Shown here piece by piece: positions 1-64,000 of a stretch of 64,000 nucleotides of DNA. Position 1 is the first letter of the stretch, and the number at the start of each line of letters is the position of its first letter. The stretch spans positions 124,001 to 188,000 of the forward strand of contig JADHVO010000007.1 of assembly GCA_016783965.1 (NCBI GenBank), in the 5' to 3' direction. Source of the DNA: Alphaproteobacteria bacterium. Lineage in GTDB: Bacteria; Pseudomonadota; Alphaproteobacteria; Micropepsales; Micropepsaceae. The notes below the pieces were generated by a model. It had not been told where the DNA came from. It was given only the letters and a program-made list of their open reading frames with translations, and ran no database searches. The position numbers were made by a program, and so were the translations under genes.

Positions 1-734
1 CGGGCACCATCTTCCCCCAGCTTCCACTTCGCCAGCCGCTCATAGTAGGGGCGCGCCGCATCGGCGATGGTTTTCAAGTTCACCGGCAGCTCTGGGGGCG
101 CCAATTTCGCCTTGGTGACGAAGCCCGTCGATTGCTCGACTTGGTCGTACCACGCCGGCGCCCAGACGCCGTCGCTGGTGCGGCGCCCCTTCGGCCAGGA
201 CAGCATGCGCTCCGTGAACGGAATTCCGATGGCTTCGCACAGTGCGCGCAGCATGAGTTCAGGCCCGGCGGAGATGTCGGCTGAGTCGATGACCGTCGGC
301 GCGCGACCAAGGCGATCCGCTTCCTGGTCGAACAGCCGCGCCTGCTGCGGCACCCCGATGGCTTCAAGCGAGACCTGATCATGCTTCTCGCGATAGGAGG
401 CGATGACGTCTTCAGGTCGCCGGATCAGGAAGACATTGGTGCATTCGGCCATCCAGTCCGTGTCGAACTCCGCCAGCATGTGGTGCGTCATGTGCTTCTG
501 GTAGAAGACGGGTGTCGGGCATGGCCCGGCGAGCATCGCGGCGACTTGGCGCCAGTCGGTGGGCTGGCTCTTCAGCACCTCCTCGCGCATCGGGTGATTG
601 AGCGCGGTGCCGGCAAGGAACGCCGCATAGAACGGCTCATCGACCACGGTGGTGTCGGGACGGTTCTCAAACGACCGCATCATCGCGGTCGAAATGTTGC
701 GCGGGCCTGACCACATGGCGACGCGTAGTGTCAT
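1..734 (-). CDS. Sulfotransferase-like protein (3' end cut by window edge)
   Basis: Open frame from the ATG at 734 down to the left edge, so the C-terminus is missing (about 244 residues visible). Near the N-terminus it reads WSGPRNISTAMMRSF, which resembles the PAPS 5'-phosphosulfate loop of sulfotransferases. Further on, FLIRRPEDVIASYREK resembles the 3'-phosphate-binding stretch. Its start overlaps the stop of the aminotransferase-fold gene (ATGA), so the two are translationally coupled. Standalone sulfotransferase-like proteins next to class IV aminotransferase relatives are a recurring pairing as I recall, but I know of no proven substrate. The sulfotransferase fold is well supported; actual sulfation activity is inference. 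Confidence 0.75.
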   Translation of the reverse strand, partial: MTLRVAMWSGPRNISTAMMRSFENRPDTTVVDEPFYAAFLAGTALNHPMREEVLKSQPTDWRQVAAMLAGPCPTPVFYQKHMTHHMLAEFDTDWMAECTNVFLIRRPEDVIASYREKHDQVSLEAIGVPQQARLFDQEADRLGRAPTVIDSADISAGPELMLRALCEAIGIPFTERMLSWPKGRRTSDGVWAPAWYDQVEQSTGFVTKAKLAPPELPVNLKTIADAARPYYERLAKWKLGEDGA

Positions 735-1645
735 TGCCTGGCAGCCTCAGCGTCTTTCTGCGCTTCATAGGCAGCTTTGAGACGCGTGGTCATGGGGCCT
801 GGCAATGAGGCGGGCAGCACGCGGCCATCGATCTCACGCACGGGCGTAAGTCCGCCGAAGGTGCCGGTGACGAAGGCCTCATCCGCGGTATGCGCGAGGT
901 TGAGGGGGAACGCTCCCAGCTCGATCGGGATGCCCTGGAAGCGGCACAGATCGATCACGTTGCCGCGCGTAACGCCGTTGAAGCAGAATTCACCGGTCGA
1001 GGTGCGCACCACGCCGTCTTTCACCCAGAAGAAGTTGGTCGCGTTGCAGCTTGAGATGAACCCGTGCGGGTCGAGCATCAGCGCCTCGTCGGCGCCGGCC
1101 TTGATCGCCTCCAACAGCGCGGTAATCAGGTTCAACCGGCTGTGCGAATTCAGCCGCATGTCAAACATCTCCTTCGGCGTGCAGCGGATGGATGCGGTGG
1201 CGAGCGACAGGCCCTTGGTCGCGAGATCGGGACTTGGCACCTTCTTCTCCGCGACTATCACGATGGTGGGTCTGCCCAGCGCGTTGCGCGGGTCCTGGTT
1301 GGCGCCGCTCTTGGGACCGCGGGTCACCATCAAGCGGATATGCACCCCGTCTTCGAACCGGTTGGCCTTTAGCGTCCGCCGAATCGCGTCCACCAGCGCT
1401 TCTCGGCTCATCTGGATGTCGAGCGCGATGGCGGCCGCACCGTCGTACAGGCGGTCCATGTGCGCCTTGAGGAAGAGCAAGGCGCCCTTGTGGACGCGCA
1501 ATCCTTCCCACACGCCGTCGCCAACCACGAAGCCGCCATCGAACACGGAGACCTTGGCTTGGGCACGGGGCACCAGTTCGCCGTTCAGATAGATGAGAAC
1601 GGAGGCATTGGCGGGGTCGTCGACGAAGTCCTGGCTGCCGGCCAT
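731..1645 (-). CDS. Class IV aminotransferase-fold protein (BCAT/D-AAT-like), atypical active site
   Basis: About 304 residues, the usual length for the branched-chain/D-amino-acid aminotransferase fold. The start chosen is the ATG at 1645, which overlaps the stop of the upstream peptidase gene (ATGA); longer in-frame starts would run deep into that gene. Family landmarks are the N-terminal FDGGFVVGDGVWEGLR stretch, LDPHGFISSCNATNFFW, and a preserved phosphate-loop motif GVTRG near residue 225. By-eye alignment puts SHSRLN (167-172) where the Schiff-base lysine normally lies, and serine where the PLP N1-contacting glutamate normally lies (about 199). It may therefore not be a standard transaminase. 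It is coupled to a sulfotransferase-like protein downstream. Confidence 0.8.
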   Translation of the reverse strand: MAGSQDFVDDPANASVLIYLNGELVPRAQAKVSVFDGGFVVGDGVWEGLRVHKGALLFLKAHMDRLYDGAAAIALDIQMSREALVDAIRRTLKANRFEDGVHIRLMVTRGPKSGANQDPRNALGRPTIVIVAEKKVPSPDLATKGLSLATASIRCTPKEMFDMRLNSHSRLNLITALLEAIKAGADEALMLDPHGFISSCNATNFFWVKDGVVRTSTGEFCFNGVTRGNVIDLCRFQGIPIELGAFPLNLAHTADEAFVTGTFGGLTPVREIDGRVLPASLPGPMTTRLKAAYEAQKDAEAARQ

Positions 1646-2814
1646 CAGACGAATTCCGGTACGCCGGCGAACGGCTGCTCGAGACTGTGCGAGGGCTGGG
1701 TGAACCAGCGCGGGCCGCGTTCTGTCATGTGGAAATGGTCTTCGAGCCGGATACCGAATGTGTCCGGGACCACAATCATGGGTTCGTTGGAGAAACACAT
1801 GCCTGGCGCCAGCACTGTGCGGTCGCCGCGCACCAGGTTCGGCGGCTCATGGATGTCGAGGCCGATGCCATGGCCTGTTCGATGCGGCAGGCCCGGCAAT
1901 CGATAGTCCGGGCCGAGGCCGGCGCGCGTGATCACGGCGCGCGCCGCAGCATCGACGCTCTCGCAGGGCGTGCCGAGTCTCGCCGCTTCAAAGGCAGCGG
2001 CTTGCGCTTCCTTTTCCAGCGTCCAGATCTCGCGTACCTGCCGGGTCGGTTCACCGAACACATAGGTGCGCGTGATGTCGGACTGATAGCCGTCGATCTG
2101 GGTGCCGGTATCGATCAGGACCACGTCGCCTTCCACCAACGCACGGTCTTGTTCGCCGCCGTGGGGCAGTGCGCTATCAGAGCCGAAGGAGACGATGCAG
2201 AAGGTGTTGCCGTAACCCGCGAGGGTACGGTGCTGCTGGTCGATGAAGCGCGTGACTTCGGACGTCTTCACGCCCTTGGCGAGGCTCTTCCACGTCCGGC
2301 GGTGCACCTCCAGCGTGATGTCCTTCGCGCTTTGCATCAGTGCAATCTCGGCAACCGATTTGCGGCGGCGAAGCGTGTTGATCAGCAGGCCGGCGTCGGC
2401 GAGCCGATCGGTGCCCAGCGCCTTCGCCAGCCCGAGATAGACGAAAAGCGCTACCTGGTCGTCCAGCGCGACACGTGTGCCGGACCTGAGGCGCGACGCG
2501 ATGAAGGCATAGGGGCTCTCTTCTTCCTCCCAGGTGACGATCTCGTTGCCCGGCACCTGAATGCTTCCCGCGACCTTGGTCAGTTCGAAACCGGGACAGA
2601 CGTAATCCAGCCGCCCGTCGGCATGGACGATAGCACCGGTGAAGCGCTCGGAAGCGCCCCAGACAAGCCCAGTGAAGTAGCGCAGGCTTTTTGTGGAACC
2701 CAGAATCACCGCGGCAAGACCCGCGTCGTCCATCAGCGCGCGTAGCCCCGCGAGTCTTTGCTGGCGTTCAGCGAGGGCGATGGGCGGGGGTGTGTTGACT
2801 GCGCTCATGCGCAT
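1645..2814 (-). CDS. M24-family Xaa-Pro aminopeptidase-like metallopeptidase
   Basis: 389 residues with an N-terminal creatinase-like domain (about 20-150) and a C-terminal pita-bread domain. All five expected metal ligands are visible: Asp235 and Asp246 (LIDTGTQIDGYQSDITRT), His315 (HRTGHGIG), Glu344 (NEPM) and Glu358 (RLEDHF). No signal peptide, so it is probably cytoplasmic. Expected activity is removal of N-terminal residues before proline, or a related dipeptide or creatinase-like hydrolysis. It is the first gene of a tight three-gene operon with the aminotransferase-fold and sulfotransferase-like genes. A GGAGA-type ribosome site precedes the ATG at 2814. The next gene diverges from it, with only about 8 bp between starts. 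Confidence 0.88.
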   Translation of the reverse strand: MRMSAVNTPPPIALAERQQRLAGLRALMDDAGLAAVILGSTKSLRYFTGLVWGASERFTGAIVHADGRLDYVCPGFELTKVAGSIQVPGNEIVTWEEEESPYAFIASRLRSGTRVALDDQVALFVYLGLAKALGTDRLADAGLLINTLRRRKSVAEIALMQSAKDITLEVHRRTWKSLAKGVKTSEVTRFIDQQHRTLAGYGNTFCIVSFGSDSALPHGGEQDRALVEGDVVLIDTGTQIDGYQSDITRTYVFGEPTRQVREIWTLEKEAQAAAFEAARLGTPCESVDAAARAVITRAGLGPDYRLPGLPHRTGHGIGLDIHEPPNLVRGDRTVLAPGMCFSNEPMIVVPDTFGIRLEDHFHMTERGPRWFTQPSHSLEQPFAGVPEFV

Positions 2815-2822
2815 CTCCTTCT

Positions 2823-3761
2823 GTGTTGAGAACCTTATACGATCATGTTCAACTCGCGCGAGATGTGGGGGCGCAATTGATCGTTGACATTCTGCTGGCG
2901 GCGCTGGCCGTGGTCGGGGTTGGCTACACGGGCATGCTCCTGCGCTACGCAGCCGCCCGGGCTCAGGTAGGCGTCACGGTCGAATCCATTGGTCTGGGCG
3001 CCGTCACCAACTTCTTCGATACCCTGGGTATCGGTTCCTTCGCACCAACGACGGCCTGGCTGAAGCTGCGGTCGCTGGTGCCCGACCGGTTCATTCCGGC
3101 GACGCTGAACGCAGGACACTGCATTCCGACGATCGTGCAGGCACTGGTGTTCATTCGGCTGGTTCGGGTCGATCCCTGGCTGCTGCTGGCCTGCATTGTC
3201 GCGGCGATGGCGGGTTCGTTCGTGGGCACCGCGGCAGTGCTCCGGGTGCATGTCCGGATCGTCCAGGGAACCGTCGGCGTGGCGCTCATGATCGCAGCCG
3301 TGCTCTATGCCATGCAGAATCTGAACCTGATGCCGAACAACGGCAACGCGCTGACGCTAGTGCCGATGTTCTTCGTGCTGGCGGTGCTTGCGCATTTCAT
3401 TCTCGGCTCGTTGATGGCGTTCGGGATCGGTTTGTACGCGCCTTCGCTGGTCACGCTGAGCCTGATGGGTCTCGATCCGAAGGCTGCCTTTCCGATCATG
3501 ATGGGCGCCTGCGCGTTCCTGATGCCGGTGACGGGGTTGCGTTTTGCGAAAGACCCACGTGTGGACCTGCGCATCATTCTTGGCCTCGCGCTGGGTGGCG
3601 CACCGGCTGTCCTTCTGGCGGCGTATGCAGTCACCAGCCTGCCGCTCGTCGCCTTGCGGTGGGGCGTCGTTGCCGTCGTGCTATATGCCGCCTTCCTGCT
3701 GTTGCGCGCGGCCGCCCGGCCCGAGCCCGCACCGGAAACCGAAGCCTCTGTCACGGCCTGA
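2823..3761 (+). CDS. TauE/SafE-family (DUF81) membrane permease
   Basis: 312 residues with about eight hydrophobic segments, for example VDILLAALAVVGVGYTGMLL, ACIVAAMAGSFVGTAAVL and LALGGAPAVLLAAYAV. The two-repeat layout is typical of the TauE/SafE sulfite/organosulfonate exporter family. The first in-frame start is a GTG at 2823. An in-frame TTG near 2878 with a GGGGG stretch upstream is an alternative that would remove an untypical N-terminus, so the start is uncertain. The substrate cannot be read from sequence; sulfite export would fit the sulfotransferase-like gene across the divergent promoter, but that is inference. Confidence 0.78.
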   Translation: MLRTLYDHVQLARDVGAQLIVDILLAALAVVGVGYTGMLLRYAAARAQVGVTVESIGLGAVTNFFDTLGIGSFAPTTAWLKLRSLVPDRFIPATLNAGHCIPTIVQALVFIRLVRVDPWLLLACIVAAMAGSFVGTAAVLRVHVRIVQGTVGVALMIAAVLYAMQNLNLMPNNGNALTLVPMFFVLAVLAHFILGSLMAFGIGLYAPSLVTLSLMGLDPKAAFPIMMGACAFLMPVTGLRFAKDPRVDLRIILGLALGGAPAVLLAAYAVTSLPLVALRWGVVAVVLYAAFLLLRAAARPEPAPETEASVTA

Positions 3762-3784
3762 TTCCATGTCCACAAGGAGCTTTC

Positions 3785-5533
3785 ATGCGCCTGGCTGTTT
3801 CTCTTGCCGTGCTGGCGGTGCTTGCGCTGATGTGCGCCGCTGAAGCCAATGCAGCGCCGACGCCGGACCAGCGCCTTCGCGCCCTCTACGAGCACGAGTG
3901 GAAATGGCGCGAGGAGCAGTTCGCCGACAACGAGAACGACACCAAGCCGATCGTCGATCATCTGCCGAAGGTTGATCCAGCGTCGCAGGCCGCGCGGCTT
4001 GTCTATTGGGAACAGGTAATGGCTGAACTGAATGCCATCCCGCGCGACAGGCTCTCGCCTGCCGAGCAGGAAAACTACGACGTCTACAAGCCGCAAATCG
4101 CAGCGCTGATCTCGAACCAGAAATTTCGCGGCTTCGAGATGCCGGTCAACTCCGACACCACTTTCTGGACCGACCTCGGCTACACCGCGCGCAGGCCGTT
4201 CCGCCAGCTCGCCGACTACAAGAACTGGATCGCGCAGATGCGCGACATTCCGCGCTACTTCCGCGAGCAGATGGACGAGATGCGAGCCGGCCTGAAGCGC
4301 GGTTTCACCCCGCCGCGGGTGACACTCGAGGGGCGTGACGCATCGCTGACTGCGGTGACCGATGCCACGCCCGAGAAATCGCTGTTCTATACGCCATTTG
4401 AGAACATGACCGGCATCACGCCATCAGATCAGGCAACGTTGCGGGCGGAGGCTGTCGCCGTCATCCGGGACCAGGTGCAGCCGGCCTATCGCCAGATGCT
4501 GACTTTCATGCACACCGAGTACGTGCCCAATGCGCGTACCGCACTGGCCGCCGAGGCCATGCCCGACGGCAAGGCGTGGTACCGGGCACAGATCCTCGAA
4601 TACACCACGCTCGAGATGGATCCGGCCGAGATCCACAAGCTCGGCCTCACCGAGGTCGCCACCATCCACAAGCAGATGGTGGATGCGATGCATGAGACGG
4701 GCTTTAAGGGCGACTTCGCGGCCTTCCTGAAATTCCTGCGCAGCGATCCGCAATTCTACGCCAAGACGCCGGACGAGCTGCTGATGCGGGCCGCGTGGGT
4801 CGCCAAGAAATTCGACGGAAAAGCATCGACCTATTTTGGTTATCTGCCGCGAAAGCGCTTCGCCATCGTGCCGGTGCCGCCGGACCTCGCACCGTTCTAC
4901 ACCTCAGGCCGCGGCGGGCCTGGCCAATACCTCCTCAACACCTACAAGCTCGAGACCCGGCCGCTCTACAATCTGACCGCGCTGACATTGCACGAATCCG
5001 CGCCTGGTCACGCCTTCCAGATGCCGATTGCGGAAGAGCGCACCGACATGCCCGCCTTCCGCCGCTACACCTACATCTCGGCCTTCGGTGAAGGTTGGGC
5101 GTTGTATTGCGAGAAGCTCGGGCTCGAGATGGGTATGTACGACACGCCTTACGACAAGTTCGGCATGTACGGCTATCAGATCTGGCGCGCCGTACGCCTT
5201 GTTGTCGATACCGGCATTCATAGCCAGGGTTGGACGCGCGAGCAGGCGATCCAATACATGCGCGAAAACACGGCGCTGCCCGAGCATGAGATCGAGACCG
5301 AGGTTGATCGCTACATCGCCTGGCCGGGCCAAGCCCTCTCCTACTACCTGGGCGAGATGGCGATCTGGGAAGCGCGGCACAAGGCAGAAGTGGCGCTGGG
5401 ATCCAGGTTCAACATCCGCGCCTTCCACGACACCGTGCTGCATCTCGGATCGGTGCCGATCCCGGTACTTAAGGCCCGCATCGACAGGTTCATCGCCGAT
5501 GGCGGCAGGGGGCCGTACCCCGACATGGAGTAG
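3785..5533 (+). CDS. Secreted DUF885-family metallohydrolase
   Basis: 582 residues from the ATG at 3785, which is preceded by the ribosome site AAGGAG. The N-terminus RLAVSLAVLAVLALM followed by AEANA is a Sec signal peptide, so it acts in the periplasm or is lipid-anchored/secreted. The C-terminal half carries HESAPGH (403-409) and GEGW with Glu436, the metal-binding HExxxGH...E arrangement of DUF885 proteins, which are related to gluzincin peptidases. Peptidase or dipeptidase activity is expected but the substrate is unknown. It ends at 5533, one base before the stop of the convergent FadL gene. Confidence 0.85.
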   Translation: MRLAVSLAVLAVLALMCAAEANAAPTPDQRLRALYEHEWKWREEQFADNENDTKPIVDHLPKVDPASQAARLVYWEQVMAELNAIPRDRLSPAEQENYDVYKPQIAALISNQKFRGFEMPVNSDTTFWTDLGYTARRPFRQLADYKNWIAQMRDIPRYFREQMDEMRAGLKRGFTPPRVTLEGRDASLTAVTDATPEKSLFYTPFENMTGITPSDQATLRAEAVAVIRDQVQPAYRQMLTFMHTEYVPNARTALAAEAMPDGKAWYRAQILEYTTLEMDPAEIHKLGLTEVATIHKQMVDAMHETGFKGDFAAFLKFLRSDPQFYAKTPDELLMRAAWVAKKFDGKASTYFGYLPRKRFAIVPVPPDLAPFYTSGRGGPGQYLLNTYKLETRPLYNLTALTLHESAPGHAFQMPIAEERTDMPAFRRYTYISAFGEGWALYCEKLGLEMGMYDTPYDKFGMYGYQIWRAVRLVVDTGIHSQGWTREQAIQYMRENTALPEHEIETEVDRYIAWPGQALSYYLGEMAIWEARHKAEVALGSRFNIRAFHDTVLHLGSVPIPVLKARIDRFIADGGRGPYPDME

Positions 5534-6922
5534 CTAGTCCGGCTTGTAGGTCAGCTGGAAGCCGATGCAGTTGACGTAGAAGTCTGTGGTTCCGGTGAGC
5601 GTGCCACGCAGCGCCGCGCCGGGGATGGACGGATTCAGCGCGACCTTCACGGTCGGACTGAACAGGCGCGAATAGGTCAGGTTCACGTCGAACTGCTCGG
5701 TCATACGATAACGCACACCGGCTGACAGCCAGTAGCGCGTGGAATCCGGGATACGGGCTTCGCGGGTGGCGTCCGGCACGGGGCTCTGGTCGTAGGCCAC
5801 GCCGCCGCGGAACGTCCAGCGCGAGCTGGCATGGTACTCGGCGCCCACCGAGCCGAAGAAGGTGTCGCCCCAGTTCGCCGTCGTGACGTCCGGCGGCTGC
5901 GCCGGATTGGCAGCGGTGATCGTCAAGTTGCGGAAGCGGCCCCAGTGGAGCCAGTCTGCTTCGATCATGGCGGTCCAGTCGTTCGACAGTTGGTCGCGCA
6001 AACCGAAATTCAAGACGTCGGGCATCGGCAGTGGCGCAACAGCCCGCGTGTTCGTGAAGGCACCCGTCACTGCGCGGATCGTGGCGCCGACGCCGGCGCT
6101 GTCGAGCGTGAAGGTCAGCGGGCCTTTGAGGTCATGCTTGACCGTGGAGTGATACGCAACGCCCGCCGTCACCCTGTCGGTCAGCCGGACGATGGCGCCG
6201 GCGGTGAAACCGAAAGACCAGCTCTTCCCGCTGAGGCGCGCGAAGCTGTCCTGTGCGCCCGGAACCGACCCCGGAATGCCACTCACGGTGCCGAGCGTGC
6301 CTGTGTCGATTGCGCTGGTCAGCGTCGCTTGCGCGTATTCGACCTGAACTCCAGCACCCAGGGCGATGCGATCGGTCGGCTGCCAGGAAATCGTTGGCGT
6401 CGCATCGATGGTAAGCAACGCGCTCTTCATGCCGTAGTAGCGGCCGGCCCATCCAGGCTTGTAGTCGGTCCGCAGACCCCATGGCGCGTCGATCAATAGG
6501 CCGATTGCCCAGTGGTCCGACACCCGATGGCGCAGCGAGAAGGCAGGCACCAGGGCACCGCTGATGTATCCGCTCGGATTCGCGCCACCGCCGGTCGGCG
6601 TTCCGGCCGATGTCAGCGCCGTGGTGTAGCGACCGCGCGACCCCGGGAGGATCACAACGCTGCTGAGCGTGAAGTCCGTTTCCTTCACGCCCGCGAGCGC
6701 GGCGGGATTATAAGCGAGATAGCTGGCGTCGCTGTCGGTGGCCGCCGCGCCGGCGTATGCCGCGGACATGGCATCGGCGCTGTGCTCCTTGAGGCCGTAA
6801 CCGGCCGCGAATGCCGGTGCAGCCACCAAGGTAAATGAAACACTAATGGCGGCGGTCAGTTGGCGCACAAGACAACCCGAATCGGCAGCAGCAACATCGG
6901 ACGTTAGAGACTTCGGGCGCAT
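5534..6922 (-). CDS. FadL/OmpP1-family outer-membrane long-chain fatty acid transporter
   Basis: 462 residues. The N-terminal hydrophobic segment (LTAAISVSFTLVAAPAFA) is followed by AGYGLKEHSADAMSAAYAG and YLAYNPAAL, the FadL hatch signature in which the mature protein begins with a glycine-rich segment and an NPA motif. The rest alternates as expected for a 14-stranded beta barrel and ends with aromatic/hydrophobic residues (GFQLTYKPD). It would take up long-chain fatty acids or other hydrophobic compounds. The signal peptide starts some 20 residues in, so the true start may be internal to the one given. No fad genes adjoin it, although a thiolase lies near 61 kb. Confidence 0.87.
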   Translation of the reverse strand: MRPKSLTSDVAAADSGCLVRQLTAAISVSFTLVAAPAFAAGYGLKEHSADAMSAAYAGAAATDSDASYLAYNPAALAGVKETDFTLSSVVILPGSRGRYTTALTSAGTPTGGGANPSGYISGALVPAFSLRHRVSDHWAIGLLIDAPWGLRTDYKPGWAGRYYGMKSALLTIDATPTISWQPTDRIALGAGVQVEYAQATLTSAIDTGTLGTVSGIPGSVPGAQDSFARLSGKSWSFGFTAGAIVRLTDRVTAGVAYHSTVKHDLKGPLTFTLDSAGVGATIRAVTGAFTNTRAVAPLPMPDVLNFGLRDQLSNDWTAMIEADWLHWGRFRNLTITAANPAQPPDVTTANWGDTFFGSVGAEYHASSRWTFRGGVAYDQSPVPDATREARIPDSTRYWLSAGVRYRMTEQFDVNLTYSRLFSPTVKVALNPSIPGAALRGTLTGTTDFYVNCIGFQLTYKPD

Positions 6923-7026
6923 GGTCCAACTCGTTGGATTTGAATGAATTTGCGCATTGGCGCGTTAACCTTGGCTGCTATGCAATTCTTTACTCAGCCT
7001 CGGGATGATGTGGCGGGGAAGTCTCG

Positions 7027-8478
7027 TTGGATCCGCTGGTCATCCGGATGCAGGCATCGTTCGATACACCGTCCAGATCGGCCGAAAGTGGCTTCGATCT
7101 CGACAGGTTGCGGCTGCGCTTCCGGGATCCGGAGGTCGAAGATCGTTACCGCGTCGAAAGCCTGAATGAATCGCGCGTCCTGATCCGCACCTACCTCATT
7201 GCGGCGGCGGTCCTTTATCTTTCGTTCGGCATCCTGGACGCTGTCGTCGGCGGACCGATGGTTCACACGCTGTGGTTCATCCGCTACGCGATCGTCTGCC
7301 CCGTCCTGCTGACCGTTGCGTTCCTCACCTACGTGCCTTCCTTCGACCGCTTCTCCCAAGTCGCCATCTCGACCGCCACGGCGATCCCCGGCGTCGGCGT
7401 CGTGGTGATGACGGCGATCATGCCGCCGCCCTTCAACAGCCTGTACTATGCAGGCATGATCATGGTGCTGATCTACGGCAGCACGCTTGTGCGGCTGCGC
7501 TTCACCAATGCGGTGATGATCTCGCTGTCGCTGGTGATCATGTACCAGGTCGTGTCCCTTCGGCTGAACCCAATTCCCTTCAAGGACTACATCTCGAACA
7601 ACTTCTTCCTCGTGATGGCGACCTGCGTCGGCCTGTTCTCGGGCTACATCCAGGAGATGTACATTCGCCGCAGCTATCGTGCCCAGAAGATCATCGAGGC
7701 CAAGAACGCAGCGGCAAACGTGCTGCTGCTCGAGGCCGACAAGGCGAATCGCGCCAAGAGCGAATTCCTGGCCAATATGAGCCATGAACTGCGCACGCCG
7801 TTGAACGCCATCATCGGTTTCTCCGACATTCTCAAGAAGGAGCTGTTCGGCGCGATCGGCAACGAAAAGTACGCGGAGTACATTCGCGACATCAACGACA
7901 GCGGGCACCACCTCCTCGCGATCATCAACGACATTTTGGACCTGGCAAAGGCAGAGGCGGGCAAACTCTCGTTGCAGGAGGATGAGATCGACCTTTCGCG
8001 CTGCCTCGACGATGCGCTGCGGATGTGCCGTGGCCGGGCGACGGCGGCCGGGGTCGACCTCACCTTCCCCGGCAGAGGCCAGTCTCTCTACGCACTTGTC
8101 GACGAGCGGCTGATCCGCCAGATCGTGCTCAACCTGCTGACCAATGCCATCAAGTTCACCCGCGAGGGCGGCAAGGTCACGCTGACGCTGAGTGGAGCGG
8201 AGGATGGGATCTACATCCGGGTGGCCGACACCGGTATCGGCATCGCGCCGGAGGATATCGACCGCATCATCCGCCCGTTCGAGCAGGTCGAGACCGTATT
8301 GTCGCGCACTCATGGCGGCACCGGCCTTGGCCTGCCGCTGACAGCAAAGCTGACCGAACTCCATGGCGGCACGCTCACGATCGAAAGCCAGGTCGCGCAG
8401 GGCACGACCGTGACAGTGTGGTTGCCGGCACAGCGGCTGCGCGCCGCGCCGGTGGTTCGTTTCCAGCGGGCGGTCTGA
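7027..8478 (+). CDS. Membrane-bound sensor histidine kinase
   Basis: 483 residues. The N-terminal third has about five or six hydrophobic segments, including [32 protein letters not shown] and [15 protein letters not shown] coiled linker then leads to a HisKA domain whose H-box [11 protein letters not shown] contains the phospho-acceptor His253. A HATPase_c domain follows with N-box [11 protein letters not shown]1 ADTGIGI and G2 GGTGLGL. The start given is TTG at 7027 with GGGGAAG upstream; ATG 7048 is possible but lacks a ribosome site. There is no receiver domain and no adjacent response regulator, so it is an orphan kinase. The input signal is unknown. Confidence 0.88.
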
Positions 8479-8484
8479 CGCCCG

Positions 8485-9930
8485 TCAGCCCTTGCGGACG
8501 AACAGCATGCGCACGCGGCCGGTACGCTCTGTCTCGGTCCAAGCCCTTGGGGCATTGAGCCCCTCGGCCCAAGCCACCATCTCAGCATCGCCCCGATAGT
8601 GCAGCGTCCAGTCGCAGACGTACTCCATCGGCCAGTAGTTGCTGAGCGAGCATTCGTTCATGTTGCCGATGATGAGCAGGCCGCCCGGATTGAGCTGGTC
8701 GTAGAGCCGCATTACCAGGGCCCTGCAACGATGATCGGTGAGGTAGTCGAGCAGTCCGACCGAGTAGGCAAGATCCTGCTGCGGGAGTCCGGCAAGGCCG
8801 TCCGTGCCGCGCAGAATGTCGGTGAACGACAAATTGTAGCCCTGCACCCTGAGCCGGCCGTCCGAGTTCAGCACGTACGGATAGGTCTTCTCGTGCGCGT
8901 AGTGCAGCGCGACCTCTTCCTGGTCGATCAGCGAGAACTCGGCACGGTTTCCGGACGCCGTGTGGCTGGCGAGATAGGCTTCCACCTCCCGCGCCGGGCC
9001 GCTGCCGAGACTGAGGACGCGGGCAGGGCGGTCATGGCCGCGTTCGCGCACGACATCGGCGATATGGCTGCGCACGACTTCCATACGGGTGCGAATGCAC
9101 TCGGCGACCTCGAGGCCGACGCGATGCATCAGCATGTCGTAAGCGGTGGCGCCGACGCGCTCCCAGTCATAGACCTGGTTCATGATCTGGAAGTCGCCCG
9201 GATATCCGAGCGGCTTGGCATAGGAGCGGTCCCAGATCGCGCCGTGACGCAGCTCGGGCGTCAGGACGAGTTCGGTGAATTCCTTCGTCGCCTCGCGCAC
9301 CTCGCGCTCGCTGACCATGGCGTGCGTCAGGTCGTTGCCCATGCGCCACAGCGAGCGCCACTGCTGGATCAGGCGCGGCTCGCACGTCTCGAACGCCTCG
9401 ACTTGGTCGAGCGAATGCCTGAACTCGCCCGCGGCGCGCGTGTTCGAGTCCAGGACTTCGCGGTAGGCGCGCAGAAGCTTTAGCACGTCCGCACAAAACG
9501 CCCGGTATTCCAGGGGAACGAGCTGGCTCGATTCCGCGACGAAAGCCGGCGACCGGGCTGCGATCTGTGCCTGGGTATTCCGCGTCAGGAGCTTGTCGAA
9601 CTCGACATAGCGGTCGATGAAGCTGAACGCGAGTTTGGAGCCGAAGACAGTGTTCTCAGCGCGGCAGACGCGAGCCGAGCTTTCGAAAATCGGCAGCCCG
9701 CATTGCTGGATGCTGAGCGCGACGGTCTCACCCACTTCGGGCAGATCGTCATGGCTCTGCTTCGACAGTGCCGCCAGGCCGCCCAGCGAGATGTCGTGAA
9801 GTCTGTAGGCTGACGAACGCACGCGTACGCGTGGCGCAAGGCTCGGAAAAACGCGGCGTGCGTCGTAACGCGGCGGGCGAAAGCGAATCTGGCGGCCCGT
9901 CGACCCTTTCAATTCTTCATATGCAAGCAT
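8485..9930 (-). CDS. PilZ domain fused to class I SAM-dependent methyltransferase
   Basis: 481 residues. The N-terminal about 110 residues look like a PilZ c-di-GMP-binding domain: an RxxxR motif (RYDAR) precedes the DxSxxG-type motif DISLGGL. A helical middle section follows (WRSLWRMGNDLTHAMVSERE, then YAKPLGYPGDFQIMNQVYDW). The C-terminal domain is a Rossmann methyltransferase with VLSLGSGPAREVEAYL as motif I, FSLIDQEEVAL as the acidic ribose-binding strand and LNPGGLLIIGNM late. A good ribosome site (AAGGGG) precedes ATG 9930. The methyl acceptor is unknown. I infer a methyltransferase controlled by c-di-GMP. The upstream region holds a CtrA-type box at 10059-10073. Confidence 0.8.
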   Translation of the reverse strand: MLAYEELKGSTGRQIRFRPPRYDARRVFPSLAPRVRVRSSAYRLHDISLGGLAALSKQSHDDLPEVGETVALSIQQCGLPIFESSARVCRAENTVFGSKLAFSFIDRYVEFDKLLTRNTQAQIAARSPAFVAESSQLVPLEYRAFCADVLKLLRAYREVLDSNTRAAGEFRHSLDQVEAFETCEPRLIQQWRSLWRMGNDLTHAMVSEREVREATKEFTELVLTPELRHGAIWDRSYAKPLGYPGDFQIMNQVYDWERVGATAYDMLMHRVGLEVAECIRTRMEVVRSHIADVVRERGHDRPARVLSLGSGPAREVEAYLASHTASGNRAEFSLIDQEEVALHYAHEKTYPYVLNSDGRLRVQGYNLSFTDILRGTDGLAGLPQQDLAYSVGLLDYLTDHRCRALVMRLYDQLNPGGLLIIGNMNECSLSNYWPMEYVCDWTLHYRGDAEMVAWAEGLNAPRAWTETERTGRVRMLFVRKG

Positions 9931-10058
9931 CTGGTACCCCTTGGAGAACTACGCATCCCGCTCCTGAAGGCACCCCAATGGCGCCTTCTTCTCGCGAAGA
10001 CGCCTCCACCCAAAAACTTGGTGCCGACCGTTGATTCGACCGTGCACCCGGCAACTAG

Positions 10059-10073
10059 TTAACAAAGAATTAA
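10059..10073. promoter_or_regulatory. Putative CtrA-binding box TTAA-N7-TTAA
   Basis: TTAA at 10059-10062 and TTAA at 10070-10073 are separated by exactly seven bases. This is the full consensus of the alphaproteobacterial cell-cycle regulator CtrA. It lies about 130 bp upstream of the PilZ-methyltransferase start and about 310 bp upstream of the small gene on the other strand. In a GC-rich genome a chance match is uncommon, though this stretch is AT-richer than average. Confidence 0.5.
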
Positions 10074-10109
10074 TAGCCGAAAGAGTCATAAGAATCAATC
10101 GGATATTGC

Positions 10110-10126
10110 CCCCTTATTCAGGGGGT
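10110..10126. repeat. Short GC hairpin in intergenic region
   Basis: The stem is CCCCCT (10110-10115) paired with AGGGGG (10121-10126) across a five-base loop. No T-tract follows on either strand, so it is not a typical intrinsic terminator. It may be leader structure or chance. Confidence 0.35.
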
Positions 10127-10382
10127 GCGTGTTGGTTAACGGTTAACCTTCGTAAATTTCGTCCCAACCGATTCAAATCGTTGCGCAATTTGAATCCCTT
10201 AGCTCCGCTCGTCCGCTCCAACTCGAAGCGATAAACGAGTCCCTAAAAGGAGTCCTGCTGGGTGCGTTTTACGGGGTTACAGGTAAGGCGCGTGCCGATC
10301 GTTAAAAAGCGAACGGTTGTTTTAGGGCCGATTTAGCTGTTTCGCGCGCACCATGAACGCGGGTTGGTCACGGGTGCGGGCG

Positions 10383-10685
10383 ATGTTTCTTTATCGCGTG
10401 AAGGTCGAAGAACTGGACAATGTCCGTCTTGCGTCGTTGCAAGACGATCTCGCGCGCAGCGAACCAGGTCTGCGCGCCCAGTGCCCGATCCGCGAGATGA
10501 GCGTGGTCGCCGAAGGCGACGCCGATCGCCGCCTCCTCGACATCTGTCTCGCGCTCGACGACATCATCGGCGGCGATCAGCTCCGCAAGCTCGTCGCGAA
10601 GCTCAATTCCTTCCTCGATTTCGATTTCAAGCCGGGCAAGTCCGAGCAGCGCCCACGCGTGAGCTCCGAACTCATCCACATCTGA
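10383..10685 (+). CDS. Small hypothetical protein (100 aa)
   Basis: I do not recognise this protein. Codon use has strong G/C at third positions, as in neighbouring real genes, so it is probably coding. The start chosen is ATG 10383, which has a G-rich stretch upstream; ATG 10353 would add ten residues but has no ribosome site. The protein is charged and soluble, with no signal peptide or membrane segment. The middle (RRLLDICLALDDIIGG, then LRKLVAKLNSFLDF) should form helices and the tail is basic. It is convergent with the PhyH dioxygenase, their stops five bases apart. Confidence 0.6.
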   Translation: MFLYRVKVEELDNVRLASLQDDLARSEPGLRAQCPIREMSVVAEGDADRRLLDICLALDDIIGGDQLRKLVAKLNSFLDFDFKPGKSEQRPRVSSELIHI

Positions 10686-10690
10686 ATGGT

Positions 10691-11509
10691 TCAGCCGTCG
10701 TAGAAGTAGCGCTCGTGCAGGCCGATGAGCTTGCGCTCGCGGTCTGTTTCGGCGCGCGCGATGGCTTCCGGCGACAGGTGGTTCACATCCATCGTGCCTT
10801 CGATGCGCTGCGCGATGTCGCGGCGGCCATAGTGGCATTGCAGGAAGAAACGGCCCCTGTCCGGCTGCGCCGGCGTGCCGCGATGCCAGAGGTCCGAAAC
10901 GAATAGGATCGCGTCGCCCGCCTTGGCCGGCAGGAAGACCGGCATCTTGTTGTCGAACGACAGGTCCAGATCCCACAGCCGGTCCTTCGGCGGCAGGCGG
11001 CCGGATTTGTGCGAGGTCGGCAACACGGCTGTCGGTCCTGCTTCCATGGGGCAATCTTCCAGGAAGATGTGCACGCCGATGGCGAACACCGGATAGGGAA
11101 TCGCGTCGGGCCACGGCACGTTCTCCGGCCGCGGAATATGCGGACCGGCATCGCAATGCCAGGCGCCGCCCTGATGGCCGGCCGCGTTGCGCCATGCCGT
11201 ATTGGCGATGACATGGCAGTCCTCACCGAGCAGCGGCTCGATCGCGTCCAAGATGGCGCGCCTGGCGATCGCCTTCTGCGACAGGGCCGAGCGGTTGAGC
11301 ATCCCATAGCGGAACTCGTCCTTCGCATCGCGCTCGCGGTCGATGCCGGAGGTGGCGAATACCTCAGAGATCTCGGCATGCAGCGCGCCCACTTCGTCGG
11401 GCGCAAGCACGCCGCGGATATACGCGTAACCTTCGCGCTCCAGGTGTTCTGAAGCCGCCGGCGCGGGCATCTTTCGGACGCGGAGGTTGCCGCCAATTCG
11501 CTGAAGCAT
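10691..11509 (-). CDS. Phytanoyl-CoA dioxygenase (PhyH)-family Fe(II)/2-oxoglutarate oxygenase
   Basis: 272 residues on the double-stranded beta-helix fold. The iron ligands are visible as HxD in AWHCDAGPH and the distal His in SDLWHRGTP, followed by the 2-oxoglutarate-binding Arg in DRGRFFLQ. The opening EHLEREGYAYIRGVL is typical of the family. The start is uncertain: ATG 11509 has GGAGG only one base upstream, while ATG 11470 (MPAPA) is an alternative with a weak ribosome site. The substrate is unknown. It is a single gene, convergent with the small orphan. Confidence 0.85.
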   Translation of the reverse strand: MLQRIGGNLRVRKMPAPAASEHLEREGYAYIRGVLAPDEVGALHAEISEVFATSGIDRERDAKDEFRYGMLNRSALSQKAIARRAILDAIEPLLGEDCHVIANTAWRNAAGHQGGAWHCDAGPHIPRPENVPWPDAIPYPVFAIGVHIFLEDCPMEAGPTAVLPTSHKSGRLPPKDRLWDLDLSFDNKMPVFLPAKAGDAILFVSDLWHRGTPAQPDRGRFFLQCHYGRRDIAQRIEGTMDVNHLSPEAIARAETDRERKLIGLHERYFYDG

Positions 11510-11621
11510 GCCTCCATGCTACGGCGCCGGGAGCCCCCGTCAATGCTCTCGCATTTGCGAAAGGGTGCGTGGGCGGAGCGCTGGAGGGACAAGGCGCTCC
11601 GCCCACTGGGACGGCTTGGGA

Positions 11622-11897
11622 TTAGTGGGTGCCGCCCATGGTGTTTGTGTTCGCCGGGGCCATCGTATTGGCCGGAGCCATTGTGTTGGTGGGCGCCATG
11701 GCGCCGTTAGGTTTGTGCTCCGGCTTGTGCGGTGTCGGCTTGTGCGGTGCGGCCATCATGCCGCCGGACGCCGGCGCCATCATGCTGCCGCCCGATGCGG
11801 GCGCCATGCTGTTGTTTGTCGACATGCTGTCGGCCAGCGCGGCGCCGGTGAAGAGCGCGGTGCTGAGGGCGAAGGCGGCGACGATCTGCTTGTTCAT
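11622..11897 (-). CDS. Met-rich secreted low-complexity peptide (SigF regulon; MrpX-like)
   Basis: 91 residues. Residues 1-22 are a clear Sec signal peptide ending ALA. The mature part of about 69 residues is low-complexity (repeats of MAPAS, GGSMM, MAPAN and a HKP-rich patch) and contains ten methionines, about 14 percent. There are no cysteines and no fold signature. A GTAACC-N16-CGAA box on the same strand (11942-11967) lies about 45 bases upstream of the ATG. Similarity of context to the Azospira Met-rich peptide MrpX suggests a sacrificial methionine scavenger recycled by methionine sulfoxide reductases. The signal peptide and Met content are seen; the role is inferred. The histidines could instead point to metal binding. 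Confidence 0.8.
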   Translation of the reverse strand: MNKQIVAAFALSTALFTGAALADSMSTNNSMAPASGGSMMAPASGGMMAAPHKPTPHKPEHKPNGAMAPTNTMAPANTMAPANTNTMGGTH

Positions 11898-11941
11898 GGA
11901 ATTCCTCGTTCGGTTTGATGTGTCTACGTTGCGAGGGCGAG

Positions 11942-11967
11942 TTCGGATCGGACGTCGCGGCGGTTAC
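11942..11967 (-). promoter_or_regulatory. SigF-type promoter of the Met-rich peptide gene
   Basis: On the minus strand GTAACC (11967-11962) is followed by 16 bases and CGAA (11945-11942). Transcription would start near 11935, giving a leader of about 38 bases before ATG 11897. It is back-to-back with the sigF promoter, with 36 bases between the two GTAACC boxes. Confidence 0.75.
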
Positions 11968-12003
11968 ACGGAACCTACGGTTTGGCGCGCGCCTCACGGC
12001 GAT

Positions 12004-12029
12004 GTAACCTTTCGCATGCCTCGCGCGAA
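12004..12029 (+). promoter_or_regulatory. SigF-type promoter of sigF-nrsF (autoregulation)
   Basis: GTAACC (12004-12009), 16 bases, then CGAA (12026-12029) followed by T. The predicted start near 12036 gives a leader of about 15 bases before GTG 12052. It exactly matches the boxes upstream of msrA and the Met-rich gene, so sigF probably activates its own operon. Confidence 0.78.
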
Positions 12030-12051
12030 TTTGATCTCGAAGACGCCTTAA

Positions 12052-12588
12052 GTGATCGCTCAAGAGGAAGAGCTGAAGGCGCTGATGGTGCGCTCGCTTG
12101 CCGGTGACGGCGCCGCGTATGCGGGGCTGTTACGCAAGCTGCAGACGCATCTGCGCGCCTACTACCTCCGGCGGTTGGGGCGGGCAGCCGACGCGGAGGA
12201 TCTGCTTCAGGAAACATTGATCGCCATGCACAGCCGCCGCGCGACCTACGATCCTTCCCGCCCGTTCACCGCCTGGGTGCATGCGATCGCGCGCTACAAG
12301 CTGATCGATCATTTCCGCCGGACCAAACGGCGGGCCGAAGACCCGCTGGACGATCCGGACATCCTGTTCGGCTCGGAGGAGGCGAACGCGGCGGAGGCGC
12401 ATCTGGATGTCGAGCGGTTACTTCACAGGCTGCCCGCGAAAACGCAGAAGCTGATCCGTGATGTGAGGATCGACGGACTTTCGACCGCGGAGGCGGCGGC
12501 GAAGCACGGGCTGTCGGAGTCGGCGGTGAAGGTGGGCGTGCACCGTGGGCTGAAGACACTGGCCGGTCAGGTCGGGGACGACACATGA
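12052..12588 (+). CDS. sigF: ECF RNA polymerase sigma factor, SigF (ECF16) type
   Basis: 178 residues with sigma region 2 (DAEDLLQETLIAMHSRR, PFTAWVHAIARYKLIDHFRR) and region 4 helix-turn-helix (GLSTAEAAAKHGLSESAVK, GVHRGLKTL). The region 1/3 domains of housekeeping sigma factors are absent. It starts at GTG 12052, and its stop overlaps the nrsF start (ATGA). Pairing with a DUF1109 anti-sigma factor places it in the ECF16/SigF group, which in Caulobacter responds to chromium and cadmium and in Azospira to hypochlorite. The GTAACC-N16-CGAA box upstream suggests autoregulation. Four such boxes in this window define a probable local regulon. Confidence 0.9.
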   Translation: MIAQEEELKALMVRSLAGDGAAYAGLLRKLQTHLRAYYLRRLGRAADAEDLLQETLIAMHSRRATYDPSRPFTAWVHAIARYKLIDHFRRTKRRAEDPLDDPDILFGSEEANAAEAHLDVERLLHRLPAKTQKLIRDVRIDGLSTAEAAAKHGLSESAVKVGVHRGLKTLAGQVGDDT

Positions 12589-13226
12589 AGACCGACGATC
12601 TGATCTCCGCCCTTTCCACCGATCTCGAGCGCGCGCCCAGGCACGCGGTTGGCTTCCGGTTGTCGATCGCGTTGGCTGTTGGCATTGCGGTGTCCTTTGT
12701 TGCGATGTGGCTGTGGCTGGGGCCGCGGCCGGACATGATGCCGGCCATGGCGACACCCATGTTCTGGATGAAGCTCGTCTATGCGTTGTCGATCGCGGCG
12801 TTCGGTTTCGGCCTGGCCGACCGGCTGGCGCGGCCGGACGGGCAGGGCGGTGTGTGGCGCACGCTGCTGTTCCTGCCGCTCGCCTTCATGATCGTGATGG
12901 CGCTGTATCGCTATGTGCAGGCGCCGCCTGAGCAGCACATGGCGATGCTGCTGGGTGGTTCGTGGACGGTCTGCGCCCGCAATATCGTGCTGCTGTCGTT
13001 GCCGGTGTTTGCGGCGCTGTTCTGGAGCCTGCGTGACCTGGCGCCGACGCGATTGACGGCGGCGGGAGCCACGGCGGGCGTGCTGGCTGGTGCTGTCGGA
13101 ACGTTCATTTACGCGTTCCACTGCACCGAGAGCGCCGCGCCGTTCGTTGCTATCTGGTACACGCTGGGCATGGCGGTCATGGGTGCCTTGGGCGCAGTTC
13201 TGGGGCGGTTCCTGCTACGCTGGTGA
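12585..13226 (+). CDS. nrsF: NrsF (DUF1109) membrane anti-sigma factor
   Basis: 213 residues with a short cytoplasmic N-terminus and six hydrophobic segments, for example LSIALAVGIAVSFVAMWLWL, FLPLAFMIVMALY and GATAGVLAGAVGTFIYAF. It has only two cysteines, Cys130 and Cys180. These agree closely with the two conserved cysteines (131 and 181) that I recall as needed for Caulobacter NrsF to hold SigF in check. The membrane protein presumably binds SigF and releases it when the cysteines are modified. Its start overlaps the sigF stop, the usual arrangement for sigma/anti-sigma pairs. Confidence 0.9.
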   Translation: MKTDDLISALSTDLERAPRHAVGFRLSIALAVGIAVSFVAMWLWLGPRPDMMPAMATPMFWMKLVYALSIAAFGFGLADRLARPDGQGGVWRTLLFLPLAFMIVMALYRYVQAPPEQHMAMLLGGSWTVCARNIVLLSLPVFAALFWSLRDLAPTRLTAAGATAGVLAGAVGTFIYAFHCTESAAPFVAIWYTLGMAVMGALGAVLGRFLLRW

Positions 13227-13240
13227 TCGGCGGGCGGCAT

Positions 13241-13266
13241 GTAACCGTAGCGGCTCCGCGAACGAA
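13241..13266 (+). promoter_or_regulatory. SigF-type promoter of msrA
   Basis: GTAACC (13241-13246), 16 bases, CGAA (13263-13266) followed by T. It sits in the 66-base gap between nrsF and msrA. The predicted start near 13273 gives a leader of about 20 bases before ATG 13293. msrA can thus be expressed by SigF independently of read-through from nrsF. Confidence 0.8.
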
Positions 13267-13292
13267 TAGGTCTCGAAATGAGGAGACATCCC

Positions 13293-13982
13293 ATGCTTCA
13301 CAAAGTCCTCGCCACGTCCGCCATCGCGTTGATGTGCGGCCTGTCGTCGGCCTGTGCCGACGCCGTCAACAAGGCCATTCCAGCGGCCACCGTCGATGCG
13401 CCGAAGGCCCGCGCCCTGGCGAGCGAGACCGCAGTGCTGGCGGGGGGCTGCTTCTGGGGCATGCAGGGCGTGTTCGAACATGTTCGCGGCGTGAAGAAAG
13501 TCGTGGCCGGTTATTCCGGCGGCGCCGCGGCGACGGCGCATTACGAACTGGTGGGCACAGAGATGACCGGCCATGCCGAGTCCGTGCAGATCACGTTCGA
13601 TCCGCGCGTCGTCTCGTACGGCGAAATCCTGCGCGTTTATTTCTCGGTAGCGCACGATCCGACGGAGCTCGATCGTCAGGGGCCGGACAGCGGTTCGAGC
13701 TATCGCTCGGAGATATTCTTCACTTCGCCGATGCAGGAGAAGATCGCCAAGACTTACGTCGCGCAACTCGGTACCGCGCATGTCTTCGGTGACCCGATCG
13801 TGACGAAGATCGAGAAGCTCGACGGTTTCTACGCCGCGGAGGACTATCATCAGGACTACCTGATCCACAATCCGACCGCGCCCTACATTGTTTACAACGA
13901 CTTGCCGAAGATCGATGCCCTGAAGCGAGTATTCCCCACCATGTATCGGGATAAGCCCGTGATGCTGACGGCTGCCAGGTAG
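13293..13982 (+). CDS. msrA: Exported peptide methionine-S-sulfoxide reductase MsrA
   Basis: 229 residues from ATG 13293, which has AGGAGA eight bases upstream (ATG 13278 would overlap that site). A signal sequence (VLATSAIALMCGLSSACA) precedes the catalytic domain, so it acts in the periplasm, possibly lipid-anchored at Cys21 although the lipobox is imperfect. The active site is GGCFWG with nucleophile Cys53, followed by VVAGYSGG, the substrate-binding GSSYRSEIFF and the EDYHQDYL motif. No other cysteine occurs after Cys53, so the resolving cysteines of E. coli-type MsrA are absent and an external thiol must regenerate it. It repairs the S-diastereomer of methionine sulfoxide. SigF-type promoter upstream. 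Confidence 0.92.
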   Translation: MLHKVLATSAIALMCGLSSACADAVNKAIPAATVDAPKARALASETAVLAGGCFWGMQGVFEHVRGVKKVVAGYSGGAAATAHYELVGTEMTGHAESVQITFDPRVVSYGEILRVYFSVAHDPTELDRQGPDSGSSYRSEIFFTSPMQEKIAKTYVAQLGTAHVFGDPIVTKIEKLDGFYAAEDYHQDYLIHNPTAPYIVYNDLPKIDALKRVFPTMYRDKPVMLTAAR

Positions 13983-14048
13983 CTGCCACAATCGGAGGAA
14001 CCTTCCTGCTATCGTCCCGTTGACCAAACGCAGCGAAGGCAATCCGTC

Positions 14049-15257
14049 ATGGCGATAGAGGCGACAGTTCCGGCACCGCCGGGCGGTGTAGCGGGCGCAT
14101 CGGCCACACTGCTTGCCGACTATGCTGCCGTGCGCCGCCATAGCGAAGCTCTGGCGGCACCACTGAGCGTCGAAGACCAGAACATCCAGTCGATGCCCGA
14201 CGCGAGCCCGACCAAGTGGCATCTTGCGCACACGACGTGGTTTTTCGAGGCCGTAGTGCTGGCGAAGTTCGCGCCCAACTACGTGCCGTTTAATTCGGCC
14301 TATCATTTCCTGTTCAACTCCTACTACGAAGGTCTGGGGCCGCGGCACCCCCGGCCGCTGCGCGGGATGCTGAGCCGGCCGCCGATGAGCGACATCCTCG
14401 AATACCGGCTGCATGTCGACGAAGCGATGGCGCGGCTGATCGAAGAGAGGACCGCCGAGGTTGCACCGCTGGTGACGCTCGGTTTGCATCACGAGCAGCA
14501 GCACCAGGAGCTGATCCTTACCGATATCAAACATGCGTTGTCCCTCAACCCGCTGCTGCCGGCCTATGAACCGTGGAAGCCGTCGGCGCCGCGCGAGTGG
14601 GTGGCGCAGGAATGGCTGGAACATCGCGGCGGCATCGTACAGGTCGGCCATGCCGGCAACGGCTTCGCGTTCGACAACGAAGGTCCGCGTCATGGGGCGC
14701 TGCTGCGGCCGTTCAGCATCGCGGCGCGGCCGGTGACCAATGCCGAGTACCTGAGGTTCATCGAAGACGGCGGTTATCGCCGGCCCGAGTTCTGGCTGAG
14801 CGACGGCTGGGCCTTCGTGCAGCGCGAGCACCTCAACGCGCCCCTGTACTGGTTGCCCGAACAGGGGGAATGGCAAGTGTTCACGCTGCATGGCCCGTCT
14901 GCGCTTGAAGAGCATGCGCCGGTCTCCCATGTGAGCTTCTACGAGGCGGCGGCGTATGCCGCCTGGGAGGGCGCCCGCTTGCCCACCGAATTCGAATGGG
15001 AGGCGATGGCATCCAGGATGAACGGTCAGGGCGAGGTGTGGGAGTGGACACGGTCGTCCTACGACCCCTATCCCGGCTACCGGCCGTTCGACGGCGACGT
15101 CGTCGAATACAACGGCAAGTTCATGGTAGGGCAGCAGGTGCTGCGCGGCGGGTCCGTCGCGACGCCGCCCGGCCATATCCGTCCCACCTATCGCAATTTC
15201 TTTCCGCCCTCCGCGCGCTGGCAGTTCAGCGGCATCCGCCTCGCAGGTGATCTATGA
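14049..15257 (+). CDS. egtB: Ergothioneine biosynthesis sulfoxide synthase EgtB
   Basis: 402 residues. The N-terminal DinB-like domain supplies the iron-binding histidines, visible as WHLAHTTWFFE (His58/His61) and HHEQQHQE (His147-His152). The C-terminal formylglycine-generating-enzyme-like domain shows RPVTNAEYLRFIEDGGY, VSFYEAAAYAAWEGARLPTE (read in two parts), GEVWEWTRSSY and QVLRGGS, ending RNFFPPSARWQFSGIRLA. EgtB joins a sulfur donor to trimethylhistidine using iron and O2. It overlaps egtD by an ATGA junction, so the pair is coupled. egtA, egtC and egtE are not in the window. No SigF box precedes it, but it sits directly after msrA. Confidence 0.92.
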   Translation: MAIEATVPAPPGGVAGASATLLADYAAVRRHSEALAAPLSVEDQNIQSMPDASPTKWHLAHTTWFFEAVVLAKFAPNYVPFNSAYHFLFNSYYEGLGPRHPRPLRGMLSRPPMSDILEYRLHVDEAMARLIEERTAEVAPLVTLGLHHEQQHQELILTDIKHALSLNPLLPAYEPWKPSAPREWVAQEWLEHRGGIVQVGHAGNGFAFDNEGPRHGALLRPFSIAARPVTNAEYLRFIEDGGYRRPEFWLSDGWAFVQREHLNAPLYWLPEQGEWQVFTLHGPSALEEHAPVSHVSFYEAAAYAAWEGARLPTEFEWEAMASRMNGQGEVWEWTRSSYDPYPGYRPFDGDVVEYNGKFMVGQQVLRGGSVATPPGHIRPTYRNFFPPSARWQFSGIRLAGDL

Positions 15258-16213
15258 GCCCAGCCGCCATCGCCATCCTGGAGCGCGCACGCCGGAGCGA
15301 ATTCGCTTCGGCGCTGATCGAGGGCCTGTCGCACGCGCAGAAGCGCACGCCCGCCAAGTTCTTCTACGACGCCGCCGGATCGGCGCTGTTCGAGGAGATC
15401 ACGGAGCTGCCGGAGTACTATCCGACGCGCATCGAGCTTTCGATCCTGCGCGACAACGCCGCCGACATCGCGTCGTTCATCGGCAGCAACGCGCAGTTGG
15501 TCGAATTCGGCGCCGGCGCACTGCGCAAGGTGCGCATCCTGTTCGATGCCATGACGAAGCCGCGCGGCTATGTGCCGATCGACATTTCGGGCGACTTCCT
15601 GCTCCGGGTCGCGGAGACGCTGGAGGCCGAGTATCCGCATGTCTGCGTCAACCCGGTGGTGGCTGACTTTACGCAGCCGATCCAGCTCGGGCCGCTGGAG
15701 TGCTCGGCCATGCATCGCGTCGGGTTCTTCCCCGGCTCGACCATCGGCAATTTCACGCGCGCCGAGGCGGTGTCGTTCCTGAAGAGCGCGCGGCAGACGC
15801 TGGACAACGGACCGCTGCTGATCGGCGTCGACCTGGTGAAAGACCCGGCGATCCTGCACGCCGCATACAACGACGCGGGGGGCGTGACGGCGGCGTTCAA
15901 CAAGAACCTGCTGGCGCGCGCCAACCGCGAGCTGGATGCCAGTTTCGATGTCGGCGCGTTCGACCACTATGCGCCGTACAATCCGGTGTCGCAGCGGGTC
16001 GAAATGTACCTGATCGCCAGATCGCGCCAGCGCGTGCGGCTGGCGGGTCAGACCGTCAGCTTCGCGCAGGGTGAAGCAATTCATACCGAGGACTCCCATA
16101 AGTACACGCTGGAGAGCTTCCGCGCGCTGGCAGCGGAAGCGGGCTATGCCCAGCGCAAGGTGTGGACCGACGCCGGCGCGTTGTTCAGCGTTCAGTGGCT
16201 TGAGGCCGCCTAG
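15254..16213 (+). CDS. egtD: L-histidine N-alpha-methyltransferase EgtD
   Basis: 319 residues, the usual EgtD length. It shows the family signatures KFFYDAAGSALFEEITELPEYYPTR (read in pieces), LVEFGAGALRKVRILFDAM as the SAM-binding glycine motif, VPIDISGDFL, and FFPGSTIGNFTRAEA. The Arg of YYPTR and the following region bind the histidine substrate. It makes hercynine (trimethylhistidine), the EgtB substrate. The start at 15254 overlaps the egtB stop. It is convergent with the alpha/beta hydrolase, stops overlapping by four bases. Confidence 0.93.
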   Translation: MSPAAIAILERARRSEFASALIEGLSHAQKRTPAKFFYDAAGSALFEEITELPEYYPTRIELSILRDNAADIASFIGSNAQLVEFGAGALRKVRILFDAMTKPRGYVPIDISGDFLLRVAETLEAEYPHVCVNPVVADFTQPIQLGPLECSAMHRVGFFPGSTIGNFTRAEAVSFLKSARQTLDNGPLLIGVDLVKDPAILHAAYNDAGGVTAAFNKNLLARANRELDASFDVGAFDHYAPYNPVSQRVEMYLIARSRQRVRLAGQTVSFAQGEAIHTEDSHKYTLESFRALAAEAGYAQRKVWTDAGALFSVQWLEAA

Positions 16214-16974
16214 ATCGTGCCGTCGAGGAAATCGAACACGCTGGCCTTGAACAGAGCGTGGCCGATGATCGAGAAGTGGTCGACGCCGGGAACGACGACG
16301 CCGCGCCCATCCGGGAATGCAGCGGCGAGGGCGTTGGGATCGCCGGCGAGTTCGTCTCGCGCACCGGCGATGGCGAGCACCGGGACCGGCAGTTTCTCGA
16401 CGTCGGCCTTGGTGTAGACCGGATCGCTGGCGCGGGTGAGCGCGGCGAGGGCGAGGCGGTCTTCCTTCTGGTCGTCGGCGAACTGGCGGAAGCTCTTCAG
16501 CATCGGCTCCTTGATCGTTTCCGGGTCGGCGGCCTCCATCGCTTCGGCCATCGGGTTGCCCGCCATCTCGCGGCGTTCGAACAGCTTGTCGCCGATGCCG
16601 CCCAGGGTGAGCGTGGCGAAGCGCTCGGGCGCCTTCAGCGCGGCGGCCAGCGCGACGCGCGAGCCGAGCGAGAAGCCGATGATGTGGGCGCGGGGCACGT
16701 CGAGGTGATCCATCAGCGCCAGCACGTCACCCGCCATGTTCTCGCGTCCGTACATCGCGGGGTCGTGCGGCTTGGCGCTTTCGCCGTGACCGCGCAGGTC
16801 GAGCGCGATGGTGCGGATGCGCTTGCGTTCCAGCGCGCCGTACCAGCCGAGCCGTTGCCAGTTCTCCTGGCGGTTCGAGGTGAAGCCGTGGACGAGAATC
16901 ATCGGCCGGCCCTGGCCGGGACCGGCGATGTCGTCATAGGCGATTGTCAGGCCGGAGGATTGGAACGTCGGCAT
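16210..16974 (-). CDS. Alpha/beta hydrolase
   Basis: 254 residues starting at ATG 16974. HGFTSNRQ gives the oxyanion-hole HG motif, IGFSLGSRVALA holds the nucleophile serine in a G-x-S-x-G elbow, and VPGVDHFSI holds the catalytic histidine. The acid is probably the Asp of AGARDELAGD. It is cytoplasmic (no signal peptide). It starts two bases after the stop of the secreted protein gene, so it is the last gene of the operon that begins with the PEP mutase-family gene. Ester, lactone or epoxide substrates are possible and cannot be told apart here. Confidence 0.85.
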   Translation of the reverse strand: MPTFQSSGLTIAYDDIAGPGQGRPMILVHGFTSNRQENWQRLGWYGALERKRIRTIALDLRGHGESAKPHDPAMYGRENMAGDVLALMDHLDVPRAHIIGFSLGSRVALAAALKAPERFATLTLGGIGDKLFERREMAGNPMAEAMEAADPETIKEPMLKSFRQFADDQKEDRLALAALTRASDPVYTKADVEKLPVPVLAIAGARDELAGDPNALAAAFPDGRGVVVPGVDHFSIIGHALFKASVFDFLDGTI

Positions 16975-16976
16975 GC

Positions 16977-17375
16977 TCAGCTGCCCAGTACCTTGCATTG
17001 CATCTTGCCGCGGTAATTCTCTTCCTTGTCGTCCGGATCGGCATGGCCGATGGCTTCGAGGTAGGAGTACTCGCCGGTATCGTCCCAATCCAGGATGCCC
17101 GTCTTTCGGTCGAGAGTCGCGCCGCCGCGCATGTAGCTCCACTCGATCGTGTCGCCTTTGAACTCAACCGGGCTCATCGCAGGATCTGGTGCAAACCAGT
17201 CCTCGGGCTCGACGGTCAAGTTCCTGGCGGGGTCGTCGATGACCATGGTCAGGTCATGCATCGGCGCACCCGAAAGGTGTGTGCAGGAAAGGCGCTGAAC
17301 CGGGCCCGCCGCAAGCGCGGGACCACACAAGGCCACAAGCAAAAGCGCGATCGGTCCCGACTTGCCCATCCCCAT
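16977..17375 (-). CDS. Secreted hypothetical protein
   Basis: 132 residues with a Sec signal peptide (GPIALLLVALCGPALAAG). The mature part has two cysteines (in LSCTHL near the start and MQCKVL near the end), which could form a disulfide, and a mixed beta pattern with FKGDTIEWSYM and LDRKTGILDW. I do not recognise the family. It lies 30 bases after msrB and two before the hydrolase gene, so it is probably co-transcribed with the SigF-box operon. A periplasmic role beside exported MsrB is plausible but unproven. Confidence 0.75.
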   Translation of the reverse strand: MGMGKSGPIALLLVALCGPALAAGPVQRLSCTHLSGAPMHDLTMVIDDPARNLTVEPEDWFAPDPAMSPVEFKGDTIEWSYMRGGATLDRKTGILDWDDTGEYSYLEAIGHADPDDKEENYRGKMQCKVLGS

Positions 17376-17405
17376 GCCGCCTCAAGCGCTGTCCGGCGGG
17401 TAACG

Positions 17406-17876
17406 CTACGCCGGTTTGAATTTCAGCGCGAGGCCGTCCATGCAGTAGCGCAGGCCGGTGGGCTTGGGGCCATCGTCGAAGACATGGCCGAGATGCCCGC
17501 CGCAGCGGCGGCAGTGCACTTCCGTACGCTCCATCATCATGCTGCTGTCGCTCGCCGTCTCGACCGCGTTGGGAAGGGCCTGCCAGAAGCTGGGCCAGCC
17601 GGTGCCGCTCTCGAACTTGGTGTCGGACGAGAACAGCGCCAGCTCGCAGCCGGCGCACAGAAACGTGCCCTTGCGGTGCTCATTCAGGAGCGGGCTGGTG
17701 AACGGGTACTCGGTACCCTGTTCGCGCATGATGTGATACGCGGCGGGGCCGAGGAGCTTCTTCCACTCGTCGGGGGTGTGGGTGACCTCAAAGGTCTTGG
17801 CCGGGGCGGGCGAGCAGCCCGCCACCAGCGCAGTACCGCCGATCAGGAGCGATTGGATCGCGGTTCGTCTGTTCAT
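17406..17876 (-). CDS. msrB: Exported peptide methionine-R-sulfoxide reductase MsrB (Tat-type lipoprotein signal)
   Basis: 156 residues. The N-terminus has a twin arginine (NRRTAIQ) and a perfect lipobox LVAGC with Cys21, predicting an exported lipoprotein. The zinc site is CAGC (74-77) and CRRC (122-125), and the nucleophile is Cys145 in GLRYCMDGLALKF. Where E. coli MsrB has SGCGWPSF this has SGTGWPSF (Thr92), so the usual resolving cysteine is missing. It reduces the R-diastereomer, complementing the exported MsrA. Its start overlaps the stop of the CMD-family gene (ATGA), and it is downstream of a SigF-type box at 18542-18567. Confidence 0.93.
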   Translation of the reverse strand: MNRRTAIQSLLIGGTALVAGCSPAPAKTFEVTHTPDEWKKLLGPAAYHIMREQGTEYPFTSPLLNEHRKGTFLCAGCELALFSSDTKFESGTGWPSFWQALPNAVETASDSSMMMERTEVHCRRCGGHLGHVFDDGPKPTGLRYCMDGLALKFKPA

Positions 17877-18523
17877 TCTCTCTTCTTCTCCGTATCGACC
17901 ATTCGCATCACGTCGTTGTTCGCCGTGTTGCCGGTGGGTGCAGCCACTTCGACGATACGGTCGTCCACGTCGTCGTATTCCAGGCGGAGCGCCTTCGAGA
18001 TCATCGCGTGCATGTCGTACATGCCCACGATGTAGGTAAGCTCCATGATCTCTTCGTCAGACAGGTGTTTCTTGAGTGCGGCGAACACGCCTTCCGCCAC
18101 GCGGCCGCCCTGGATGACCATGCCGTCGGTGTAGGCGAGCACGGCGCGCTCGACCGGGCTGTAGCAATCGGCGACCTGCCAATGCGGAATGGATTGGATC
18201 TGCTCCTCGGTGAGGCCGACGCCGCGCGAGGCCTTGCAGTGCTGCGAGAACACGAACTGGCTGCCGCGGCCCCAGCCGGCGCGGGTCTGGCCGAGCTCGC
18301 GCAGCCTGGGGCTGAGCTTGCGCTTGCCGCGGTAGTACTGAAAGCCGGCGACGGCGTGGTCGAAAGCGTCGGGCGAAACAGCGAAGACGGTCCACCAATT
18401 GCCGGGCGTGCCGGTGTCGGTGCCGGGCTCCACGACCGGGTCGCGGCCCTTGAACAGCATCTTGTAGATCGCCTGGGCATTGGGATGCGCTTCGTCTCTG
18501 CCGACCTGTTTCAGTCTGGGCAT
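17873..18523 (-). CDS. Carboxymuconolactone decarboxylase (CMD)-family protein
   Basis: 216 residues with the all-helical CMD/AhpD-type fold. Visible are LRELGQTRAGWGRGSQFVFS, the helix YSPVERAVLAYTDGMV, and LSDEEIMELTYIVGMYDMHAM. The redox CxxC motif of AhpD is absent; only a single cysteine occurs at that site (SQHCKAS). Peroxidase-reductase activity is therefore unlikely and function is open. The strong ribosome site AAGGAGGAG lies just upstream. A SigF-type box ends about 19 bases before the ATG, so CMD and msrB probably form a SigF-inducible transcript inside the longer operon. Confidence 0.8.
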   Translation of the reverse strand: MPRLKQVGRDEAHPNAQAIYKMLFKGRDPVVEPGTDTGTPGNWWTVFAVSPDAFDHAVAGFQYYRGKRKLSPRLRELGQTRAGWGRGSQFVFSQHCKASRGVGLTEEQIQSIPHWQVADCYSPVERAVLAYTDGMVIQGGRVAEGVFAALKKHLSDEEIMELTYIVGMYDMHAMISKALRLEYDDVDDRIVEVAAPTGNTANNDVMRMVDTEKKRE

Positions 18524-18525
18524 GG

Positions 18526-19395
18526 CTAGATCTCCTCCTTATTCGCCGCGGCCAACTGTTCGGTTACAGCCAGCAGTTCCGGCAGTTTCATGATCTCGTT
18601 GTAATGACGGAAGGAGACCCGGTGCGTGTCCAGGTTCCTGCGTTCGCCCTTGAGCAGGAGATCATAGACCTCCTCCAGCCGCCGGGTGATCGCGAGCAGG
18701 GCGGAGATCGGGTAAAGCGCGATCCGGTAGCCGAGCTGTTCCAGTTCGCTGACCGACAGCAACGGAGTCTTGCCGTCTTCCACCAGGTTGGCGATCAGCG
18801 GCACGCCGGCGAACGTCTCCGCCACCTTGCGCATCTCCTCGCCGGTGCGCGGCGCTTCGATGAACAGGATGTCGGCGCCCGCTTTCAGGAAATCCTCACC
18901 GCGCCTGAGCGCTTCGTCGAGGCTGTGCGTGGCGCGGGCGTCGGTGCGGGCGATGATCTTGAACGCCTTGCTGCCGCGGGCGTCGGCCGCCGCACGGATC
19001 TTTTGCGCGGCTTCGACGCGGGAGACGACTTCCTTGTTCTCCATGTGGCCGCACTTCTTCGGAAAGACCTGGTCTTCGAGCTGGATCGCGGCGGCTCCTG
19101 CGCGTTCGTAGGCGCGGGTGAGCTTGGCGCAGTTCAGCGGCCCGCCATGGCCGTTGTCGCCGTCGGCGATCAGCGGAATGCCGTCGGCGGCGTGCGCGAG
19201 CACCGTGACGCGCTCCACCATCTCGGTGGCGCTGACGATGCCGATGTCGGGAACGCCATAGGCCGAGCCCGCAACGCCGAAGCCCGTCATGTAGAGCGCC
19301 TTCGCACCGGCACGTGTCGCGACACGCGCTGACAACGCGTCGTACACGCCGGGCACGATGGTGGTCGGCGATGAACTCAGTATTTGATCGAGCAT
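18526..19395 (-). CDS. Isocitrate lyase/PEP mutase-family protein (methylisocitrate lyase-like)
   Basis: 289 residues from ATG 19395 (longer in-frame starts lack support). It has the TIM-barrel landmarks PGVYDALSARVA, IADGDNGHGG (Mg-binding Asp pair), QLEDQVFPKKCGH and RTDAR. The KKCGH stretch carries the catalytic cysteine of isocitrate/methylisocitrate lyases, so carbon-carbon lyase activity is more likely than phosphonate mutase activity. The last 12 codons contain a SigF-type promoter for the downstream CMD-msrB genes. It is cytoplasmic and is the first gene of the minus-strand operon. Confidence 0.87.
   Translation of the reverse strand: MLDQILSSSPTTIVPGVYDALSARVATRAGAKALYMTGFGVAGSAYGVPDIGIVSATEMVERVTVLAHAADGIPLIADGDNGHGGPLNCAKLTRAYERAGAAAIQLEDQVFPKKCGHMENKEVVSRVEAAQKIRAAADARGSKAFKIIARTDARATHSLDEALRRGEDFLKAGADILFIEAPRTGEEMRKVAETFAGVPLIANLVEDGKTPLLSVSELEQLGYRIALYPISALLAITRRLEEVYDLLLKGERRNLDTHRVSFRHYNEIMKLPELLAVTEQLAAANKEEI
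18542..18567 (-). promoter_or_regulatory. SigF-type promoter of CMD-msrB, embedded in the preceding gene
   Basis: On the minus strand GTAACC (18567-18562), 16 bases, CGAA (18545-18542) followed by T. The box is also read as the last codons of the PEP mutase-family gene (V-T of AVTEQL and A-N of AANKEE). The predicted start near 18534 leaves a leader of only about 11 bases before ATG 18523, which still keeps part of the GGAG ribosome site. The short leader lowers confidence; the exact match and downstream msrB raise it. Confidence 0.65.
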
Positions 19396-19503
19396 GCAAT
19401 TGGTTCCAGGCTTGCGGTGAATTTTTCGCGGTTTCGCATCGCGGAACGGCGGGTGCGACGCAGCGTTGTCATCTGGCAATTCCTTTTCGAACAGGAGATT
19501 ACG

Positions 19504-19707
19504 ATGGATAAGGACCGGATCAACGGCGCAGCCAACCAGGCCAAGGGTGCCGTGAAGGAAGCTGCCGGCAAGATTACCGGCGACACCAAGCTTCAGGCCG
19601 AGGGCAAGGCGGACAAGATCAAGGGCAAGGCGCAGAACGCAATCGGCGGCGTGAAAGATGCCGCGCGTGACGCCCTGCGAGACAATGACCGCGACACGAA
19701 CCGATAG
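19504..19707 (+). CDS. CsbD-family stress protein
   Basis: 67 residues from ATG 19504, with CAGGAG upstream. The sequence is hydrophilic and lysine/alanine-rich with the family pattern NGAANQAKGAVKEAAGKITG and AEGKADKIKGKAQ. CsbD proteins are small general-stress proteins of unknown biochemical role. It is followed by a strong intrinsic terminator (19728-19756), so it is a single-gene unit. Confidence 0.9.
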   Translation: MDKDRINGAANQAKGAVKEAAGKITGDTKLQAEGKADKIKGKAQNAIGGVKDAARDALRDNDRDTNR

Positions 19708-19727
19708 GCGTGCGGCAGTCAGAAACG

Positions 19728-19756
19728 AAAAGCCCGGCTCTCGCGGCCGGGCTTTT
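19728..19756 (+). terminator. Intrinsic terminator after csbD-like gene
   Basis: A perfect 11-bp stem, AAAAGCCCGGC (19728-19738) with GCCGGGCTTTT (19746-19756), and a seven-base loop. The A-run before and T-run after make it usable in both directions. Confidence 0.88.
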
Positions 19757-20023
19757 GTCTTAGGGGTACACCACTGGGGACATGGCTCAGATGGGGTCGG
19801 TGACCGCGCGGTACAAGGGGTGAGATAAAAATTGCGCGAAAAAATTTTGTTACGCGGGCGTGCGGGCGAGATTGCGCGAAGGCTTTGATCGGATTGGGTG
19901 TCGTGCCGGAGAGTATTCGATAGATCGGCGGACTTATCGAATGTCGAGTAATCTTATTGCGGACGAAATTTATTCTCGGGTGGGCGCGCATAATTTCCGG
20001 GTCGTCCGACCTTCGAGAGTGCC
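19757..20023. other. Intergenic region upstream of the cupin gene
   Basis: No gene seen. It is AT-richer than its surroundings, with an A/T run near 19826-19850. An 8-bp inverted repeat ATTCGATA (19915-19922) / TATCGAAT (19935-19942) with a 12-base spacer could be an operator for the cupin gene about 80 bases downstream, but repeats of this size also arise by chance. Confidence 0.5.
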
Positions 20024-20476
20024 ATGCCCAAAATCGACGTTGCTGCGGTGCCAAAGCGGGTGGGAACCGGCTATCCGGCGCCGTTCAACGGGATGTCGAA
20101 GGAGCGGGTTCGGCAGCGGCTGGGCGATGCGGGCGGGCTGAAGGATTTCGGCGTCAACCTGATGCACCTGCCGCCCGGCAACTGGTCGGCGCAGCGGCAC
20201 TGGCACAGCCATGAGGACGAGTTCGTCTATGTGCTGGCGGGCGAGGTGGTGCTGGTCGAGGACGACGACGAGACGGTGCTGCGCGCCGGCGACGCCGCGG
20301 CGTTCGGCAAGAACAGCGGCAACGGGCATCACCTGATCAACAGGTCGGACGCGGTGGCGGTGTATCTCGAGGTCGGCTCGCGGCAGCCGGACGACCTGAC
20401 CACGTGCTCCGACGTCGACATGATGAGTTATAGCAAGGACGGCGCGTTCCGGCACAAGGACGGGACAGCATATTGA
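20024..20476 (+). CDS. Cupin-domain protein
   Basis: 150 residues, single-domain beta barrel. Cupin motif 1 is HWHSHEDEFVYVLAG, giving the HxH...E metal ligands, and motif 2 is represented by GNGHHLINRSDA. The surrounding pattern (VYLEVGSRQPDD, then VDMMSYSKDG) is common in small cupins of proteobacteria whose substrates are mostly unknown. No signal peptide. It is convergent with the ABC exporter operon, with a hairpin between. Confidence 0.85.
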   Translation: MPKIDVAAVPKRVGTGYPAPFNGMSKERVRQRLGDAGGLKDFGVNLMHLPPGNWSAQRHWHSHEDEFVYVLAGEVVLVEDDDETVLRAGDAAAFGKNSGNGHHLINRSDAVAVYLEVGSRQPDDLTTCSDVDMMSYSKDGAFRHKDGTAY

Positions 20477-20482
20477 AAAGTT

Positions 20483-20503
20483 GCCTCCCTTCTGTGGGGA
20501 GGC
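20483..20503 (-). terminator. Hairpin terminator after the ABC exporter operon
   Basis: Stem GCCTCCC (20483-20489) / GGGAGGC (20497-20503) with a seven-base loop. On the minus strand it begins four bases after the ABC gene stop and is followed by AACTTTTC, a short T-run. It may also serve the cupin gene from the other side, less efficiently. Confidence 0.55.
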
Positions 20504-20506
20504 GAG

Positions 20507-22399
20507 TCAGAGCGCCGTCTCTTGGAACTGTAGTTCGTAGAGGGTGCGGTAGAGGCCGCCCCTGGCGATCAGTTCCTCATGCGTGCCGATCTCGCGGACC
20601 TTGCCTTCGGTCAGCACCACGATGCGGTGGGCGTCGCGGATGGTTTGCAGACGGTGGGCGATGATCACCGAGGTGCGGCCCTCGGTCAGCTTCTTGAGCG
20701 CGTCCTGGATGACAAGCTCGGTCTCGGTGTCGATGCTGGCAGTCGCTTCGTCGAGCACCAGAACCTCCGGGTTCATCGCCAGCACGCGCGCGAAGGCCAA
20801 TAGCTGGCGCTGGCCGTGGGAGAGGTTGCGGCCGCGCTCGTTGAGCGGGGTGTCGTAGCCCTGGGGCAGGGCGCGGATGAACGGGTCGGCATGGACGAGC
20901 TTCGCGGCGCGTTCGGCGACCTCGCGAGTAATGCGCGGGTCGTTGAGGGCGATGTTGTCGTAGACGCTGCCGGAGAAGATGTGGAAGTCCTGGAGCACCA
21001 CGCCGATCCGCTGACGGATGTCGGACGGCTTGATCTGCATGATGTCGATGTTGTCGAGGAAGATGCTGGCATCGGGCACGTCGTAGAAGCGGCAGACCAG
21101 GCGGATCAGCGTGGTCTTGCCCGAGCCTGTCGGGCCGACGATGGCGATGCGCTCGCCGGGATTGATGGTGAAGCTGACGTCCTTGAGGATCTGGTGCTCG
21201 GGGATGTAGGCGAAGTCGAGGTGGCGGAATTCGACCTTGCCGTGCAGGTCGGGCGGCAGCGGGGTCGGGTGCGCGGGCTCCTTCAGCGCCTCGTTCCAGT
21301 CGAGCGCCTGGAAGATGCGCTCGCCGCTCGCCATGGCGCGGAAGACGACGTTCCACTGCTCGCCCATCGCGACGATGGGCATGAACAGCATGGAGAGGAA
21401 CTGGGTGAACAGGAGCAGCGTGCCGACCGTCATCTCCTGGTGCATGACGAGGTGGCCGCCGAACCAGATTATGATCGCGTTGCCGGCATAGTTCATGCCG
21501 TCGATCAGCGGGCCGTAGAAGCTCTCGATGGTCAGCGCGCGGTTCTCGTTGACGCGGTTCTCGTCGTTGATGGCGCTGTAGCGCGCGAAGTTCATCTTCT
21601 CGCGGCCGTAGAGCTGCACCACCTCGATGCCGGAGAGGTTCTCCTGGAGGTTCTCGTTCAGGCGGCTGACCGTCATGCGGATGGCGCGGTAGAGCGGGCG
21701 TGACATGCGGCGGAAGAACCAGGTGAAGAAGCCGGCGACCGGGAGCACGGGGAGGAGCTCGAAGGTCATCGTGGGCGACAGCGTCAGCATCACCGTGATC
21801 GCGACGAAGAACGGCACCATCTGGCCGGCCAGCGTGCCGAAGCCGGCGAAAAGCTCGAACAGTGTCTCCACGTCGTTGGCGACGCGGGTCATCACGCGGC
21901 CGACGGCGACGCGGTCGTAGAAGGACGACGGCAGGCGCTCCAGGTGCGCGAACAGATCGCAGCGCAGGTCGCGCAGCGTGTTGAGCGTGGCGCGGCCAAA
22001 CAGGATGCCGAAGCCGCGGTTGAGCGCGGCGCTCACCAGGATCCAGAACATGTACTGGATGCAGGCGGCGATCAGCGGGGCAACGCGGAACTGGGTGGCG
22101 AGCCAGTGGTTCACCGCCTCCAGCCCGAGGTTGGAGAGCGCGGGGCCGTTGTGCTTGAGCACGATGCCGTCGATCAGCACGCGGTTCAGCACCATCGGCG
22201 CCACGATGGCGCTCACGGCGCCCAGCAGCACCAGGAAGAGCGAAGCGAAGGCCATGCCGCGATAGGGCCGCATCCAGTGCAGCAGGCGGGCGACCTGGGC
22301 GAGGTCGAGGCTCTTGCCGTAGACGTCGTCGTCGAAGGCGCCGCGCATGCGGCGAGGCTCTTGAGAGGCGGCGGGGCCGCTCATGGTTGCGTCGGTCAT
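20507..22399 (-). CDS. ABC exporter half-transporter, subunit 2
   Basis: 630 residues: a six-helix type I exporter membrane domain (about 45-340) then an ATPase domain. Walker A is GPTGSGKTT, Walker B is VLVLDEATASID with the catalytic Glu present, and the H-loop is IIAHRL. The signature is LSHGQRQ rather than LSGGQ. Its start overlaps the stop of the upstream partner (ATGA), indicating a heterodimer. Together the two subunits show one consensus and one degenerate ATP site. Multidrug or lipid export is typical; substrate unknown. Confidence 0.9.
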   Translation of the reverse strand: MTDATMSGPAASQEPRRMRGAFDDDVYGKSLDLAQVARLLHWMRPYRGMAFASLFLVLLGAVSAIVAPMVLNRVLIDGIVLKHNGPALSNLGLEAVNHWLATQFRVAPLIAACIQYMFWILVSAALNRGFGILFGRATLNTLRDLRCDLFAHLERLPSSFYDRVAVGRVMTRVANDVETLFELFAGFGTLAGQMVPFFVAITVMLTLSPTMTFELLPVLPVAGFFTWFFRRMSRPLYRAIRMTVSRLNENLQENLSGIEVVQLYGREKMNFARYSAINDENRVNENRALTIESFYGPLIDGMNYAGNAIIIWFGGHLVMHQEMTVGTLLLFTQFLSMLFMPIVAMGEQWNVVFRAMASGERIFQALDWNEALKEPAHPTPLPPDLHGKVEFRHLDFAYIPEHQILKDVSFTINPGERIAIVGPTGSGKTTLIRLVCRFYDVPDASIFLDNIDIMQIKPSDIRQRIGVVLQDFHIFSGSVYDNIALNDPRITREVAERAAKLVHADPFIRALPQGYDTPLNERGRNLSHGQRQLLAFARVLAMNPEVLVLDEATASIDTETELVIQDALKKLTEGRTSVIIAHRLQTIRDAHRIVVLTEGKVREIGTHEELIARGGLYRTLYELQFQETAL

Positions 22400-24252
22400 T
22401 CGGCGGCCCCGCGCTTCAGACCGGTTTCGCGTTCGAGATCGTGCGCCAGCTCCTCGCGGCGGCCCTGGACCTGCGCGAAGTGGGCGTAGGTGCCGCCTTT
22501 CGCCATCAGCTCGGCATGGGTGCCGATCTCGGTGATCTTGCCGGCGTCCATCACGATGATGCGGTCGGCGTGGCGCGCGGTGGAGACGCGGTGCGACACC
22601 AGCATGGTGGTGCGGCCGGAGCGCAGCTCCTTCAGGCGCGACAGGATGTGCTCCTCGGTCTCGGTGTCGACGCTGGAGAAGCAGTCGTCGAGAAGCAGCA
22701 CCGGCGTGTCGCGGATCAGGCCGCGGGCGAGGCTGGTGCGCTGCTTCTGGCCGCCGGAGAGGGTGACGCCGCGCTCGCCCACCAGAGTGCGCAGGTGGTC
22801 GGGGAAGCGCTCGATGGTCTCTTCCAGGTCGGCAGCCTCGGCGGCGTCGTTGATCTCGTCCAGCGGGCGGTTCGGATTGTCATAGGCGATGTTGCGGCCG
22901 AGTTCGTCGGCAAACAGGAACGGGTCCTGCGGCACCAGCGCGATGTCGCCGCGCACCTGCGCGATGGGAAGGAGGCGGACGTCGCGGCCGTCGAGATAGA
23001 TGGTGCCGGGCGGCGGATCGAGCAGGCGCACGATGGAGCGAAGCAGGGTGGACTTGCCGGAGCCGACCCGACCCAGCACCGCGATCATCTCGCCGGCATG
23101 GATGTGAAGCGAGATGTCGTCGATCGCCTTGACGCCAGTGGCGGCGGCCCTGGCGTCGGTGGCGCGCGCGTCCCTGGCGGTGGCGCGGCGCGGATAAGTG
23201 TAGGAGAGATGCCGGAGCTTGATGTCGCCGCCGATTGCGTCGAGCGGCTTGCTTTCCGGCGCGTCGCGGATCTCGGGTTCGTAGTCGAGGATCTCGAACA
23301 GACGGGCGGCACCGGACGAGCCGCGCTGGAACATCGAGACGATCTGGCCGGACTGCTGGATCGGCTGCACCGCGATGGTCATGTAGAGCGTGAAAGCGGT
23401 GAAGGTGCCGACCGTCATCTGGCCCTGCAGCACTTCGTATCCGCCGATGCCCATGATGATGACGACCGCGATGCCGGTGAATACCGTCATCCATGCGTTC
23501 AGTGCGGCGTTCAGCACCATCAGCCGGAAGTAGTTGTCGGCATAGGCGCCGGAGACGTTCTTGAAGCGCTCGATCTCGCGGTCTTCCTGCGCGTGGGTCT
23601 GGATGGTGCGGATGCCGTTCAGGTTCTCCTGCACCGACTCCGACAGCGACGAGAAGCCTTCCTGCACCTTGGTCGACTGCTCGAAGATGCGGCGGGAGAG
23701 GACATACCCCATGCCGGCAATGAACGGCATGATCGGCAGCAGCCACAGCGTGAGCTTCGGCGATTGAACCAGCATAAATCCGAAGGCGACGAGGCCCGAG
23801 TAACCCAGCACGATCAGCGTGCGGCTGCCGACGCCGATAAGCTGACGTACCAGGTTCAAGTCGTTGATGGCACGGGCCATCAGGTCGCCGGTGGGGAAGC
23901 GGGCGAAGAAGCGCGGGCCTTGTAGCTCGAAATGCCAGTAGAGCCGCTCGCGCATGTCGTAGGTGATGGTGACGCCAACCAGCCGCACCAGCTTGCGGCC
24001 ATGCGCGACACAGAAGTAGCGGACGAAAGCGAGCCCGAGGATGCCCAGCACCGGGAACAGCAGGTTGTAGTTATGGGCGATCAGGCGATCGACTGTCGCC
24101 TTTACGACCAGCGGCATCATCGCCTCGAAGGTGCGGCCGAGGCAGATGAAGAACATGCCGCCCCAGAACGCCCAGCCGTGCTGGCGGATCAGCGGCAGCA
24201 GGTGCCACAATGGGCTCTTGGTCGGCTTGGGCTGCGCTTCGGAGACGCTCAA
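22396..24252 (-). CDS. ABC exporter half-transporter, subunit 1
   Basis: About 619 residues from a TTG at 24252 (SVSEAQPKPTKS). The frame stays open to ATG 24453, but that extra arginine-rich segment looks non-coding, so the start is uncertain. It has a membrane domain (HGWAFWGGMFFICLG and five more hydrophobic segments) and an ATPase domain. Walker A is GRVGSGKST, the signature is a consensus LSGGQKQ, and Walker B is VLLLDDCFSS, where Asp replaces the catalytic Glu. This is the degenerate-site partner typical of heterodimeric exporters. Coupled to subunit 2 by an overlapping stop/start. Confidence 0.88.
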   Translation of the reverse strand: MSVSEAQPKPTKSPLWHLLPLIRQHGWAFWGGMFFICLGRTFEAMMPLVVKATVDRLIAHNYNLLFPVLGILGLAFVRYFCVAHGRKLVRLVGVTITYDMRERLYWHFELQGPRFFARFPTGDLMARAINDLNLVRQLIGVGSRTLIVLGYSGLVAFGFMLVQSPKLTLWLLPIMPFIAGMGYVLSRRIFEQSTKVQEGFSSLSESVQENLNGIRTIQTHAQEDREIERFKNVSGAYADNYFRLMVLNAALNAWMTVFTGIAVVIIMGIGGYEVLQGQMTVGTFTAFTLYMTIAVQPIQQSGQIVSMFQRGSSGAARLFEILDYEPEIRDAPESKPLDAIGGDIKLRHLSYTYPRRATARDARATDARAAATGVKAIDDISLHIHAGEMIAVLGRVGSGKSTLLRSIVRLLDPPPGTIYLDGRDVRLLPIAQVRGDIALVPQDPFLFADELGRNIAYDNPNRPLDEINDAAEAADLEETIERFPDHLRTLVGERGVTLSGGQKQRTSLARGLIRDTPVLLLDDCFSSVDTETEEHILSRLKELRSGRTTMLVSHRVSTARHADRIIVMDAGKITEIGTHAELMAKGGTYAHFAQVQGRREELAHDLERETGLKRGAAE

Positions 24253-24504
24253 TTCATCGCCGGCGCGCCGTCGCGCCGTTTCCCTGTGCGACGGGCGTCC
24301 CGCCGGCTTTATCGTTGTGAGTCTTGGGTATTGTACGACCGCGGGTGCCGCCCGCCAGCGCCGGACCCTGAGGCGAATTGTGCAAATTGCTGCTTTGCGA
24401 CAATTGGCACGGAGGGGGCGGGTAATTCTTCGAATGTAAAGCGTACTTGACATGGAAAGCCTGCCAGCGTTCCCTTCTGGGACAGGCAGGGGATGGGGCG
24501 GACG

Positions 24505-26472
24505 ATGCGGCTTGGGTTTCTGGCAATCTTGGCCGCTGTGATGCTGGCCACGCCTGCGGTGGCAGAAGACTTGAAACCCGCGGTGCCACTGCCTGCGCCG
24601 CCGCTTGCCAAGGACAATCCACCGTCAATCAGCGGCGCTGCGCTGACGGAGAGCGATGTCGCGGCGCTGTCGGACGGTCTGATTCCGTCCGCGATCGCGC
24701 TCAGCGACGTCGCGGGCGTCGTGGTGGTCGCCGTGAAGGACGGCCACGTGCTGTTCCAGAAGGGCTATGGCTTCGCCGACATGGCTCGGCGCACGCCGGT
24801 CGATCCGGAGAAGACGCTGTTCCGTCCCGGTTCGGTGTCCAAGCTGTTTACCTGGACGGCGGTGATGCAACTCGCGGACGCGGGGAAGATCGATCTCGAC
24901 GCCGACATCAACCGTTACCTCGATTTCACGATCCCCGCGGCGTTCGGGAAACCGGTCACGATGCGCAACCTGATGACGCACACGGCCGGGTTCGATGAGA
25001 CCTACCGCTCCCTGCTGATCGGCGACCCCAGAGTGCTGGCGCCGCTGCGCCAGGTCGTGATGGAGGACATCCCGGCGCGGAGCTATCCGCCGGGCGAGGT
25101 GCCGGCCTATTCGAACTATGGCGCGACGCTTGCGGGCTACATCGTGGCGCGCGTGTCGGGCGAGAAGTTCGAGGACTACATCCAGCGCCACATCTTCACG
25201 CCGCTCGGCATGGCGCACGCGACCTTCGTGCAGCCGCTGCCGAAGGCGCTCGCGCCCGACATGTCGAAGGGCTATCGCACGGCAACCGGCCAGCCGGTGC
25301 CGTTCGAGATGATCAACATGGGACCGGCGGGCGGGTTGTCGGCCAGCGGCGCGGACATGGCGAAGTTCATGATCGCGCATCTGGAAGACGGCGGGCCGAT
25401 CCTGTCCCCGCGCGCGGCGGAGCGGATGCACAGCACGGCATCCAACCTGTTTCCGGCCCTGTCGCCGATGGCGTACGGCTTCTATCGCGACGACAAGAAC
25501 GGCCATGTGGTGATCGAACATGGCGGCGACACCGGCGTGTTCCACTCGCAGCTCTCGCTGCTGCCGAACGACCATGTGGGGCTGTTCTATTCGACCAACA
25601 CGCTGGGTGCGAGCGGCGGCGGTGCGCGGCTTCGGCGGGCGTGGTTCAACGCGTTCATGGACCGCTACTTCCCGGCGCCAAAGACGAGACCCTTGCCGAC
25701 GCTGGCGAGCGCACATGAGCACGGCGCGCTGGTTGCCGGCAGTTATGTGCTGAGCCGGCGCGCGGGGCAGAGCTTCGCGAGCTATCTCACGCTCTTCCAG
25801 CCGGTGTCGGTGAGCCTCAATGCGGACAACACGATCAGCATCGCGGCGCTGGTGACGCCCGCAGGCACCGTGAAGAAGTGGCGCGAAGTGAAGCCATTCG
25901 TCTGGCAGGACGTGAACGGAGAAAGCCTTGTGCAGGCGCTGGTGAAGGACGGCAAGGTGACCGAAATCGGAATGGACGACATCGGGCCGATCATCGTGCT
26001 GCAACCGGCGGAATTCCGGCTGGCCATGTGGAACTTCTATCTGCTGGTCGGGACGATTGCGATGTTCGCGCTGACGGTGATCTTCTGGCCGATCAAGGCG
26101 GTGCTGCGGTGGCGCTACGACCGGCCGTTCGCGATGACCGGACGGGCGCGCTGGCTCTATCGGCTGACGCGGTTGACCGCGGTTGCCGATCTGGTCTTCC
26201 TGGCAGGTTTCCCGCTGGCCTTCCTGGTGCTCACGATGAGCCTGGCGAGCCACGGCCCGAGCATCGACGCGCTGTGGCGCGTGCTTCAGGTGTTCGGCGT
26301 GATCGGGATCACCGGCACGGTGGCGGTGGCGCTAAACTTCTGGGGCGGACTGGGCGATCGCGGACGGCCGTGGTGGACCAAAGTGACCGACGGTCTGCTG
26401 CTGATTGCAGCGCTGGCGACCGTGTGGTTCGCGTTCAGCCAGAACCTGCTCAGTCTGAGCCTGACGTACTGA
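24505..26472 (+). CDS. Secreted/membrane serine hydrolase (beta-lactamase/PBP4 family) with C-terminal membrane segments
   Basis: 655 residues from ATG 24505, preceded by GGGGCGG; ATG 24493 is four codons upstream. It has a signal peptide (LGFLAILAAVMLATPAVA). The serine beta-lactamase-like domain carries the SxxK motif SVSK in FRPGSVSKLF, the Tyr motif YSNYG and HGGDTG as the third motif. The C-terminal about 200 residues contain four hydrophobic helices, for example YLLVGTIAMFALTVIFW and LLLIAALATVWFAF. It probably acts on peptides or esters at the outer face of the inner membrane. Not a likely resistance enzyme. Confidence 0.85.
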   Translation: MRLGFLAILAAVMLATPAVAEDLKPAVPLPAPPLAKDNPPSISGAALTESDVAALSDGLIPSAIALSDVAGVVVVAVKDGHVLFQKGYGFADMARRTPVDPEKTLFRPGSVSKLFTWTAVMQLADAGKIDLDADINRYLDFTIPAAFGKPVTMRNLMTHTAGFDETYRSLLIGDPRVLAPLRQVVMEDIPARSYPPGEVPAYSNYGATLAGYIVARVSGEKFEDYIQRHIFTPLGMAHATFVQPLPKALAPDMSKGYRTATGQPVPFEMINMGPAGGLSASGADMAKFMIAHLEDGGPILSPRAAERMHSTASNLFPALSPMAYGFYRDDKNGHVVIEHGGDTGVFHSQLSLLPNDHVGLFYSTNTLGASGGGARLRRAWFNAFMDRYFPAPKTRPLPTLASAHEHGALVAGSYVLSRRAGQSFASYLTLFQPVSVSLNADNTISIAALVTPAGTVKKWREVKPFVWQDVNGESLVQALVKDGKVTEIGMDDIGPIIVLQPAEFRLAMWNFYLLVGTIAMFALTVIFWPIKAVLRWRYDRPFAMTGRARWLYRLTRLTAVADLVFLAGFPLAFLVLTMSLASHGPSIDALWRVLQVFGVIGITGTVAVALNFWGGLGDRGRPWWTKVTDGLLLIAALATVWFAFSQNLLSLSLTY

Positions 26473-26576
26473 GGCGAAAAGCGGATATTTTACAGTCGGT
26501 TAGGGAAATCGTTGGGGTGTCCTTGGCCTGACGCAATTCACCCTCCATATATCGCCAACAGCAACTGGAGGTTCGC

Positions 26577-28355
26577 ATGGCCGGTTTTCTGCGGTGGGCC
26601 AAGGGCATCGGCATGGGCGTGCTGAACGGCGTCGCCAGGTTCCTAGCGTTCGTCGTGCTGCTGGTGATCGCGCTGGTGGTGTGGGCCCTGTTCACCGGCG
26701 ACGGCCTGCCGAGGAACATCGTGCTGGCGATGGACTTGCGCGACCCGATGGCGGATTCCTCCAACGTCGATCCGCTCTTCAGCGGCAACAAGCCGACCGT
26801 GATGGACATCGTGCTGACGCTGGACGCGGCGGAACGCGACGACCGAGTGAAGGGCGCGGTGATCCGGATCGGCGCGGCGAACCTTTCCATCGCGCAGGCC
26901 GAGGAGCTTGACGCCGCGATCCGTAAATTCCGCAAGGCGGGCAAGTTCGTGATCGCGCACAGCCAGGGCTTCCTGGCGAGCGGGCTCGGCGACTACCTGA
27001 CCGTCGCCAGCGCCGACCAGATATGGATGCAGCCCAAGGCGCCGTTCACCGCGAACGGCGAGGGCGGCGGCGAGTTGTTCCTGCGCGGCCTGCTCGACAA
27101 GATCAACGCCGATCCGCAGATCGTGAAGCGCGCCGACTACAAGAGCGCAGCCGACGAGTTCATGGAAAAGAACATGACGCCGGCCGACCGCGAGCAGCTC
27201 ACGCGGCTGATGCAGAGCTGGTACGACGCGGCGACCTCCGGCGCGGCGGCGGCGCGGCACCTGACGCATGAGCGCATCGTGGCGGCCTTCGAGGCGAGCC
27301 CGCAATTCACCGAGAACGCGCAGGCCGCCGGCCTTATCGACAAGATCGGCTATGACGACGATGCCCAGCAGGCGGCGCTGGCACGGGCAGGCGACGGCGC
27401 CAAGCTCGTGAAGATGAGCGAATATGTGCGGGTGAAGAAGCAAGCGTCACAGATCGGTTTCGGGCCGAAGATCGCGCTGATCCAGGCGTCTGGCGAAATC
27501 CAGGACGGCACGGCGGGCGGCGGCGGGCTGTTCGGCGGCAACGACTTCATCGCGGGCGACGATCTCTCGCGCGCGATCCGCGCCGCGGCGGCCGACAAGG
27601 ACGTGAAGGCGATTATCCTGCGCGTCGACTCGCCGGGCGGTTCGGTGACAGCGTCGGACCAGATACTGGCCGCCGTGAAGAAGGCGCAGGCCGCCGGCAA
27701 GCCGGTGGTGGTGAGCATGGGCGGCGTGGCTGCTTCGGGCGGCTATTACATCTCGCTGTCGGCCAACCGTATCGTGGCGGAGCCGGGAACGATCACGGGC
27801 TCGATCGGCGTGCTGACGGGCAAGGTGTCGATCGACCGCTCGGCGGCGTTGATCGGCGTCGGCGTGGATACCGTCGGGGTAGGACGCAACGCGCTCTACA
27901 ATTCTGAGTTCGTGCCGTACACGCCTGAGCAGCTTGCGGCGCTGAACCACGAAGCGGACGCGATCTATGCCGATTTCACCGGCAAGGTAGCGGCGGGGCG
28001 GCACATGCCGATCGCGAAGGTGCTGGAGATCGCCAAGGGACGCGTGTGGTCGGGTGCGGACGCGCGCGGCCACGGGCTGGTGGACGCGCTCGGCGGCTTC
28101 TGGACGGCAGCGGACCTTGCGAAGAAGCTCGCGAACATCGGGCCGGACGAGAAGGTCGTCTACAAATTCTTCCCGAAGCAGAGGGGCTTCTTCGAGACGC
28201 TGGGCGACGCGCTCGGTGGCAACGACGAGGCGGTGCAGGCGGTGCAGGGCTTCATCACGCTGATGAATGCCGCCCCGGTGCGCGCGTTCACCGGCGCGGT
28301 GGCCGATCTGCCGCGCGGCGGCGTGGAGATGCGGGCGACGGGATTGCCGCGCTAA
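26577..28355 (+). CDS. sppA: Signal peptide peptidase SppA (67K, duplicated form)
   Basis: 592 residues, the long two-domain form like E. coli SppA. An N-terminal transmembrane anchor (FLAFVVLLVIALVVWALF) is followed by tandem ClpP-like domains. The catalytic Lys189 sits in ADYKSAADEF and the nucleophile Ser387 in GGVAASGGYYISL, with DSPGGSVTASDQIL before it. It degrades cleaved signal peptides in the inner membrane. A clear ribosome site (CTGGAGG) precedes the ATG. It is convergent with the TPR protein gene, stops adjacent. Confidence 0.93.
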   Translation: MAGFLRWAKGIGMGVLNGVARFLAFVVLLVIALVVWALFTGDGLPRNIVLAMDLRDPMADSSNVDPLFSGNKPTVMDIVLTLDAAERDDRVKGAVIRIGAANLSIAQAEELDAAIRKFRKAGKFVIAHSQGFLASGLGDYLTVASADQIWMQPKAPFTANGEGGGELFLRGLLDKINADPQIVKRADYKSAADEFMEKNMTPADREQLTRLMQSWYDAATSGAAAARHLTHERIVAAFEASPQFTENAQAAGLIDKIGYDDDAQQAALARAGDGAKLVKMSEYVRVKKQASQIGFGPKIALIQASGEIQDGTAGGGGLFGGNDFIAGDDLSRAIRAAAADKDVKAIILRVDSPGGSVTASDQILAAVKKAQAAGKPVVVSMGGVAASGGYYISLSANRIVAEPGTITGSIGVLTGKVSIDRSAALIGVGVDTVGVGRNALYNSEFVPYTPEQLAALNHEADAIYADFTGKVAAGRHMPIAKVLEIAKGRVWSGADARGHGLVDALGGFWTAADLAKKLANIGPDEKVVYKFFPKQRGFFETLGDALGGNDEAVQAVQGFITLMNAAPVRAFTGAVADLPRGGVEMRATGLPR

Positions 28356-28919
28356 CTACGTCCCGCTGTTCCTCTGCGTGACGCGGTAGCGGGCCAGTTG
28401 CTGACGGGCGGCGGTGAAGCCGGGTTCGAGCTGGAGCGCGGCTTTGTAGTCCTGAAACGCGGCGCCGACATTGCCCAGCGCCTCGTTGGCGACCGCGCGG
28501 TTGTAGTAGGCGATCTCCATCCGCTTGGTGCCGTGCGCGATGGCCTGATCGGCATCGGCCTTGGCGTCGTCGAAGCGGCGGAGCGCAATCTCGGTGGCGC
28601 TGCGGTTGAGGTAGGCCTCGCCCACGTTTTCGCCGAGCGCGAGCGCCTCGGCATAGTCGCTCAGCGCACCGTCAACGTCGTCGGCGCGGGCCCTCAGGAT
28701 GCCGCGGTTGATGAGGGTGGATGCGCGGTCGACCTGGCTCAGCGTCTGGTTCCGGAGAGCGTCGTCGCACATCCGGATGCCGTATGGCGTGTCCCAGCCG
28801 GACTCGGCCTGGGAATAGCATACGTTGGCCATGCCGTTGCCCACGACTTCCACGGCCGCGGAGGCCGCCGTGCTCACCAGCAATGCCGCGCCGAACGTCA
28901 GTGCGAACGTGAACTTCAT
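28356..28919 (-). CDS. Secreted TPR-repeat protein
   Basis: 187 residues from ATG 28919, with GGAGGAG upstream. It has a Sec signal peptide (FTFALTFGAALLVSTAASAA). The mature part contains about three tetratricopeptide repeats, for example INRGILRARADDVDGALSDY and AYYNRAVANEALGNVGAAFQ. Two cysteines (VCYSQ, MCDDA) near the mature N-terminus may form a disulfide. Probably a periplasmic protein-protein adaptor. It is the first of several TPR proteins in the next 11 kb. Confidence 0.85.
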   Translation of the reverse strand: MKFTFALTFGAALLVSTAASAAVEVVGNGMANVCYSQAESGWDTPYGIRMCDDALRNQTLSQVDRASTLINRGILRARADDVDGALSDYAEALALGENVGEAYLNRSATEIALRRFDDAKADADQAIAHGTKRMEIAYYNRAVANEALGNVGAAFQDYKAALQLEPGFTAARQQLARYRVTQRNSGT

Positions 28920-29053
28920 GACGCTCCTCCGTCCCATGCGGCATGGTCCCACTGCGGCGGCACGCCGTCAATTTTCATTGATCCCGCTCATTTGTTTCGA
29001 AGGTGCTGTTTTGCTAGCGTCACAATGTCGATAGCAGCGCCGAAGTACTCACT

Positions 29054-29725
29054 ATGATCCTGGAAATAAAGGATTTTCTAAGTCCGGAGGAAGTCGCCAG
29101 GTTAACTGCGCTCGGTGCCGACTTAAAGTTTGTCAACGGGCGCGCGTCCAACCCGGCCAATACGACCAAGGACAATCTCCAGGCCGATGCCGCCGATCCG
29201 CGCTATGGCGAGTCGGTGCAGATCGTGGGCAATGCGTTTGCGCGGTCGGAGGAATTCCGCAACTTCGCTTTCCCGAAGCGGATGATGCCGCCGCTGCTGG
29301 CGCGCTACGAGCCGGGGATGAAATACGGCGCGCATGCGGACGCGGCGCTGCTGCAACTCGATCCCAAGGGGCCGCCGCTGCAGTCCGACATTTCGGCCAC
29401 CGTGTTCATCGCCGACCCCAGGACCTACGAAGGCGGCGAGCTGGTGATCCACCTGGGCACGCGGCCTGTGGTGGCGAAGGGACAACCGGGTGAGGCCATC
29501 GTCTATCCTTCGACCACGCTGCACGAGGTGCGGCCGGTGCGGTCGGGCGTGCGGCTGGTCTCGATCACCTTCATCGAGAGCCTGATCGCGGACGAGCACA
29601 AGCGCACACAGCTCTACGAGCTGAACGAGGTGGCGGCGCTGGAAGGCCTCAAGATGGACTGGCAGAACCGCGTGCGGCTCGAGACGGTGCGCCAGAACCT
29701 CGTGCGCATGTGGTCCAAGTCATAG
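29054..29725 (+). CDS. PKHD-type Fe(II)/2-oxoglutarate hydroxylase (PiuC/YbiX-like)
   Basis: 223 residues, the normal PiuC length. The double-stranded beta-helix carries His94 and Asp96 in YGAHADAALL, the distal His157 in TTLHEVRPV, and the 2-oxoglutarate Arg167 in SGVRLVSITF. FIADPRTYEGGELVI is the family's typical central strand pair. PiuC relatives are often beside TonB-dependent siderophore receptors; here a TonB receptor is 4 kb downstream. The substrate is unknown. Its stop overlaps that of the convergent sulfotransferase-like gene by six bases. Confidence 0.88.
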   Translation: MILEIKDFLSPEEVARLTALGADLKFVNGRASNPANTTKDNLQADAADPRYGESVQIVGNAFARSEEFRNFAFPKRMMPPLLARYEPGMKYGAHADAALLQLDPKGPPLQSDISATVFIADPRTYEGGELVIHLGTRPVVAKGQPGEAIVYPSTTLHEVRPVRSGVRLVSITFIESLIADEHKRTQLYELNEVAALEGLKMDWQNRVRLETVRQNLVRMWSKS

Positions 29726-30721
29726 GAGTTCGGCAACGCCGGTGTTGCGCTTGGCGATCGCATCCAGCCAGGCGAGGCCCTTGCGGATCTCCGGCGCATG
29801 TTGCGCCCGCGCCTGTATCAGCAGTTGCTGACGCAGCGTGACCGAGTATGCGTACTCGGGCGCCTTGGAATAGCGGGTGAGCACCGGGCTCTGGCTGACA
29901 GCGGCAGCGAAGCCGGGCGGGTAGGGAATTGCCAGGTGGTCGAGCACGGCATTCATCGTGTGGCCCAGCTTTGAGAGCAGCGCGTCGAAGTCGACCGCCA
30001 GCACCCGGCCTGGGTGCGCCTTGAGCGCCGCCTGCTGCGCCAGGCTCTCGGCCAGCCATGTCATCGCCGCTAGTTCGCCGATCGACGTGGGCTGGGCCAT
30101 TTCGCCGACGGCCGCCTGCACGCGCCGCGCCCGCTCGGCCTCGAAGCCGCGCAGATCGACCAGCGCGTTGGCGCCCGCAAGCAGCGTGGCGAGATAGGGC
30201 TCGGGCTTGAGGTTGAGATAGATGGCGTTCGAGCCCGGGTTGGCAGACAGCAGGCGCGGCGCGATGCGGCCGCCGGTGCTGGTGGCTTTCAGCACGATCA
30301 CCCTGGTGGTCAGGAAGGCGCGGCGCCAGAGCTTGAGGAGCACGGGCAGTTTGGCGTCGAACTGCGGCGACTGCGCGTCGGACAGCTCGGCCAGGGTGCG
30401 CAGCGGCAGGGGCTCGCGCAGGCCAAGCGTGACCCTGGTCTCGTCGATCAAGCGCGACAGCAGCGTCGAGCCCACATGGCCGGTGTGGAAGATAAAGTGC
30501 AGCGGACGCTGCGTGACGATCGGATTCATCGCCTGCGCAACCACGCTCCAGGGGATCCATGTGCCTCGGGCGGCGGGTGCCAGGATGCGGTCGTCCAGGA
30601 AGCTCGCGGCGCGATAGGCCGCCTCGTCCATGCGCACGAGGAAGACTTGATCCCGCGCAATGTCGAGCTTCTGGGGATAGAGTAGCGGTGATGTCGAAAG
30701 GCCGTCGGCGAGATCGTTCAT
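29720..30721 (-). CDS. Sulfotransferase-like P-loop protein
   Basis: 333 residues from ATG 30721 (MNDLADG). It has a PAPS-type loop FHTGHVGSTLLSRLID after a beta strand, then a strand RVIVLKATS and an extended helical C-terminal half (VLAVDFDALLSKLG; MNAVLDHLAIPYP). This fits a divergent sulfotransferase; true PAPS use is uncertain because the 3'-phosphate-binding Arg/Ser motif is not obvious. No signal peptide. It is divergent from the Asp/Asn hydroxylase gene, starts about 55 bases apart. Confidence 0.75.
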   Translation of the reverse strand: MNDLADGLSTSPLLYPQKLDIARDQVFLVRMDEAAYRAASFLDDRILAPAARGTWIPWSVVAQAMNPIVTQRPLHFIFHTGHVGSTLLSRLIDETRVTLGLREPLPLRTLAELSDAQSPQFDAKLPVLLKLWRRAFLTTRVIVLKATSTGGRIAPRLLSANPGSNAIYLNLKPEPYLATLLAGANALVDLRGFEAERARRVQAAVGEMAQPTSIGELAAMTWLAESLAQQAALKAHPGRVLAVDFDALLSKLGHTMNAVLDHLAIPYPPGFAAAVSQSPVLTRYSKAPEYAYSVTLRQQLLIQARAQHAPEIRKGLAWLDAIAKRNTGVAELL

Positions 30722-30776
30722 TGCGGATGATGGCGCTTTCGTTACTTTGGCCACCGTAACACAGGCAGATGACCTC

Positions 30777-32051
30777 ATGGCGACCGGCCAATTCCCGCAG
30801 GTCGAAGCGCTTGCCCGTCAGGCCGATCAGGCGATGCAGACGGGCCGGATGGACGAGGCGGCGCGGCTGTGGGGGCAGGTGCGCCAGCTCGCACCGCGGC
30901 ATCCGGGCGCGCTGATGTTCCTGGGCCAGCATGCGCTTCACCGCGGCGACACGACGGGCGCGCGGTTGCTGCTGGAGCAGGCAGCCGAAGCCGATCCGAA
31001 CAATCCGGTGATCGTACTGAACCTCTCGGCCGCCTATCGCGCGACGAACGATCCGCGGGAGCTGCTGGCGCTGGACCGCGCGCTGGCGATCGATCCGTAT
31101 TTCTTCCCGGCGCTGCTGGCCAAGGGCATGTTCTTCGACCGCGCGGGCAACGCACGCGAGGCAGCGCGGGTGTTCCGCGACGTGCTGACCATCGCGCCGG
31201 CAGTGCCGGACGACTGGATGAAGCAGCCGCTTGCCCGGGCGCGCGCCGTGGTGGACGAGAATATCGTGGCGGTGACGCGGTTCCTCGATGCCCGGCTGGC
31301 GGAAGGGCGCGCGAAATTCGCAGGCGCCGATCTCCGCCGGTTCGAGGAGGCCAAGGGCATCATGACGGGCGCCAAGAAGGCGTTCGTGCAGCAGCCGACC
31401 CTGCTCAACTTCCCGCAGCTGCCGCCGATCCAGTTCTACGACCGCAAGGATTTCCCCTGGCTGGCCGAGGTCGAGGCGGCGACGGACACGATCCGCGAGG
31501 AGTTCCTGGCGCTGTGGCGGGAGGACGCGAAGGAGTTCGCGGCCTATGTAAACCATCCGGACGGCGTGCCGCTGAACCAGTGGACCGAGCTCAACCGCTC
31601 GCCGCGGTGGAGCGTGTTCTTCCTGTGGGGGAACGGCGTGCGCAACGATGCGCATTGCGCGCGGGTGCCAAAGACCGCGGCGTTGCTGGACAAGGTACCG
31701 ATGGCGACCGTGCCCGGCGCCGCGCCGGCGGCGTTCTTCTCCACGCTTCAGCCAAGGACGCTGATCCCGCCGCACACCGGCGTCACCAATACGCGGCTGA
31801 TCGTGCATATCCCGCTGGTGGTGCCGCCGGGATGCTGGTTCCGGGTAGGCAACGACACCCGCGAATGGGAGCCGGGCACGGCGCTGATCTTCGACGACAC
31901 CATCGAGCATGAGGCCTGGAACGGCGGCGACCGGATGCGCGCGGTGCTGATCTTCGACATCTGGAATCCGTATTTGACGGACGCCGAGCGTGCGATGACC
32001 TGCGAACTGCTCGCGGGGTACGAGGCCTATTACGGCCCGATCAGCACGTGA
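30777..32051 (+). CDS. TPR - aspartyl/asparaginyl beta-hydroxylase (AspH-type) fusion
   Basis: 424 residues from ATG 30777 (an upstream TTG at 30747 is possible). The N-terminal about 150 residues hold TPR units (DEAARLWGQVRQLAPRHPG, GALMFLGQHALHRGDT, AAEADPNNPVIVLNLSAAY in part). The C-terminal AspH domain shows IPPHTGVTNTRLIVHIPL and IFDDTIEHEAWN, giving the two iron histidines, then RAVLIFDIWNP. AspH enzymes hydroxylate Asp/Asn in peptides or proteins, or lipid headgroups in LpxO relatives. The TPR part suggests a protein partner. Convergent with the TPR-sulfotransferase gene. Confidence 0.88.
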   Translation: MATGQFPQVEALARQADQAMQTGRMDEAARLWGQVRQLAPRHPGALMFLGQHALHRGDTTGARLLLEQAAEADPNNPVIVLNLSAAYRATNDPRELLALDRALAIDPYFFPALLAKGMFFDRAGNAREAARVFRDVLTIAPAVPDDWMKQPLARARAVVDENIVAVTRFLDARLAEGRAKFAGADLRRFEEAKGIMTGAKKAFVQQPTLLNFPQLPPIQFYDRKDFPWLAEVEAATDTIREEFLALWREDAKEFAAYVNHPDGVPLNQWTELNRSPRWSVFFLWGNGVRNDAHCARVPKTAALLDKVPMATVPGAAPAAFFSTLQPRTLIPPHTGVTNTRLIVHIPLVVPPGCWFRVGNDTREWEPGTALIFDDTIEHEAWNGGDRMRAVLIFDIWNPYLTDAERAMTCELLAGYEAYYGPIST

Positions 32052-32078
32052 TTGTTCGGCGCTTCGCTCCCGCGAAGC

Positions 32079-33734
32079 TCAGGCGTCCGCGTAACCGAGA
32101 TCCTTGATCCAGCGGGCGAGATAGGGCATCGCGGGCGACATCTCCTTCTCGTAGTGGCGCCACACGCCGACGCCCTCGCGGTTGATGCCCTTGACCACCT
32201 GGGTCGAGCTCGGCGTGCGGATGGTGCGGGACCGCGCATGTTCGGCGAAGTCCTTCATCTGCTCGTTCCAGGCAAGGCCCATGAATGCGACGATGGCGCG
32301 CGCCTCGCCCTCGAAATCCTCGACCAGCGTTTCGTTGCGCACCTGGCGCCAGGGGAGACCGAGGCGGCGGCGGTAGACGTCGCAGGTGGTCATCGCGGCG
32401 TCGTAGAACCGTGCAGCGCGATCGATGGAGAGGAACTCGAACATCGAGGAGTTCATCGCGAAGTTGCGGCGGTAGCAGGAGAGCACCACGTCGCGCGGAT
32501 CGCGCACCGCGAACAGCACGCGCGCCTTCGGGAACAGCCGGGCGACCATCGGCAGCTTCAGCGAGGACAGCGGGTACTTGTCGACGAACACCTTGCACGT
32601 CACATCGGCACCGAAGCTTTTCACCCGCGCCCAATAGGTCTTGCGCGCCTCGGCGATGCCGGCGGGGGCAAGCTGCGCGAGGCGCTCGCGGCCCTCCTCG
32701 TCCACCAGGAACTGGTGCGTCAGGTCGCCGAACGTATCCTTCTCCTCCAGCGTGCAGACATCCGGATGGCTGGCGAGCACGTTCTCGAGCAGCGTGGTGC
32801 CCGAGCGCGGGAAGCCGACCAGAAAGACATGGCCGATCGCGCCGTCGCGCGGATCGTCCGGCTCGTTCGAGAGATCGCGCGCGGCGGACCACTGCGCCGG
32901 ATCGGCGGTGTCGAAATAGTCGCTTAGCCAGCGGCAATAGTCGGTGCCGGTGGCGCCCGGCTGGTCGTAGCGCTTGGCGTAGATGTCGTATTTCTGCCGG
33001 TTGCTCAGCGTGTAGGCCTGGAAGGCCTGGGCGTAGCGGCCCTGGGCGTGGCGCAGGTCGCCGAGCACCCGGCGGGCCAGCGAGGCATCGAGCGGCGCGT
33101 CGGCGCGCCGGCCGATCAGCGGCAGGAGCAGCAGTTCGGCCTGCTCGAGGTTGCCCTCGGCGATGGAGACGATCGCGAGGATGGTGCGCGCCACATAGTG
33201 GTTGGAATCCAGCGCGAGCGCGCGGTTGGCGTACTCCTTCGCCGCTTCCCAGTCGGAGCGGCGCTGCGCGAAATCGGCGAGATGCGGCAGGGCGCGCAGG
33301 AAGGTCGGGTCGAGCGCGACGGTCGTTTCGAACTGGCGGCGGGCGCCATCGATTTCGCCCATACGCTCCAGCACAAAGCCGTAGCTGTACTGCGCCAGGG
33401 GCGACTCCGGCATCAGCTCGGCCGTTTCCTTCAGGAGCGGCAGTGCTTCGCCGTAGCTCTCCGCGCTGACCAGCAGCATACCGAGCGCGTTGCGCACGAA
33501 GAGGTCGCCCGGTGCGATCGCCACGGCCTGGCGCAGGTCGGCAAGTGCCTCCTGCTGCCTGCCCTGGGCCACCAGCCAGGAGGAACGCAGGTTGAGCAGG
33601 AGCGGATGCACAAGACCGTCGTCCAGCGCGGCCCGCGCCAGATCGATTGCACGTGGGATGTTCTGGCCGGAGGCCAGGGTTTCGATCTCGGCAAGCGTCT
33701 GCGCGTCCTGCGCGGCGTCGCGGTTCTTGCGCAT
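32079..33734 (-). CDS. TPR - sulfotransferase fusion protein
   Basis: 551 residues from ATG 33734, with GGAAG upstream. Residues 1-270 form about six TPR units (for example AQYSYGFVLERMGEIDGARR and EYANRALALDSNHYVART). The C-terminal sulfotransferase domain carries the PAPS loop GFPRSGTTLLENVLASHPD and the 3'-phosphate motif VLFAVRDPRDVVLSCYRR, with KYPLSSLKLP between. This architecture is common near TonB-dependent receptors in Caulobacterales and sphingomonads. It probably sulfates a protein or peptide recognised by the TPR part; the acceptor is unknown. It lies downstream of the TonB receptor on the same strand, past a terminator. Confidence 0.9.
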   Translation of the reverse strand: MRKNRDAAQDAQTLAEIETLASGQNIPRAIDLARAALDDGLVHPLLLNLRSSWLVAQGRQQEALADLRQAVAIAPGDLFVRNALGMLLVSAESYGEALPLLKETAELMPESPLAQYSYGFVLERMGEIDGARRQFETTVALDPTFLRALPHLADFAQRRSDWEAAKEYANRALALDSNHYVARTILAIVSIAEGNLEQAELLLLPLIGRRADAPLDASLARRVLGDLRHAQGRYAQAFQAYTLSNRQKYDIYAKRYDQPGATGTDYCRWLSDYFDTADPAQWSAARDLSNEPDDPRDGAIGHVFLVGFPRSGTTLLENVLASHPDVCTLEEKDTFGDLTHQFLVDEEGRERLAQLAPAGIAEARKTYWARVKSFGADVTCKVFVDKYPLSSLKLPMVARLFPKARVLFAVRDPRDVVLSCYRRNFAMNSSMFEFLSIDRAARFYDAAMTTCDVYRRRLGLPWRQVRNETLVEDFEGEARAIVAFMGLAWNEQMKDFAEHARSRTIRTPSSTQVVKGINREGVGVWRHYEKEMSPAMPYLARWIKDLGYADA

Positions 33735-33822
33735 GTCACAAACTTCCAAAGTGCAGCGGGGATTTGGCGGCGAACGGCGCGCAAGTCAACGGACCGGTTC
33801 GGAAGGGGGCGGCACAAAAGGA

Positions 33823-33847
33823 AACGGCGGCCTTTCGGGCCGCCGTT
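33823..33847 (-). terminator. Intrinsic terminator after the TonB-dependent receptor gene
   Basis: A 10-bp perfect stem AACGGCGGCC (33823-33832) / GGCCGCCGTT (33838-33847) with a five-base loop. Read on the minus strand it is followed by TCCTTTTG. It separates the receptor from the TPR-sulfotransferase gene, so the latter needs its own promoter or read-through. Confidence 0.8.
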
Positions 33848-33872
33848 CCGGTGTTTCCCGTGGAAGGGACGA

Positions 33873-36800
33873 TCAGAGCTTGACCGTCGCGCCCACGAAG
33901 ATGATGCGTCCCAGTGCATCGTAGGTGTTCGGGAACGTGTTGTTGTTGACGCTGCTCGTCGGCGCCGAGTTGTTGTCGGTGAGCGGCGGATTCTTGTCGA
34001 ACAGGTTGCGGACACCGGCGCGCAGATCGACCGAGTCGGCCACCGACCAGGTGCCCGACAGATCGAAGTAGTCGTACTCACCCCAGCCGAGCGTCGGCGT
34101 GTTGACGAAGCCGGCATGCGGAGCAGGGCCGGTTCCGTTCAACTCGAAGTCGATCGACGAGAGGTGACGCCAACGCAGGGACACCGAGAAGTCGCCCTTG
34201 TTGTCGGTCCAGGTGACGCGCGCGTTCGACTTGAAGCGGTTCTGCGGCTCGCCGCACTGACCGCCGTACAGGCCGGCGCAGTGCAGGACCGGTGCGTTCG
34301 GGAAGGCCGTGTTGTTGACCGTCACGAGCGTGCCCACCACGTTGAACGCCAGCGAGCCGGCCTTCTCCCAACCCCAGTCGTTCAGGTCGACATCGTAGTT
34401 TGCCTCGAGGTCGAAGCCCTGGACCTTGTCGCCGGCGATGTTGCCTTCGGCCGAAACGACATAGCCCGCGCCCGTGCCGGTATAGATCGTGCCCAGCACG
34501 TCACGATGGACGAAGGTGCAGTTCGGGTTTGCCGCACTCTGCGTCGGGTTCAGCGTGGTGCTGTAGCAGTTGGCCAGGATCGTGGCGATTGGCGTCGCCG
34601 CGATGAAGCCGCCGATCTTGATGTTGTAGTAGTCGAGGGTCATCGTGAAGCCCGGGACGAAAGTCGGCGTCAGGACGACACCCAGCGTCCAGGAGTCGGA
34701 GTGTTCCGGCTTCAGGAACGGGTTACCGCCAACGGCTGCCTGGCACTGGTTGGTCGGGCAGTTCAGGCCAACGCCGAACACCGCCGCCGCCGGGACACCC
34801 GTCGCAATGCAAAGTGCGGCGGTGGTCACGACGCCGCCATTGCTCGCCGAGCACGGATCGTGTCCCGGGTTTGCCGAGGCACCGCCGGCCGGGGTGAACA
34901 GCTCCGAAACGTTCGGAGCGCGCACCGCGCGCTGGAAGCTGCCGCGGAAGCGGATGTCGTCGATCGGCTGCCACTCGAGGCCGAGATTGTAGGAGTGCGC
35001 ATCGCCCGACAGGTTGTAGTGGTCGTAACGATAGGCGCCGTTGAGCTGCAACGACTGTACAAGCGGAGCGTCCTCGATTAGCGGAACGCGCAGTTCGAGG
35101 AAGCCTTCCGCAACGTCGAAGCCGCCCTTGGTCGGAACCGCAGCCTGATAGCCAACGAGGTTGTTGGTACGCAGGTTGTTGTCCGGCTCGAAGTCGGCTT
35201 CTTCCTGGCGGTATTCGGTACCGATCGCCATGCCGACCGGCTCCTTGGCCCACGGGCTCTGAACGCCCAGGAAGCCCAGATCGCCTGTCGCTGTTGCCTG
35301 GACGTCCCACTGCGAGATGAACGTGGTCGATTCCAGATTTTCCGTGATGTAGTTCACGTTCGCAGCCGTCAGGCCTGCGGGCGTGAAGAAGTTGAGCGGC
35401 GAGCAGCTGCCGCCGACCGTGCAGAGCCCGGTATGCGAGCTGACCAGCAGGCCGTTCTGGAAGTTCGTCGCCTGCGCGTCGCCGTGCAGAACGAACGGAC
35501 CGGTGTGGTGGCCGTACTGGGCCGAGACGTCGTAGGTCCAGCCATAGTCCAGACCGCCGCGGAAGCCGCCGACGAGCTGATACGAGGTGTGGTCGTAGGA
35601 CGTTGCGCGAGGACCGTTCTCAACCAGGCGGCGGGCCACGCCGACCAGGCGCGTCGTCAGGGTCGGATCGATGACGTTGACCGTCAGGTTCGGTGCCAGC
35701 GGACTGATCGTGGCGCATTGTGCAATGCGGCCCGCGTCCGTGCCGTCCGGACCAGCCAGGGGGTTCGTGCCGAAGATGGCCTGACGCACCGCGCCGGACA
35801 ACATCGGGTTACCGCAGTTGATCTGGAAGTTGCGCGTCATCGGGGACGGCGCCAGCTGCGACTGGGACGAGTTATCCGCGAACGTCAGGCGCGTGTAGAA
35901 GTCGATGCCCGGCGTGATCTGGTAGTGCGCATTGCCACCAAACGCGTAACGCTGGCCAGGCGTCTGGAGGTACTGGTACGGTGCGAAATTGTAGGTGCGC
36001 TTGTCGTAGATCGCGATGCCGCCACCGGCGGTGAACATCGTGCTCTTGCCGGCCGTCGGGCCGAACACCGGATTGTTGGGCGTGGCGGTCGTGATGCGGC
36101 CGTCCGGGATCGAACCCGAACCCGAATGGCAGAAGCCGCCGAAGAAGATCGGGGGAGCCGATGCGGCGCAGCCAGTGTAGTTGGTGGCCGCAAGCGCGAA
36201 TCTGGAGAAATCGCGCGCGGCGCCGAGGACGCCGTCACGATGGGCGTATTCGCCGTAGATCGTGATATTGCCCTTGCCGTCGCCCGAGTTGACGCCGAGG
36301 AGGATCGACGTGTCGTTCGTCTGGCCGTCCGAGTGGTCGGTGGAGCTGAACTGGCTGTCGACCGTCATACCCTCAAAGTCTTTCTTGAGGATGATGTTCA
36401 CGACGCCGGCGACCGCGTCCGAACCGTACACGGCCGAGGCGCCGCCGGTCAGGACTTCGATACGCTCGACCATCGCGGCCGGAATCTGGTTGGTGTCGAC
36501 GGTCAGCGAGGAGTCGGAAGCGACCAGGCGCTTGCCGTCCACCAGCACCAGGGTGCGCTTGGCGCCGAGGTTGCGCAGGTCGACCGTCGCGATACCGGCC
36601 GTGCCGTTGTTCACGCTGTTGCCGTCGCCGTCGTTCACGACGGAAGGCAGCGTCTGGAGGGCGCCCGAGATGCTGGTCGTACCCTGGAGCTTGAGCTCGT
36701 GGTCGCCGAGAGCGGTGACCGGGCTCGACGAGTAGATGCCGACCTGCGGGATGCGCGAACCGGTGACCACGACGGTTTCCGTCGCCGCATCCGCCGCATA

Positions 36801-36887
36801 GGCAGGCGCCGCGAGGGCCATGGCCGATGCGGTGGCGGCACCGAGCATCAATGCCGTGCGTAGGCTTGTTTGATTGACTTGAAACAC
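33873..36887 (-). CDS. TonB-dependent outer-membrane receptor
   Basis: 1004 residues. The signal peptide (ALMLGAATASAMALAAPAYA) is followed by ETVVVTGSRIP, the typical TonB box region. A plug domain follows (VDLRNLGAKRTLVLVDGKRL; MVERIEVLTGGASAVYGSDA in the usual order), then a 22-stranded barrel ending IIFVGATVKL with no C-terminal Phe. No N-terminal signalling domain, so it is not itself a FecA-type sensor. It resembles the large Caulobacter/Sphingomonas receptor family for sugars or peptides rather than classical siderophore receptors. The ligand is unknown. The gene is divergent from the TPR-2OG oxygenase gene and terminated by the hairpin at 33823-33847. Confidence 0.92.
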   Translation of the reverse strand: MFQVNQTSLRTALMLGAATASAMALAAPAYAADAATETVVVTGSRIPQVGIYSSSPVTALGDHELKLQGTTSISGALQTLPSVVNDGDGNSVNNGTAGIATVDLRNLGAKRTLVLVDGKRLVASDSSLTVDTNQIPAAMVERIEVLTGGASAVYGSDAVAGVVNIILKKDFEGMTVDSQFSSTDHSDGQTNDTSILLGVNSGDGKGNITIYGEYAHRDGVLGAARDFSRFALAATNYTGCAASAPPIFFGGFCHSGSGSIPDGRITTATPNNPVFGPTAGKSTMFTAGGGIAIYDKRTYNFAPYQYLQTPGQRYAFGGNAHYQITPGIDFYTRLTFADNSSQSQLAPSPMTRNFQINCGNPMLSGAVRQAIFGTNPLAGPDGTDAGRIAQCATISPLAPNLTVNVIDPTLTTRLVGVARRLVENGPRATSYDHTSYQLVGGFRGGLDYGWTYDVSAQYGHHTGPFVLHGDAQATNFQNGLLVSSHTGLCTVGGSCSPLNFFTPAGLTAANVNYITENLESTTFISQWDVQATATGDLGFLGVQSPWAKEPVGMAIGTEYRQEEADFEPDNNLRTNNLVGYQAAVPTKGGFDVAEGFLELRVPLIEDAPLVQSLQLNGAYRYDHYNLSGDAHSYNLGLEWQPIDDIRFRGSFQRAVRAPNVSELFTPAGGASANPGHDPCSASNGGVVTTAALCIATGVPAAAVFGVGLNCPTNQCQAAVGGNPFLKPEHSDSWTLGVVLTPTFVPGFTMTLDYYNIKIGGFIAATPIATILANCYSTTLNPTQSAANPNCTFVHRDVLGTIYTGTGAGYVVSAEGNIAGDKVQGFDLEANYDVDLNDWGWEKAGSLAFNVVGTLVTVNNTAFPNAPVLHCAGLYGGQCGEPQNRFKSNARVTWTDNKGDFSVSLRWRHLSSIDFELNGTGPAPHAGFVNTPTLGWGEYDYFDLSGTWSVADSVDLRAGVRNLFDKNPPLTDNNSAPTSSVNNNTFPNTYDALGRIIFVGATVKL

Positions 36888-37275
36888 GATGGGAACCCCC
36901 TTGGTTCTGTCGTAACGACGTTGCCCTGAGACGAAACTTCGGCTGATTTTTCAGCCAACCCCGATGTTCCGGACACACCGGAGACGCGGTTTTGCCTCAA
37001 TTGAGCGGAAGCTACGCGTCGCAGGGGCAAGGGGTCAAAACAGAATTGCAGCCCAGCGCAATTCCCACGCGGGTTGTTGCATTTAGGTGTCAATTAATGA
37101 CGGCTAAGCGACGCACTCGACGCATGAATTTTCAGCGTTTGGAATAATAATACCCAAACCTCGGACGACAGAATGGTAAAGTTAGCAGGCTGTTAGACAG
37201 GCATTTGAGCCGGCTCGACTCAGGGGATACAAGCGCCCGTTTTGCAACGCAGCCTTTTCGACTCGGAGCATCGTT
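36888..37275. other. Divergent intergenic region, TonB receptor / TPR-oxygenase
   Basis: About 390 bases without a gene. It presumably holds both promoters and a leader of the receptor mRNA. On the minus strand TTGACA occurs at 37093-37088 but no convincing -10 follows at 16-18 bases. A small palindrome TCAATTGA lies near 36997. I found no SigF box, Fur box or known riboswitch. Confidence 0.55.
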
Positions 37276-39153
37276 ATGGCTTCTGGCACGCCGGGCCAGC
37301 CCAATTTCAACCTGTTCTCCCCCAACCCGGCTGTCGCGCTCGCCCAGATCGACCGGCTCCGCCAGGCCGGGCGCATGGCCGAGGCGGAGGATGCGTGCCG
37401 CAGGCTGGTGGCCGAGAACCCGAATTTCCCGAATGCACTCAATATGTTGGGCCTCTTCCAGAAGGCCCGTGGGGCGTTCGGCGAGGCCGAGGCCAGCATG
37501 CGCCAGGCGATTGCCGTCGCGCCGCGCGAGGCCGCACTCCACAATAACCTCGGCAATATTCTTGTCGCGGCGCAGAAGCCGGGCGAGGCCGAGCCCGCGT
37601 ACCGCAAGGCCGTCGAGCTCAAGCCGGATTATGCCGAAGCGTTCTTCAACCTGGGCATCGTGCTGCGTGACCTGGACCGGCCGGAGGAGGCCCTGACCGC
37701 CTACCGCAAGGCGACACAGCTTCGGCCCGACTACGCCGCCGCGCAGGTCCAGCTCGGTGCCGTCTTGAGCGCTTTGGGGCGTTCGCAGGAGGCCCTTGGG
37801 CTGCTCGAGGCGGCCACGCGGACGCGGCCCAGCTACGAAGCACACTACTACCACGGCACGGCGCTGATGGATCTGGAGCGCTTCGACGAGGCGATACCGG
37901 TCCTGCGCAGCGCTGTCGATCTCGACACCGAGCGCTACGAGGCGCGCTATGCGATGTCGAAATGCTTCGCGCATGTCGGCAACAACGAGGATGCCCTGCT
38001 CGCGCTGCGCACCGTATACGTGTGCAAGCCCGACTTCCTTCCGGCACTCTACGATTATACCGCGCTCGCCTTTGCGCTGGGCAACGGGATGAACAGCCTT
38101 GAATCGTATGCGTATGCGCGCTCGAAGCTGGGTGACACCCCGGACCTGCTGCTCGCCGAAGGTGAGATGCGGTTGCGCTTCACCGACACGGTGGGCGCCG
38201 AGCGTCTGCTGCTCGACGCCGCCAACCGGGCGCCTGAGCGGGCCGATATTGCCGCGGCGCTGGGCCGCCTGCTGACGGCCCAGGGCCGGCTGCACGAGAG
38301 CCTGCCGCACTTTCAGACCGCTATCGCCGCGGCGCCGGACGAGATCCGCTACCGCCGCGAGATGGCTGAGGCGCTACTGCGCGCCGACGAAGCGGCCGAA
38401 GCACGCGCCGTCCTGCGCGAGGCCCTGACGCGCGATCCGCACGACCAGATCGCACTCGCTTATCTCTCGACCGCGCTGCGTGAACTGGGCGATAGCGATT
38501 ACGACAGGCTGGTCGACGCGCGGTTCGTGCGCGAATTCGAGATCGCGACGCCGCCGGGGTTCGGCGATCTGGCGTCGTTCAACCGCGCATTGGCGGAGGA
38601 GCTGGAGCGCTTCCATACCACGATCCAGGCGCCGATCGACCAGACGCTGATGAACGGCACGCAAACCGCCGGTACCCTGTTCACCAAGCGCTCCAAGGGG
38701 GTCGAAGCTCTGCGCGAGCAGATTCGCGCCGCGGTTGCTGCGTACATCAAGGGTCTGCCGGAGGATGCGGCGCATCCGATGCTGTCGCGCAAGAGCGACG
38801 AATTCTCGTTCGCGGGATCGTGGTCGTGCCGCCTGCGCGGCAGCGGCTATCACACCAGTCACGTGCACGATCAGGGCTGGATCAGTTCGGCCTATTACGT
38901 GTCGCTGCCGGAGGAGGTGGCCTCGGGTGAGACCGACCAGGGCGCGCTGCAATTCGCGCAATCGCGCTTCAAACTCGGCCGGAACGACCGGGTGTCGCGA
39001 ACCGTGCAGCCGGCGGCCGGCAAGCTGGTGCTGTTCCCCTCATATTTCTGGCACGGCACCGTGCCGTTCGAGTCGAACAACATGCGCCTGACCGTGGCAT
39101 TCGACGTCACGCCCGGAAAGCCGGTCCGGAGGCCCTTGTTCCGCGCCTCCTGA
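37276..39153 (+). CDS. TPR - putative 2OG-Fe(II) oxygenase fusion
   Basis: 625 residues. The first about 390 hold some nine to ten TPR units ([40 protein letters not shown] and others). The C-terminal about 200 residues match the putative 2OG-Fe(II) oxygenase type with [20 protein letters not shown] and [13 protein letters not shown], giving the iron-binding His residues, and the Arg in MRLTVAFDV. It is the third TPR-fused modifying enzyme in this region, facing away from the TonB receptor. The substrate is unknown; protein or peptide hydroxylation is plausible. Confidence 0.87.
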
Positions 39154-39181
39154 TGGACATATTCGGGTGCGAGGAGAGCTC

Positions 39182-39445
39182 ATGTCCCAGAAGATCAGAC
39201 CTGATACGACGCCTGTCGAACAATTAAGCTTCGAGACTGCGCTCAAGGAACTGGAGGGCATCGTCTCCAAGCTGGAACAGGGTGAAGTCGACCTCGAAGA
39301 CTCCATTGCGCTGTACGAACGCGGACAGGCGCTTAAAATTCATTGCGAAAAGAAATTGAAGGCAGCAGAGAGCCGGCTGGAGAAGATCGTTCATGGTGGC
39401 GGAAACGCCACAGGTACAGAACCGTTAGACTTTAGCGCAACTTGA
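39182..39445 (+). CDS. xseB: Exodeoxyribonuclease VII small subunit
   Basis: 87 residues from ATG 39182. It shows the XseB pattern [36 protein letters not shown] and [12 protein letters not shown], all helical. It binds XseA to form the single-strand nuclease; xseA is not in the window. As in many alphaproteobacteria it lies directly before dxs. Confidence 0.95.
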
Positions 39446-39520
39446 TTTGGGGGCCGAAAAGGCCGACCCTTTCCGCAGTGCAACAAATGTTTGGCGCGCG
39501 TTTTCGCGCGGAGAATCCGA

Positions 39521-41446
39521 ATGGCAGCTCTTCCGACAAAGACACCGCTTCTCGACTCCGTGCGCGAGCCGCAACAGTTGCGCGCGCTCGACAAGCGGCA
39601 GCTTCGTCAGTTTGCGGACGAGTTGCGCAAGGAAACCATCGACGTCGTCTCGGTGACGGGTGGCCACCTCGGTGCCGGCCTTGGCGTGGTGGAACTCACG
39701 ACCGCGTTGCACTACGTGTTCGACACGCCGCACGACAAGATCGTCTGGGATGTCGGCCACCAGGCCTATCCGCACAAGATCGTCACCGGCCGCCGCGACC
39801 GCATGCGCACGCTGCGGCAGGGCGGCGGGCTGTCGGGATTCACCAAGCGAAGCGAGAGCGAGTATGACCCGTTCGGCGCGGCGCACTCCTCGACGTCGAT
39901 CTCCGCGGGCCTCGGCTTCGCGGTGGCGCGCGACCTGAAGGGTGGCGCGAACAACGTCATCGCGGTCATCGGCGACGGCGCGATGAGTGCAGGCATGGCC
40001 TATGAGGCGATGAACAATGCCGGCGCGATGGACGCACGGTTGATCGTGATCCTGAACGACAACGACATGTCGATTGCGCCGCCGGTCGGCGCGATGAGCG
40101 CCTATCTTGCACGGCTGGTATCGAGCCAGACCTATCGCGGCCTGCGCAGCATCGGCAAGAAAATCGCCGGCATCCTGCCGCGGCCGATGAAGGTCGCCGC
40201 CGGCCGCGCGGAGGAATATGCGCGCGGCATGGTGACGGGCGGCACGCTGTTCGAGGAACTGGGCTTCTACTATGTAGGCCCGATCGACGGGCACAACCTG
40301 GATCACCTGATTCCGGTGCTCGAGAATGTGCGCGACATGAAGAACGGCCCGGTGCTGATCCATGTCGTAACCAAGAAGGGCAAGGGCTACGCGCCCGCCG
40401 AGGCCGCGGCCGACAAGTACCACGGCGTGGTCAAGTTCGACGTCATCACCGGCGAGCAGAAGAAATCGAACTCCAAGGCGCCGAGCTACCAGAAGGTATT
40501 CGGCGAGAGCCTCATCATGGAGGCGAAGAAGGACGAGCGCATCGTCGCGATCACCGCCGCGATGCCGTCGGGCACGGGCGTCGACCTGTTCGAGAAGGTG
40601 TTCCCGAAGCGCACCTTCGATGTGGGCATTGCCGAGCAGCACGCGGTGACGTTTGCCGCGGGCCTCGCGGCCGAGGGCATGAAGCCCTATTGCGCGATCT
40701 ACTCGACCTTCCTCCAGCGCGCCTACGACCAGGTGGTGCATGACGTGGCGATCCAGTCGCTGCCGGTGCGCTTCGCGATGGATCGCGCGGGCCTTGTCGG
40801 CGCCGACGGCGCGACGCACGCAGGCTCGTTCGATATCGCCTATCTCGGTACGCTGCCGAATTTCGTGCTGATGGCCGCGGCCAACGAGGCGGAACTCGTG
40901 CACATGGTCGCGACCACCGCGCATATCGACGACCGCCCGTCTGCGCTGCGTTATCCGCGCGGCGAGGGCTGGGGCATCGAGCGGCCGCTGCAAGGCGTGC
41001 CGCTGGAGATCGGCAAGGGCAAGATCTGGAAGGAAGGGTCGTCGATCGCGATCCTCTCCTACGGCACGCGCCTCAATGAGGCGCTGCTGGCGGCGGAGAG
41101 ACTGTCCGGCTACGGACTATCAGCCACGGTGGCGGATGCGCGCTTCGCCAAGCCGCTCGACACCGAGCTCGTGCGGCGCCTGGCACTGAACCACGAAGTG
41201 CTGATCACGATCGAGGAGGGCGCGGTCGGCGGCTTCTCGAGCCATGTGATGCATTACCTCGCGACCACCGGACTGCTCGACAGGGGCCTCAAGATCCGCC
41301 CGATGGTGCTGCCCGACCGGTTCCAGGACCAGGACACGCCGGACAAGATGTACGCGGCGGCCGGGCTCGACGCGAACTCGATCGTGGCGACGGCTCTCGC
41401 TGCGTTGGGCCGCCCGCAGGAGGCCAACGACGCGGCGCGAGCGTAG
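39521..41446 (+). CDS. dxs: 1-deoxy-D-xylulose-5-phosphate synthase
   Basis: 641 residues from ATG 39521. TPP-binding [18 protein letters not shown], substrate-channel [11 protein letters not shown], and [13 protein letters not shown] are diagnostic; the transketolase-like pyrimidine and C-terminal domains follow ([17 protein letters not shown]). It condenses pyruvate and glyceraldehyde 3-phosphate in the first step of the non-mevalonate isoprenoid pathway. It lies downstream of xseB, probably in the same transcript, and upstream of tlyA. Confidence 0.96.
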
Positions 41447-41643
41447 GTTCCACGCAGGGCTTTGATCCACCAGCAGAATTTTTCTGGACGGCGCCGTGTT
41501 GCGTCGGCATGCTCAACGCTGCGCGAACGGCCGGGACCTTCGTGCGAAATCGACCGACGGTGGGCGGGGCTTCATGGGATGGTTGCCTGCGTCCGCGAAA
41601 ACAACCGCGCGCGGGGCGGGCGCGCGCCATGATGGAACTGCAC

Positions 41644-42393
41644 ATGACCACGCCATCCACCGACGATCTGCGCGCCGATGTTTTTCTGGTGCGCGCCGGC
41701 TACGCGAAGAGCCGCACCGAGGCGCAGTCCGCAATCCGCTCGGGACGCCTGCGGGTGAACGGCGAAGTCATCATCAAGCCGTCGATCGTGCTCGATCCGG
41801 ACGCCGAGATCGAATACGTCAAGCCCCATCCGTATGTCTCGCGCGGGGCGCTGAAGCTGATCGCCGCGCTGGACGCCTTCAACCTGTCTCCGGCGGGGCT
41901 GATCTGCCTCGACGTCGGCGCCTCGACCGGCGGCTTCACCGAGGTGCTGCTGGAGCGCGGCGCGGCCAAGGTCTATGCGGTCGATGTGGGTCACGCGCAG
42001 ATGCATCCCAGGGTGCGCCGCGACGAGCGGGTCATCCAGTGCGAAGGTGTCAACGCCCGTGAGATCAACCGCCACCACGTGCCGGAAGTGCCGATGGCGG
42101 TAACGATCGACGTCAGCTTCATCGGACTGAAGGTGGCGCTGCCGCCGGCCCTGTCGCTGGCGGGATCGGGTGCATGGCTCGTAGCGCTGGTCAAACCGCA
42201 ATTCGAGGTGGGCAGGTTCGCCGTCGGCAAGGGCGGCATCGTGAAGGACGCGGCAGCGCGCGAGTCGGCGGTCAGGGACGTGGCGAACTGGATTGGAGAC
42301 CAGTCCGGCTGGACCGTGGAGGGACACATGGAAAGCCCGATCGAAGGCGGCGACGGCAACCGCGAATACCTGCTCGCGGCGAAGAAGGTGTGA
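41644..42393 (+). CDS. tlyA: TlyA-family rRNA (cytidine-2'-O)-methyltransferase
   Basis: About 249 residues from ATG 41644; ATG 41629 is an alternative. The N-terminal S4 RNA-binding domain (RADVFLVRAGYAKSRTEAQ; IRSGRLRVNGEVI) is followed by an FtsJ-type methyltransferase domain with CLDVGASTGGFTEVLLERGA and YAVDVGHAQMHP. It then has VTIDVSFIGLKVALP and LVALVKPQFEVGR. TlyA proteins methylate 16S/23S rRNA ribose. The stop overlaps the GTG start of the next RNA methyltransferase (GTGA), a coupled pair. Confidence 0.92.
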   Translation: MTTPSTDDLRADVFLVRAGYAKSRTEAQSAIRSGRLRVNGEVIIKPSIVLDPDAEIEYVKPHPYVSRGALKLIAALDAFNLSPAGLICLDVGASTGGFTEVLLERGAAKVYAVDVGHAQMHPRVRRDERVIQCEGVNAREINRHHVPEVPMAVTIDVSFIGLKVALPPALSLAGSGAWLVALVKPQFEVGRFAVGKGGIVKDAAARESAVRDVANWIGDQSGWTVEGHMESPIEGGDGNREYLLAAKKV

Positions 42394-43445
42394 CGCAGCT
42401 CTGCCGCCATGTGGGAAGTTGTGGCGGCTGCACGCTCCAGGATGTGCCGGAGGCGGCCTATCGGGCGCAGAAGCGCGAGGCGGTTGTTCGTGCACTGACG
42501 AAGGCCGGCGTCGACGCGGAGGTGACGGAGATAGTTGCCGTGCCGCCCGGCACGCGACGGCGCGCAGTGTTCAAGATCGCGAAGCGCGGCGGGGAGGCCG
42601 ACGTCGGCTTTCATGCGCTCAAGTCCCACGCCATCGTCGACATGCGCGAATGCCTGGTTCTGACGCCCGGATTGTTCGCGCTGGCCGGGGCGCTGCGGGG
42701 TATGGCGACGGCGCTGTTCGCCCGGGGGCAGACCGCCGAGGCGCACGCCACCGAAGCCGACAACGGCAACGACATTGCCTTCCGCGCGCCCATGAAGCTT
42801 ACGGTCGAGCTTACGTCGGCCCTGGCCAAAGCCGCGCCGGCGCTGAATGCGGCGCGCATCGTGTGGAATGGCGCGCTGGCGTTCGAGCGGGCGGCGCCGG
42901 TGGTGCATTTCGGCAAAGTGGCGGTGAAGCTGCCGCCCGAGTCCTTCCTGCAACCGACCCGCGAGGGGGAGGAGGCGCTGCGCAGCCGGGTGCTGGTCGC
43001 AGTGAAGGGCGCGAAGAGCATCGCCGACCTGTTCTGCGGCACCGGCACCTTCTCTCTGGCGCTGGCGGAACAGGGCAAGGTGCTGGCGGTCGAACGGGAG
43101 CAGGCGATGCTCGATGCGCTCGCCGCCGCCGCCAAGGCGACGCAGGGAATGAAGCCCGTCACCACCCAGCGTCGCGACCTGTTCAAATTGCCGCTGACAC
43201 CGCTGGAACTGAGCAAGTTCGACGCCGTAGTGCTCGACCCGCCGCGGGCCGGCGCCGAGACGCAGGCCCGGCAGCTCGCGCGATCAAAGGTTGCGCGGCT
43301 CGCCTACGTTTCCTGCGATGCCAGCAGTTTCGCGCGAGACGCCAGGATCCTGACCGACGGCGGCTATCGCATCGGACCGGTGACCCCCGTGGACCAATTC
43401 CTGTGGTCGTCGCATATTGAGCTTGTCGCCGCTTTCGAGCGGTAG
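42390..43445 (+). CDS. RNA (uracil-5-)-methyltransferase, RumA/TrmA type
   Basis: 351 residues from GTG 42390, which overlaps the tlyA stop. It has the iron-sulfur cluster cysteines CRHVGSCGGC near the N-terminus plus the later RECLVL. SAM motif I is ADLFCGTGTFSLALAE, followed by AVVLDPPRAG and the nucleophile-containing YVSCDASSFARD. It lacks the N-terminal TRAM domain of RlmD, so it is the short form common in alphaproteobacteria. The target is a uridine in rRNA or tRNA; which one is not decidable here. Confidence 0.9.
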   Translation: MTQLCRHVGSCGGCTLQDVPEAAYRAQKREAVVRALTKAGVDAEVTEIVAVPPGTRRRAVFKIAKRGGEADVGFHALKSHAIVDMRECLVLTPGLFALAGALRGMATALFARGQTAEAHATEADNGNDIAFRAPMKLTVELTSALAKAAPALNAARIVWNGALAFERAAPVVHFGKVAVKLPPESFLQPTREGEEALRSRVLVAVKGAKSIADLFCGTGTFSLALAEQGKVLAVEREQAMLDALAAAAKATQGMKPVTTQRRDLFKLPLTPLELSKFDAVVLDPPRAGAETQARQLARSKVARLAYVSCDASSFARDARILTDGGYRIGPVTPVDQFLWSSHIELVAAFER

Positions 43446-43460
43446 AGCGGGGTTGCCTTT

Positions 43461-44192
43461 ATGAAAGTCTTTCGGGCATTTGTGGCCGCGATTTGCGCGG
43501 CATTGATCGTTTCGCCGGCTTCTGCCGCCGGCTTCGGCGACTGGGCCGCCATCGTGGTCGCCGCCGACTGGCACTCGCATTCCGGCGCGCCGTCGGAAGT
43601 CTTCGACAATGGCCGCCGCGACGTCGCCGCCGATCTGGTCCGGCTGGGCTTTTCGCAGAACAACATCATCCAGTTCTCGGTGCGCAACGACACGCATCCC
43701 GGCACCGATCACGCCGACAAGCAGACCATCGCCAACGAGCTGTGGGACCTGTCCAACCGCACGACCGGCGGCTGCTTCGTCTATTTCACCTCGCACGGCT
43801 CGCCGGACGGCATGGTGCTGGGCGACGACATGATCTCGCCGAGCTCGCTGTCGGGGATGATCGACAATGCCTGCGGTACCCGCCCGACGGTGGTGTTCAC
43901 CGTGGCGTGCTTCTCCGGCGTGTTCGTCGACGCGCTGTCGGGGCCGAACCGCTTCGTGATGACGGCGGCCAGGCCGGACCGGCCGTCCTTCGGCTGCGGC
44001 GACAACGACCGTTACACCTTTTTCGACAATTGCTGGCTGGACTCGGTCGGCAGCGTGGGGGACTTCGGCAGCCTCGCGACCGCCATCAGGGCGTGTGTGA
44101 GCCGCAAGGAGCACGAGATCAACGGCTTGCCGTCGGAGCCGCAACTCTACATCGGCCCCACCATGGCCGCGGCGATGCCGCACTGGCGGTGA
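43461..44192 (+). CDS. Secreted C13-family (legumain-like) cysteine peptidase
   Basis: 243 residues with a Sec signal peptide (FVAAICAALIVSPASAAG). The caspase-like fold carries His112 in VYFTSHGSPDG and Cys150 in VVFTVACFSGVF, the catalytic dyad of family C13, with FVMTAARPDRPSFGCG after. Several extra cysteines suggest disulfides. Eukaryotic members are legumains and GPI transamidases; bacterial members are poorly studied. It lies 15 bases after the RNA methyltransferase gene, so may be co-transcribed. Convergent with vapC. Confidence 0.85.
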   Translation: MKVFRAFVAAICAALIVSPASAAGFGDWAAIVVAADWHSHSGAPSEVFDNGRRDVAADLVRLGFSQNNIIQFSVRNDTHPGTDHADKQTIANELWDLSNRTTGGCFVYFTSHGSPDGMVLGDDMISPSSLSGMIDNACGTRPTVVFTVACFSGVFVDALSGPNRFVMTAARPDRPSFGCGDNDRYTFFDNCWLDSVGSVGDFGSLATAIRACVSRKEHEINGLPSEPQLYIGPTMAAAMPHWR

Positions 44193-44196
44193 GCGC

Positions 44197-44592
44197 CTAG
44201 CGCAGCCAGTTTTCGATGTTGAGCCCCGGCACGCGCGAGAATTCGCGTTCGTTGTCGGTGACGAGCACGCAGTCAAGCGCACGCGCATGTGCGGCAATGA
44301 AAGTGTCGTTGTATCCGATGGCTTTCCCGACTGATTCAAGGTGCGCCCTGATCTTGCCGTAGTGCGCATCGGCAGGTTCTTCGAACGCCACGATGAGCAG
44401 CCTGTTCAACATCTCAGCGATATTTCGGGATAGCGCCGAGCTCTGACGCGTGATGCCATAACGCAACTCTGACGCAACAACGATACTGATCCCGATGTTG
44501 CTCTGTCCGATTCGACGAAACTGTCCTGCGGACATGCCGCGCGGATTGCGCACGATGTCGGACACGATGTTGGTGTCCAGCATGTAGCGCAT
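44197..44592 (-). CDS. vapC: VapC-type PIN-domain toxin
   Basis: 131 residues with the PIN-domain acidic residues in MLDTNIVSDIV, VVASELRYG, GYNDTFIAAHA and LVTDNEREF. It would cleave RNA, commonly initiator tRNA. The start lies on the last base of the antitoxin stop region, so the two are coupled. The expected pair order (antitoxin first) is seen. No mobile-element context is visible. Confidence 0.93.
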   Translation of the reverse strand: MRYMLDTNIVSDIVRNPRGMSAGQFRRIGQSNIGISIVVASELRYGITRQSSALSRNIAEMLNRLLIVAFEEPADAHYGKIRAHLESVGKAIGYNDTFIAAHARALDCVLVTDNEREFSRVPGLNIENWLR

Positions 44593-44831
44593 CAGAAGAT
44601 TTCTTCGGGCCTTGTTGGCTGGTCGGCGACTTCGGGAAACGTTGCGTCGGTCGGCTTCAGGGAGTCGAGAAACTCGATCACCGATCCTTTGCGCGGTTTC
44701 GCTTCGATGATCAGCTTCTCGCCATCCTTGCGCATGATCGCTTCATCGCCCGGCAGTTCGAATTCGCGCGGGATCCTGACTGCCTGATTGCGGCCGTTGC
44801 GGAAGAGCTTGACATGTCGCTCAATACTCAT
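44592..44831 (-). CDS. vapB: VapB-type antitoxin (SpoVT/AbrB-like)
   Basis: 79 residues from ATG 44831; ATG 44837 and ATG 44849 are in frame but lie inside the operator palindrome. The N-terminal swapped-hairpin DNA-binding domain reads VKLFRNGRNQAVRIPREFEL, typical of VapB. The C-terminus (FPEVADQPTRPEEIF) neutralises the toxin. There is no obvious ribosome site, so translation may be near-leaderless. A strong palindrome directly upstream suggests autorepression. Confidence 0.9.
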   Translation of the reverse strand: MSIERHVKLFRNGRNQAVRIPREFELPGDEAIMRKDGEKLIIEAKPRKGSVIEFLDSLKPTDATFPEVADQPTRPEEIF

Positions 44832-44855
44832 TGGCATATGCCATAGCATATGCCA
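44832..44855. promoter_or_regulatory. Probable VapB operator palindrome
   Basis: Perfect inverted repeat TGGCATATGC (44832-44841) / GCATATGCCA (44846-44855) with a four-base CATA spacer, abutting the vapB start codon. The left arm and the base after it also form their own palindrome (GGCATATGCC). VapB dimers bind such repeats to autoregulate. Confidence 0.7.
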
Positions 44856-44879
44856 GAGAAGATAGCAATAGCGGGGGGG

Positions 44880-45980
44880 TTATCCCACCTGCGCCCGCTG
44901 GCGGAGCGCCTGGTCGGCGAGGACGCAGGCCATCATCGCTTCTCCGACCGGCACGGCGCGGATGCCGACGCAGGGGTCGTGGCGGCCCTTGGTGAGGATG
45001 TCCGTCTCGGCGTTGTTCACGTCGACCGTCTTGCGCGGCGAGAGGATCGACGAGGTTGGCTTCACGGCGAAGCGGCACACGATCGGCTGGCCAGTCGAGA
45101 TGCCGCCCAGGATGCCGCCGGCGTGGTTTGCGAGGAAGCGCGGCTTGCCGTCCTTGCCGGCGCGCATTTCGTCGGCATTCTCCTCGCCCGTCAGCGCTGC
45201 GGCGGCGAAGCCATCGCCGATCTCGACGCCCTTCACCGCATTGATGCTCATCATCGCGGCGGCTAGATCACCGTCGAGCTTGGCATAGATCGGTGCGCCG
45301 AGCCCGGCCGGGATGCCGTCGGCCACCACCTCGATCACCGCGCCGACCGACGAGCCGGCCTTGCGGATGCCCTCGAGGTATTCCGTCCACGGATCGACGG
45401 CGCTGGCGTCGGGGCAGAAGAACGGGTTCTTCGCGACCTCATCCCAGTCCCAGCGGTCGCGGCTGATCATTTTGGTCCCCATCTGCACCAGCGCGCCGCG
45501 CACCGTCACGCCCGGATAGAGCGAGGCCAGCACCTTGCGCGCGACCGCGCCGGCGGCGACGCGCGTCGCGGTCTCTCGCGCGCTCTGGCGGCCCCCGCCG
45601 CGATAATCGCGCACGCCGTATTTTGCGAGATAGGTGTAGTCGGCGTGGCCGGGGCGGAACTTGTCGCGGATGTCGTTGTAGTCCTTCGACCGCTGGTCGA
45701 CGTTCTCGATCAGCAGCGCGATGGGCGTGCCGGTGGTCACCTGCTGCGCCATCCGCTCGTCCTGGAACACGCCGGAGAGGATCTTCACCGCATCCGGTTC
45801 CTGCCGCTGGGTGACGAACCTGCTCTGGCCGGGGCGGCGGCGGTCGAGATCGGCCTGGATGTCGGCCTCGGTCAGTGCGATGCCGGGCGGGCAGCCGTCG
45901 ATGACGCAGCCGATCGCCGGCCCGTGGCTCTCGCCGAAGGTCGTGACGCGGAACAGATGACCGAACGTGTTGTACGACAT
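44880..45980 (-). CDS. aroC: Chorismate synthase
   Basis: 366 residues from ATG 45980 (MSYNTFG); ATG 46001 would add seven. The signature [19 protein letters not shown], then [27 protein letters not shown] and [13 protein letters not shown] (FMN-binding) are all present, and [13 protein letters not shown] near the end. It converts EPSP to chorismate using reduced FMN. Downstream of the phosphatase gene, about 40 bases apart, probably one operon with fabI and the phosphatase. Confidence 0.97.
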
Positions 45981-46019
45981 GACACGGTGTTCGTAGCTCA
46001 TTCCACCGTGTGGCGGAAG

Positions 46020-46634
46020 CTAGGCGTCTGGGTCGAGCCTCGTGACCACGTTACCACGCGCGCAGAACACCACGCCCTGCGGTTCGTCGAGGGCTGACAT
46101 CTGCTGCGCACTGAGCCCCGCGAACAGTCCGCGCAGGATGCGGGTCGTGGCGCCGTGACTCACGATGAAGGTGTCGCGCGCGATATCGTGGCAGAAACTC
46201 TCGATGCGTTTTGCGACGTCGGCATAACTCTCACCTTCGGGGATGCGCACGTTCCACTTGTCGTTGGTCCGCCGCTCGAAGAACGCGGGGTCGAGCGCCC
46301 TCGCTTCGGCATCGGTCAACTGGTCCCAGATGCCGAGGTCGATCTCCTGGAGGCGCGGATCGGTGCGGAAGCCATCGTGAGGGAGGCCCAGCACCTCTCT
46401 CACGATACTCATCGTGGTCTTGGCGCGTTGGAGCGGCGAGCAGACGAAATCGACCGTCATCGGCTGCAAGCCCAGCGTTTCCGCAAGGATATCACCGACC
46501 TCCTTCGCCTGCTCGCGCCCAAGCGGCGTGAGCGGCGTGTCCTTCATGCCGGAGAATTGCTTGTGAAGATTGGCCTCGGTCTGCCCGTGGCGTGCGAAGT
46601 AAAGCGTCAGCCCCGGTTTGAGCGCGAGCGTCAT
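46020..46634 (-). CDS. Histidine phosphatase (phosphoglycerate mutase-like) family protein
   Basis: 204 residues from ATG 46634, overlapping the fabI stop (ATGA). The phosphohistidine motif YFARHGQTEAN comes near the N-terminus, followed by VCSPLQRAKTTM, the acidic EIDLGIWD and the second catalytic histidine in FIVSHGATTRI. It could be a phosphoglycerate mutase, a cobalamin-type phosphatase or a broad phosphatase; the sequence does not decide. It lies between fabI and aroC, the same strand, tight spacing. Confidence 0.9.
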   Translation of the reverse strand: MTLALKPGLTLYFARHGQTEANLHKQFSGMKDTPLTPLGREQAKEVGDILAETLGLQPMTVDFVCSPLQRAKTTMSIVREVLGLPHDGFRTDPRLQEIDLGIWDQLTDAEARALDPAFFERRTNDKWNVRIPEGESYADVAKRIESFCHDIARDTFIVSHGATTRILRGLFAGLSAQQMSALDEPQGVVFCARGNVVTRLDPDA

Positions 46635-47449
46635 TCGCCCTTGCTGACCGTCATGTCGGGCGCGTCGATCGCCTTCATCCCGACCACGTGATAGCCGGCG
46701 TCGACGTGCAAGTTTTCGCCCGTGACCGCCTTGCCCATATCGGACAGCAGGTACAGCGCCGAATTGCCGACCTCCTCGATCGTCACATTGCGGCGAAGCG
46801 GCGAGTTGTACTCGTTCCATTTGAGGATGTAGCGGAAGTCGCCGATGCCGCTGGCCGCCAGCGTCTTGATCGGGCCGGCACTGATCGAGTTCACGCGGAT
46901 GTTCTTTTTGCCGAGGTCTTCGGCGAGATAACGCACGGAGGCCTCGAGCGCTGCCTTGGCCACGCCCATGACGTTGTAGTGCGGCATGACTTTCTCGCTG
47001 CCGTAATAGGTCAGCGTCACCATCGAGCCGCCGTTCGTCATCATCTTCTCGGCGCGCTGGGCGACGGCGGTGAACGAATAGCAGGAGATGTCCATCGTCA
47101 TCCGGAAATTGTCCGGCGTCGTGTCGATATAGCGTCCGTCGAGCTGGTCCTTGTCGGAGAAGCCGATGGCGTGCACCACGAAATCCAGCGAAGGCCACAC
47201 GCGCGCCAGTTCCTGGAACGCGCCGTCGATCGAACCCTGGTTCGAGACGTCGCAGTCGATCATCGCGGCCGGCTTCAAAGGTTCCACCAGTGGCACGACG
47301 CGCTTTTTGAATACGTCGCCCTGATAAGAAAACGCCAGCTCCGCGCCAGCCTTGTGCAATGCTTCGGCCACGCCCCAGGCGATCGAGCGGTTGTTGGCCA
47401 CGCCCATGATGAGCCCACGCTTGCCCTTCATGAGTCCGTCAAACGCCAT
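46631..47449 (-). CDS. fabI: Enoyl-[acyl-carrier-protein] reductase (NADH)
   Basis: 272 residues from ATG 47449. The FabI-specific nucleotide motif reads IMGVANNRSIAWGVAEAL. The catalytic Tyr/Lys region is TYYGSEKVMPHYNVMGVAKAALE (Y-x6-K type), followed by RVNSISAGPIKTLAASGI. It performs the last reduction step of fatty-acid elongation. First gene of the fabI-phosphatase-aroC operon. Confidence 0.95.
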   Translation of the reverse strand: MAFDGLMKGKRGLIMGVANNRSIAWGVAEALHKAGAELAFSYQGDVFKKRVVPLVEPLKPAAMIDCDVSNQGSIDGAFQELARVWPSLDFVVHAIGFSDKDQLDGRYIDTTPDNFRMTMDISCYSFTAVAQRAEKMMTNGGSMVTLTYYGSEKVMPHYNVMGVAKAALEASVRYLAEDLGKKNIRVNSISAGPIKTLAASGIGDFRYILKWNEYNSPLRRNVTIEEVGNSALYLLSDMGKAVTGENLHVDAGYHVVGMKAIDAPDMTVSKGE

Positions 47450-47612
47450 GTGTGCTGCTCCAAAACTCGCCCGCTGACGGCACTTCTGTGGCCGCAAACC
47501 CAAGGAAACTCAAGGACAAATGCTTCCCGCAGGACAAGGTTATTGACGGGGTTTGCCAGCATACCCACAATCTGAAAAACCACAAAAATGGTGGCCGCAG
47601 GGAGACTACGCG

Positions 47613-48764
47613 ATGGGATACGCCGGTTCTCGCATCATGTGCGATGCGGACAGCCACATCATGGAAACATTTGACTGGCTGAAGAGTTATGCCGATCCCG
47701 ACATCCGCGACTCATTACCAGGCCTTAAGCTGGGCGGCGCTGGCCGCATGGCCGAGAAAGCCATCGGCAAGGCGCAGGCCGCGCGGCTGGACGAGACGAT
47801 CGTCAAGGAGCAGCGGGCGAACATCATCGGCGGTTCCAAGGGCTGGGCGGCCTATGGCGCCTTCGACAAGGACGACCGGAGGAAGGCGCTGGATGACCTG
47901 GGCTTCGCGCGTCAGCTGGTGTTCTCGACCTTCGCGCAGACGCAATTCGCGAGCGAGAAGGATGCGAAGCTGCGCTATGGCGGCGCGCGCGCACACAACC
48001 GCGCTATGGGAGATTTCTGCGCCGGCGACACGCGGCTGATGGGCATCGCCGTGGTGCCGCTCGACACGCCGGAGCTGGCGGTGGAGGAGATCCGGAACGC
48101 AGCCAAGTTCGGCAACAAGGCGGTGTGGATCAACGCGTCGCCGGCGGGCGGGCGTTCGCCGGGGCATAGCGACCTTGATCCGGTTTGGCGGACGATGGTC
48201 GAACTCGGCCTGCCGTTCATGCTGCACATCGGCGGCGGCACGCGCGTGATGGACAAGGCGTACGACAACAACGGCCTGCCGCGCCCGACCGACTGGCTGG
48301 GCGGCGGCGAGAATTTGCGCGTGAAGGACTACATGACGATCAGCTTCGCGGCGCAGATGTTCCTGAGCGCGATGGTGTTCGATTGCGTGTTCGAGCGCTT
48401 CGCGGGATTGAAGGGCGGGGCGATTGAGCTGGGCGCCGGCTGGGTGCCGCACTACCTGCGCTCGCTGGATGCGGGCCAGCGCATGTTCAAGAAGACCGAC
48501 CCGCAGGTGGGCACACTGTCGCTAAGGGCGAGCGACTACATCCGGAGGCAAGTGCGCTTCACGCCGTTCCCCGGCGAGGACGTCGGCCACATGATCCGCG
48601 ACGCGGGCGAGGAGCTGTTCCTGTTCTCCTCTGATTACCCGCATCCCGAGGGCGGCAAGGACCCGGTGCGGAAATTCGACGAAACGCTGCAGGGCTTGAG
48701 CGCGGCCGCGACGGAAAGGTTCTACCGCCGCAACTTCGAAGACATGATGGGGATTGCGGCTTAG
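47613..48764 (+). CDS. Amidohydrolase family 2 protein (ACMSD/LigW-like)
   Basis: 383 residues from ATG 47613, with CAGGGAGA upstream. TIM-barrel metal site features are visible as MCDADSHIMET at the N-terminus, PFMLHIGGG in the middle and FLFSSDYPHPEGGKDP near the end, the last being the hallmark of this family. Members are metal-dependent decarboxylases or hydrolases of aromatic or related acids. The substrate is unknown. Single gene, divergent from fabI. Confidence 0.88.
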   Translation: MGYAGSRIMCDADSHIMETFDWLKSYADPDIRDSLPGLKLGGAGRMAEKAIGKAQAARLDETIVKEQRANIIGGSKGWAAYGAFDKDDRRKALDDLGFARQLVFSTFAQTQFASEKDAKLRYGGARAHNRAMGDFCAGDTRLMGIAVVPLDTPELAVEEIRNAAKFGNKAVWINASPAGGRSPGHSDLDPVWRTMVELGLPFMLHIGGGTRVMDKAYDNNGLPRPTDWLGGGENLRVKDYMTISFAAQMFLSAMVFDCVFERFAGLKGGAIELGAGWVPHYLRSLDAGQRMFKKTDPQVGTLSLRASDYIRRQVRFTPFPGEDVGHMIRDAGEELFLFSSDYPHPEGGKDPVRKFDETLQGLSAAATERFYRRNFEDMMGIAA

Positions 48765-48877
48765 CTGATGAAGTGCACGATTTGAGTATCCTCACCCGCG
48801 AAATGGCGGGAGAGGAGAGTTCGGTCGAAACATGTGTCAAGCGGGCGCTATCAAGCGGCGCACTGACGAAACGCAAT

Positions 48878-50614
48878 TCAACCAGGGCCCGAGGGCAAGT
48901 TCTCATAGTACGGCACCGGGATCTCGTCCTTCGTGTTGAGGCTGCCGACCAGCATGGCGGTGACGGGGTGGGCGATGTCGCCGTCGGTCATGATGTTGAG
49001 ACATGTTGGCTTGCCGCTGGCCTGGGCGCGCCGCACGGCAGGACCGATGTCCGCGGCGCGGGTGATCTGCTCGCCCGCGCAGCCGAAGCCTTCGGCCACC
49101 GTGTGATAGGCGCTCGGCGCGAGCTTCACCGCTGCGAGATTCTGCCGGCCGAACACCAGCTCCTGCCCGTGCTGTGACATGCCCCAGCAGGCGTTGTTGA
49201 AGATCACCGTCAGGATCGGCAGGCCGTGCCGCGCCATGGTGTCGAACTCGGCGATGTGGAAGCCCGCGGCGCCGTCGCCCATGATCGCAGCGACCGGCTT
49301 GCCGGGACGCGCGCGGGCGAGGCCGATGGAAAATCCTTGTCCCACGCCCAGCGTACCGAGATAGCCATTGCCCATGTAGAGACCCGGTCCCGGTGAGCGG
49401 CCGAACGGCTGGAACCACGACGGGGCTTCACCGCCGTCATAGGCGATAGCCGTGTCCGGCGACAGGGCGCGTGCCACCTCGCGCGCGGCGTGGAAGGGAT
49501 GGATCACGCCCTCGCGTGTCTCTGTGGGAACGCCCTCGAACGGTGCCATACCTGCGGCCAGCAACCGGGCGAGCAGCCCGGTCCACGCGATGGGCTTCCT
49601 CCAGGACCGGCCGCGGGCCGCCGAAGCGAGAGCCGCGAGCGCCTCGCCACTGTCCGCAGTGACGGCAACATCCGGCGTGCGCAGCCGCCCGATCTCGGAT
49701 CCGTCTATGTCGATCTGGATCAGTTTCGCGCTGTGCGGAACGATGCTGCCCGCGCGGCCGCCCAGGAACAGGCCGGATCGCGCGCCAATCTGGATGACGA
49801 GATCAGCCGGCTGTTTCGCGACCAGCGCTGCGACCGCCAGCGTTCCCGCCGCGCCCAGGTTCAGCGGATGATCGGCGGGAATCACGCCGTTGCCCTTGCT
49901 GCTGAAGAGCACTGGCGTGCCGGTGATCTCGGCGAAGTTCGGCAGTTCGGCGGTACAGCGCGCCGACAGCGCGCCCCCGCCGACGATGATCGCCGGGCGC
50001 GTCGAAGCGGCGAGAAGATCAAGGATGCGGTTCACGGCGGCCGCCGACGGCGCGGGCGGGGCGTTCAGCGCCGGCAGCGACGGCAGCTGCAGGCTCTCCT
50101 CGTGCATCACGCCGAACATGATGTCGATTGGCAGTTCGAGGAAGACCGGACCCGGGCGGCCGGATTGCGCGATGCGGACCGCCTTGTCGACGAGGTCGGG
50201 GATGCGCTCGACATTGGTGATGCGGTGCGCCCACTTGGTGACCGGCGCGGCCATCGCAACCTGGTCGAAACCGCCCTGGAGCGGATTGGTCGCGACCTCG
50301 CGCAGCGGCGGTGAACCGGCGAGGAACAGCACCGGCGTCGCGTCCAGCCAGGCATCGACCATGCAGGTCAGGGCGTTGGTAAAGCCCGGTCCGGCGGTGA
50401 TCGCCGCGACGCCGATCCTGCCCGTCGCGCGGGAGTAGGCCTGGGCGGCGTGCCCCGCCGTCGCTTCGTGCCGTGTGTCGGTCAGGCGGATGCCGTTATC
50501 GGCGCAGGCCACGAGGAAGGAATCGAGATGGCCGCCATGCAGCGCGAACACCTCGCTGACCTTCAGCGCCGCCAGGCTCTTCGCCAGCACCACTCCGCCA
50601 CTGATGCGCCCCAT
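48878..50614 (-). CDS. Thiamine pyrophosphate-dependent enzyme (acetolactate synthase-like)
   Basis: 578 residues from ATG 50614, with GGGAGGAC upstream. The three-domain layout is clear: an N-terminal pyrimidine domain with the activating Glu in DTRHEATAGHAAQAYSR, a central domain (PAIIVGGGALSA) and a C-terminal TPP domain (IMGDGAAGFHIAEFD, then FNNACWGM). Relatives include acetolactate synthase, oxalyl-CoA decarboxylase and benzoylformate decarboxylase. No small regulatory subunit adjoins it, so biosynthetic acetolactate synthase is unlikely. Divergent from the AceE-like gene. Confidence 0.87.
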   Translation of the reverse strand: MGRISGGVVLAKSLAALKVSEVFALHGGHLDSFLVACADNGIRLTDTRHEATAGHAAQAYSRATGRIGVAAITAGPGFTNALTCMVDAWLDATPVLFLAGSPPLREVATNPLQGGFDQVAMAAPVTKWAHRITNVERIPDLVDKAVRIAQSGRPGPVFLELPIDIMFGVMHEESLQLPSLPALNAPPAPSAAAVNRILDLLAASTRPAIIVGGGALSARCTAELPNFAEITGTPVLFSSKGNGVIPADHPLNLGAAGTLAVAALVAKQPADLVIQIGARSGLFLGGRAGSIVPHSAKLIQIDIDGSEIGRLRTPDVAVTADSGEALAALASAARGRSWRKPIAWTGLLARLLAAGMAPFEGVPTETREGVIHPFHAAREVARALSPDTAIAYDGGEAPSWFQPFGRSPGPGLYMGNGYLGTLGVGQGFSIGLARARPGKPVAAIMGDGAAGFHIAEFDTMARHGLPILTVIFNNACWGMSQHGQELVFGRQNLAAVKLAPSAYHTVAEGFGCAGEQITRAADIGPAVRRAQASGKPTCLNIMTDGDIAHPVTAMLVGSLNTKDEIPVPYYENLPSGPG

Positions 50615-50765
50615 GTCCGTCCTCCCAACGTGGATTTGCGCGTCAGGAGATATCCGGCGTCGCGCCGCGGCCTTGTTCTGGATCAATCCGCAGAAGCGAC
50701 AGGTTACGCAGGGACAAATTTGCCCTGCATGCTACAACCGCGTGGCTTTCTGAACGCCCGCCGCC

Positions 50766-53114
50766 ATGACACCCAGTAAACTCGACATCCTCGCCGAACT
50801 GGAGCGCAAGGTGCTCTGGCTGGCGAGCTGGACCGTGCACAACGCCAACCATGTTCGCGACACGGGTGACAGCCTGAAGGTCGGCGGGCATCAGGCGTCG
50901 TCGGCGTCGCTTGCGACCATCATGACGGCGCTCTACTTCGCAGTGCTGAAGCCCGAGGACCGCGTCGCGGTGAAGCCGCATGCCTCGCCGATCTTCCATG
51001 CCATCCAGTACCTGCTCGGCAAGCAGACGCGCGAGAAGCTTGAAGCGTTCCGCGCTTATGGCGGCGCGCAAAGCTATCCCTCGCGCACCAAGGATACCGA
51101 CGACGTCGATTTCTCGACCGGCTCGGTCGGTCTCGGTGTTGCGATTACCGCCTTCGCCAGCATGGTGCAGGACTACGTCCACGCGCATGGCTGGGCGAGC
51201 GGGCGGCCCAAGGGCCGCATGATCGCGCTGGTTGGCGATGCCGAGCTGGACGAGGGCAACATCTATGAGGCGCTGCTCGAAGGATGGAAGTTCGGCCTCA
51301 GGAACACCTGGTGGATCATCGACTACAACCGCCAGAGCCTCGACGCCGTGGTGCGCGAGGATTTGCACACTCGTTTCGAGAAGCTGTTCCAGGCGATGGG
51401 CTGGGACCTGGTGGTGCTGAAATACGGTAAGCTCCAGGAAGCGGCGTTCCGCGAACCCGGTGGCGACAAGCTGAAGGCTTGGATCGACAACGCGCCGAAC
51501 CAGCTCTACTCGGCGCTGACGTTCCAGGGCGGCGCGGCGTGGCGGCGGCGGCTGATGGACGATCTGGGCGACCAGGGCGACGTGTCCAGGCTGATCGCCG
51601 CGCGCGACGACGACCAGCTCGCTGCGCTGATGAACAATCTCGGCGGCCACGACCTGCCGTCGATCCTGGAGGCGTTCGAGAAGATCGATCACGACCGTCC
51701 GGTCTGCTTTCTCTGCTACACGGTGAAGGGTTTCGGCCTGCCGCTCGCGGGCCACAAGGACAACCATGCCGGGCTGATGAACGAGGCGCAGATGAACCAG
51801 TTGCGCACGCTGATGACCGTGCGCGACGGGTTCGAGTGGGAGAGGTTCGAGGGCCTGTCGCTCGATCCGGCGACGATCCAGTCATTCCTCGACTCCGTGC
51901 CGTTCGCGCAGGAAGCGGAGCGCCGCCTCACTGCGCCGCACATCGCGGTGCCGGAGGAGTTGACGCTGCCGGCGCAGAAGACGATTTCCACCCAGGCCGC
52001 GTTCGGCAACCTGCTGAACGAGATCGGCCGCGGCGACAGCGACCTGTCGCGCCACATTGTCACCACATCGCCCGACGTCACCGTCTCGACCAATCTCGGC
52101 GCCTGGGTGAACCGTCGCGGACTGTTCGGCGTCAGCGCGCAGGGCGACACGTTCCGCGATCAGAAAATCCCGTCGACGCAGCGCTGGGAATTCTCCGCCG
52201 GCGGCCAGCACATGGAGCTGGGCATCGCGGAGATGAACCTGTTTTTGCTGCTGAGCGCACTCGGCCTGTCGCACAGCCTGTTCGGTACGCGCCTCTTGCC
52301 GGTGGGTACGCTCTATGATCCGTTCATCGCGCGCGGCCTCGATGCGTTGAACTATGCCTGCTACCAGGACGCGCGGTTCATTCTGGTGGCGACGCCAAGC
52401 GGTGTCGCGCTCGCGCCGGAGGGCGGGGCACACCAGTCCATCGGCACGCCGATGATCGGCATGGCGCAGCCGGGTCTCACATCCTACGAACCCGCCTACG
52501 CCGACGAGCTGGCAGTGATCCTGCGCTGGGCGTTTGAGCACGTCCAGGATGAGGCGCATGGCGGTTCGGTCTATCTGCGCCTGACCACGCGCGCGCTCGA
52601 CCAGCTTGCGCGCACGCTCGATGCGGCCCAGAAGCGCGACATCATCGCCGGCGGCTACTGGCTGGCGGAGCCGAGCGCCGCGACGCGCGTGGTGCTTGCC
52701 TATCAGGGCGCGGTGTCGCCGGAGGTGATCAGCGCCGCCGGGCTGATGGCGGAAGACCGCCGGGGCGTCGGCGTGCTGGCGCTGACCTCGGCAGATCGTC
52801 TGTACACGGAATGGCGCCGCGGCCTGAAGCACCGCCAGCAGGGCGCCCTGAGCCAGCCGTCGCACGTCGAAAGCCTGCTCGCCCGCGTGCCGCGCGACGC
52901 GGTGATCGTGACGGTGGTCGACGGCTATCCCGCGACGTTGTCCTGGCTTGGCGGTGTGCACGGCCACCGCGTGCAAGGCCTTGGCGTCGATGCGTTCGGT
53001 CAGACCGGCACCATCGCCGACCTGTACCGCCACTTCGGTTTCGATGCCGAGGGTATCATGCGCGCGGTGGAAGCGGCCGCGCCGGGCCGGCCGATCCGGT
53101 TCCGGGCCGGATAG
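50766..53114 (+). CDS. AceE/transketolase-like TPP enzyme (pyruvate dehydrogenase E1-type)
   Basis: 782 residues, shorter than AceE (about 890) but longer than transketolase (about 660). LGGH-type motif appears as VGGHQASSASLATIM, then STGSVGLGVAITAF and the TPP/Mg motif VGDAELDEGNIYEALLEG, all closest to homodimeric E1. HMELGIAEMNLFLLLSALG gives the pyrimidine-domain Glu. No E2 or E3 genes adjoin; phosphotransacetylase and acetate kinase follow instead. A 2-oxoacid dehydrogenase E1 or an acetyl-phosphate-forming role are both open. Confidence 0.82.
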   Translation: MTPSKLDILAELERKVLWLASWTVHNANHVRDTGDSLKVGGHQASSASLATIMTALYFAVLKPEDRVAVKPHASPIFHAIQYLLGKQTREKLEAFRAYGGAQSYPSRTKDTDDVDFSTGSVGLGVAITAFASMVQDYVHAHGWASGRPKGRMIALVGDAELDEGNIYEALLEGWKFGLRNTWWIIDYNRQSLDAVVREDLHTRFEKLFQAMGWDLVVLKYGKLQEAAFREPGGDKLKAWIDNAPNQLYSALTFQGGAAWRRRLMDDLGDQGDVSRLIAARDDDQLAALMNNLGGHDLPSILEAFEKIDHDRPVCFLCYTVKGFGLPLAGHKDNHAGLMNEAQMNQLRTLMTVRDGFEWERFEGLSLDPATIQSFLDSVPFAQEAERRLTAPHIAVPEELTLPAQKTISTQAAFGNLLNEIGRGDSDLSRHIVTTSPDVTVSTNLGAWVNRRGLFGVSAQGDTFRDQKIPSTQRWEFSAGGQHMELGIAEMNLFLLLSALGLSHSLFGTRLLPVGTLYDPFIARGLDALNYACYQDARFILVATPSGVALAPEGGAHQSIGTPMIGMAQPGLTSYEPAYADELAVILRWAFEHVQDEAHGGSVYLRLTTRALDQLARTLDAAQKRDIIAGGYWLAEPSAATRVVLAYQGAVSPEVISAAGLMAEDRRGVGVLALTSADRLYTEWRRGLKHRQQGALSQPSHVESLLARVPRDAVIVTVVDGYPATLSWLGGVHGHRVQGLGVDAFGQTGTIADLYRHFGFDAEGIMRAVEAAAPGRPIRFRAG

Positions 53115-53178
53115 GTGAGTCAAATCAACGACACGGCTGCACCATAGTGTCAGTCTTGTTTGCATTAGCGGGGTAGTC

Positions 53179-54111
53179 ATGGGCGAAGGGACGACAGGTA
53201 ATCCGCAGAAGGGCCGTCACTATCGCCAGCTGCTGGCGCAGTGTGCAGGCCTTGCACCGCTCAAGACCGCCGTTGTGCATCCGGTCGATGCGCTGTCGCT
53301 GACCGGCGCGATCGAGGCGGCGCATGCGGGCCTGATCGTACCGGTGCTGGTCGGGCCCGAGCACAGGATCCGCGCCGCCGCGGACGCAGCGCGGATCGAT
53401 GTCGCGCCCTACACGCTGGTCGCCACCGAGCACAGCCACGCGGCTGCCGCGAAAGCCGTGGAGCTTGCCTGCGGGCGCACGGTCGAGGCGATCATGAAAG
53501 GCAGCCTGCACACTGACGAGCTGATGCACGCCGTCATTGGCGAGCCGGCGATTCATACCGACCGGCGCATGAGCCACGTCTTTGTGATTGACGCGCCGCT
53601 CTATCCGCGTCCGCTCTATCTGACCGATGCGGCGATCAATATCTATCCGACGCTCGATGAGAAGCGAGACATCGTCCAGAACGCCATCGACCTCGCGCGT
53701 GCGCTGGGCGTGGAACAGCCGAAGGTCGCCATCCTGTCGGCGGTCGAAACCGTCACGGAGAAGATCAAGTCCACCATCGATGCGGCTGCGCTCTGCAAGA
53801 TGGCGGACCGCGGCCAGCTCACCGGCGGCGTGCTCGACGGCCCGCTGGCGTTCGACAACGCCGTGTCGTGTGAGGCGGCGGCGGCGAAGGGCATCGTGTC
53901 GCCGGTCGCGGGCCGGGCGGACATCTTCGTCGTGCCCGATATCGAGGCGGGCAACATGCTCGCCAAGCAGCTCGAATACCTCGCCGACGCCGACATGGCG
54001 GGCGTGGTGCTGGGCGCGCGCGTGCCGATCATGCTGACCAGCCGCGCGGACAAGACGCTGGCGCGGCTGAGTTCCTGCGCCGTGGCGCTTCTGGGGGCGC
54101 GCCGCAAGTGA
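53179..54111 (+). CDS. Phosphate acetyl/butyryltransferase
   Basis: 310 residues, the short single-domain form. Typical stretches are AAHAGLIVPVLVGPEHRI, EAIMKGSLHTDELMHAV, RRMSHVFVIDAP, GGVLDGPLAFDNAVS and GRADIFVVPDIEAGNML. It interconverts acyl-CoA and acyl-phosphate. The stop overlaps the start of the acetate kinase gene (GTGA), so the two are a coupled CoA-to-acyl-phosphate-to-ATP module. Located 64 bases after the AceE-like gene. Confidence 0.92.
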   Translation: MGEGTTGNPQKGRHYRQLLAQCAGLAPLKTAVVHPVDALSLTGAIEAAHAGLIVPVLVGPEHRIRAAADAARIDVAPYTLVATEHSHAAAAKAVELACGRTVEAIMKGSLHTDELMHAVIGEPAIHTDRRMSHVFVIDAPLYPRPLYLTDAAINIYPTLDEKRDIVQNAIDLARALGVEQPKVAILSAVETVTEKIKSTIDAAALCKMADRGQLTGGVLDGPLAFDNAVSCEAAAAKGIVSPVAGRADIFVVPDIEAGNMLAKQLEYLADADMAGVVLGARVPIMLTSRADKTLARLSSCAVALLGARRK

Positions 54112-55298
54112 CGGACACGATCCTCGTCCTCAACGCCGGATCGTCGAGCATCAAGTTCACGCTGTTTACGCGTGCTGACCCGCTGACCCGCGCGGCGTCC
54201 CTCTGCGACGGCGCGGCCGAGAACCTTGGCCATACGGCGCACCTGCGTATCCTCGGCCCCAGGGGCGAGACGCTGGTCGAACGCGATCTTCCCGGCGCGG
54301 CGACGCATGACGATGCGCTGCGGGCGCTGCTCGACTGGTTCGAAAGCGCGTATGCCGGCCAGCGCCTCGCTGCCGCCGGACATCGTGTGGTTCACGGCGG
54401 TGCGAACTACACCGCGCCGGTGCTGATGGATGCGGCGGTGATGACCGGCCTGCGCGCACTGGTGCCGCTCGCGCCGCTGCACCAGCCCCACAATCTCCGC
54501 GCCATCGAGGCCTTGACGAAACTGCATCCGTCGCTGCCGCAGGTGGCGTGTTTCGACACCGCGTTCCATGTCACCCAACCTGCCATAGCCACGCTGTTCG
54601 CCCTGCCATACGCACTGACGGAGCAGGGCGTCCGCCGCTACGGCTTTCACGGTCTGTCCTACGAGTACATCGCGTCGCGGCTGCCGGAGGTCCTCGGGCC
54701 CGACGTGGCGCGCGGCCGCGTGGTGGTGGCGCATCTCGGCGCCGGCGCGAGCATGTGCGCGATGCAGGGCGGCAAGAGCGTCGCCACGACGATGGGCTTC
54801 ACAGCGCTCGACGGGCTGATGATGGGAAGCCGCACAGGCAGCATCGATCCAGGCGTCCTCCTCTACCTGCTCGACGCGCGCAAGATGAGCGCGGCCGAGA
54901 TCACCGACCTGCTGTACAGGCAGTCGGGGCTGCTGGGCGTGTCCGGCATCAGCGACGACATGCGCACGCTGCTCGCCAGCAGCGATCCACGGGCGCGGAC
55001 GGCTGTCGACCTGTTCGTCTATCGCATCGTGCGCGAGCTGGGATCGCTGGCCGCGGCACTGGGAGGTCTCGACGCCCTGATCTTCACCGCGGGCATCGGC
55101 GAACATGCGGCCGAAATCCGCCGCCGCGTGTGCGAGGGCGCGCGCTGGCTCGGGGTCGAGCTTGACGAGGCCGCAAACGCCCGCGGCGACATCTGCATTT
55201 CGCAAAGCCGCGTATCGGCCTGGGTCGTGCCGACCGACGAGGATCTGATGATCGCGCGGCACGCCACCGCCTGCCTCAAGGGCGGCACAGCCGGTTGA
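54108..55298 (+). CDS. ackA: Acetate/propionate kinase
   Basis: 396 residues from GTG 54108. LNAGSSSIKF is the phosphate-binding start; GHRVVHGGANYTAPVLMD, the catalytic acid in ACFDTAFHVTQP, YGFHGLSYEYIA and VVVAHLGAGASMCA follow, all diagnostic of acetate kinase. LIFTAGIGEHAAEIR is the ADP-binding end. It converts acetyl-phosphate and ADP to acetate and ATP, or the reverse. Coupled with the upstream transferase. Confidence 0.95.
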   Translation: MTDTILVLNAGSSSIKFTLFTRADPLTRAASLCDGAAENLGHTAHLRILGPRGETLVERDLPGAATHDDALRALLDWFESAYAGQRLAAAGHRVVHGGANYTAPVLMDAAVMTGLRALVPLAPLHQPHNLRAIEALTKLHPSLPQVACFDTAFHVTQPAIATLFALPYALTEQGVRRYGFHGLSYEYIASRLPEVLGPDVARGRVVVAHLGAGASMCAMQGGKSVATTMGFTALDGLMMGSRTGSIDPGVLLYLLDARKMSAAEITDLLYRQSGLLGVSGISDDMRTLLASSDPRARTAVDLFVYRIVRELGSLAAALGGLDALIFTAGIGEHAAEIRRRVCEGARWLGVELDEAANARGDICISQSRVSAWVVPTDEDLMIARHATACLKGGTAG

Positions 55299-55354
55299 AC
55301 GTCCGGCGTTTCCTTGCCACCATCGCTGTCAGACAACATCGGGAAACGCACGCC

Positions 55355-56611
55355 ATGGACAAGGTCGAAACCAACCCGAAGGGGTTCTCCGCCGAGGGCC
55401 TCGCCAGGATCGCGCCGACGCTTCAGCCGATCGTCGATAGCGGCGACCTGTCGGGCTACGTCACGCTGCTGTTCCGCCACGGCGAGATCGCGCAGGTCAA
55501 CACGCTCGGCCAGCGCGACATGGAGAAGAAGCTGCCGATGACGCGCGACACGCTGTTCCGCATTGCGTCGATGACCAAGCCGGTCACATCCGTCGCCGCG
55601 CTGATGCTGATGGAAGAGGGCAAGTTCAGGCTCTCCGACCCCATCACCAAATGGGCGCCCGAGTTCAAGGCGATGCGCGTGCTGAAGGACCCGCAGGGCG
55701 CGCTGAACGAGACGGTGCCAGCGGCGCGCGAGATCACCTTCGAGGACCTTTTCACCCACCGCTCGGGGCTCGCCTACGGCTTCTCCTCGCTCGGCCCGAT
55801 CGCGCACGAATACGCCCGCGTGCTGGGCGATGTGCTGAACAACGAACACGCGGAAGAGGAGTGGATGAAGCGGCTGGCGACGCTGCCGCTGCTCTACCAG
55901 CCCGGCGAGCGCTTCCATTACTCGCATTCGACCGACGTGCTGGGCTTCCTGGTCGGCCGCATCGCGGGCATGCCGTTCCGCGATTTCCTGATCGAGCGCA
56001 TCTTCAGGCCGCTGGGAATGCCCGACACCGACTTCTTCGTGCCGCCGGCCAAGCGCAACCGCGCCGCCGTGGTCTATCGCATGAACAACGAGAAGAACCA
56101 CCTCGAGCCCGTGCCGTTCAACCAGTTCGACGAGGCGCCGCATTTCTGCGGGGGCGGTGGCGGCCTGATCTCGACGGCCGACGACTACCTGAAATTCGCG
56201 CGCATGATGCTGAACAAGGGCGAGCTTGACGGCACGCGACTGCTGCAAAGCTCGACCGTCGAGTTGATGTGCACCAACCGCCTTACACCGGCGCAGCGCG
56301 CCATACCCTTCCTCGGCGCCATTCCGATGTGGGACGGCATGGGCTTCGGATTGGGCGTCAGCGTGATCGACCAGCCGGAGAAGCTCGGCTTCCTCGGCAT
56401 GGGCGGCATCGGCTCGTTCGGCTGGCCGGGCGCGTTCGGCACGTGGTGGCAGGCCGATCCGGCGAACGATCTGATCATGATCTACCTGATCCAGAATTCG
56501 ATGCCGCTGGAGCCCGGCGCCATCGCCAACCTCGCCGCCGGCCAGCGCATGGGCGGCCGCGTCGCGCTGCCCATGTTCCAGCGGGCGGCATACGATGCCC
56601 TGACAAAATAG
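55355..56611 (+). CDS. Serine hydrolase (beta-lactamase/esterase EstB-like)
   Basis: 418 residues from ATG 55355; a TTG at 55295 is in frame but unsupported. The SxxK motif is SMTK in FRIASMTKPV, with the Tyr of FHYSHSTDVLG as the second motif and the G-rich GIGSFGWPGAFGT as the third. No signal peptide, so it is probably a cytoplasmic esterase/lactonase rather than a penicillin-binding protein. It follows ackA by about 57 bases. Confidence 0.88.
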   Translation: MDKVETNPKGFSAEGLARIAPTLQPIVDSGDLSGYVTLLFRHGEIAQVNTLGQRDMEKKLPMTRDTLFRIASMTKPVTSVAALMLMEEGKFRLSDPITKWAPEFKAMRVLKDPQGALNETVPAAREITFEDLFTHRSGLAYGFSSLGPIAHEYARVLGDVLNNEHAEEEWMKRLATLPLLYQPGERFHYSHSTDVLGFLVGRIAGMPFRDFLIERIFRPLGMPDTDFFVPPAKRNRAAVVYRMNNEKNHLEPVPFNQFDEAPHFCGGGGGLISTADDYLKFARMMLNKGELDGTRLLQSSTVELMCTNRLTPAQRAIPFLGAIPMWDGMGFGLGVSVIDQPEKLGFLGMGGIGSFGWPGAFGTWWQADPANDLIMIYLIQNSMPLEPGAIANLAAGQRMGGRVALPMFQRAAYDALTK

Positions 56612-56614
56612 GCG

Positions 56615-56875
56615 CTACTGCTTCTTGTTGTAGAAGCGGCACCAGCCGGTGGGCGCGATCGTTCCCTCGACGATGGCGCACGATGACGGCGCCTTGAAGA
56701 AGGTGCAGGTGTCGCAGCGCTTCCCGTCCTTCGGTGTCGGCTGATAGCCGGCGGCCTTCTGGGCCATGGCCGCCGCTGCCGGCTGCGCCGCCAGCGTCGC
56801 GATCAGCAGCGCCGCGCTGCCGGCCGACGCGTTGCGCAGAATCTGGCGCCGGGAGACCGCGTTGTCATCGCTCAT
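56615..56875 (-). CDS. High-potential iron-sulfur protein (HiPIP), Tat-exported
   Basis: 86 residues from ATG 56875. A twin-arginine signal (SRRQILRNASAGSAALLIA) is followed by the four cluster cysteines Cys54, Cys57, Cys66 and Cys79 in the C-x2-C-x8-C-x12-C spacing of HiPIPs, with GWCRFY at the end. It holds one [4Fe-4S] cluster and carries single electrons in the periplasm. No cytochrome or reaction-centre gene is nearby, so its partner is unknown. Confidence 0.9.
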   Translation of the reverse strand: MSDDNAVSRRQILRNASAGSAALLIATLAAQPAAAAMAQKAAGYQPTPKDGKRCDTCTFFKAPSSCAIVEGTIAPTGWCRFYNKKQ

Positions 56876-57014
56876 CGAGTGCTCCTTCTGGTGTGCAACA
56901 GAAGAAAGCACGGCCATCGTGGCGCACGATTGATGCGGCTCAATATGGACAGTGGCCCACGTGTCAGGGTGTGAAGACATTGGGCATTGAGATCCGCCGC
57001 GGCACTGACGGGGC

Positions 57015-58256
57015 TTACCGCCGGTCCGCATTGGTTTCCGCCCGCGGCCGTGAGCTCGGCACGATCGGGATTTCTGCCTCGGTCAGCGGCTTCATCCATT
57101 TCTTGCGGCCCATCGCGGCAGCGATGAATGGCGCCAGCTCGCGTGCCTTCTTCGCTTCGCGCTCGGCGACCTGAGCCTTGAACTCCGGCATCACCTCGGC
57201 GGCGAACAGCTCCAGCGCCTCGCAGATATGCGCGTGTTTGTTGCGGCCGGCCTGCTGGAGGAAGATCACCTGGTCGACGCCGGCCTCCTGGAAGCCGCGG
57301 ATATGTTCGCGGATATCATCGGGCGTGCCGATGCCGTTGGCGTTGCGCGCCGCACCCCTCATGGCCGCGATGATCTCGTCGTCCTGCTTGGCGCGCGATT
57401 TCTGGAAATCCTCGAACAGCGACGAGCGTCCGGGCTTCACGTCGTGCGCCACCAGTGCGTTCACGGCATAGCCGAAGAACTCGAACCCTTCCTGACCGCG
57501 CCTTATCGCTTCGGCGCGGTCCTTGTGCACCGAGAAGTTCGACACCATCGCGATGTTGGCGTTCACCGCATGCCCGATCGGCACGCAGGCGTCCGACTTG
57601 ATGATGCCGTAATAGATGTCGGCCCAGTTGCGCGCCTCGTCCGGATCGACGAACGAGAACGCCAGCGCCCCGACGCCGTTTTGCGCCGCGACGCGGATCG
57701 TGTCGCGGTTGGTGCAGGCCATCCACATCGGCGGATGCGGCTTCTGCACCGGCTTCGGCACCACGTTGCGGCAAGGGAACGAGAAGCTCTTGCCCTCATA
57801 GCCGGGGTAGGGCGACATCGTCATCATGTTGGCGATCTGCTCCGCCGCCTCCAGCGCCATGGCACGCTTTTCTTTGGCCGGGATCTTGAAGCCGCCGAGC
57901 TCCAGCCGAGTCGCGCCCTCGCCGATGCCGAAATCCAGCCGCCCGCGCGAGATGATGTCGAGCGTGCCTAGCCCCTCGGCGGTGCGCGCCGGGTGGTTGT
58001 AGTTCGCGATCACCTGGCGAATGCCGTGGCCGACGCGGATGTTCTTCGTCAGCGCCGCGCAGGCGGCGAGGAACACTTCCGGCGCGGAAGAGTGCGAATA
58101 CTCCTCCAGGAAATGGTGCTCCACCTCCCACGCATAGTCGTAGCCGAGCCTGTCCGCGAGCACGACCTGCTCCAGCGCTTCGTGAAATAGCTTCGCCTCG
58201 TCGCCCTCGTTCCAGGGCTTGGGCAACTGATGCTCATAGAAGATCCCGAACCGCAT
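57015..58256 (-). CDS. LLM-class (luciferase-like) flavin-dependent oxidoreductase
   Basis: 413 residues. The TIM-barrel start MRFGIFYEHQLPKPW, then AWEVEHHFLEEYSHSSAPEV, IRVGHGIRQV and the FMN-region GRLDFGIGEGATRLE are typical of bacterial luciferase-like monooxygenases using reduced flavin. A partner flavin reductase is not adjacent. The substrate is unknown; related proteins act in xenobiotic or sulfur-compound oxidation. Divergent from the secreted hypothetical gene. Confidence 0.9.
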   Translation of the reverse strand: MRFGIFYEHQLPKPWNEGDEAKLFHEALEQVVLADRLGYDYAWEVEHHFLEEYSHSSAPEVFLAACAALTKNIRVGHGIRQVIANYNHPARTAEGLGTLDIISRGRLDFGIGEGATRLELGGFKIPAKEKRAMALEAAEQIANMMTMSPYPGYEGKSFSFPCRNVVPKPVQKPHPPMWMACTNRDTIRVAAQNGVGALAFSFVDPDEARNWADIYYGIIKSDACVPIGHAVNANIAMVSNFSVHKDRAEAIRRGQEGFEFFGYAVNALVAHDVKPGRSSLFEDFQKSRAKQDDEIIAAMRGAARNANGIGTPDDIREHIRGFQEAGVDQVIFLQQAGRNKHAHICEALELFAAEVMPEFKAQVAEREAKKARELAPFIAAAMGRKKWMKPLTEAEIPIVPSSRPRAETNADRR

Positions 58257-58430
58257 GACGCGTCTCCCGATGTCTTTTCGCCAGCGTAGGAGCGTGCGCC
58301 GCCCGCCCGCAAGCTTCCGCCACGGGCGCTTCCGGGTCGTTTCAACATCCGTGAGCCGCGCCGCCCACAGTTGACAACTGCCGGCGATTGCTCCAACACT
58401 TTGCTATATGGTGAAGTATTGGAGCGGGCG

Positions 58431-59108
58431 ATGATGGCGGCGAAGATTGCGGGATTGATGTTTGGCGTGGCGTGCGTGGCCGGGTCGGCGCCGCCGGCGG
58501 ACCCGCCGAAAACCATGGCGCCGCTTGAGCAGTATCTGATGCCGAAGGCGGAAGAGATCGCGCTGGCGCGCAGCGCCGCGCCGTCTGCGATCTCGGACAA
58601 CGCCGAGATCCGCGTGCTGACGCGCAACGGCTATGAAGTCGCCGCCAAGGGCACGAACGGCTTCGTCTGCCTGGTCGAGCGTGGCTGGACCGCGGGCTTC
58701 TCCGACAAAGTGTTCTGGAACCCGCGCATCCGCGGGCCGATCTGCTTCAACCCTGAAGCGGTGGCGTCGGTGTTGCCGGCGCACATCGAACGAACGACCT
58801 GGGTGCTCGCAGGCGTTTCGCGCGAGGAGATGGAGCGCCGCACGCCGGGCTCCGCGGCCAACACGCCGCCCGCCGCCGGCGCGATGTCCTACATGCTGTC
58901 CAGGCAGCAATACCTGTCCGACGACGGTGGCCACCACTGGCATCCGCACCTGATGTTCTGGGTGCCGCGCACGCCATCGTCTGACTGGGGCGCGAACCTG
59001 CCGGGCTCGCCGGTCGCCGGCGGCGGCACCGAGATCGGTCCGGTCACCACCTTTTTCGTTCCCGTCGGCAAATGGTCCGATGGCTCGCCTGCGGATATGG
59101 AGCATTGA
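58431..59108 (+). CDS. Secreted hypothetical protein
   Basis: 225 residues from ATG 58431, with GGAG six bases upstream. The N-terminus (KIAGLMFGVACVAGSA) is a signal peptide, possibly with a lipid-type cysteine although the lipobox is weak. The mature part is rich in Pro, Ala and Gly and has the pieces YEVAAKGTNGFVCLVERGW and HHWHPHLMFWVPR. I do not recognise the family. It is the first gene of a tight operon: two bases before the ArsR gene, then two SRPBCC genes and a GST. Confidence 0.75.
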   Translation: MMAAKIAGLMFGVACVAGSAPPADPPKTMAPLEQYLMPKAEEIALARSAAPSAISDNAEIRVLTRNGYEVAAKGTNGFVCLVERGWTAGFSDKVFWNPRIRGPICFNPEAVASVLPAHIERTTWVLAGVSREEMERRTPGSAANTPPAAGAMSYMLSRQQYLSDDGGHHWHPHLMFWVPRTPSSDWGANLPGSPVAGGGTEIGPVTTFFVPVGKWSDGSPADMEH

Positions 59109-59110
59109 GG

Positions 59111-59464
59111 ATGAATCAGGTGGAACGGCTCGACCGCACTTTCGCTGCGCTCACCGATCCCTCGCGCCGCGCGATCCTGGCGCGGCTGGAGCGGGAAGAG
59201 CAGGGCGCGACCGTCAGCGAACTCGCCCGGCCGCTGCCGATCAAGATGCCGGCTGTGATGAAGCATCTCGACGTGCTCGACGATGCGGGCCTGATCACGC
59301 GCAACAAGGAGGGCCGCACCGTCACGGTGCGCTTGTCGCCCAAGCCGATGCGCGAGGCAATGGAGTGGCTGCGCCGCTACGAGCGCTTCTGGTCTGCAAG
59401 CCTCGACCGGCTCGCGGCGCTGGCGGAAGCGAAGGAAACCGAACTGCGAAAGGCAGGCAAATGA
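59111..59464 (+). CDS. ArsR-family winged-helix transcriptional regulator
   Basis: 117 residues. The winged helix shows LTDPSRRAILARLE, the recognition region PIKMPAVMKHLDVLDDAGLI and the wing ITRNKEGRTVTVRLSP. No cysteine metal-binding motif is present, so it is not a classical arsenic sensor. Coupled to an SRPBCC (AHSA1) gene by an ATGA overlap, a standard ArsR-SRPBCC pair in alphaproteobacteria. Confidence 0.93.
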   Translation: MNQVERLDRTFAALTDPSRRAILARLEREEQGATVSELARPLPIKMPAVMKHLDVLDDAGLITRNKEGRTVTVRLSPKPMREAMEWLRRYERFWSASLDRLAALAEAKETELRKAGK

Positions 59465-59886
59465 CAAGCCTCACACTGGTACGCCGCATCAAGACACGGC
59501 CCTCGATGCTGTTCGATCTGCTGATCACGGCGGAAGGGATTTCCCAATGGTGGGGCCCGGATGCTGGCCCTGTGCTGATGGCGCAGTCCGATCCGCGCGT
59601 TGGTGGACGTTACCGCCTTCGCTTCCGCACGCTCGGCGGGATCGAGTGCGAAACCACTGGCGAGTTTCTCGAGATCACGCGCCATGAGCGCGTGCGCATG
59701 ACCTGGCGCTGGATCGACGACACGGATGAGTCGCTGATTGAGATGGTGCTGCGTCCGATCGCGGATGGTACCGAGCTGACCTTCACCCAGTCGCGGCTCG
59801 CCGACGAGGCAACCGCGCGCGGCCACGAAAAGGGCTGGAACGGTTCGCTCGACAAGCTGGAGGCCGCCATTGCCCTGGTCGGATGA
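59461..59886 (+). CDS. SRPBCC/AHSA1-domain protein, copy 1
   Basis: 141 residues from ATG 59461, overlapping the ArsR stop. The START-like fold begins LTLVRRIKTRPSMLFDLLIT and shows ISQWWGPDAGPV and RVRMTWRWIDD. These small hydrophobic-ligand-binding proteins usually partner an ArsR regulator. The next gene is a close paralogue, so this is a tandem duplication. Confidence 0.9.
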   Translation: MTSLTLVRRIKTRPSMLFDLLITAEGISQWWGPDAGPVLMAQSDPRVGGRYRLRFRTLGGIECETTGEFLEITRHERVRMTWRWIDDTDESLIEMVLRPIADGTELTFTQSRLADEATARGHEKGWNGSLDKLEAAIALVG

Positions 59887-59907
59887 CGCTCTGCGAAAGG
59901 ACAGCCG

Positions 59908-60345
59908 ATGACCACTCTCACGCTCGTCCGTCGCATCCGCGCCCGACCCGCGATCGTGTTCGAGGCGCTGATCACCGCCGAGGGCATCGCGCAGTGGTGG
60001 GGACCGGACGACGGCCCCGTCCTCATTGCCGAGGTGGATGGATGGCGCGGTGGCCGCTTCCGCATACGTTTCCGCATCGCCGACGGATCGGAACACGAAT
60101 GCTACGGCGAATTCCTGGAGGTTGCGCCGCCCGAGCGCGTGCGCATGAGCTGGCGCTGGGTCGGCGGCGTCGAAGATCCCGGCGAATCCGTCCTTGCAAT
60201 CACGTTGCGCGCGACAGGCGAGGGCACCGAGCTCACCCTGACGCACGCGCTGCTCGCCGACGACGCCTCCCGCGAGAGCCACGAAGCCGGCTGGAGCGGC
60301 GCGCTCGACAAGCTGGTTGCGATGTTCGCCGGAGATGCACCATGA
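59908..60345 (+). CDS. SRPBCC/AHSA1-domain protein, copy 2
   Basis: 145 residues with a good ribosome site (AAAGGAC). It aligns end to end with copy 1: LTLVRRIRARPAIVFEALIT, IAQWWGPDDGPV and RVRMSWRWVGG occupy the same positions. The two are clearly paralogous but well diverged, so the duplication is not recent. Its stop overlaps the start of the GST gene. Confidence 0.9.
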   Translation: MTTLTLVRRIRARPAIVFEALITAEGIAQWWGPDDGPVLIAEVDGWRGGRFRIRFRIADGSEHECYGEFLEVAPPERVRMSWRWVGGVEDPGESVLAITLRATGEGTELTLTHALLADDASRESHEAGWSGALDKLVAMFAGDAP

Positions 60346-60992
60346 TGAAGCTCTACTACTGCGACTTACTTTCGGCTCATAAGGCTTGTGCCGTCGCCCG
60401 ATACCTGAACGCACCGGTCGAGTTCGTCTATCTAGATGTGATCAAGGGTGAGCTCCGGACGCCCGCCATGTTGGCGCTAAATCCGAACGCAAAGGTGCCG
60501 ACGCTGGTGGACGCAGAGCAAGTCGTCACCGAAGCGGATGCCATCATCTGCCACCTCTCCGACCGCATGGAAGCCGGCCTGTGGCCGCGCGATCGGGCAG
60601 GGCAGCTCGAGATCATCCGCTGGTTTAGCTGGAACGCGATGCACTTCGGCCGCGCCGGCGGCTCACTCTACTTCGAGCGCATCATCAAGCCGCGCTTCCG
60701 CATCGGCCCGGCAGATCCGACGGCGGTAGAGGACGCCTTGATCGAATTTCGGCGCTTCGCCGCGGTGCTTGACGCGCATCTGGCAGGACGCAAGTGGATA
60801 TTGGGCGATGCACTCAGCGTCGCCGACTTCTCGGTGGCCTTGCCCCTCCCGTATGCGAAGGCAGCCTCGATGCCGCTGGACGAATTCCCGCAGATGCGCC
60901 GCTGGCATGACCAGTTGTCCGAATTCGCGGCCTGGCGCGATCCGTTCCCCGTGATGTCGGAGGCAACCGCCGCGGCGCTCGCCGTCCGCTAG
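60342..60992 (+). CDS. Glutathione S-transferase family protein
   Basis: 216 residues from ATG 60342, overlapping the SRPBCC stop. The thioredoxin-like N-terminal domain shows NPNAKVPTLVDAEQVVTEADAI, the GSH-binding cis-proline and E-S/A site, and the all-helical C-terminal domain ends WILGDALSVADFSVALPL. The first residues (YYCDLLSAHKA) hold a cysteine where Ser/Tyr often sits. Likely detoxification. Last gene of the operon, followed by a strong terminator. Confidence 0.9.
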   Translation: MMKLYYCDLLSAHKACAVARYLNAPVEFVYLDVIKGELRTPAMLALNPNAKVPTLVDAEQVVTEADAIICHLSDRMEAGLWPRDRAGQLEIIRWFSWNAMHFGRAGGSLYFERIIKPRFRIGPADPTAVEDALIEFRRFAAVLDAHLAGRKWILGDALSVADFSVALPLPYAKAASMPLDEFPQMRRWHDQLSEFAAWRDPFPVMSEATAAALAVR

Positions 60993-61006
60993 GACGACAA
61001 AGCAAA

Positions 61007-61036
61007 AAAGGCCGGAGCGTTTCCGCTCCGGCCTTT
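61007..61036. terminator. Bidirectional intrinsic terminator
   Basis: A perfect 13-bp stem AAAGGCCGGAGCG (61007-61019) / CGCTCCGGCCTTT (61024-61036) with a four-base loop. It has T3 on the plus side and a six-base T-run on the minus side. It ends both the GST operon and the thiolase gene, which are convergent. Confidence 0.9.
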
Positions 61037-61060
61037 CGCATTTCACCCGGCTGACCGCCG

Positions 61061-62239
61061 TTAGTTGTACACCTCGAACAGGCCCGCGCCGCCCTGGCCG
61101 CCGCCGATGCACATCGTCACGACCGCGTACTTCACGTTGCCGCGCCGGCGGGCTTCCTGCAGGACGTGGCCGGTCAGCCGCGCGCCGGTCATGCCGAACG
61201 GATGGCCGATCGCGATCGAGCCGCCGTTTACATTGTACTTCGCCGGGTCGATGCCCAGCTTGTCGCGCGAATAGAGGCACTGGCTCGCGAACGCCTCGTT
61301 CAGCTCCCACAGGCCGATGTCGCTGACCTTGAGATTGTAGCGCTCGAGCAGGCGCGGCACCGCGAACACCGGGCCGATGCCCATCTCGTCCGGCTGGCAG
61401 CCATAGGCGGCCCAGCCCATGAAGCGACCCATCGCCTGAAGGCCGCGCTTCTCCGCTTCCTTCTCTTCCATCACCAGCACCGCGGCGGCGCCGTCGGAGA
61501 GCTGCGAGGCATTGCCCGCGGTGATGAAGTTGCCGGGGCCCTTCACCGGCTCCAGCTTGCGCAGGCCTTCGATCGTCGTGTCGGGACGGTTGCACTCGTC
61601 CTTCTCGACCACGTAGTCGACGATCTTCTCTTCCTTCGTCTCCTTGTTGATGACCTTCATCTTGGTCTTCATCGGGACGATCTCGTCCTTGAATTTGCCG
61701 GCCTGCTGCGCGGCCGCCATGCGGCGCTGCGATTCAAGGCTGTACTCGTCCTGGTACTCGCGGCTGACGCTGTAGCGCTTGGCCACGATGTCCGCGGTGT
61801 CGATCATCGGCATGAAGATCGCCGGATATTCCTCCACCAGCCTCTTGTCGACGTTGTTGGCGCCTGCGCCGGCGTTGGGGATCGAGATCGACTCCACACC
61901 GCCCGCCACGATGCACTGCGAATTGTCGCCGCGGATCGAGTTCGCGGCCATCGCGATCGATTGCAGGCCCGAGGAGCAGAAGCGGTTGATCGTCACGCCT
62001 GCGGTCGAAACCGGCAGGCCCGCCAGCAGCGCCGCCTGCCGGCCGACATTGCCGCCGCCATGGGCCACGTTGCCCATGTAGCAGTCCTCGACGAATTCCT
62101 TGTCCACGCCCGACTTCTCCACGGCGTGCTTCACGGCATGGGCCGCCATCGACATGGTGGGGGTGATGTTGAACCCGCCGCGCGCCGACTTGGCGAGGCC
62201 TGTGCGGGCATATGAAACGATGACGGCATTCCTGCTCAT
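61061..62239 (-). CDS. Acetyl-CoA acyltransferase (thiolase)
   Basis: 392 residues, the standard thiolase length. The nucleophile is Cys88 in INRFCSSGLQS, with GHPFGMTGARL holding the active-site His and MCIGGGQGGAGLFE the second Cys. It cleaves 3-ketoacyl-CoA or condenses acetyl-CoA. No beta-oxidation dehydrogenase or hydratase adjoins it; the FadL-type porin is distant. Convergent with the GST operon via the shared terminator. Confidence 0.94.
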   Translation of the reverse strand: MSRNAVIVSYARTGLAKSARGGFNITPTMSMAAHAVKHAVEKSGVDKEFVEDCYMGNVAHGGGNVGRQAALLAGLPVSTAGVTINRFCSSGLQSIAMAANSIRGDNSQCIVAGGVESISIPNAGAGANNVDKRLVEEYPAIFMPMIDTADIVAKRYSVSREYQDEYSLESQRRMAAAQQAGKFKDEIVPMKTKMKVINKETKEEKIVDYVVEKDECNRPDTTIEGLRKLEPVKGPGNFITAGNASQLSDGAAAVLVMEEKEAEKRGLQAMGRFMGWAAYGCQPDEMGIGPVFAVPRLLERYNLKVSDIGLWELNEAFASQCLYSRDKLGIDPAKYNVNGGSIAIGHPFGMTGARLTGHVLQEARRRGNVKYAVVTMCIGGGQGGAGLFEVYN

Positions 62240-62404
62240 GGGTGTCTTCCTTCCCCGGGATGGTTATTGGGCCGACTTTAAGCGGCGCGGTATGACCCGT
62301 CTAGGGATGGCATAACCACACGCGCCGCGCGTATTAAGTGTCGCGCCAACCCCGGGCGAACATGTTGGGTTGGTGGGCGGCAACACGTTCTCCCGGAGAA
62401 AAAG

Positions 62405-63220
62405 ATGAGCAGTAGGAAGGCAGTTTTTATCACCGGCGCGGCTTCGGGCATCGGCTTGGGCACCGCCAAACGCTTCGCAAAAAAGGGCTGGTTCGTCGGT
62501 CTCGCGGATGTGAACGCCGCGGGGTTGAAGGCGGCGCTGGATGCCATCGGGGGCCCCTCCAACGGTGCAACGTATCTGCTCGACGTGCGCGACCGGTCCG
62601 CATGGGATGACGCGCTGTCGGTGTTCGCGGCGGCCAGCGGCGGACGGCTGGACGTGTTGATCAACAACGCCGGCATCGCGTCCTACGGCTACCTGGAAGA
62701 GCAGAGCGACGACGAGGTCGCCCGCCAGCTCGACATCAACGTCAAGGGTGTGATCAACGGCTCGCGCGCCGGGATCGAGTACCTGAAGAAGACGCCGGGC
62801 AGCCAACTGATCAACATCTCGTCCTGCGCTTCGATCTACGGCGCGCCGAAGCTGTCGGTCTATTGCGCCACCAAGTTCGCGGTGCGTGGTCTCTCGGAGG
62901 CGCTGGACATCGAGTTCTCGCGCTTCGGTGTCGGCGTGAAGTGCATCATGCCGTTCTTCATCAATACGCCGATCCTTCAGGCAGGGTCTTCGGGCAGCAA
63001 TGTGAACATGGCGGACTCGATAAAGGAGGGTGGTACGCCTGTCTACACGGTCGAGGAGTGCGCCGGCGTGATTTACGACAGTGTCGCATCTAAGGAGCTG
63101 AAACACATCGTCGGCGCGCGCGGCAAACAGCTCGCCTGGCTCGCCCGCTTCGCCCCCGGCATGGTGCGCCGCCAGCTCACCGCCGCCGAACGCAGCGGCA
63201 AGGCGCCGGGAAGCCGATAG
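62405..63220 (+). CDS. Short-chain dehydrogenase/reductase (SDR)
   Basis: 271 residues. The Rossmann motif FITGAASGIGLGTAKRFAKK, LLDVRDRSAWDDA, LINNAGIASYGYLEE and the catalytic YCATKFAVRGLSEAL (Y-x3-K) are all classical. After this the C-terminus is lengthened with a basic tail. The cofactor is probably NAD(H) because an acidic residue follows the second strand (LADVNAAG). Substrate unknown. Divergent from the thiolase. Confidence 0.92.
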   Translation: MSSRKAVFITGAASGIGLGTAKRFAKKGWFVGLADVNAAGLKAALDAIGGPSNGATYLLDVRDRSAWDDALSVFAAASGGRLDVLINNAGIASYGYLEEQSDDEVARQLDINVKGVINGSRAGIEYLKKTPGSQLINISSCASIYGAPKLSVYCATKFAVRGLSEALDIEFSRFGVGVKCIMPFFINTPILQAGSSGSNVNMADSIKEGGTPVYTVEECAGVIYDSVASKELKHIVGARGKQLAWLARFAPGMVRRQLTAAERSGKAPGSR

Positions 63221-63292
63221 TTAACAGCGCGAGTTCAACCGCCGCGCGTGCAACACCGGTTCCCGACGTGATAGAGTGATTTGTCGATTGTT

Positions 63293-63308
63293 TGTCCGTA
63301 CACGGACA
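63293..63308. promoter_or_regulatory. Inverted repeat upstream of small membrane protein gene
   Basis: TGTCCGT (63293-63299) / ACGGACA (63302-63308) with a two-base spacer, ending 14 bases before the ATG at 63322. The position and symmetry suit an operator for a dimeric repressor, but a 7-bp repeat may also be chance. Confidence 0.35.
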
Positions 63309-63321
63309 TTTGGGGGCAATC

Positions 63322-63615
63322 ATGCATATGCATATCGTCGGCGCCGTGCTGCACGGCACCATTCTCGCCGTCATCGGCTACGCGCTTCTCTTCTCCGCGA
63401 CGCGAACGGCCGGCATCACCGCGCTGATCGGCCGGCTGCTCGGAATCTGGCTGTTCATTCTCGCCATATTGGGCATCGTCGCTGCGGTCACCGCCCCGAT
63501 GTTCGGCGGCAAGCCGTTCGGCATCGACATGGGCCCGCCGATGCACCATTGGGATTTGCCCGGCGATCATGCGCCGCCGCCCAGCCACACCCCACCGCCG
63601 CCAAGCGCACCCTGA
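63322..63615 (+). CDS. Small membrane protein with proline-rich tail
   Basis: 97 residues from ATG 63322, with GGGGG upstream. Two hydrophobic segments (MHIVGAVLHGTILAVIGYAL and LGIWLFILAILGIVAAV) are followed by a His- and Pro-rich tail (PSHTPPPPSAP). I do not recognise the family. It is preceded by a small palindrome. Convergent with glyA. Confidence rests on the ribosome site, composition and two clear helices. Confidence 0.65.
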   Translation: MHMHIVGAVLHGTILAVIGYALLFSATRTAGITALIGRLLGIWLFILAILGIVAAVTAPMFGGKPFGIDMGPPMHHWDLPGDHAPPPSHTPPPPSAP

Positions 63616-63641
63616 GGAATCCGCGACTCTGACTCTGACGA

Positions 63642-63663
63642 CCGCGATACGAAGACATCGCGG
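63642..63663. terminator. Possible hairpin between convergent genes
   Basis: Stem CCGCGAT (63642-63648) / ATCGCGG (63657-63663), eight-base loop, between the small membrane protein and glyA stops. No T-tract follows on either strand, so it is a weak terminator at best. Confidence 0.35.
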
Positions 63664-63676
63664 CGATTGGGCGCGC

Positions 63677-64000
63677 TTATCCGATACCCGGCACCGGGTA
63701 ACTTCGGCACAGCTCGCGCACCTCGGCGTGGCGCTTTGCGATCGCGGCATCGTCCTTCGGTGCGCGCAGCGTATCGACCATCCAGCGCGCGATCCGGCGC
63801 ATGTCGTCCGCTGTCATGCCGCGCGTGGTGCAGGCGGGCGTGCCCAGGCGGATGCCGCTGGGCCGCAAGGGAGGGCGCGGATCGTCGGGGATCACCTGCT
63901 TGTTGGTCGTGATGCCGATCCGGTCCAGTGCCTGTTCTGCCGTGCGCCCGTCGATGCCGAAACTCGCGATGGTATCGACCACCATCAGGTGGTTGTCCGT
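63677..64000 (-). CDS. glyA: Serine hydroxymethyltransferase (C-terminal part; cut by window edge)
   Basis: About 108 residues are visible, running off the right edge, where the upstream codons read TDNHLMVVDTIASFG. The C-terminal GlyA motifs include TTNKQVIPDDPRPPLRPSGI and RLGTPACTTRGM, with the conserved Arg that binds the substrate carboxylate. The full enzyme interconverts serine and glycine with tetrahydrofolate using PLP. The PLP-lysine part lies beyond the window. Confidence 0.93.
   Translation of the reverse strand, partial: TDNHLMVVDTIASFGIDGRTAEQALDRIGITTNKQVIPDDPRPPLRPSGIRLGTPACTTRGMTADDMRRIARWMVDTLRAPKDDAAIAKRHAEVRELCRSYPVPGIG

Follow-up and report, generated by a model that had tools for sequence, protein, structure and literature searches.

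Why should a bacterium encode, divergently from the gene of an ECF sigma factor, a short exported peptide in which about every seventh residue is a methionine? This question is raised by a gene lying at positions 11622-11897 of the window, as we call the whole stretch of 64,000 nucleotides that was analysed. An earlier note had read its product as a sacrificial oxidant sink, with metal binding as the alternative; the coordinates that it gave are correct, and to them we add the strand, which is the minus strand. The evidence presented here makes it likely that the peptide acts in the periplasm as a sacrificial sink of methionines, in the manner of MrpX. The gene was characterized as follows:

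11622..11897, minus strand: Met-rich secreted peptide (MrpX-like) of 91 aa, from the ORF translation, with position and composition recurring in relatives

The ORF starts with ATG and the N terminus of its product is MNKQIVAAFALSTALFTGAALA, after which 69 residues follow, ending in His. The signal peptide comprises approximately residues 1-22, with the cleavage site placed by eye between GAALA and DS (signal peptides were called by a heuristic based on hydropathy and cleavage motifs). The mature peptide of 69 residues contains 10 Met (14.5%), 4 His and no Cys, shows the repeats MAPAS (twice), MAPTN and MAPAN (twice) and includes an HKP patch, HKPTPHKPEHKP; the translation thus bears out the composition and the MAPAN/MAPAS-like repeats described before. 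Given the 2.6% Met of 11 neighbouring proteins, at least 10 Met in 69 residues has a P of ~1e-5, and among the 10 short hydrophilic signal-peptide-like ORFs of the window (a heuristic selection) this one has the highest Met content, the runner-up having 7%. The AlphaFold2 model (mean pLDDT 56, pTM 0.13, no secondary structure) agrees with the absence of a fold claimed by the earlier note and is consistent with a disordered peptide, but a six-row alignment is by itself enough to depress the confidence of the model. An overlapping ORF at 11629-12051 (+) was set aside, as nothing in the analysis supports it.

The divergent orientation with respect to sigF was also confirmed, the sigF-nrsF pair being located at 12052..13226 (+). 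The surrounding genes and predicted promoters are:

11942..11968, minus strand: ECF16/sigma-F-type promoter of the peptide gene, TGTAACC-N16-CGAA, exact pattern match
12003..12029, plus strand: sigma-F-type promoter of sigF-nrsF, exact pattern match
12052..12588, plus strand: sigF, ECF sigma factor of 178 aa, profile matches
12585..13226, plus strand: nrsF, anti-sigma-F membrane protein, PF06532 at 245.7 bits (cut-off 26.8)
13240..13266, plus strand: sigma-F-type promoter of msrA-egtB-egtD, exact pattern match
13278..13982, plus strand: exported MsrA (predicted), profile matches and translation
14049..15257, plus strand: egtB, ergothioneine biosynthesis, TIGR03440 at 538.6 bits (cut-off 360)
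15254..16213, plus strand: egtD, histidine N-alpha-methyltransferase, TIGR03438 at 391.3 bits (cut-off 290.9)
17406..17876, minus strand: MsrB with a lipoprotein-type signal, LVAGC (by eye), profile matches and translation
17873..18523, minus strand: carboxymuconolactone decarboxylase / AhpD-like protein, PF02627
18542..18568, minus strand: sigma-F-type promoter of the AhpD-like gene and msrB, exact pattern match

The window NrsF stays below the cut-off of the stricter NCBIfam equivalog NF042994 (168.6 bits against 300), and 13 aligned NrsF proteins all have C130, nearly all of them C180 as well. The true start of msrA is probably 13293, judged by the ribosome-binding site, and by inspection its signal is either of the Sec type or of an atypical lipoprotein type. 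The window MsrA has no Cys C-terminal to the catalytic GCFWG, and the same holds past GCFW for 6 of 7 MsrA proteins of other loci, the one of L114 having one; such a Cys-free tail is present in MsrA of L069, L070, L071, L072 and L074, and the gene order msrA-egtB-egtD is also found in L069, L070, L072 and L074. As msrB overlaps the end of the AhpD-like gene by 4 bases, it was taken as the second gene of an operon. Further copies of msrA and msrB exist in the genome.

The peptide promoter is placed 44 bases upstream of the ATG, with a GAGGA ribosome-binding site in between. The ECF16 consensus is given as TGTAAC-N17-CGAA in PMC8315932 and as GTAACC-N16-CGAA in PMC3511200, and the window holds 4 exact sites of the form TGTAACC-N15-18-CGAA, against 0.02 expected from shuffling. 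The promoter type shared with exported MsrA and MsrB, on which the earlier note had relied, is therefore real, all the sites being exact, with the correction that the site of msrB precedes the upstream AhpD-like gene. Across the genome the looser TGTAACC-N15-18-CGAA pattern occurs 8 times (5 in a reverse-read control) and the fixed-spacing TGTAAC-N17-CGAA 6 times in 4.29 Mb (3 in the backward-read control), so that number alone indicates no enrichment and it is placement that carries weight: 5 of the 6 fixed-spacing sites lie 11-44 bases 5' of an ORF, namely those of the peptide, sigF, msrA, AhpD-like/msrB and cytochrome b/YedY-like genes. The last of these sites (in L128) is 19 bases 5' of a cytochrome b561 gene that is followed by an Oxidored_molyb gene, a YedYZ-like pair unlinked to the window locus that resembles the pair found in Phyllobacterium MXKDX-peptide loci. 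Neither of the 2 PF00174 proteins of the genome reaches the cut-off of 207 bits for MsrP proper (NF003767), with 69.2 and 102.4 bits; the second value belongs to the L128 molybdoenzyme, a PF00174 protein like those of the MXKDX-peptide loci. The sixth match (in L003) sits in a repeat-like intergenic stretch and was discarded as a probable chance site. Judging from these sites, the predicted sigma-F regulon appears to consist mostly of Met-sulfoxide repair genes, ergothioneine synthesis included, and sigF-nrsF is expected to be autoregulated through its own site.

We then surveyed sigF-nrsF loci. A search of 101 genomes for NrsF was positive in 51 of them (above cut-off in 49), from which 56 stretches were taken; to these we added 80 named loci from a SigF scan, the top 80 of 575, a choice that favours window-like sigF. 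From the 136 loci, 15 in which both genes were not recognised (BLAST/HMM), 10 with a duplicate sigF and 10 with a short upstream region were dropped stepwise, leaving successively 121, 111 with distinct sigF and finally 101 with at least 1200 bases upstream. The first 15 include the BufB loci L107, L118, L119, L120, L123 and L124 and the Met-peptide loci L108, L117 and L129, and none of these nine has both features together; several dropped loci have a Pfam-visible NrsF that was missed, BLAST having been the sole search applied to the first 56 stretches. A peptide was counted when it was secreted, hydrophilic, of at least 8% Met and divergent from sigF within 1.7 kb. The 34 distinct peptides analysed for composition were drawn from all 121 loci, and the window was excluded from all survey counts.

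A synteny search beside sigF/nrsF had been named by the earlier note as a check on its proposal, and it revealed a divergent Met-rich signal-peptide ORF (at the 8% floor) in 32 of the 101 distinct loci. When duplicate sigF genes were kept, the peptide was present at 36/110 loci versus 3/416 strand-windows more than 3 kb away, although these loci are not independent. The sequence types are diverse (MAPAN, MSxS, MSSDHM, MxKDx), and the proposal had been staked on relatives conserving Met rather than the His/Lys/Pro part. Met is indeed steady, making up 8.5-20% of the mature part with a CV of 0.14 (34 peptides, with the 8% floor in their selection), whereas His is variable (CV 1.15, absent in 10/34); the CV of Lys is 0.49, and Cys is absent in 23/34. 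In 12 disjoint aligned pairs, from which L201, a peptide that looks unlike the others, was excluded, Met was conserved at 254 of 301 positions (84%) versus 1068 of 1544 for other residues, with Lys at 82% and His at 75%; among 11 residue types Met was the best kept after Cys (89%, 18 positions). A consensus-like site was found within 200 bases 5' of the peptide start in 11/34 (exact) or 16/34 (relaxed) cases, compared with 20/1700 and 33/1700 random stretches of the same loci, and 18/34 peptide genes have no consensus-like site in those 200 bases.

Other features of these loci are worth describing. Lys-rich patches are common among the 34 sigF-divergent peptides, and a C-terminal His is present in 16 of them as well as in the window peptide, by eye in types other than MXKDX. 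In the close relatives L070 and L074 no such peptide accompanies the sigF-nrsF-msrA-egtBD cluster, and L070 retains a divergent promoter-like site despite the missing peptide. Met-rich secreted peptides also occur about 6 kb from sigF at L082:2039-2383 (-), 245 bases from a YedY-like gene, and at L112:17196-17513 (+), a locus that has a YedY-like gene too and a second peptide adjoining sigF.

The peptide is found in the company of Met sulfoxide reductase genes. An Msr gene (MsrA, MsrB or YedY-like) is present in the flank of 18 of the 32 peptide loci versus 7 of the 69 others (Fisher 1.7e-6), and BufB in 0/32 versus 16/69 (p 0.0022), the strength of both associations being inflated by the relatedness of the loci; peptide and BufB occur together in none of the 101. 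After collapsing sigF at 75% identity, the figures were 7/12 versus 5/38 for Msr (p 0.0036) and 0/12 versus 15/38 for BufB (p 0.0099), and clustering at 65% gave p values of 0.028 and 0.063, respectively. In 14 of the 32 peptide loci there is no Msr gene in the flank examined.

Family models do not recognise the window peptide: Pfam gave no match, NCBIfam only chance-level ones, and TIGR02953 (MXKDX repeat, cut-off 41 bits) none up to E 1. That model is passed by 5 of the 6 MXKDX-looking sigF-divergent peptides (three from Phyllobacterium, one from Hyphomicrobiaceae L136 and one from Chelatococcus), the one from Hyphomicrobium L141 remaining under the cut-off with 37.6 bits. Three peptides that are not of the MXKDX type score 22.7 (L129), 32.4 (L133) and 19.8 bits (L160), and the window peptide aligns with those of L129 (54% identity) and L133 (38%). 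This graded series of scores suggests that the peptides may form a single drifting family. When the peptide itself was used as query against the 101 genomes, only two convincing relatives appeared outside its own genome (G029 and G050); the remaining matches had E above 0.001 and looked compositional, and a true relative (G022, E 0.29) was among them. Anchoring on NrsF/SigF outperformed the peptide query for finding relatives.

The closest parallel is the MrpX / YedYZ / SigF-NrsF system of Azospira suillum PS, reportedly described by Melnyk et al. in 2015. That system likewise has genes for Met sulfoxide reductase alongside sigF/nrsF and a secreted Met-rich peptide (PMC4623255, PMC8315932). 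MrpX goes through a cycle of oxidation and reduction, and two other perchlorate islands carry msrA and msrB genes whose products are predicted to be exported (PMC4623255). In the window we find a short, predicted exported, Met-rich and Cys-free peptide, adjacent to sigF and an NrsF-family anti-sigma gene and preceded by the ECF16 consensus, and predicted periplasmic Met sulfoxide reductases behind like sites. It differs from the MrpX system in its MAPAN/MAPAS repeats, in the msrA and msrB genes near sigF, in the ergothioneine genes behind msrA and in the YedYZ-like pair, which is unlinked and has a promoter-like site.

Brucella melitensis has a second comparable system, in which BcrX and BcrS/AbcS share with our locus a sigma factor of ECF16 type (a putative assignment for the window gene) with an NrsF-family anti-sigma, the Met-rich peptide adjoining the sigma gene and the consensus (T/C)GTAAC-N17-CGAA, together with a hypochlorous acid theme, as bcrXQP is induced by HOCl and contributes to HOCl resistance (PMC8315932). 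BcrX belongs to the MXKDX repeat proteins and its gene shares a transcript with msrQP (PMC8315932), whereas no msrPQ-like genes follow the window peptide gene; proteins with the TIGR02953 pentapeptide occupy the same sigF-divergent position, with the window peptide falling outside the model. In Bradyrhizobium japonicum, the ECF16 pair EcfF/OsrA controls three predicted Met sulfoxide reductase genes, and Cys-129 and Cys-179 of OsrA correspond in position to the conserved cysteines of NrsF; no Met-rich peptide is named in the available text of that article (PMC3420878). Bufferin (BufA/BufB) loci likewise combine a sigma/anti-sigma pair of this kind with exported peptides rich in sulfur, but bufferins are Cys-based and depend on an MNIO maturase (PMC12452194), and the BufB of this genome sits at another sigF-nrsF locus, which separates the peptide from bufferin/MNIO RiPPs.

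The sink reading is thus probably right and not novel, the mechanism being published for MrpX and BcrX (PMC4623255, PMC8315932), and exported MsrA and MsrB alongside MrpX function are already published too (PMC4623255). What is apparently new is the MAPAN-type sequence, the presence of ergothioneine genes behind msrA in one operon and, as described below, a mirror peptide with Cys repeats; among the open-access papers searched, we found none joining nrsF or ECF16 with ergothioneine.

From the sequence, the promoter sites, the genes behind them, the conservation of Met and the Msr association, all of them directly observed, we infer the inducing oxidant, the sensing step, the use of the sites by SigF, the oxidation of Met and its enzymatic reduction in the following cycle. 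An oxidant in the envelope, probably hypochlorous acid or a relative, would inactivate NrsF, likely through its conserved cysteines, and so release SigF. SigF would then transcribe the genes of the peptide, exported MsrA, lipoprotein MsrB, the YedY/YedZ-like pair, the AhpD-like protein and ergothioneine synthesis. The methionines of the unfolded peptide would react quickly with the oxidant, and would be re-reduced by MsrA and MsrB (for the S and R sulfoxides), by the YedY-like enzyme or by both routes, closing the cycle. For OsrA there is support for cysteine-based sensing (PMC3420878), AbcS is reported to be cleaved under HOCl (PMC10151825), and the sigma-F regulon of Caulobacter includes a YedY gene (PMC3511200). 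Against the sink reading, chromate and cadmium elicited a response from the Caulobacter sigma-F targets that were tested, whereas peroxides, paraquat and diamide did not, and hypochlorite does not figure in the available text (PMC3511200). The 14 peptide loci lacking a flanking Msr gene, the 18 peptide genes lacking a nearby site, the clusters of L070 and L074, the near-equal conservation of Lys and the weaker associations under coarse sigF clustering also weigh against it. With Met-repair genes lying behind predicted promoters, Met conserved and Msr genes enriched around the peptide, the sacrificial oxidant sink of the earlier note is nevertheless well supported, its oxidation and recycling steps being the conditional part.

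The metal response of Caulobacter sigma-F also fits a different function, in which the peptide would bind Cu(I)/Ag(I) in the periplasm through Met and His ligands and the Msr genes would be co-regulated with it because copper oxidises Met. The HKP patch, on which the earlier note had based its metal-binding alternative, is real, and the C-terminal His of the window peptide is shared by 16/34 related ones; moreover, an article about repair by Msr during copper stress has the copper chaperone CusF at its centre (PMC9302797), so the Msr company alone cannot exclude a role in copper. However, His is missing from 10/34 peptides, and the spacing of Met is not that of Mets-motif copper proteins: neither MxM nor MxxM occurs in the window peptide, and among the 34 relatives the commonest Met-to-Met distance is 5 (178/395 gaps), with distances of 2 or 3 in only 41/395. 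The bufferin genes, besides, are at a separate sigF-nrsF locus, and peptide and BufB coincide in 0/101 loci, BufB being absent from the flanks of all 32 peptide loci. Copper or silver binding was accordingly rejected as the main role, and we consider it unlikely.

The adjacency to sigF-nrsF in 32/101 loci could also mean that the oxidised peptide is a redox signal, reporting the oxidation of Met in the envelope to NrsF or another sensor and tuning the regulon, and Met-rich periplasmic loops have been proposed as the sensing element of OsrA (PMC3420878). Yet at the other 69 loci there is no such peptide within 1.7 kb (by our heuristic), so that NrsF is seemingly independent of it, and the conservation of composition rather than sequence fits a bulk reactant better than a ligand; a signalling role is therefore very improbable. 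We give hardly any credit to the peptide being an unrelated low-complexity envelope or secreted protein (a charge-bearing spacer, storage or adhesion) with incidental Met: Lys is kept almost as well as Met in the disjoint pairs (82% versus 84%), but its CV is 0.49 against 0.14 for Met (under the 8% selection floor), and Met repair genes make up much of the predicted regulon. The preferred reading remains that of a sacrificial methionine sink.

Finally, L107, a second sigF-nrsF locus in the same genome, contains bufA (DUF2282), bufB, a DUF2063 gene, a DoxX/HvfX-like gene and a further exported peptide with NPCAGKP-type Cys repeats, an HHHHH patch and a C-terminal His, which has no Pfam or NCBIfam match. 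Peptides of this (NPCAAK)n-like type were found in 4 of 22 bufferin loci, all four from this genus, in each case beside sigF/bufferin genes:

L107:8814-9104, plus strand: NPCAAK-type exported peptide
L120:9242-9544, plus strand, and 6072-6437, minus strand: NPCAAK-type exported peptides
L123:8743-9048, plus strand: NPCAAK-type exported peptide
L124:8953-9138, plus strand, and 6066-6359, minus strand: NPCAAK-type exported peptides

Five of these six peptides end in His and 3/6 have a basic or His-rich middle. On sequence grounds, the L107 peptide resembles a Cys-based mirror image of the Met peptide, and members of both types have a C-terminal His and often a basic or His-rich middle. Adjoining this locus, L107:9630-10763 (+) encodes a DsbD-like membrane protein and a thioredoxin-like protein whose N terminus is signal-like; both score under NCBIfam cut-offs and are possible suppliers of periplasmic reductant for MsrA/MsrB. 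As a tentative and rather doubtful extension, the genus may run two matched sulfur buffers, both of them exported, unfolded peptides under a sigF/NrsF pair of their own. The Met type (MAPAN) would deal with oxidants, with MsrA, MsrB and YedYZ-like enzymes to recharge it and ergothioneine as a backup, while the Cys type (NPCAAK), encoded at the bufferin locus, would deal with copper; on this view a single scaffold may have been adapted to both Met and Cys chemistry.

All these data extend the MrpX principle to a peptide that is invisible to the family models searched, and provide a sequence-independent recipe for finding others (a signal peptide, high Met, hydrophilic character and divergence from sigF). 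From a single genome they predict a compact sigma-F regulon that is seemingly devoted for the most part to Met oxidation and repair, ergothioneine synthesis included. Furthermore, the presence of Met and Cys peptides at paralogous sigF loci would make the buffering of oxidants and of metals comparable in one organism.
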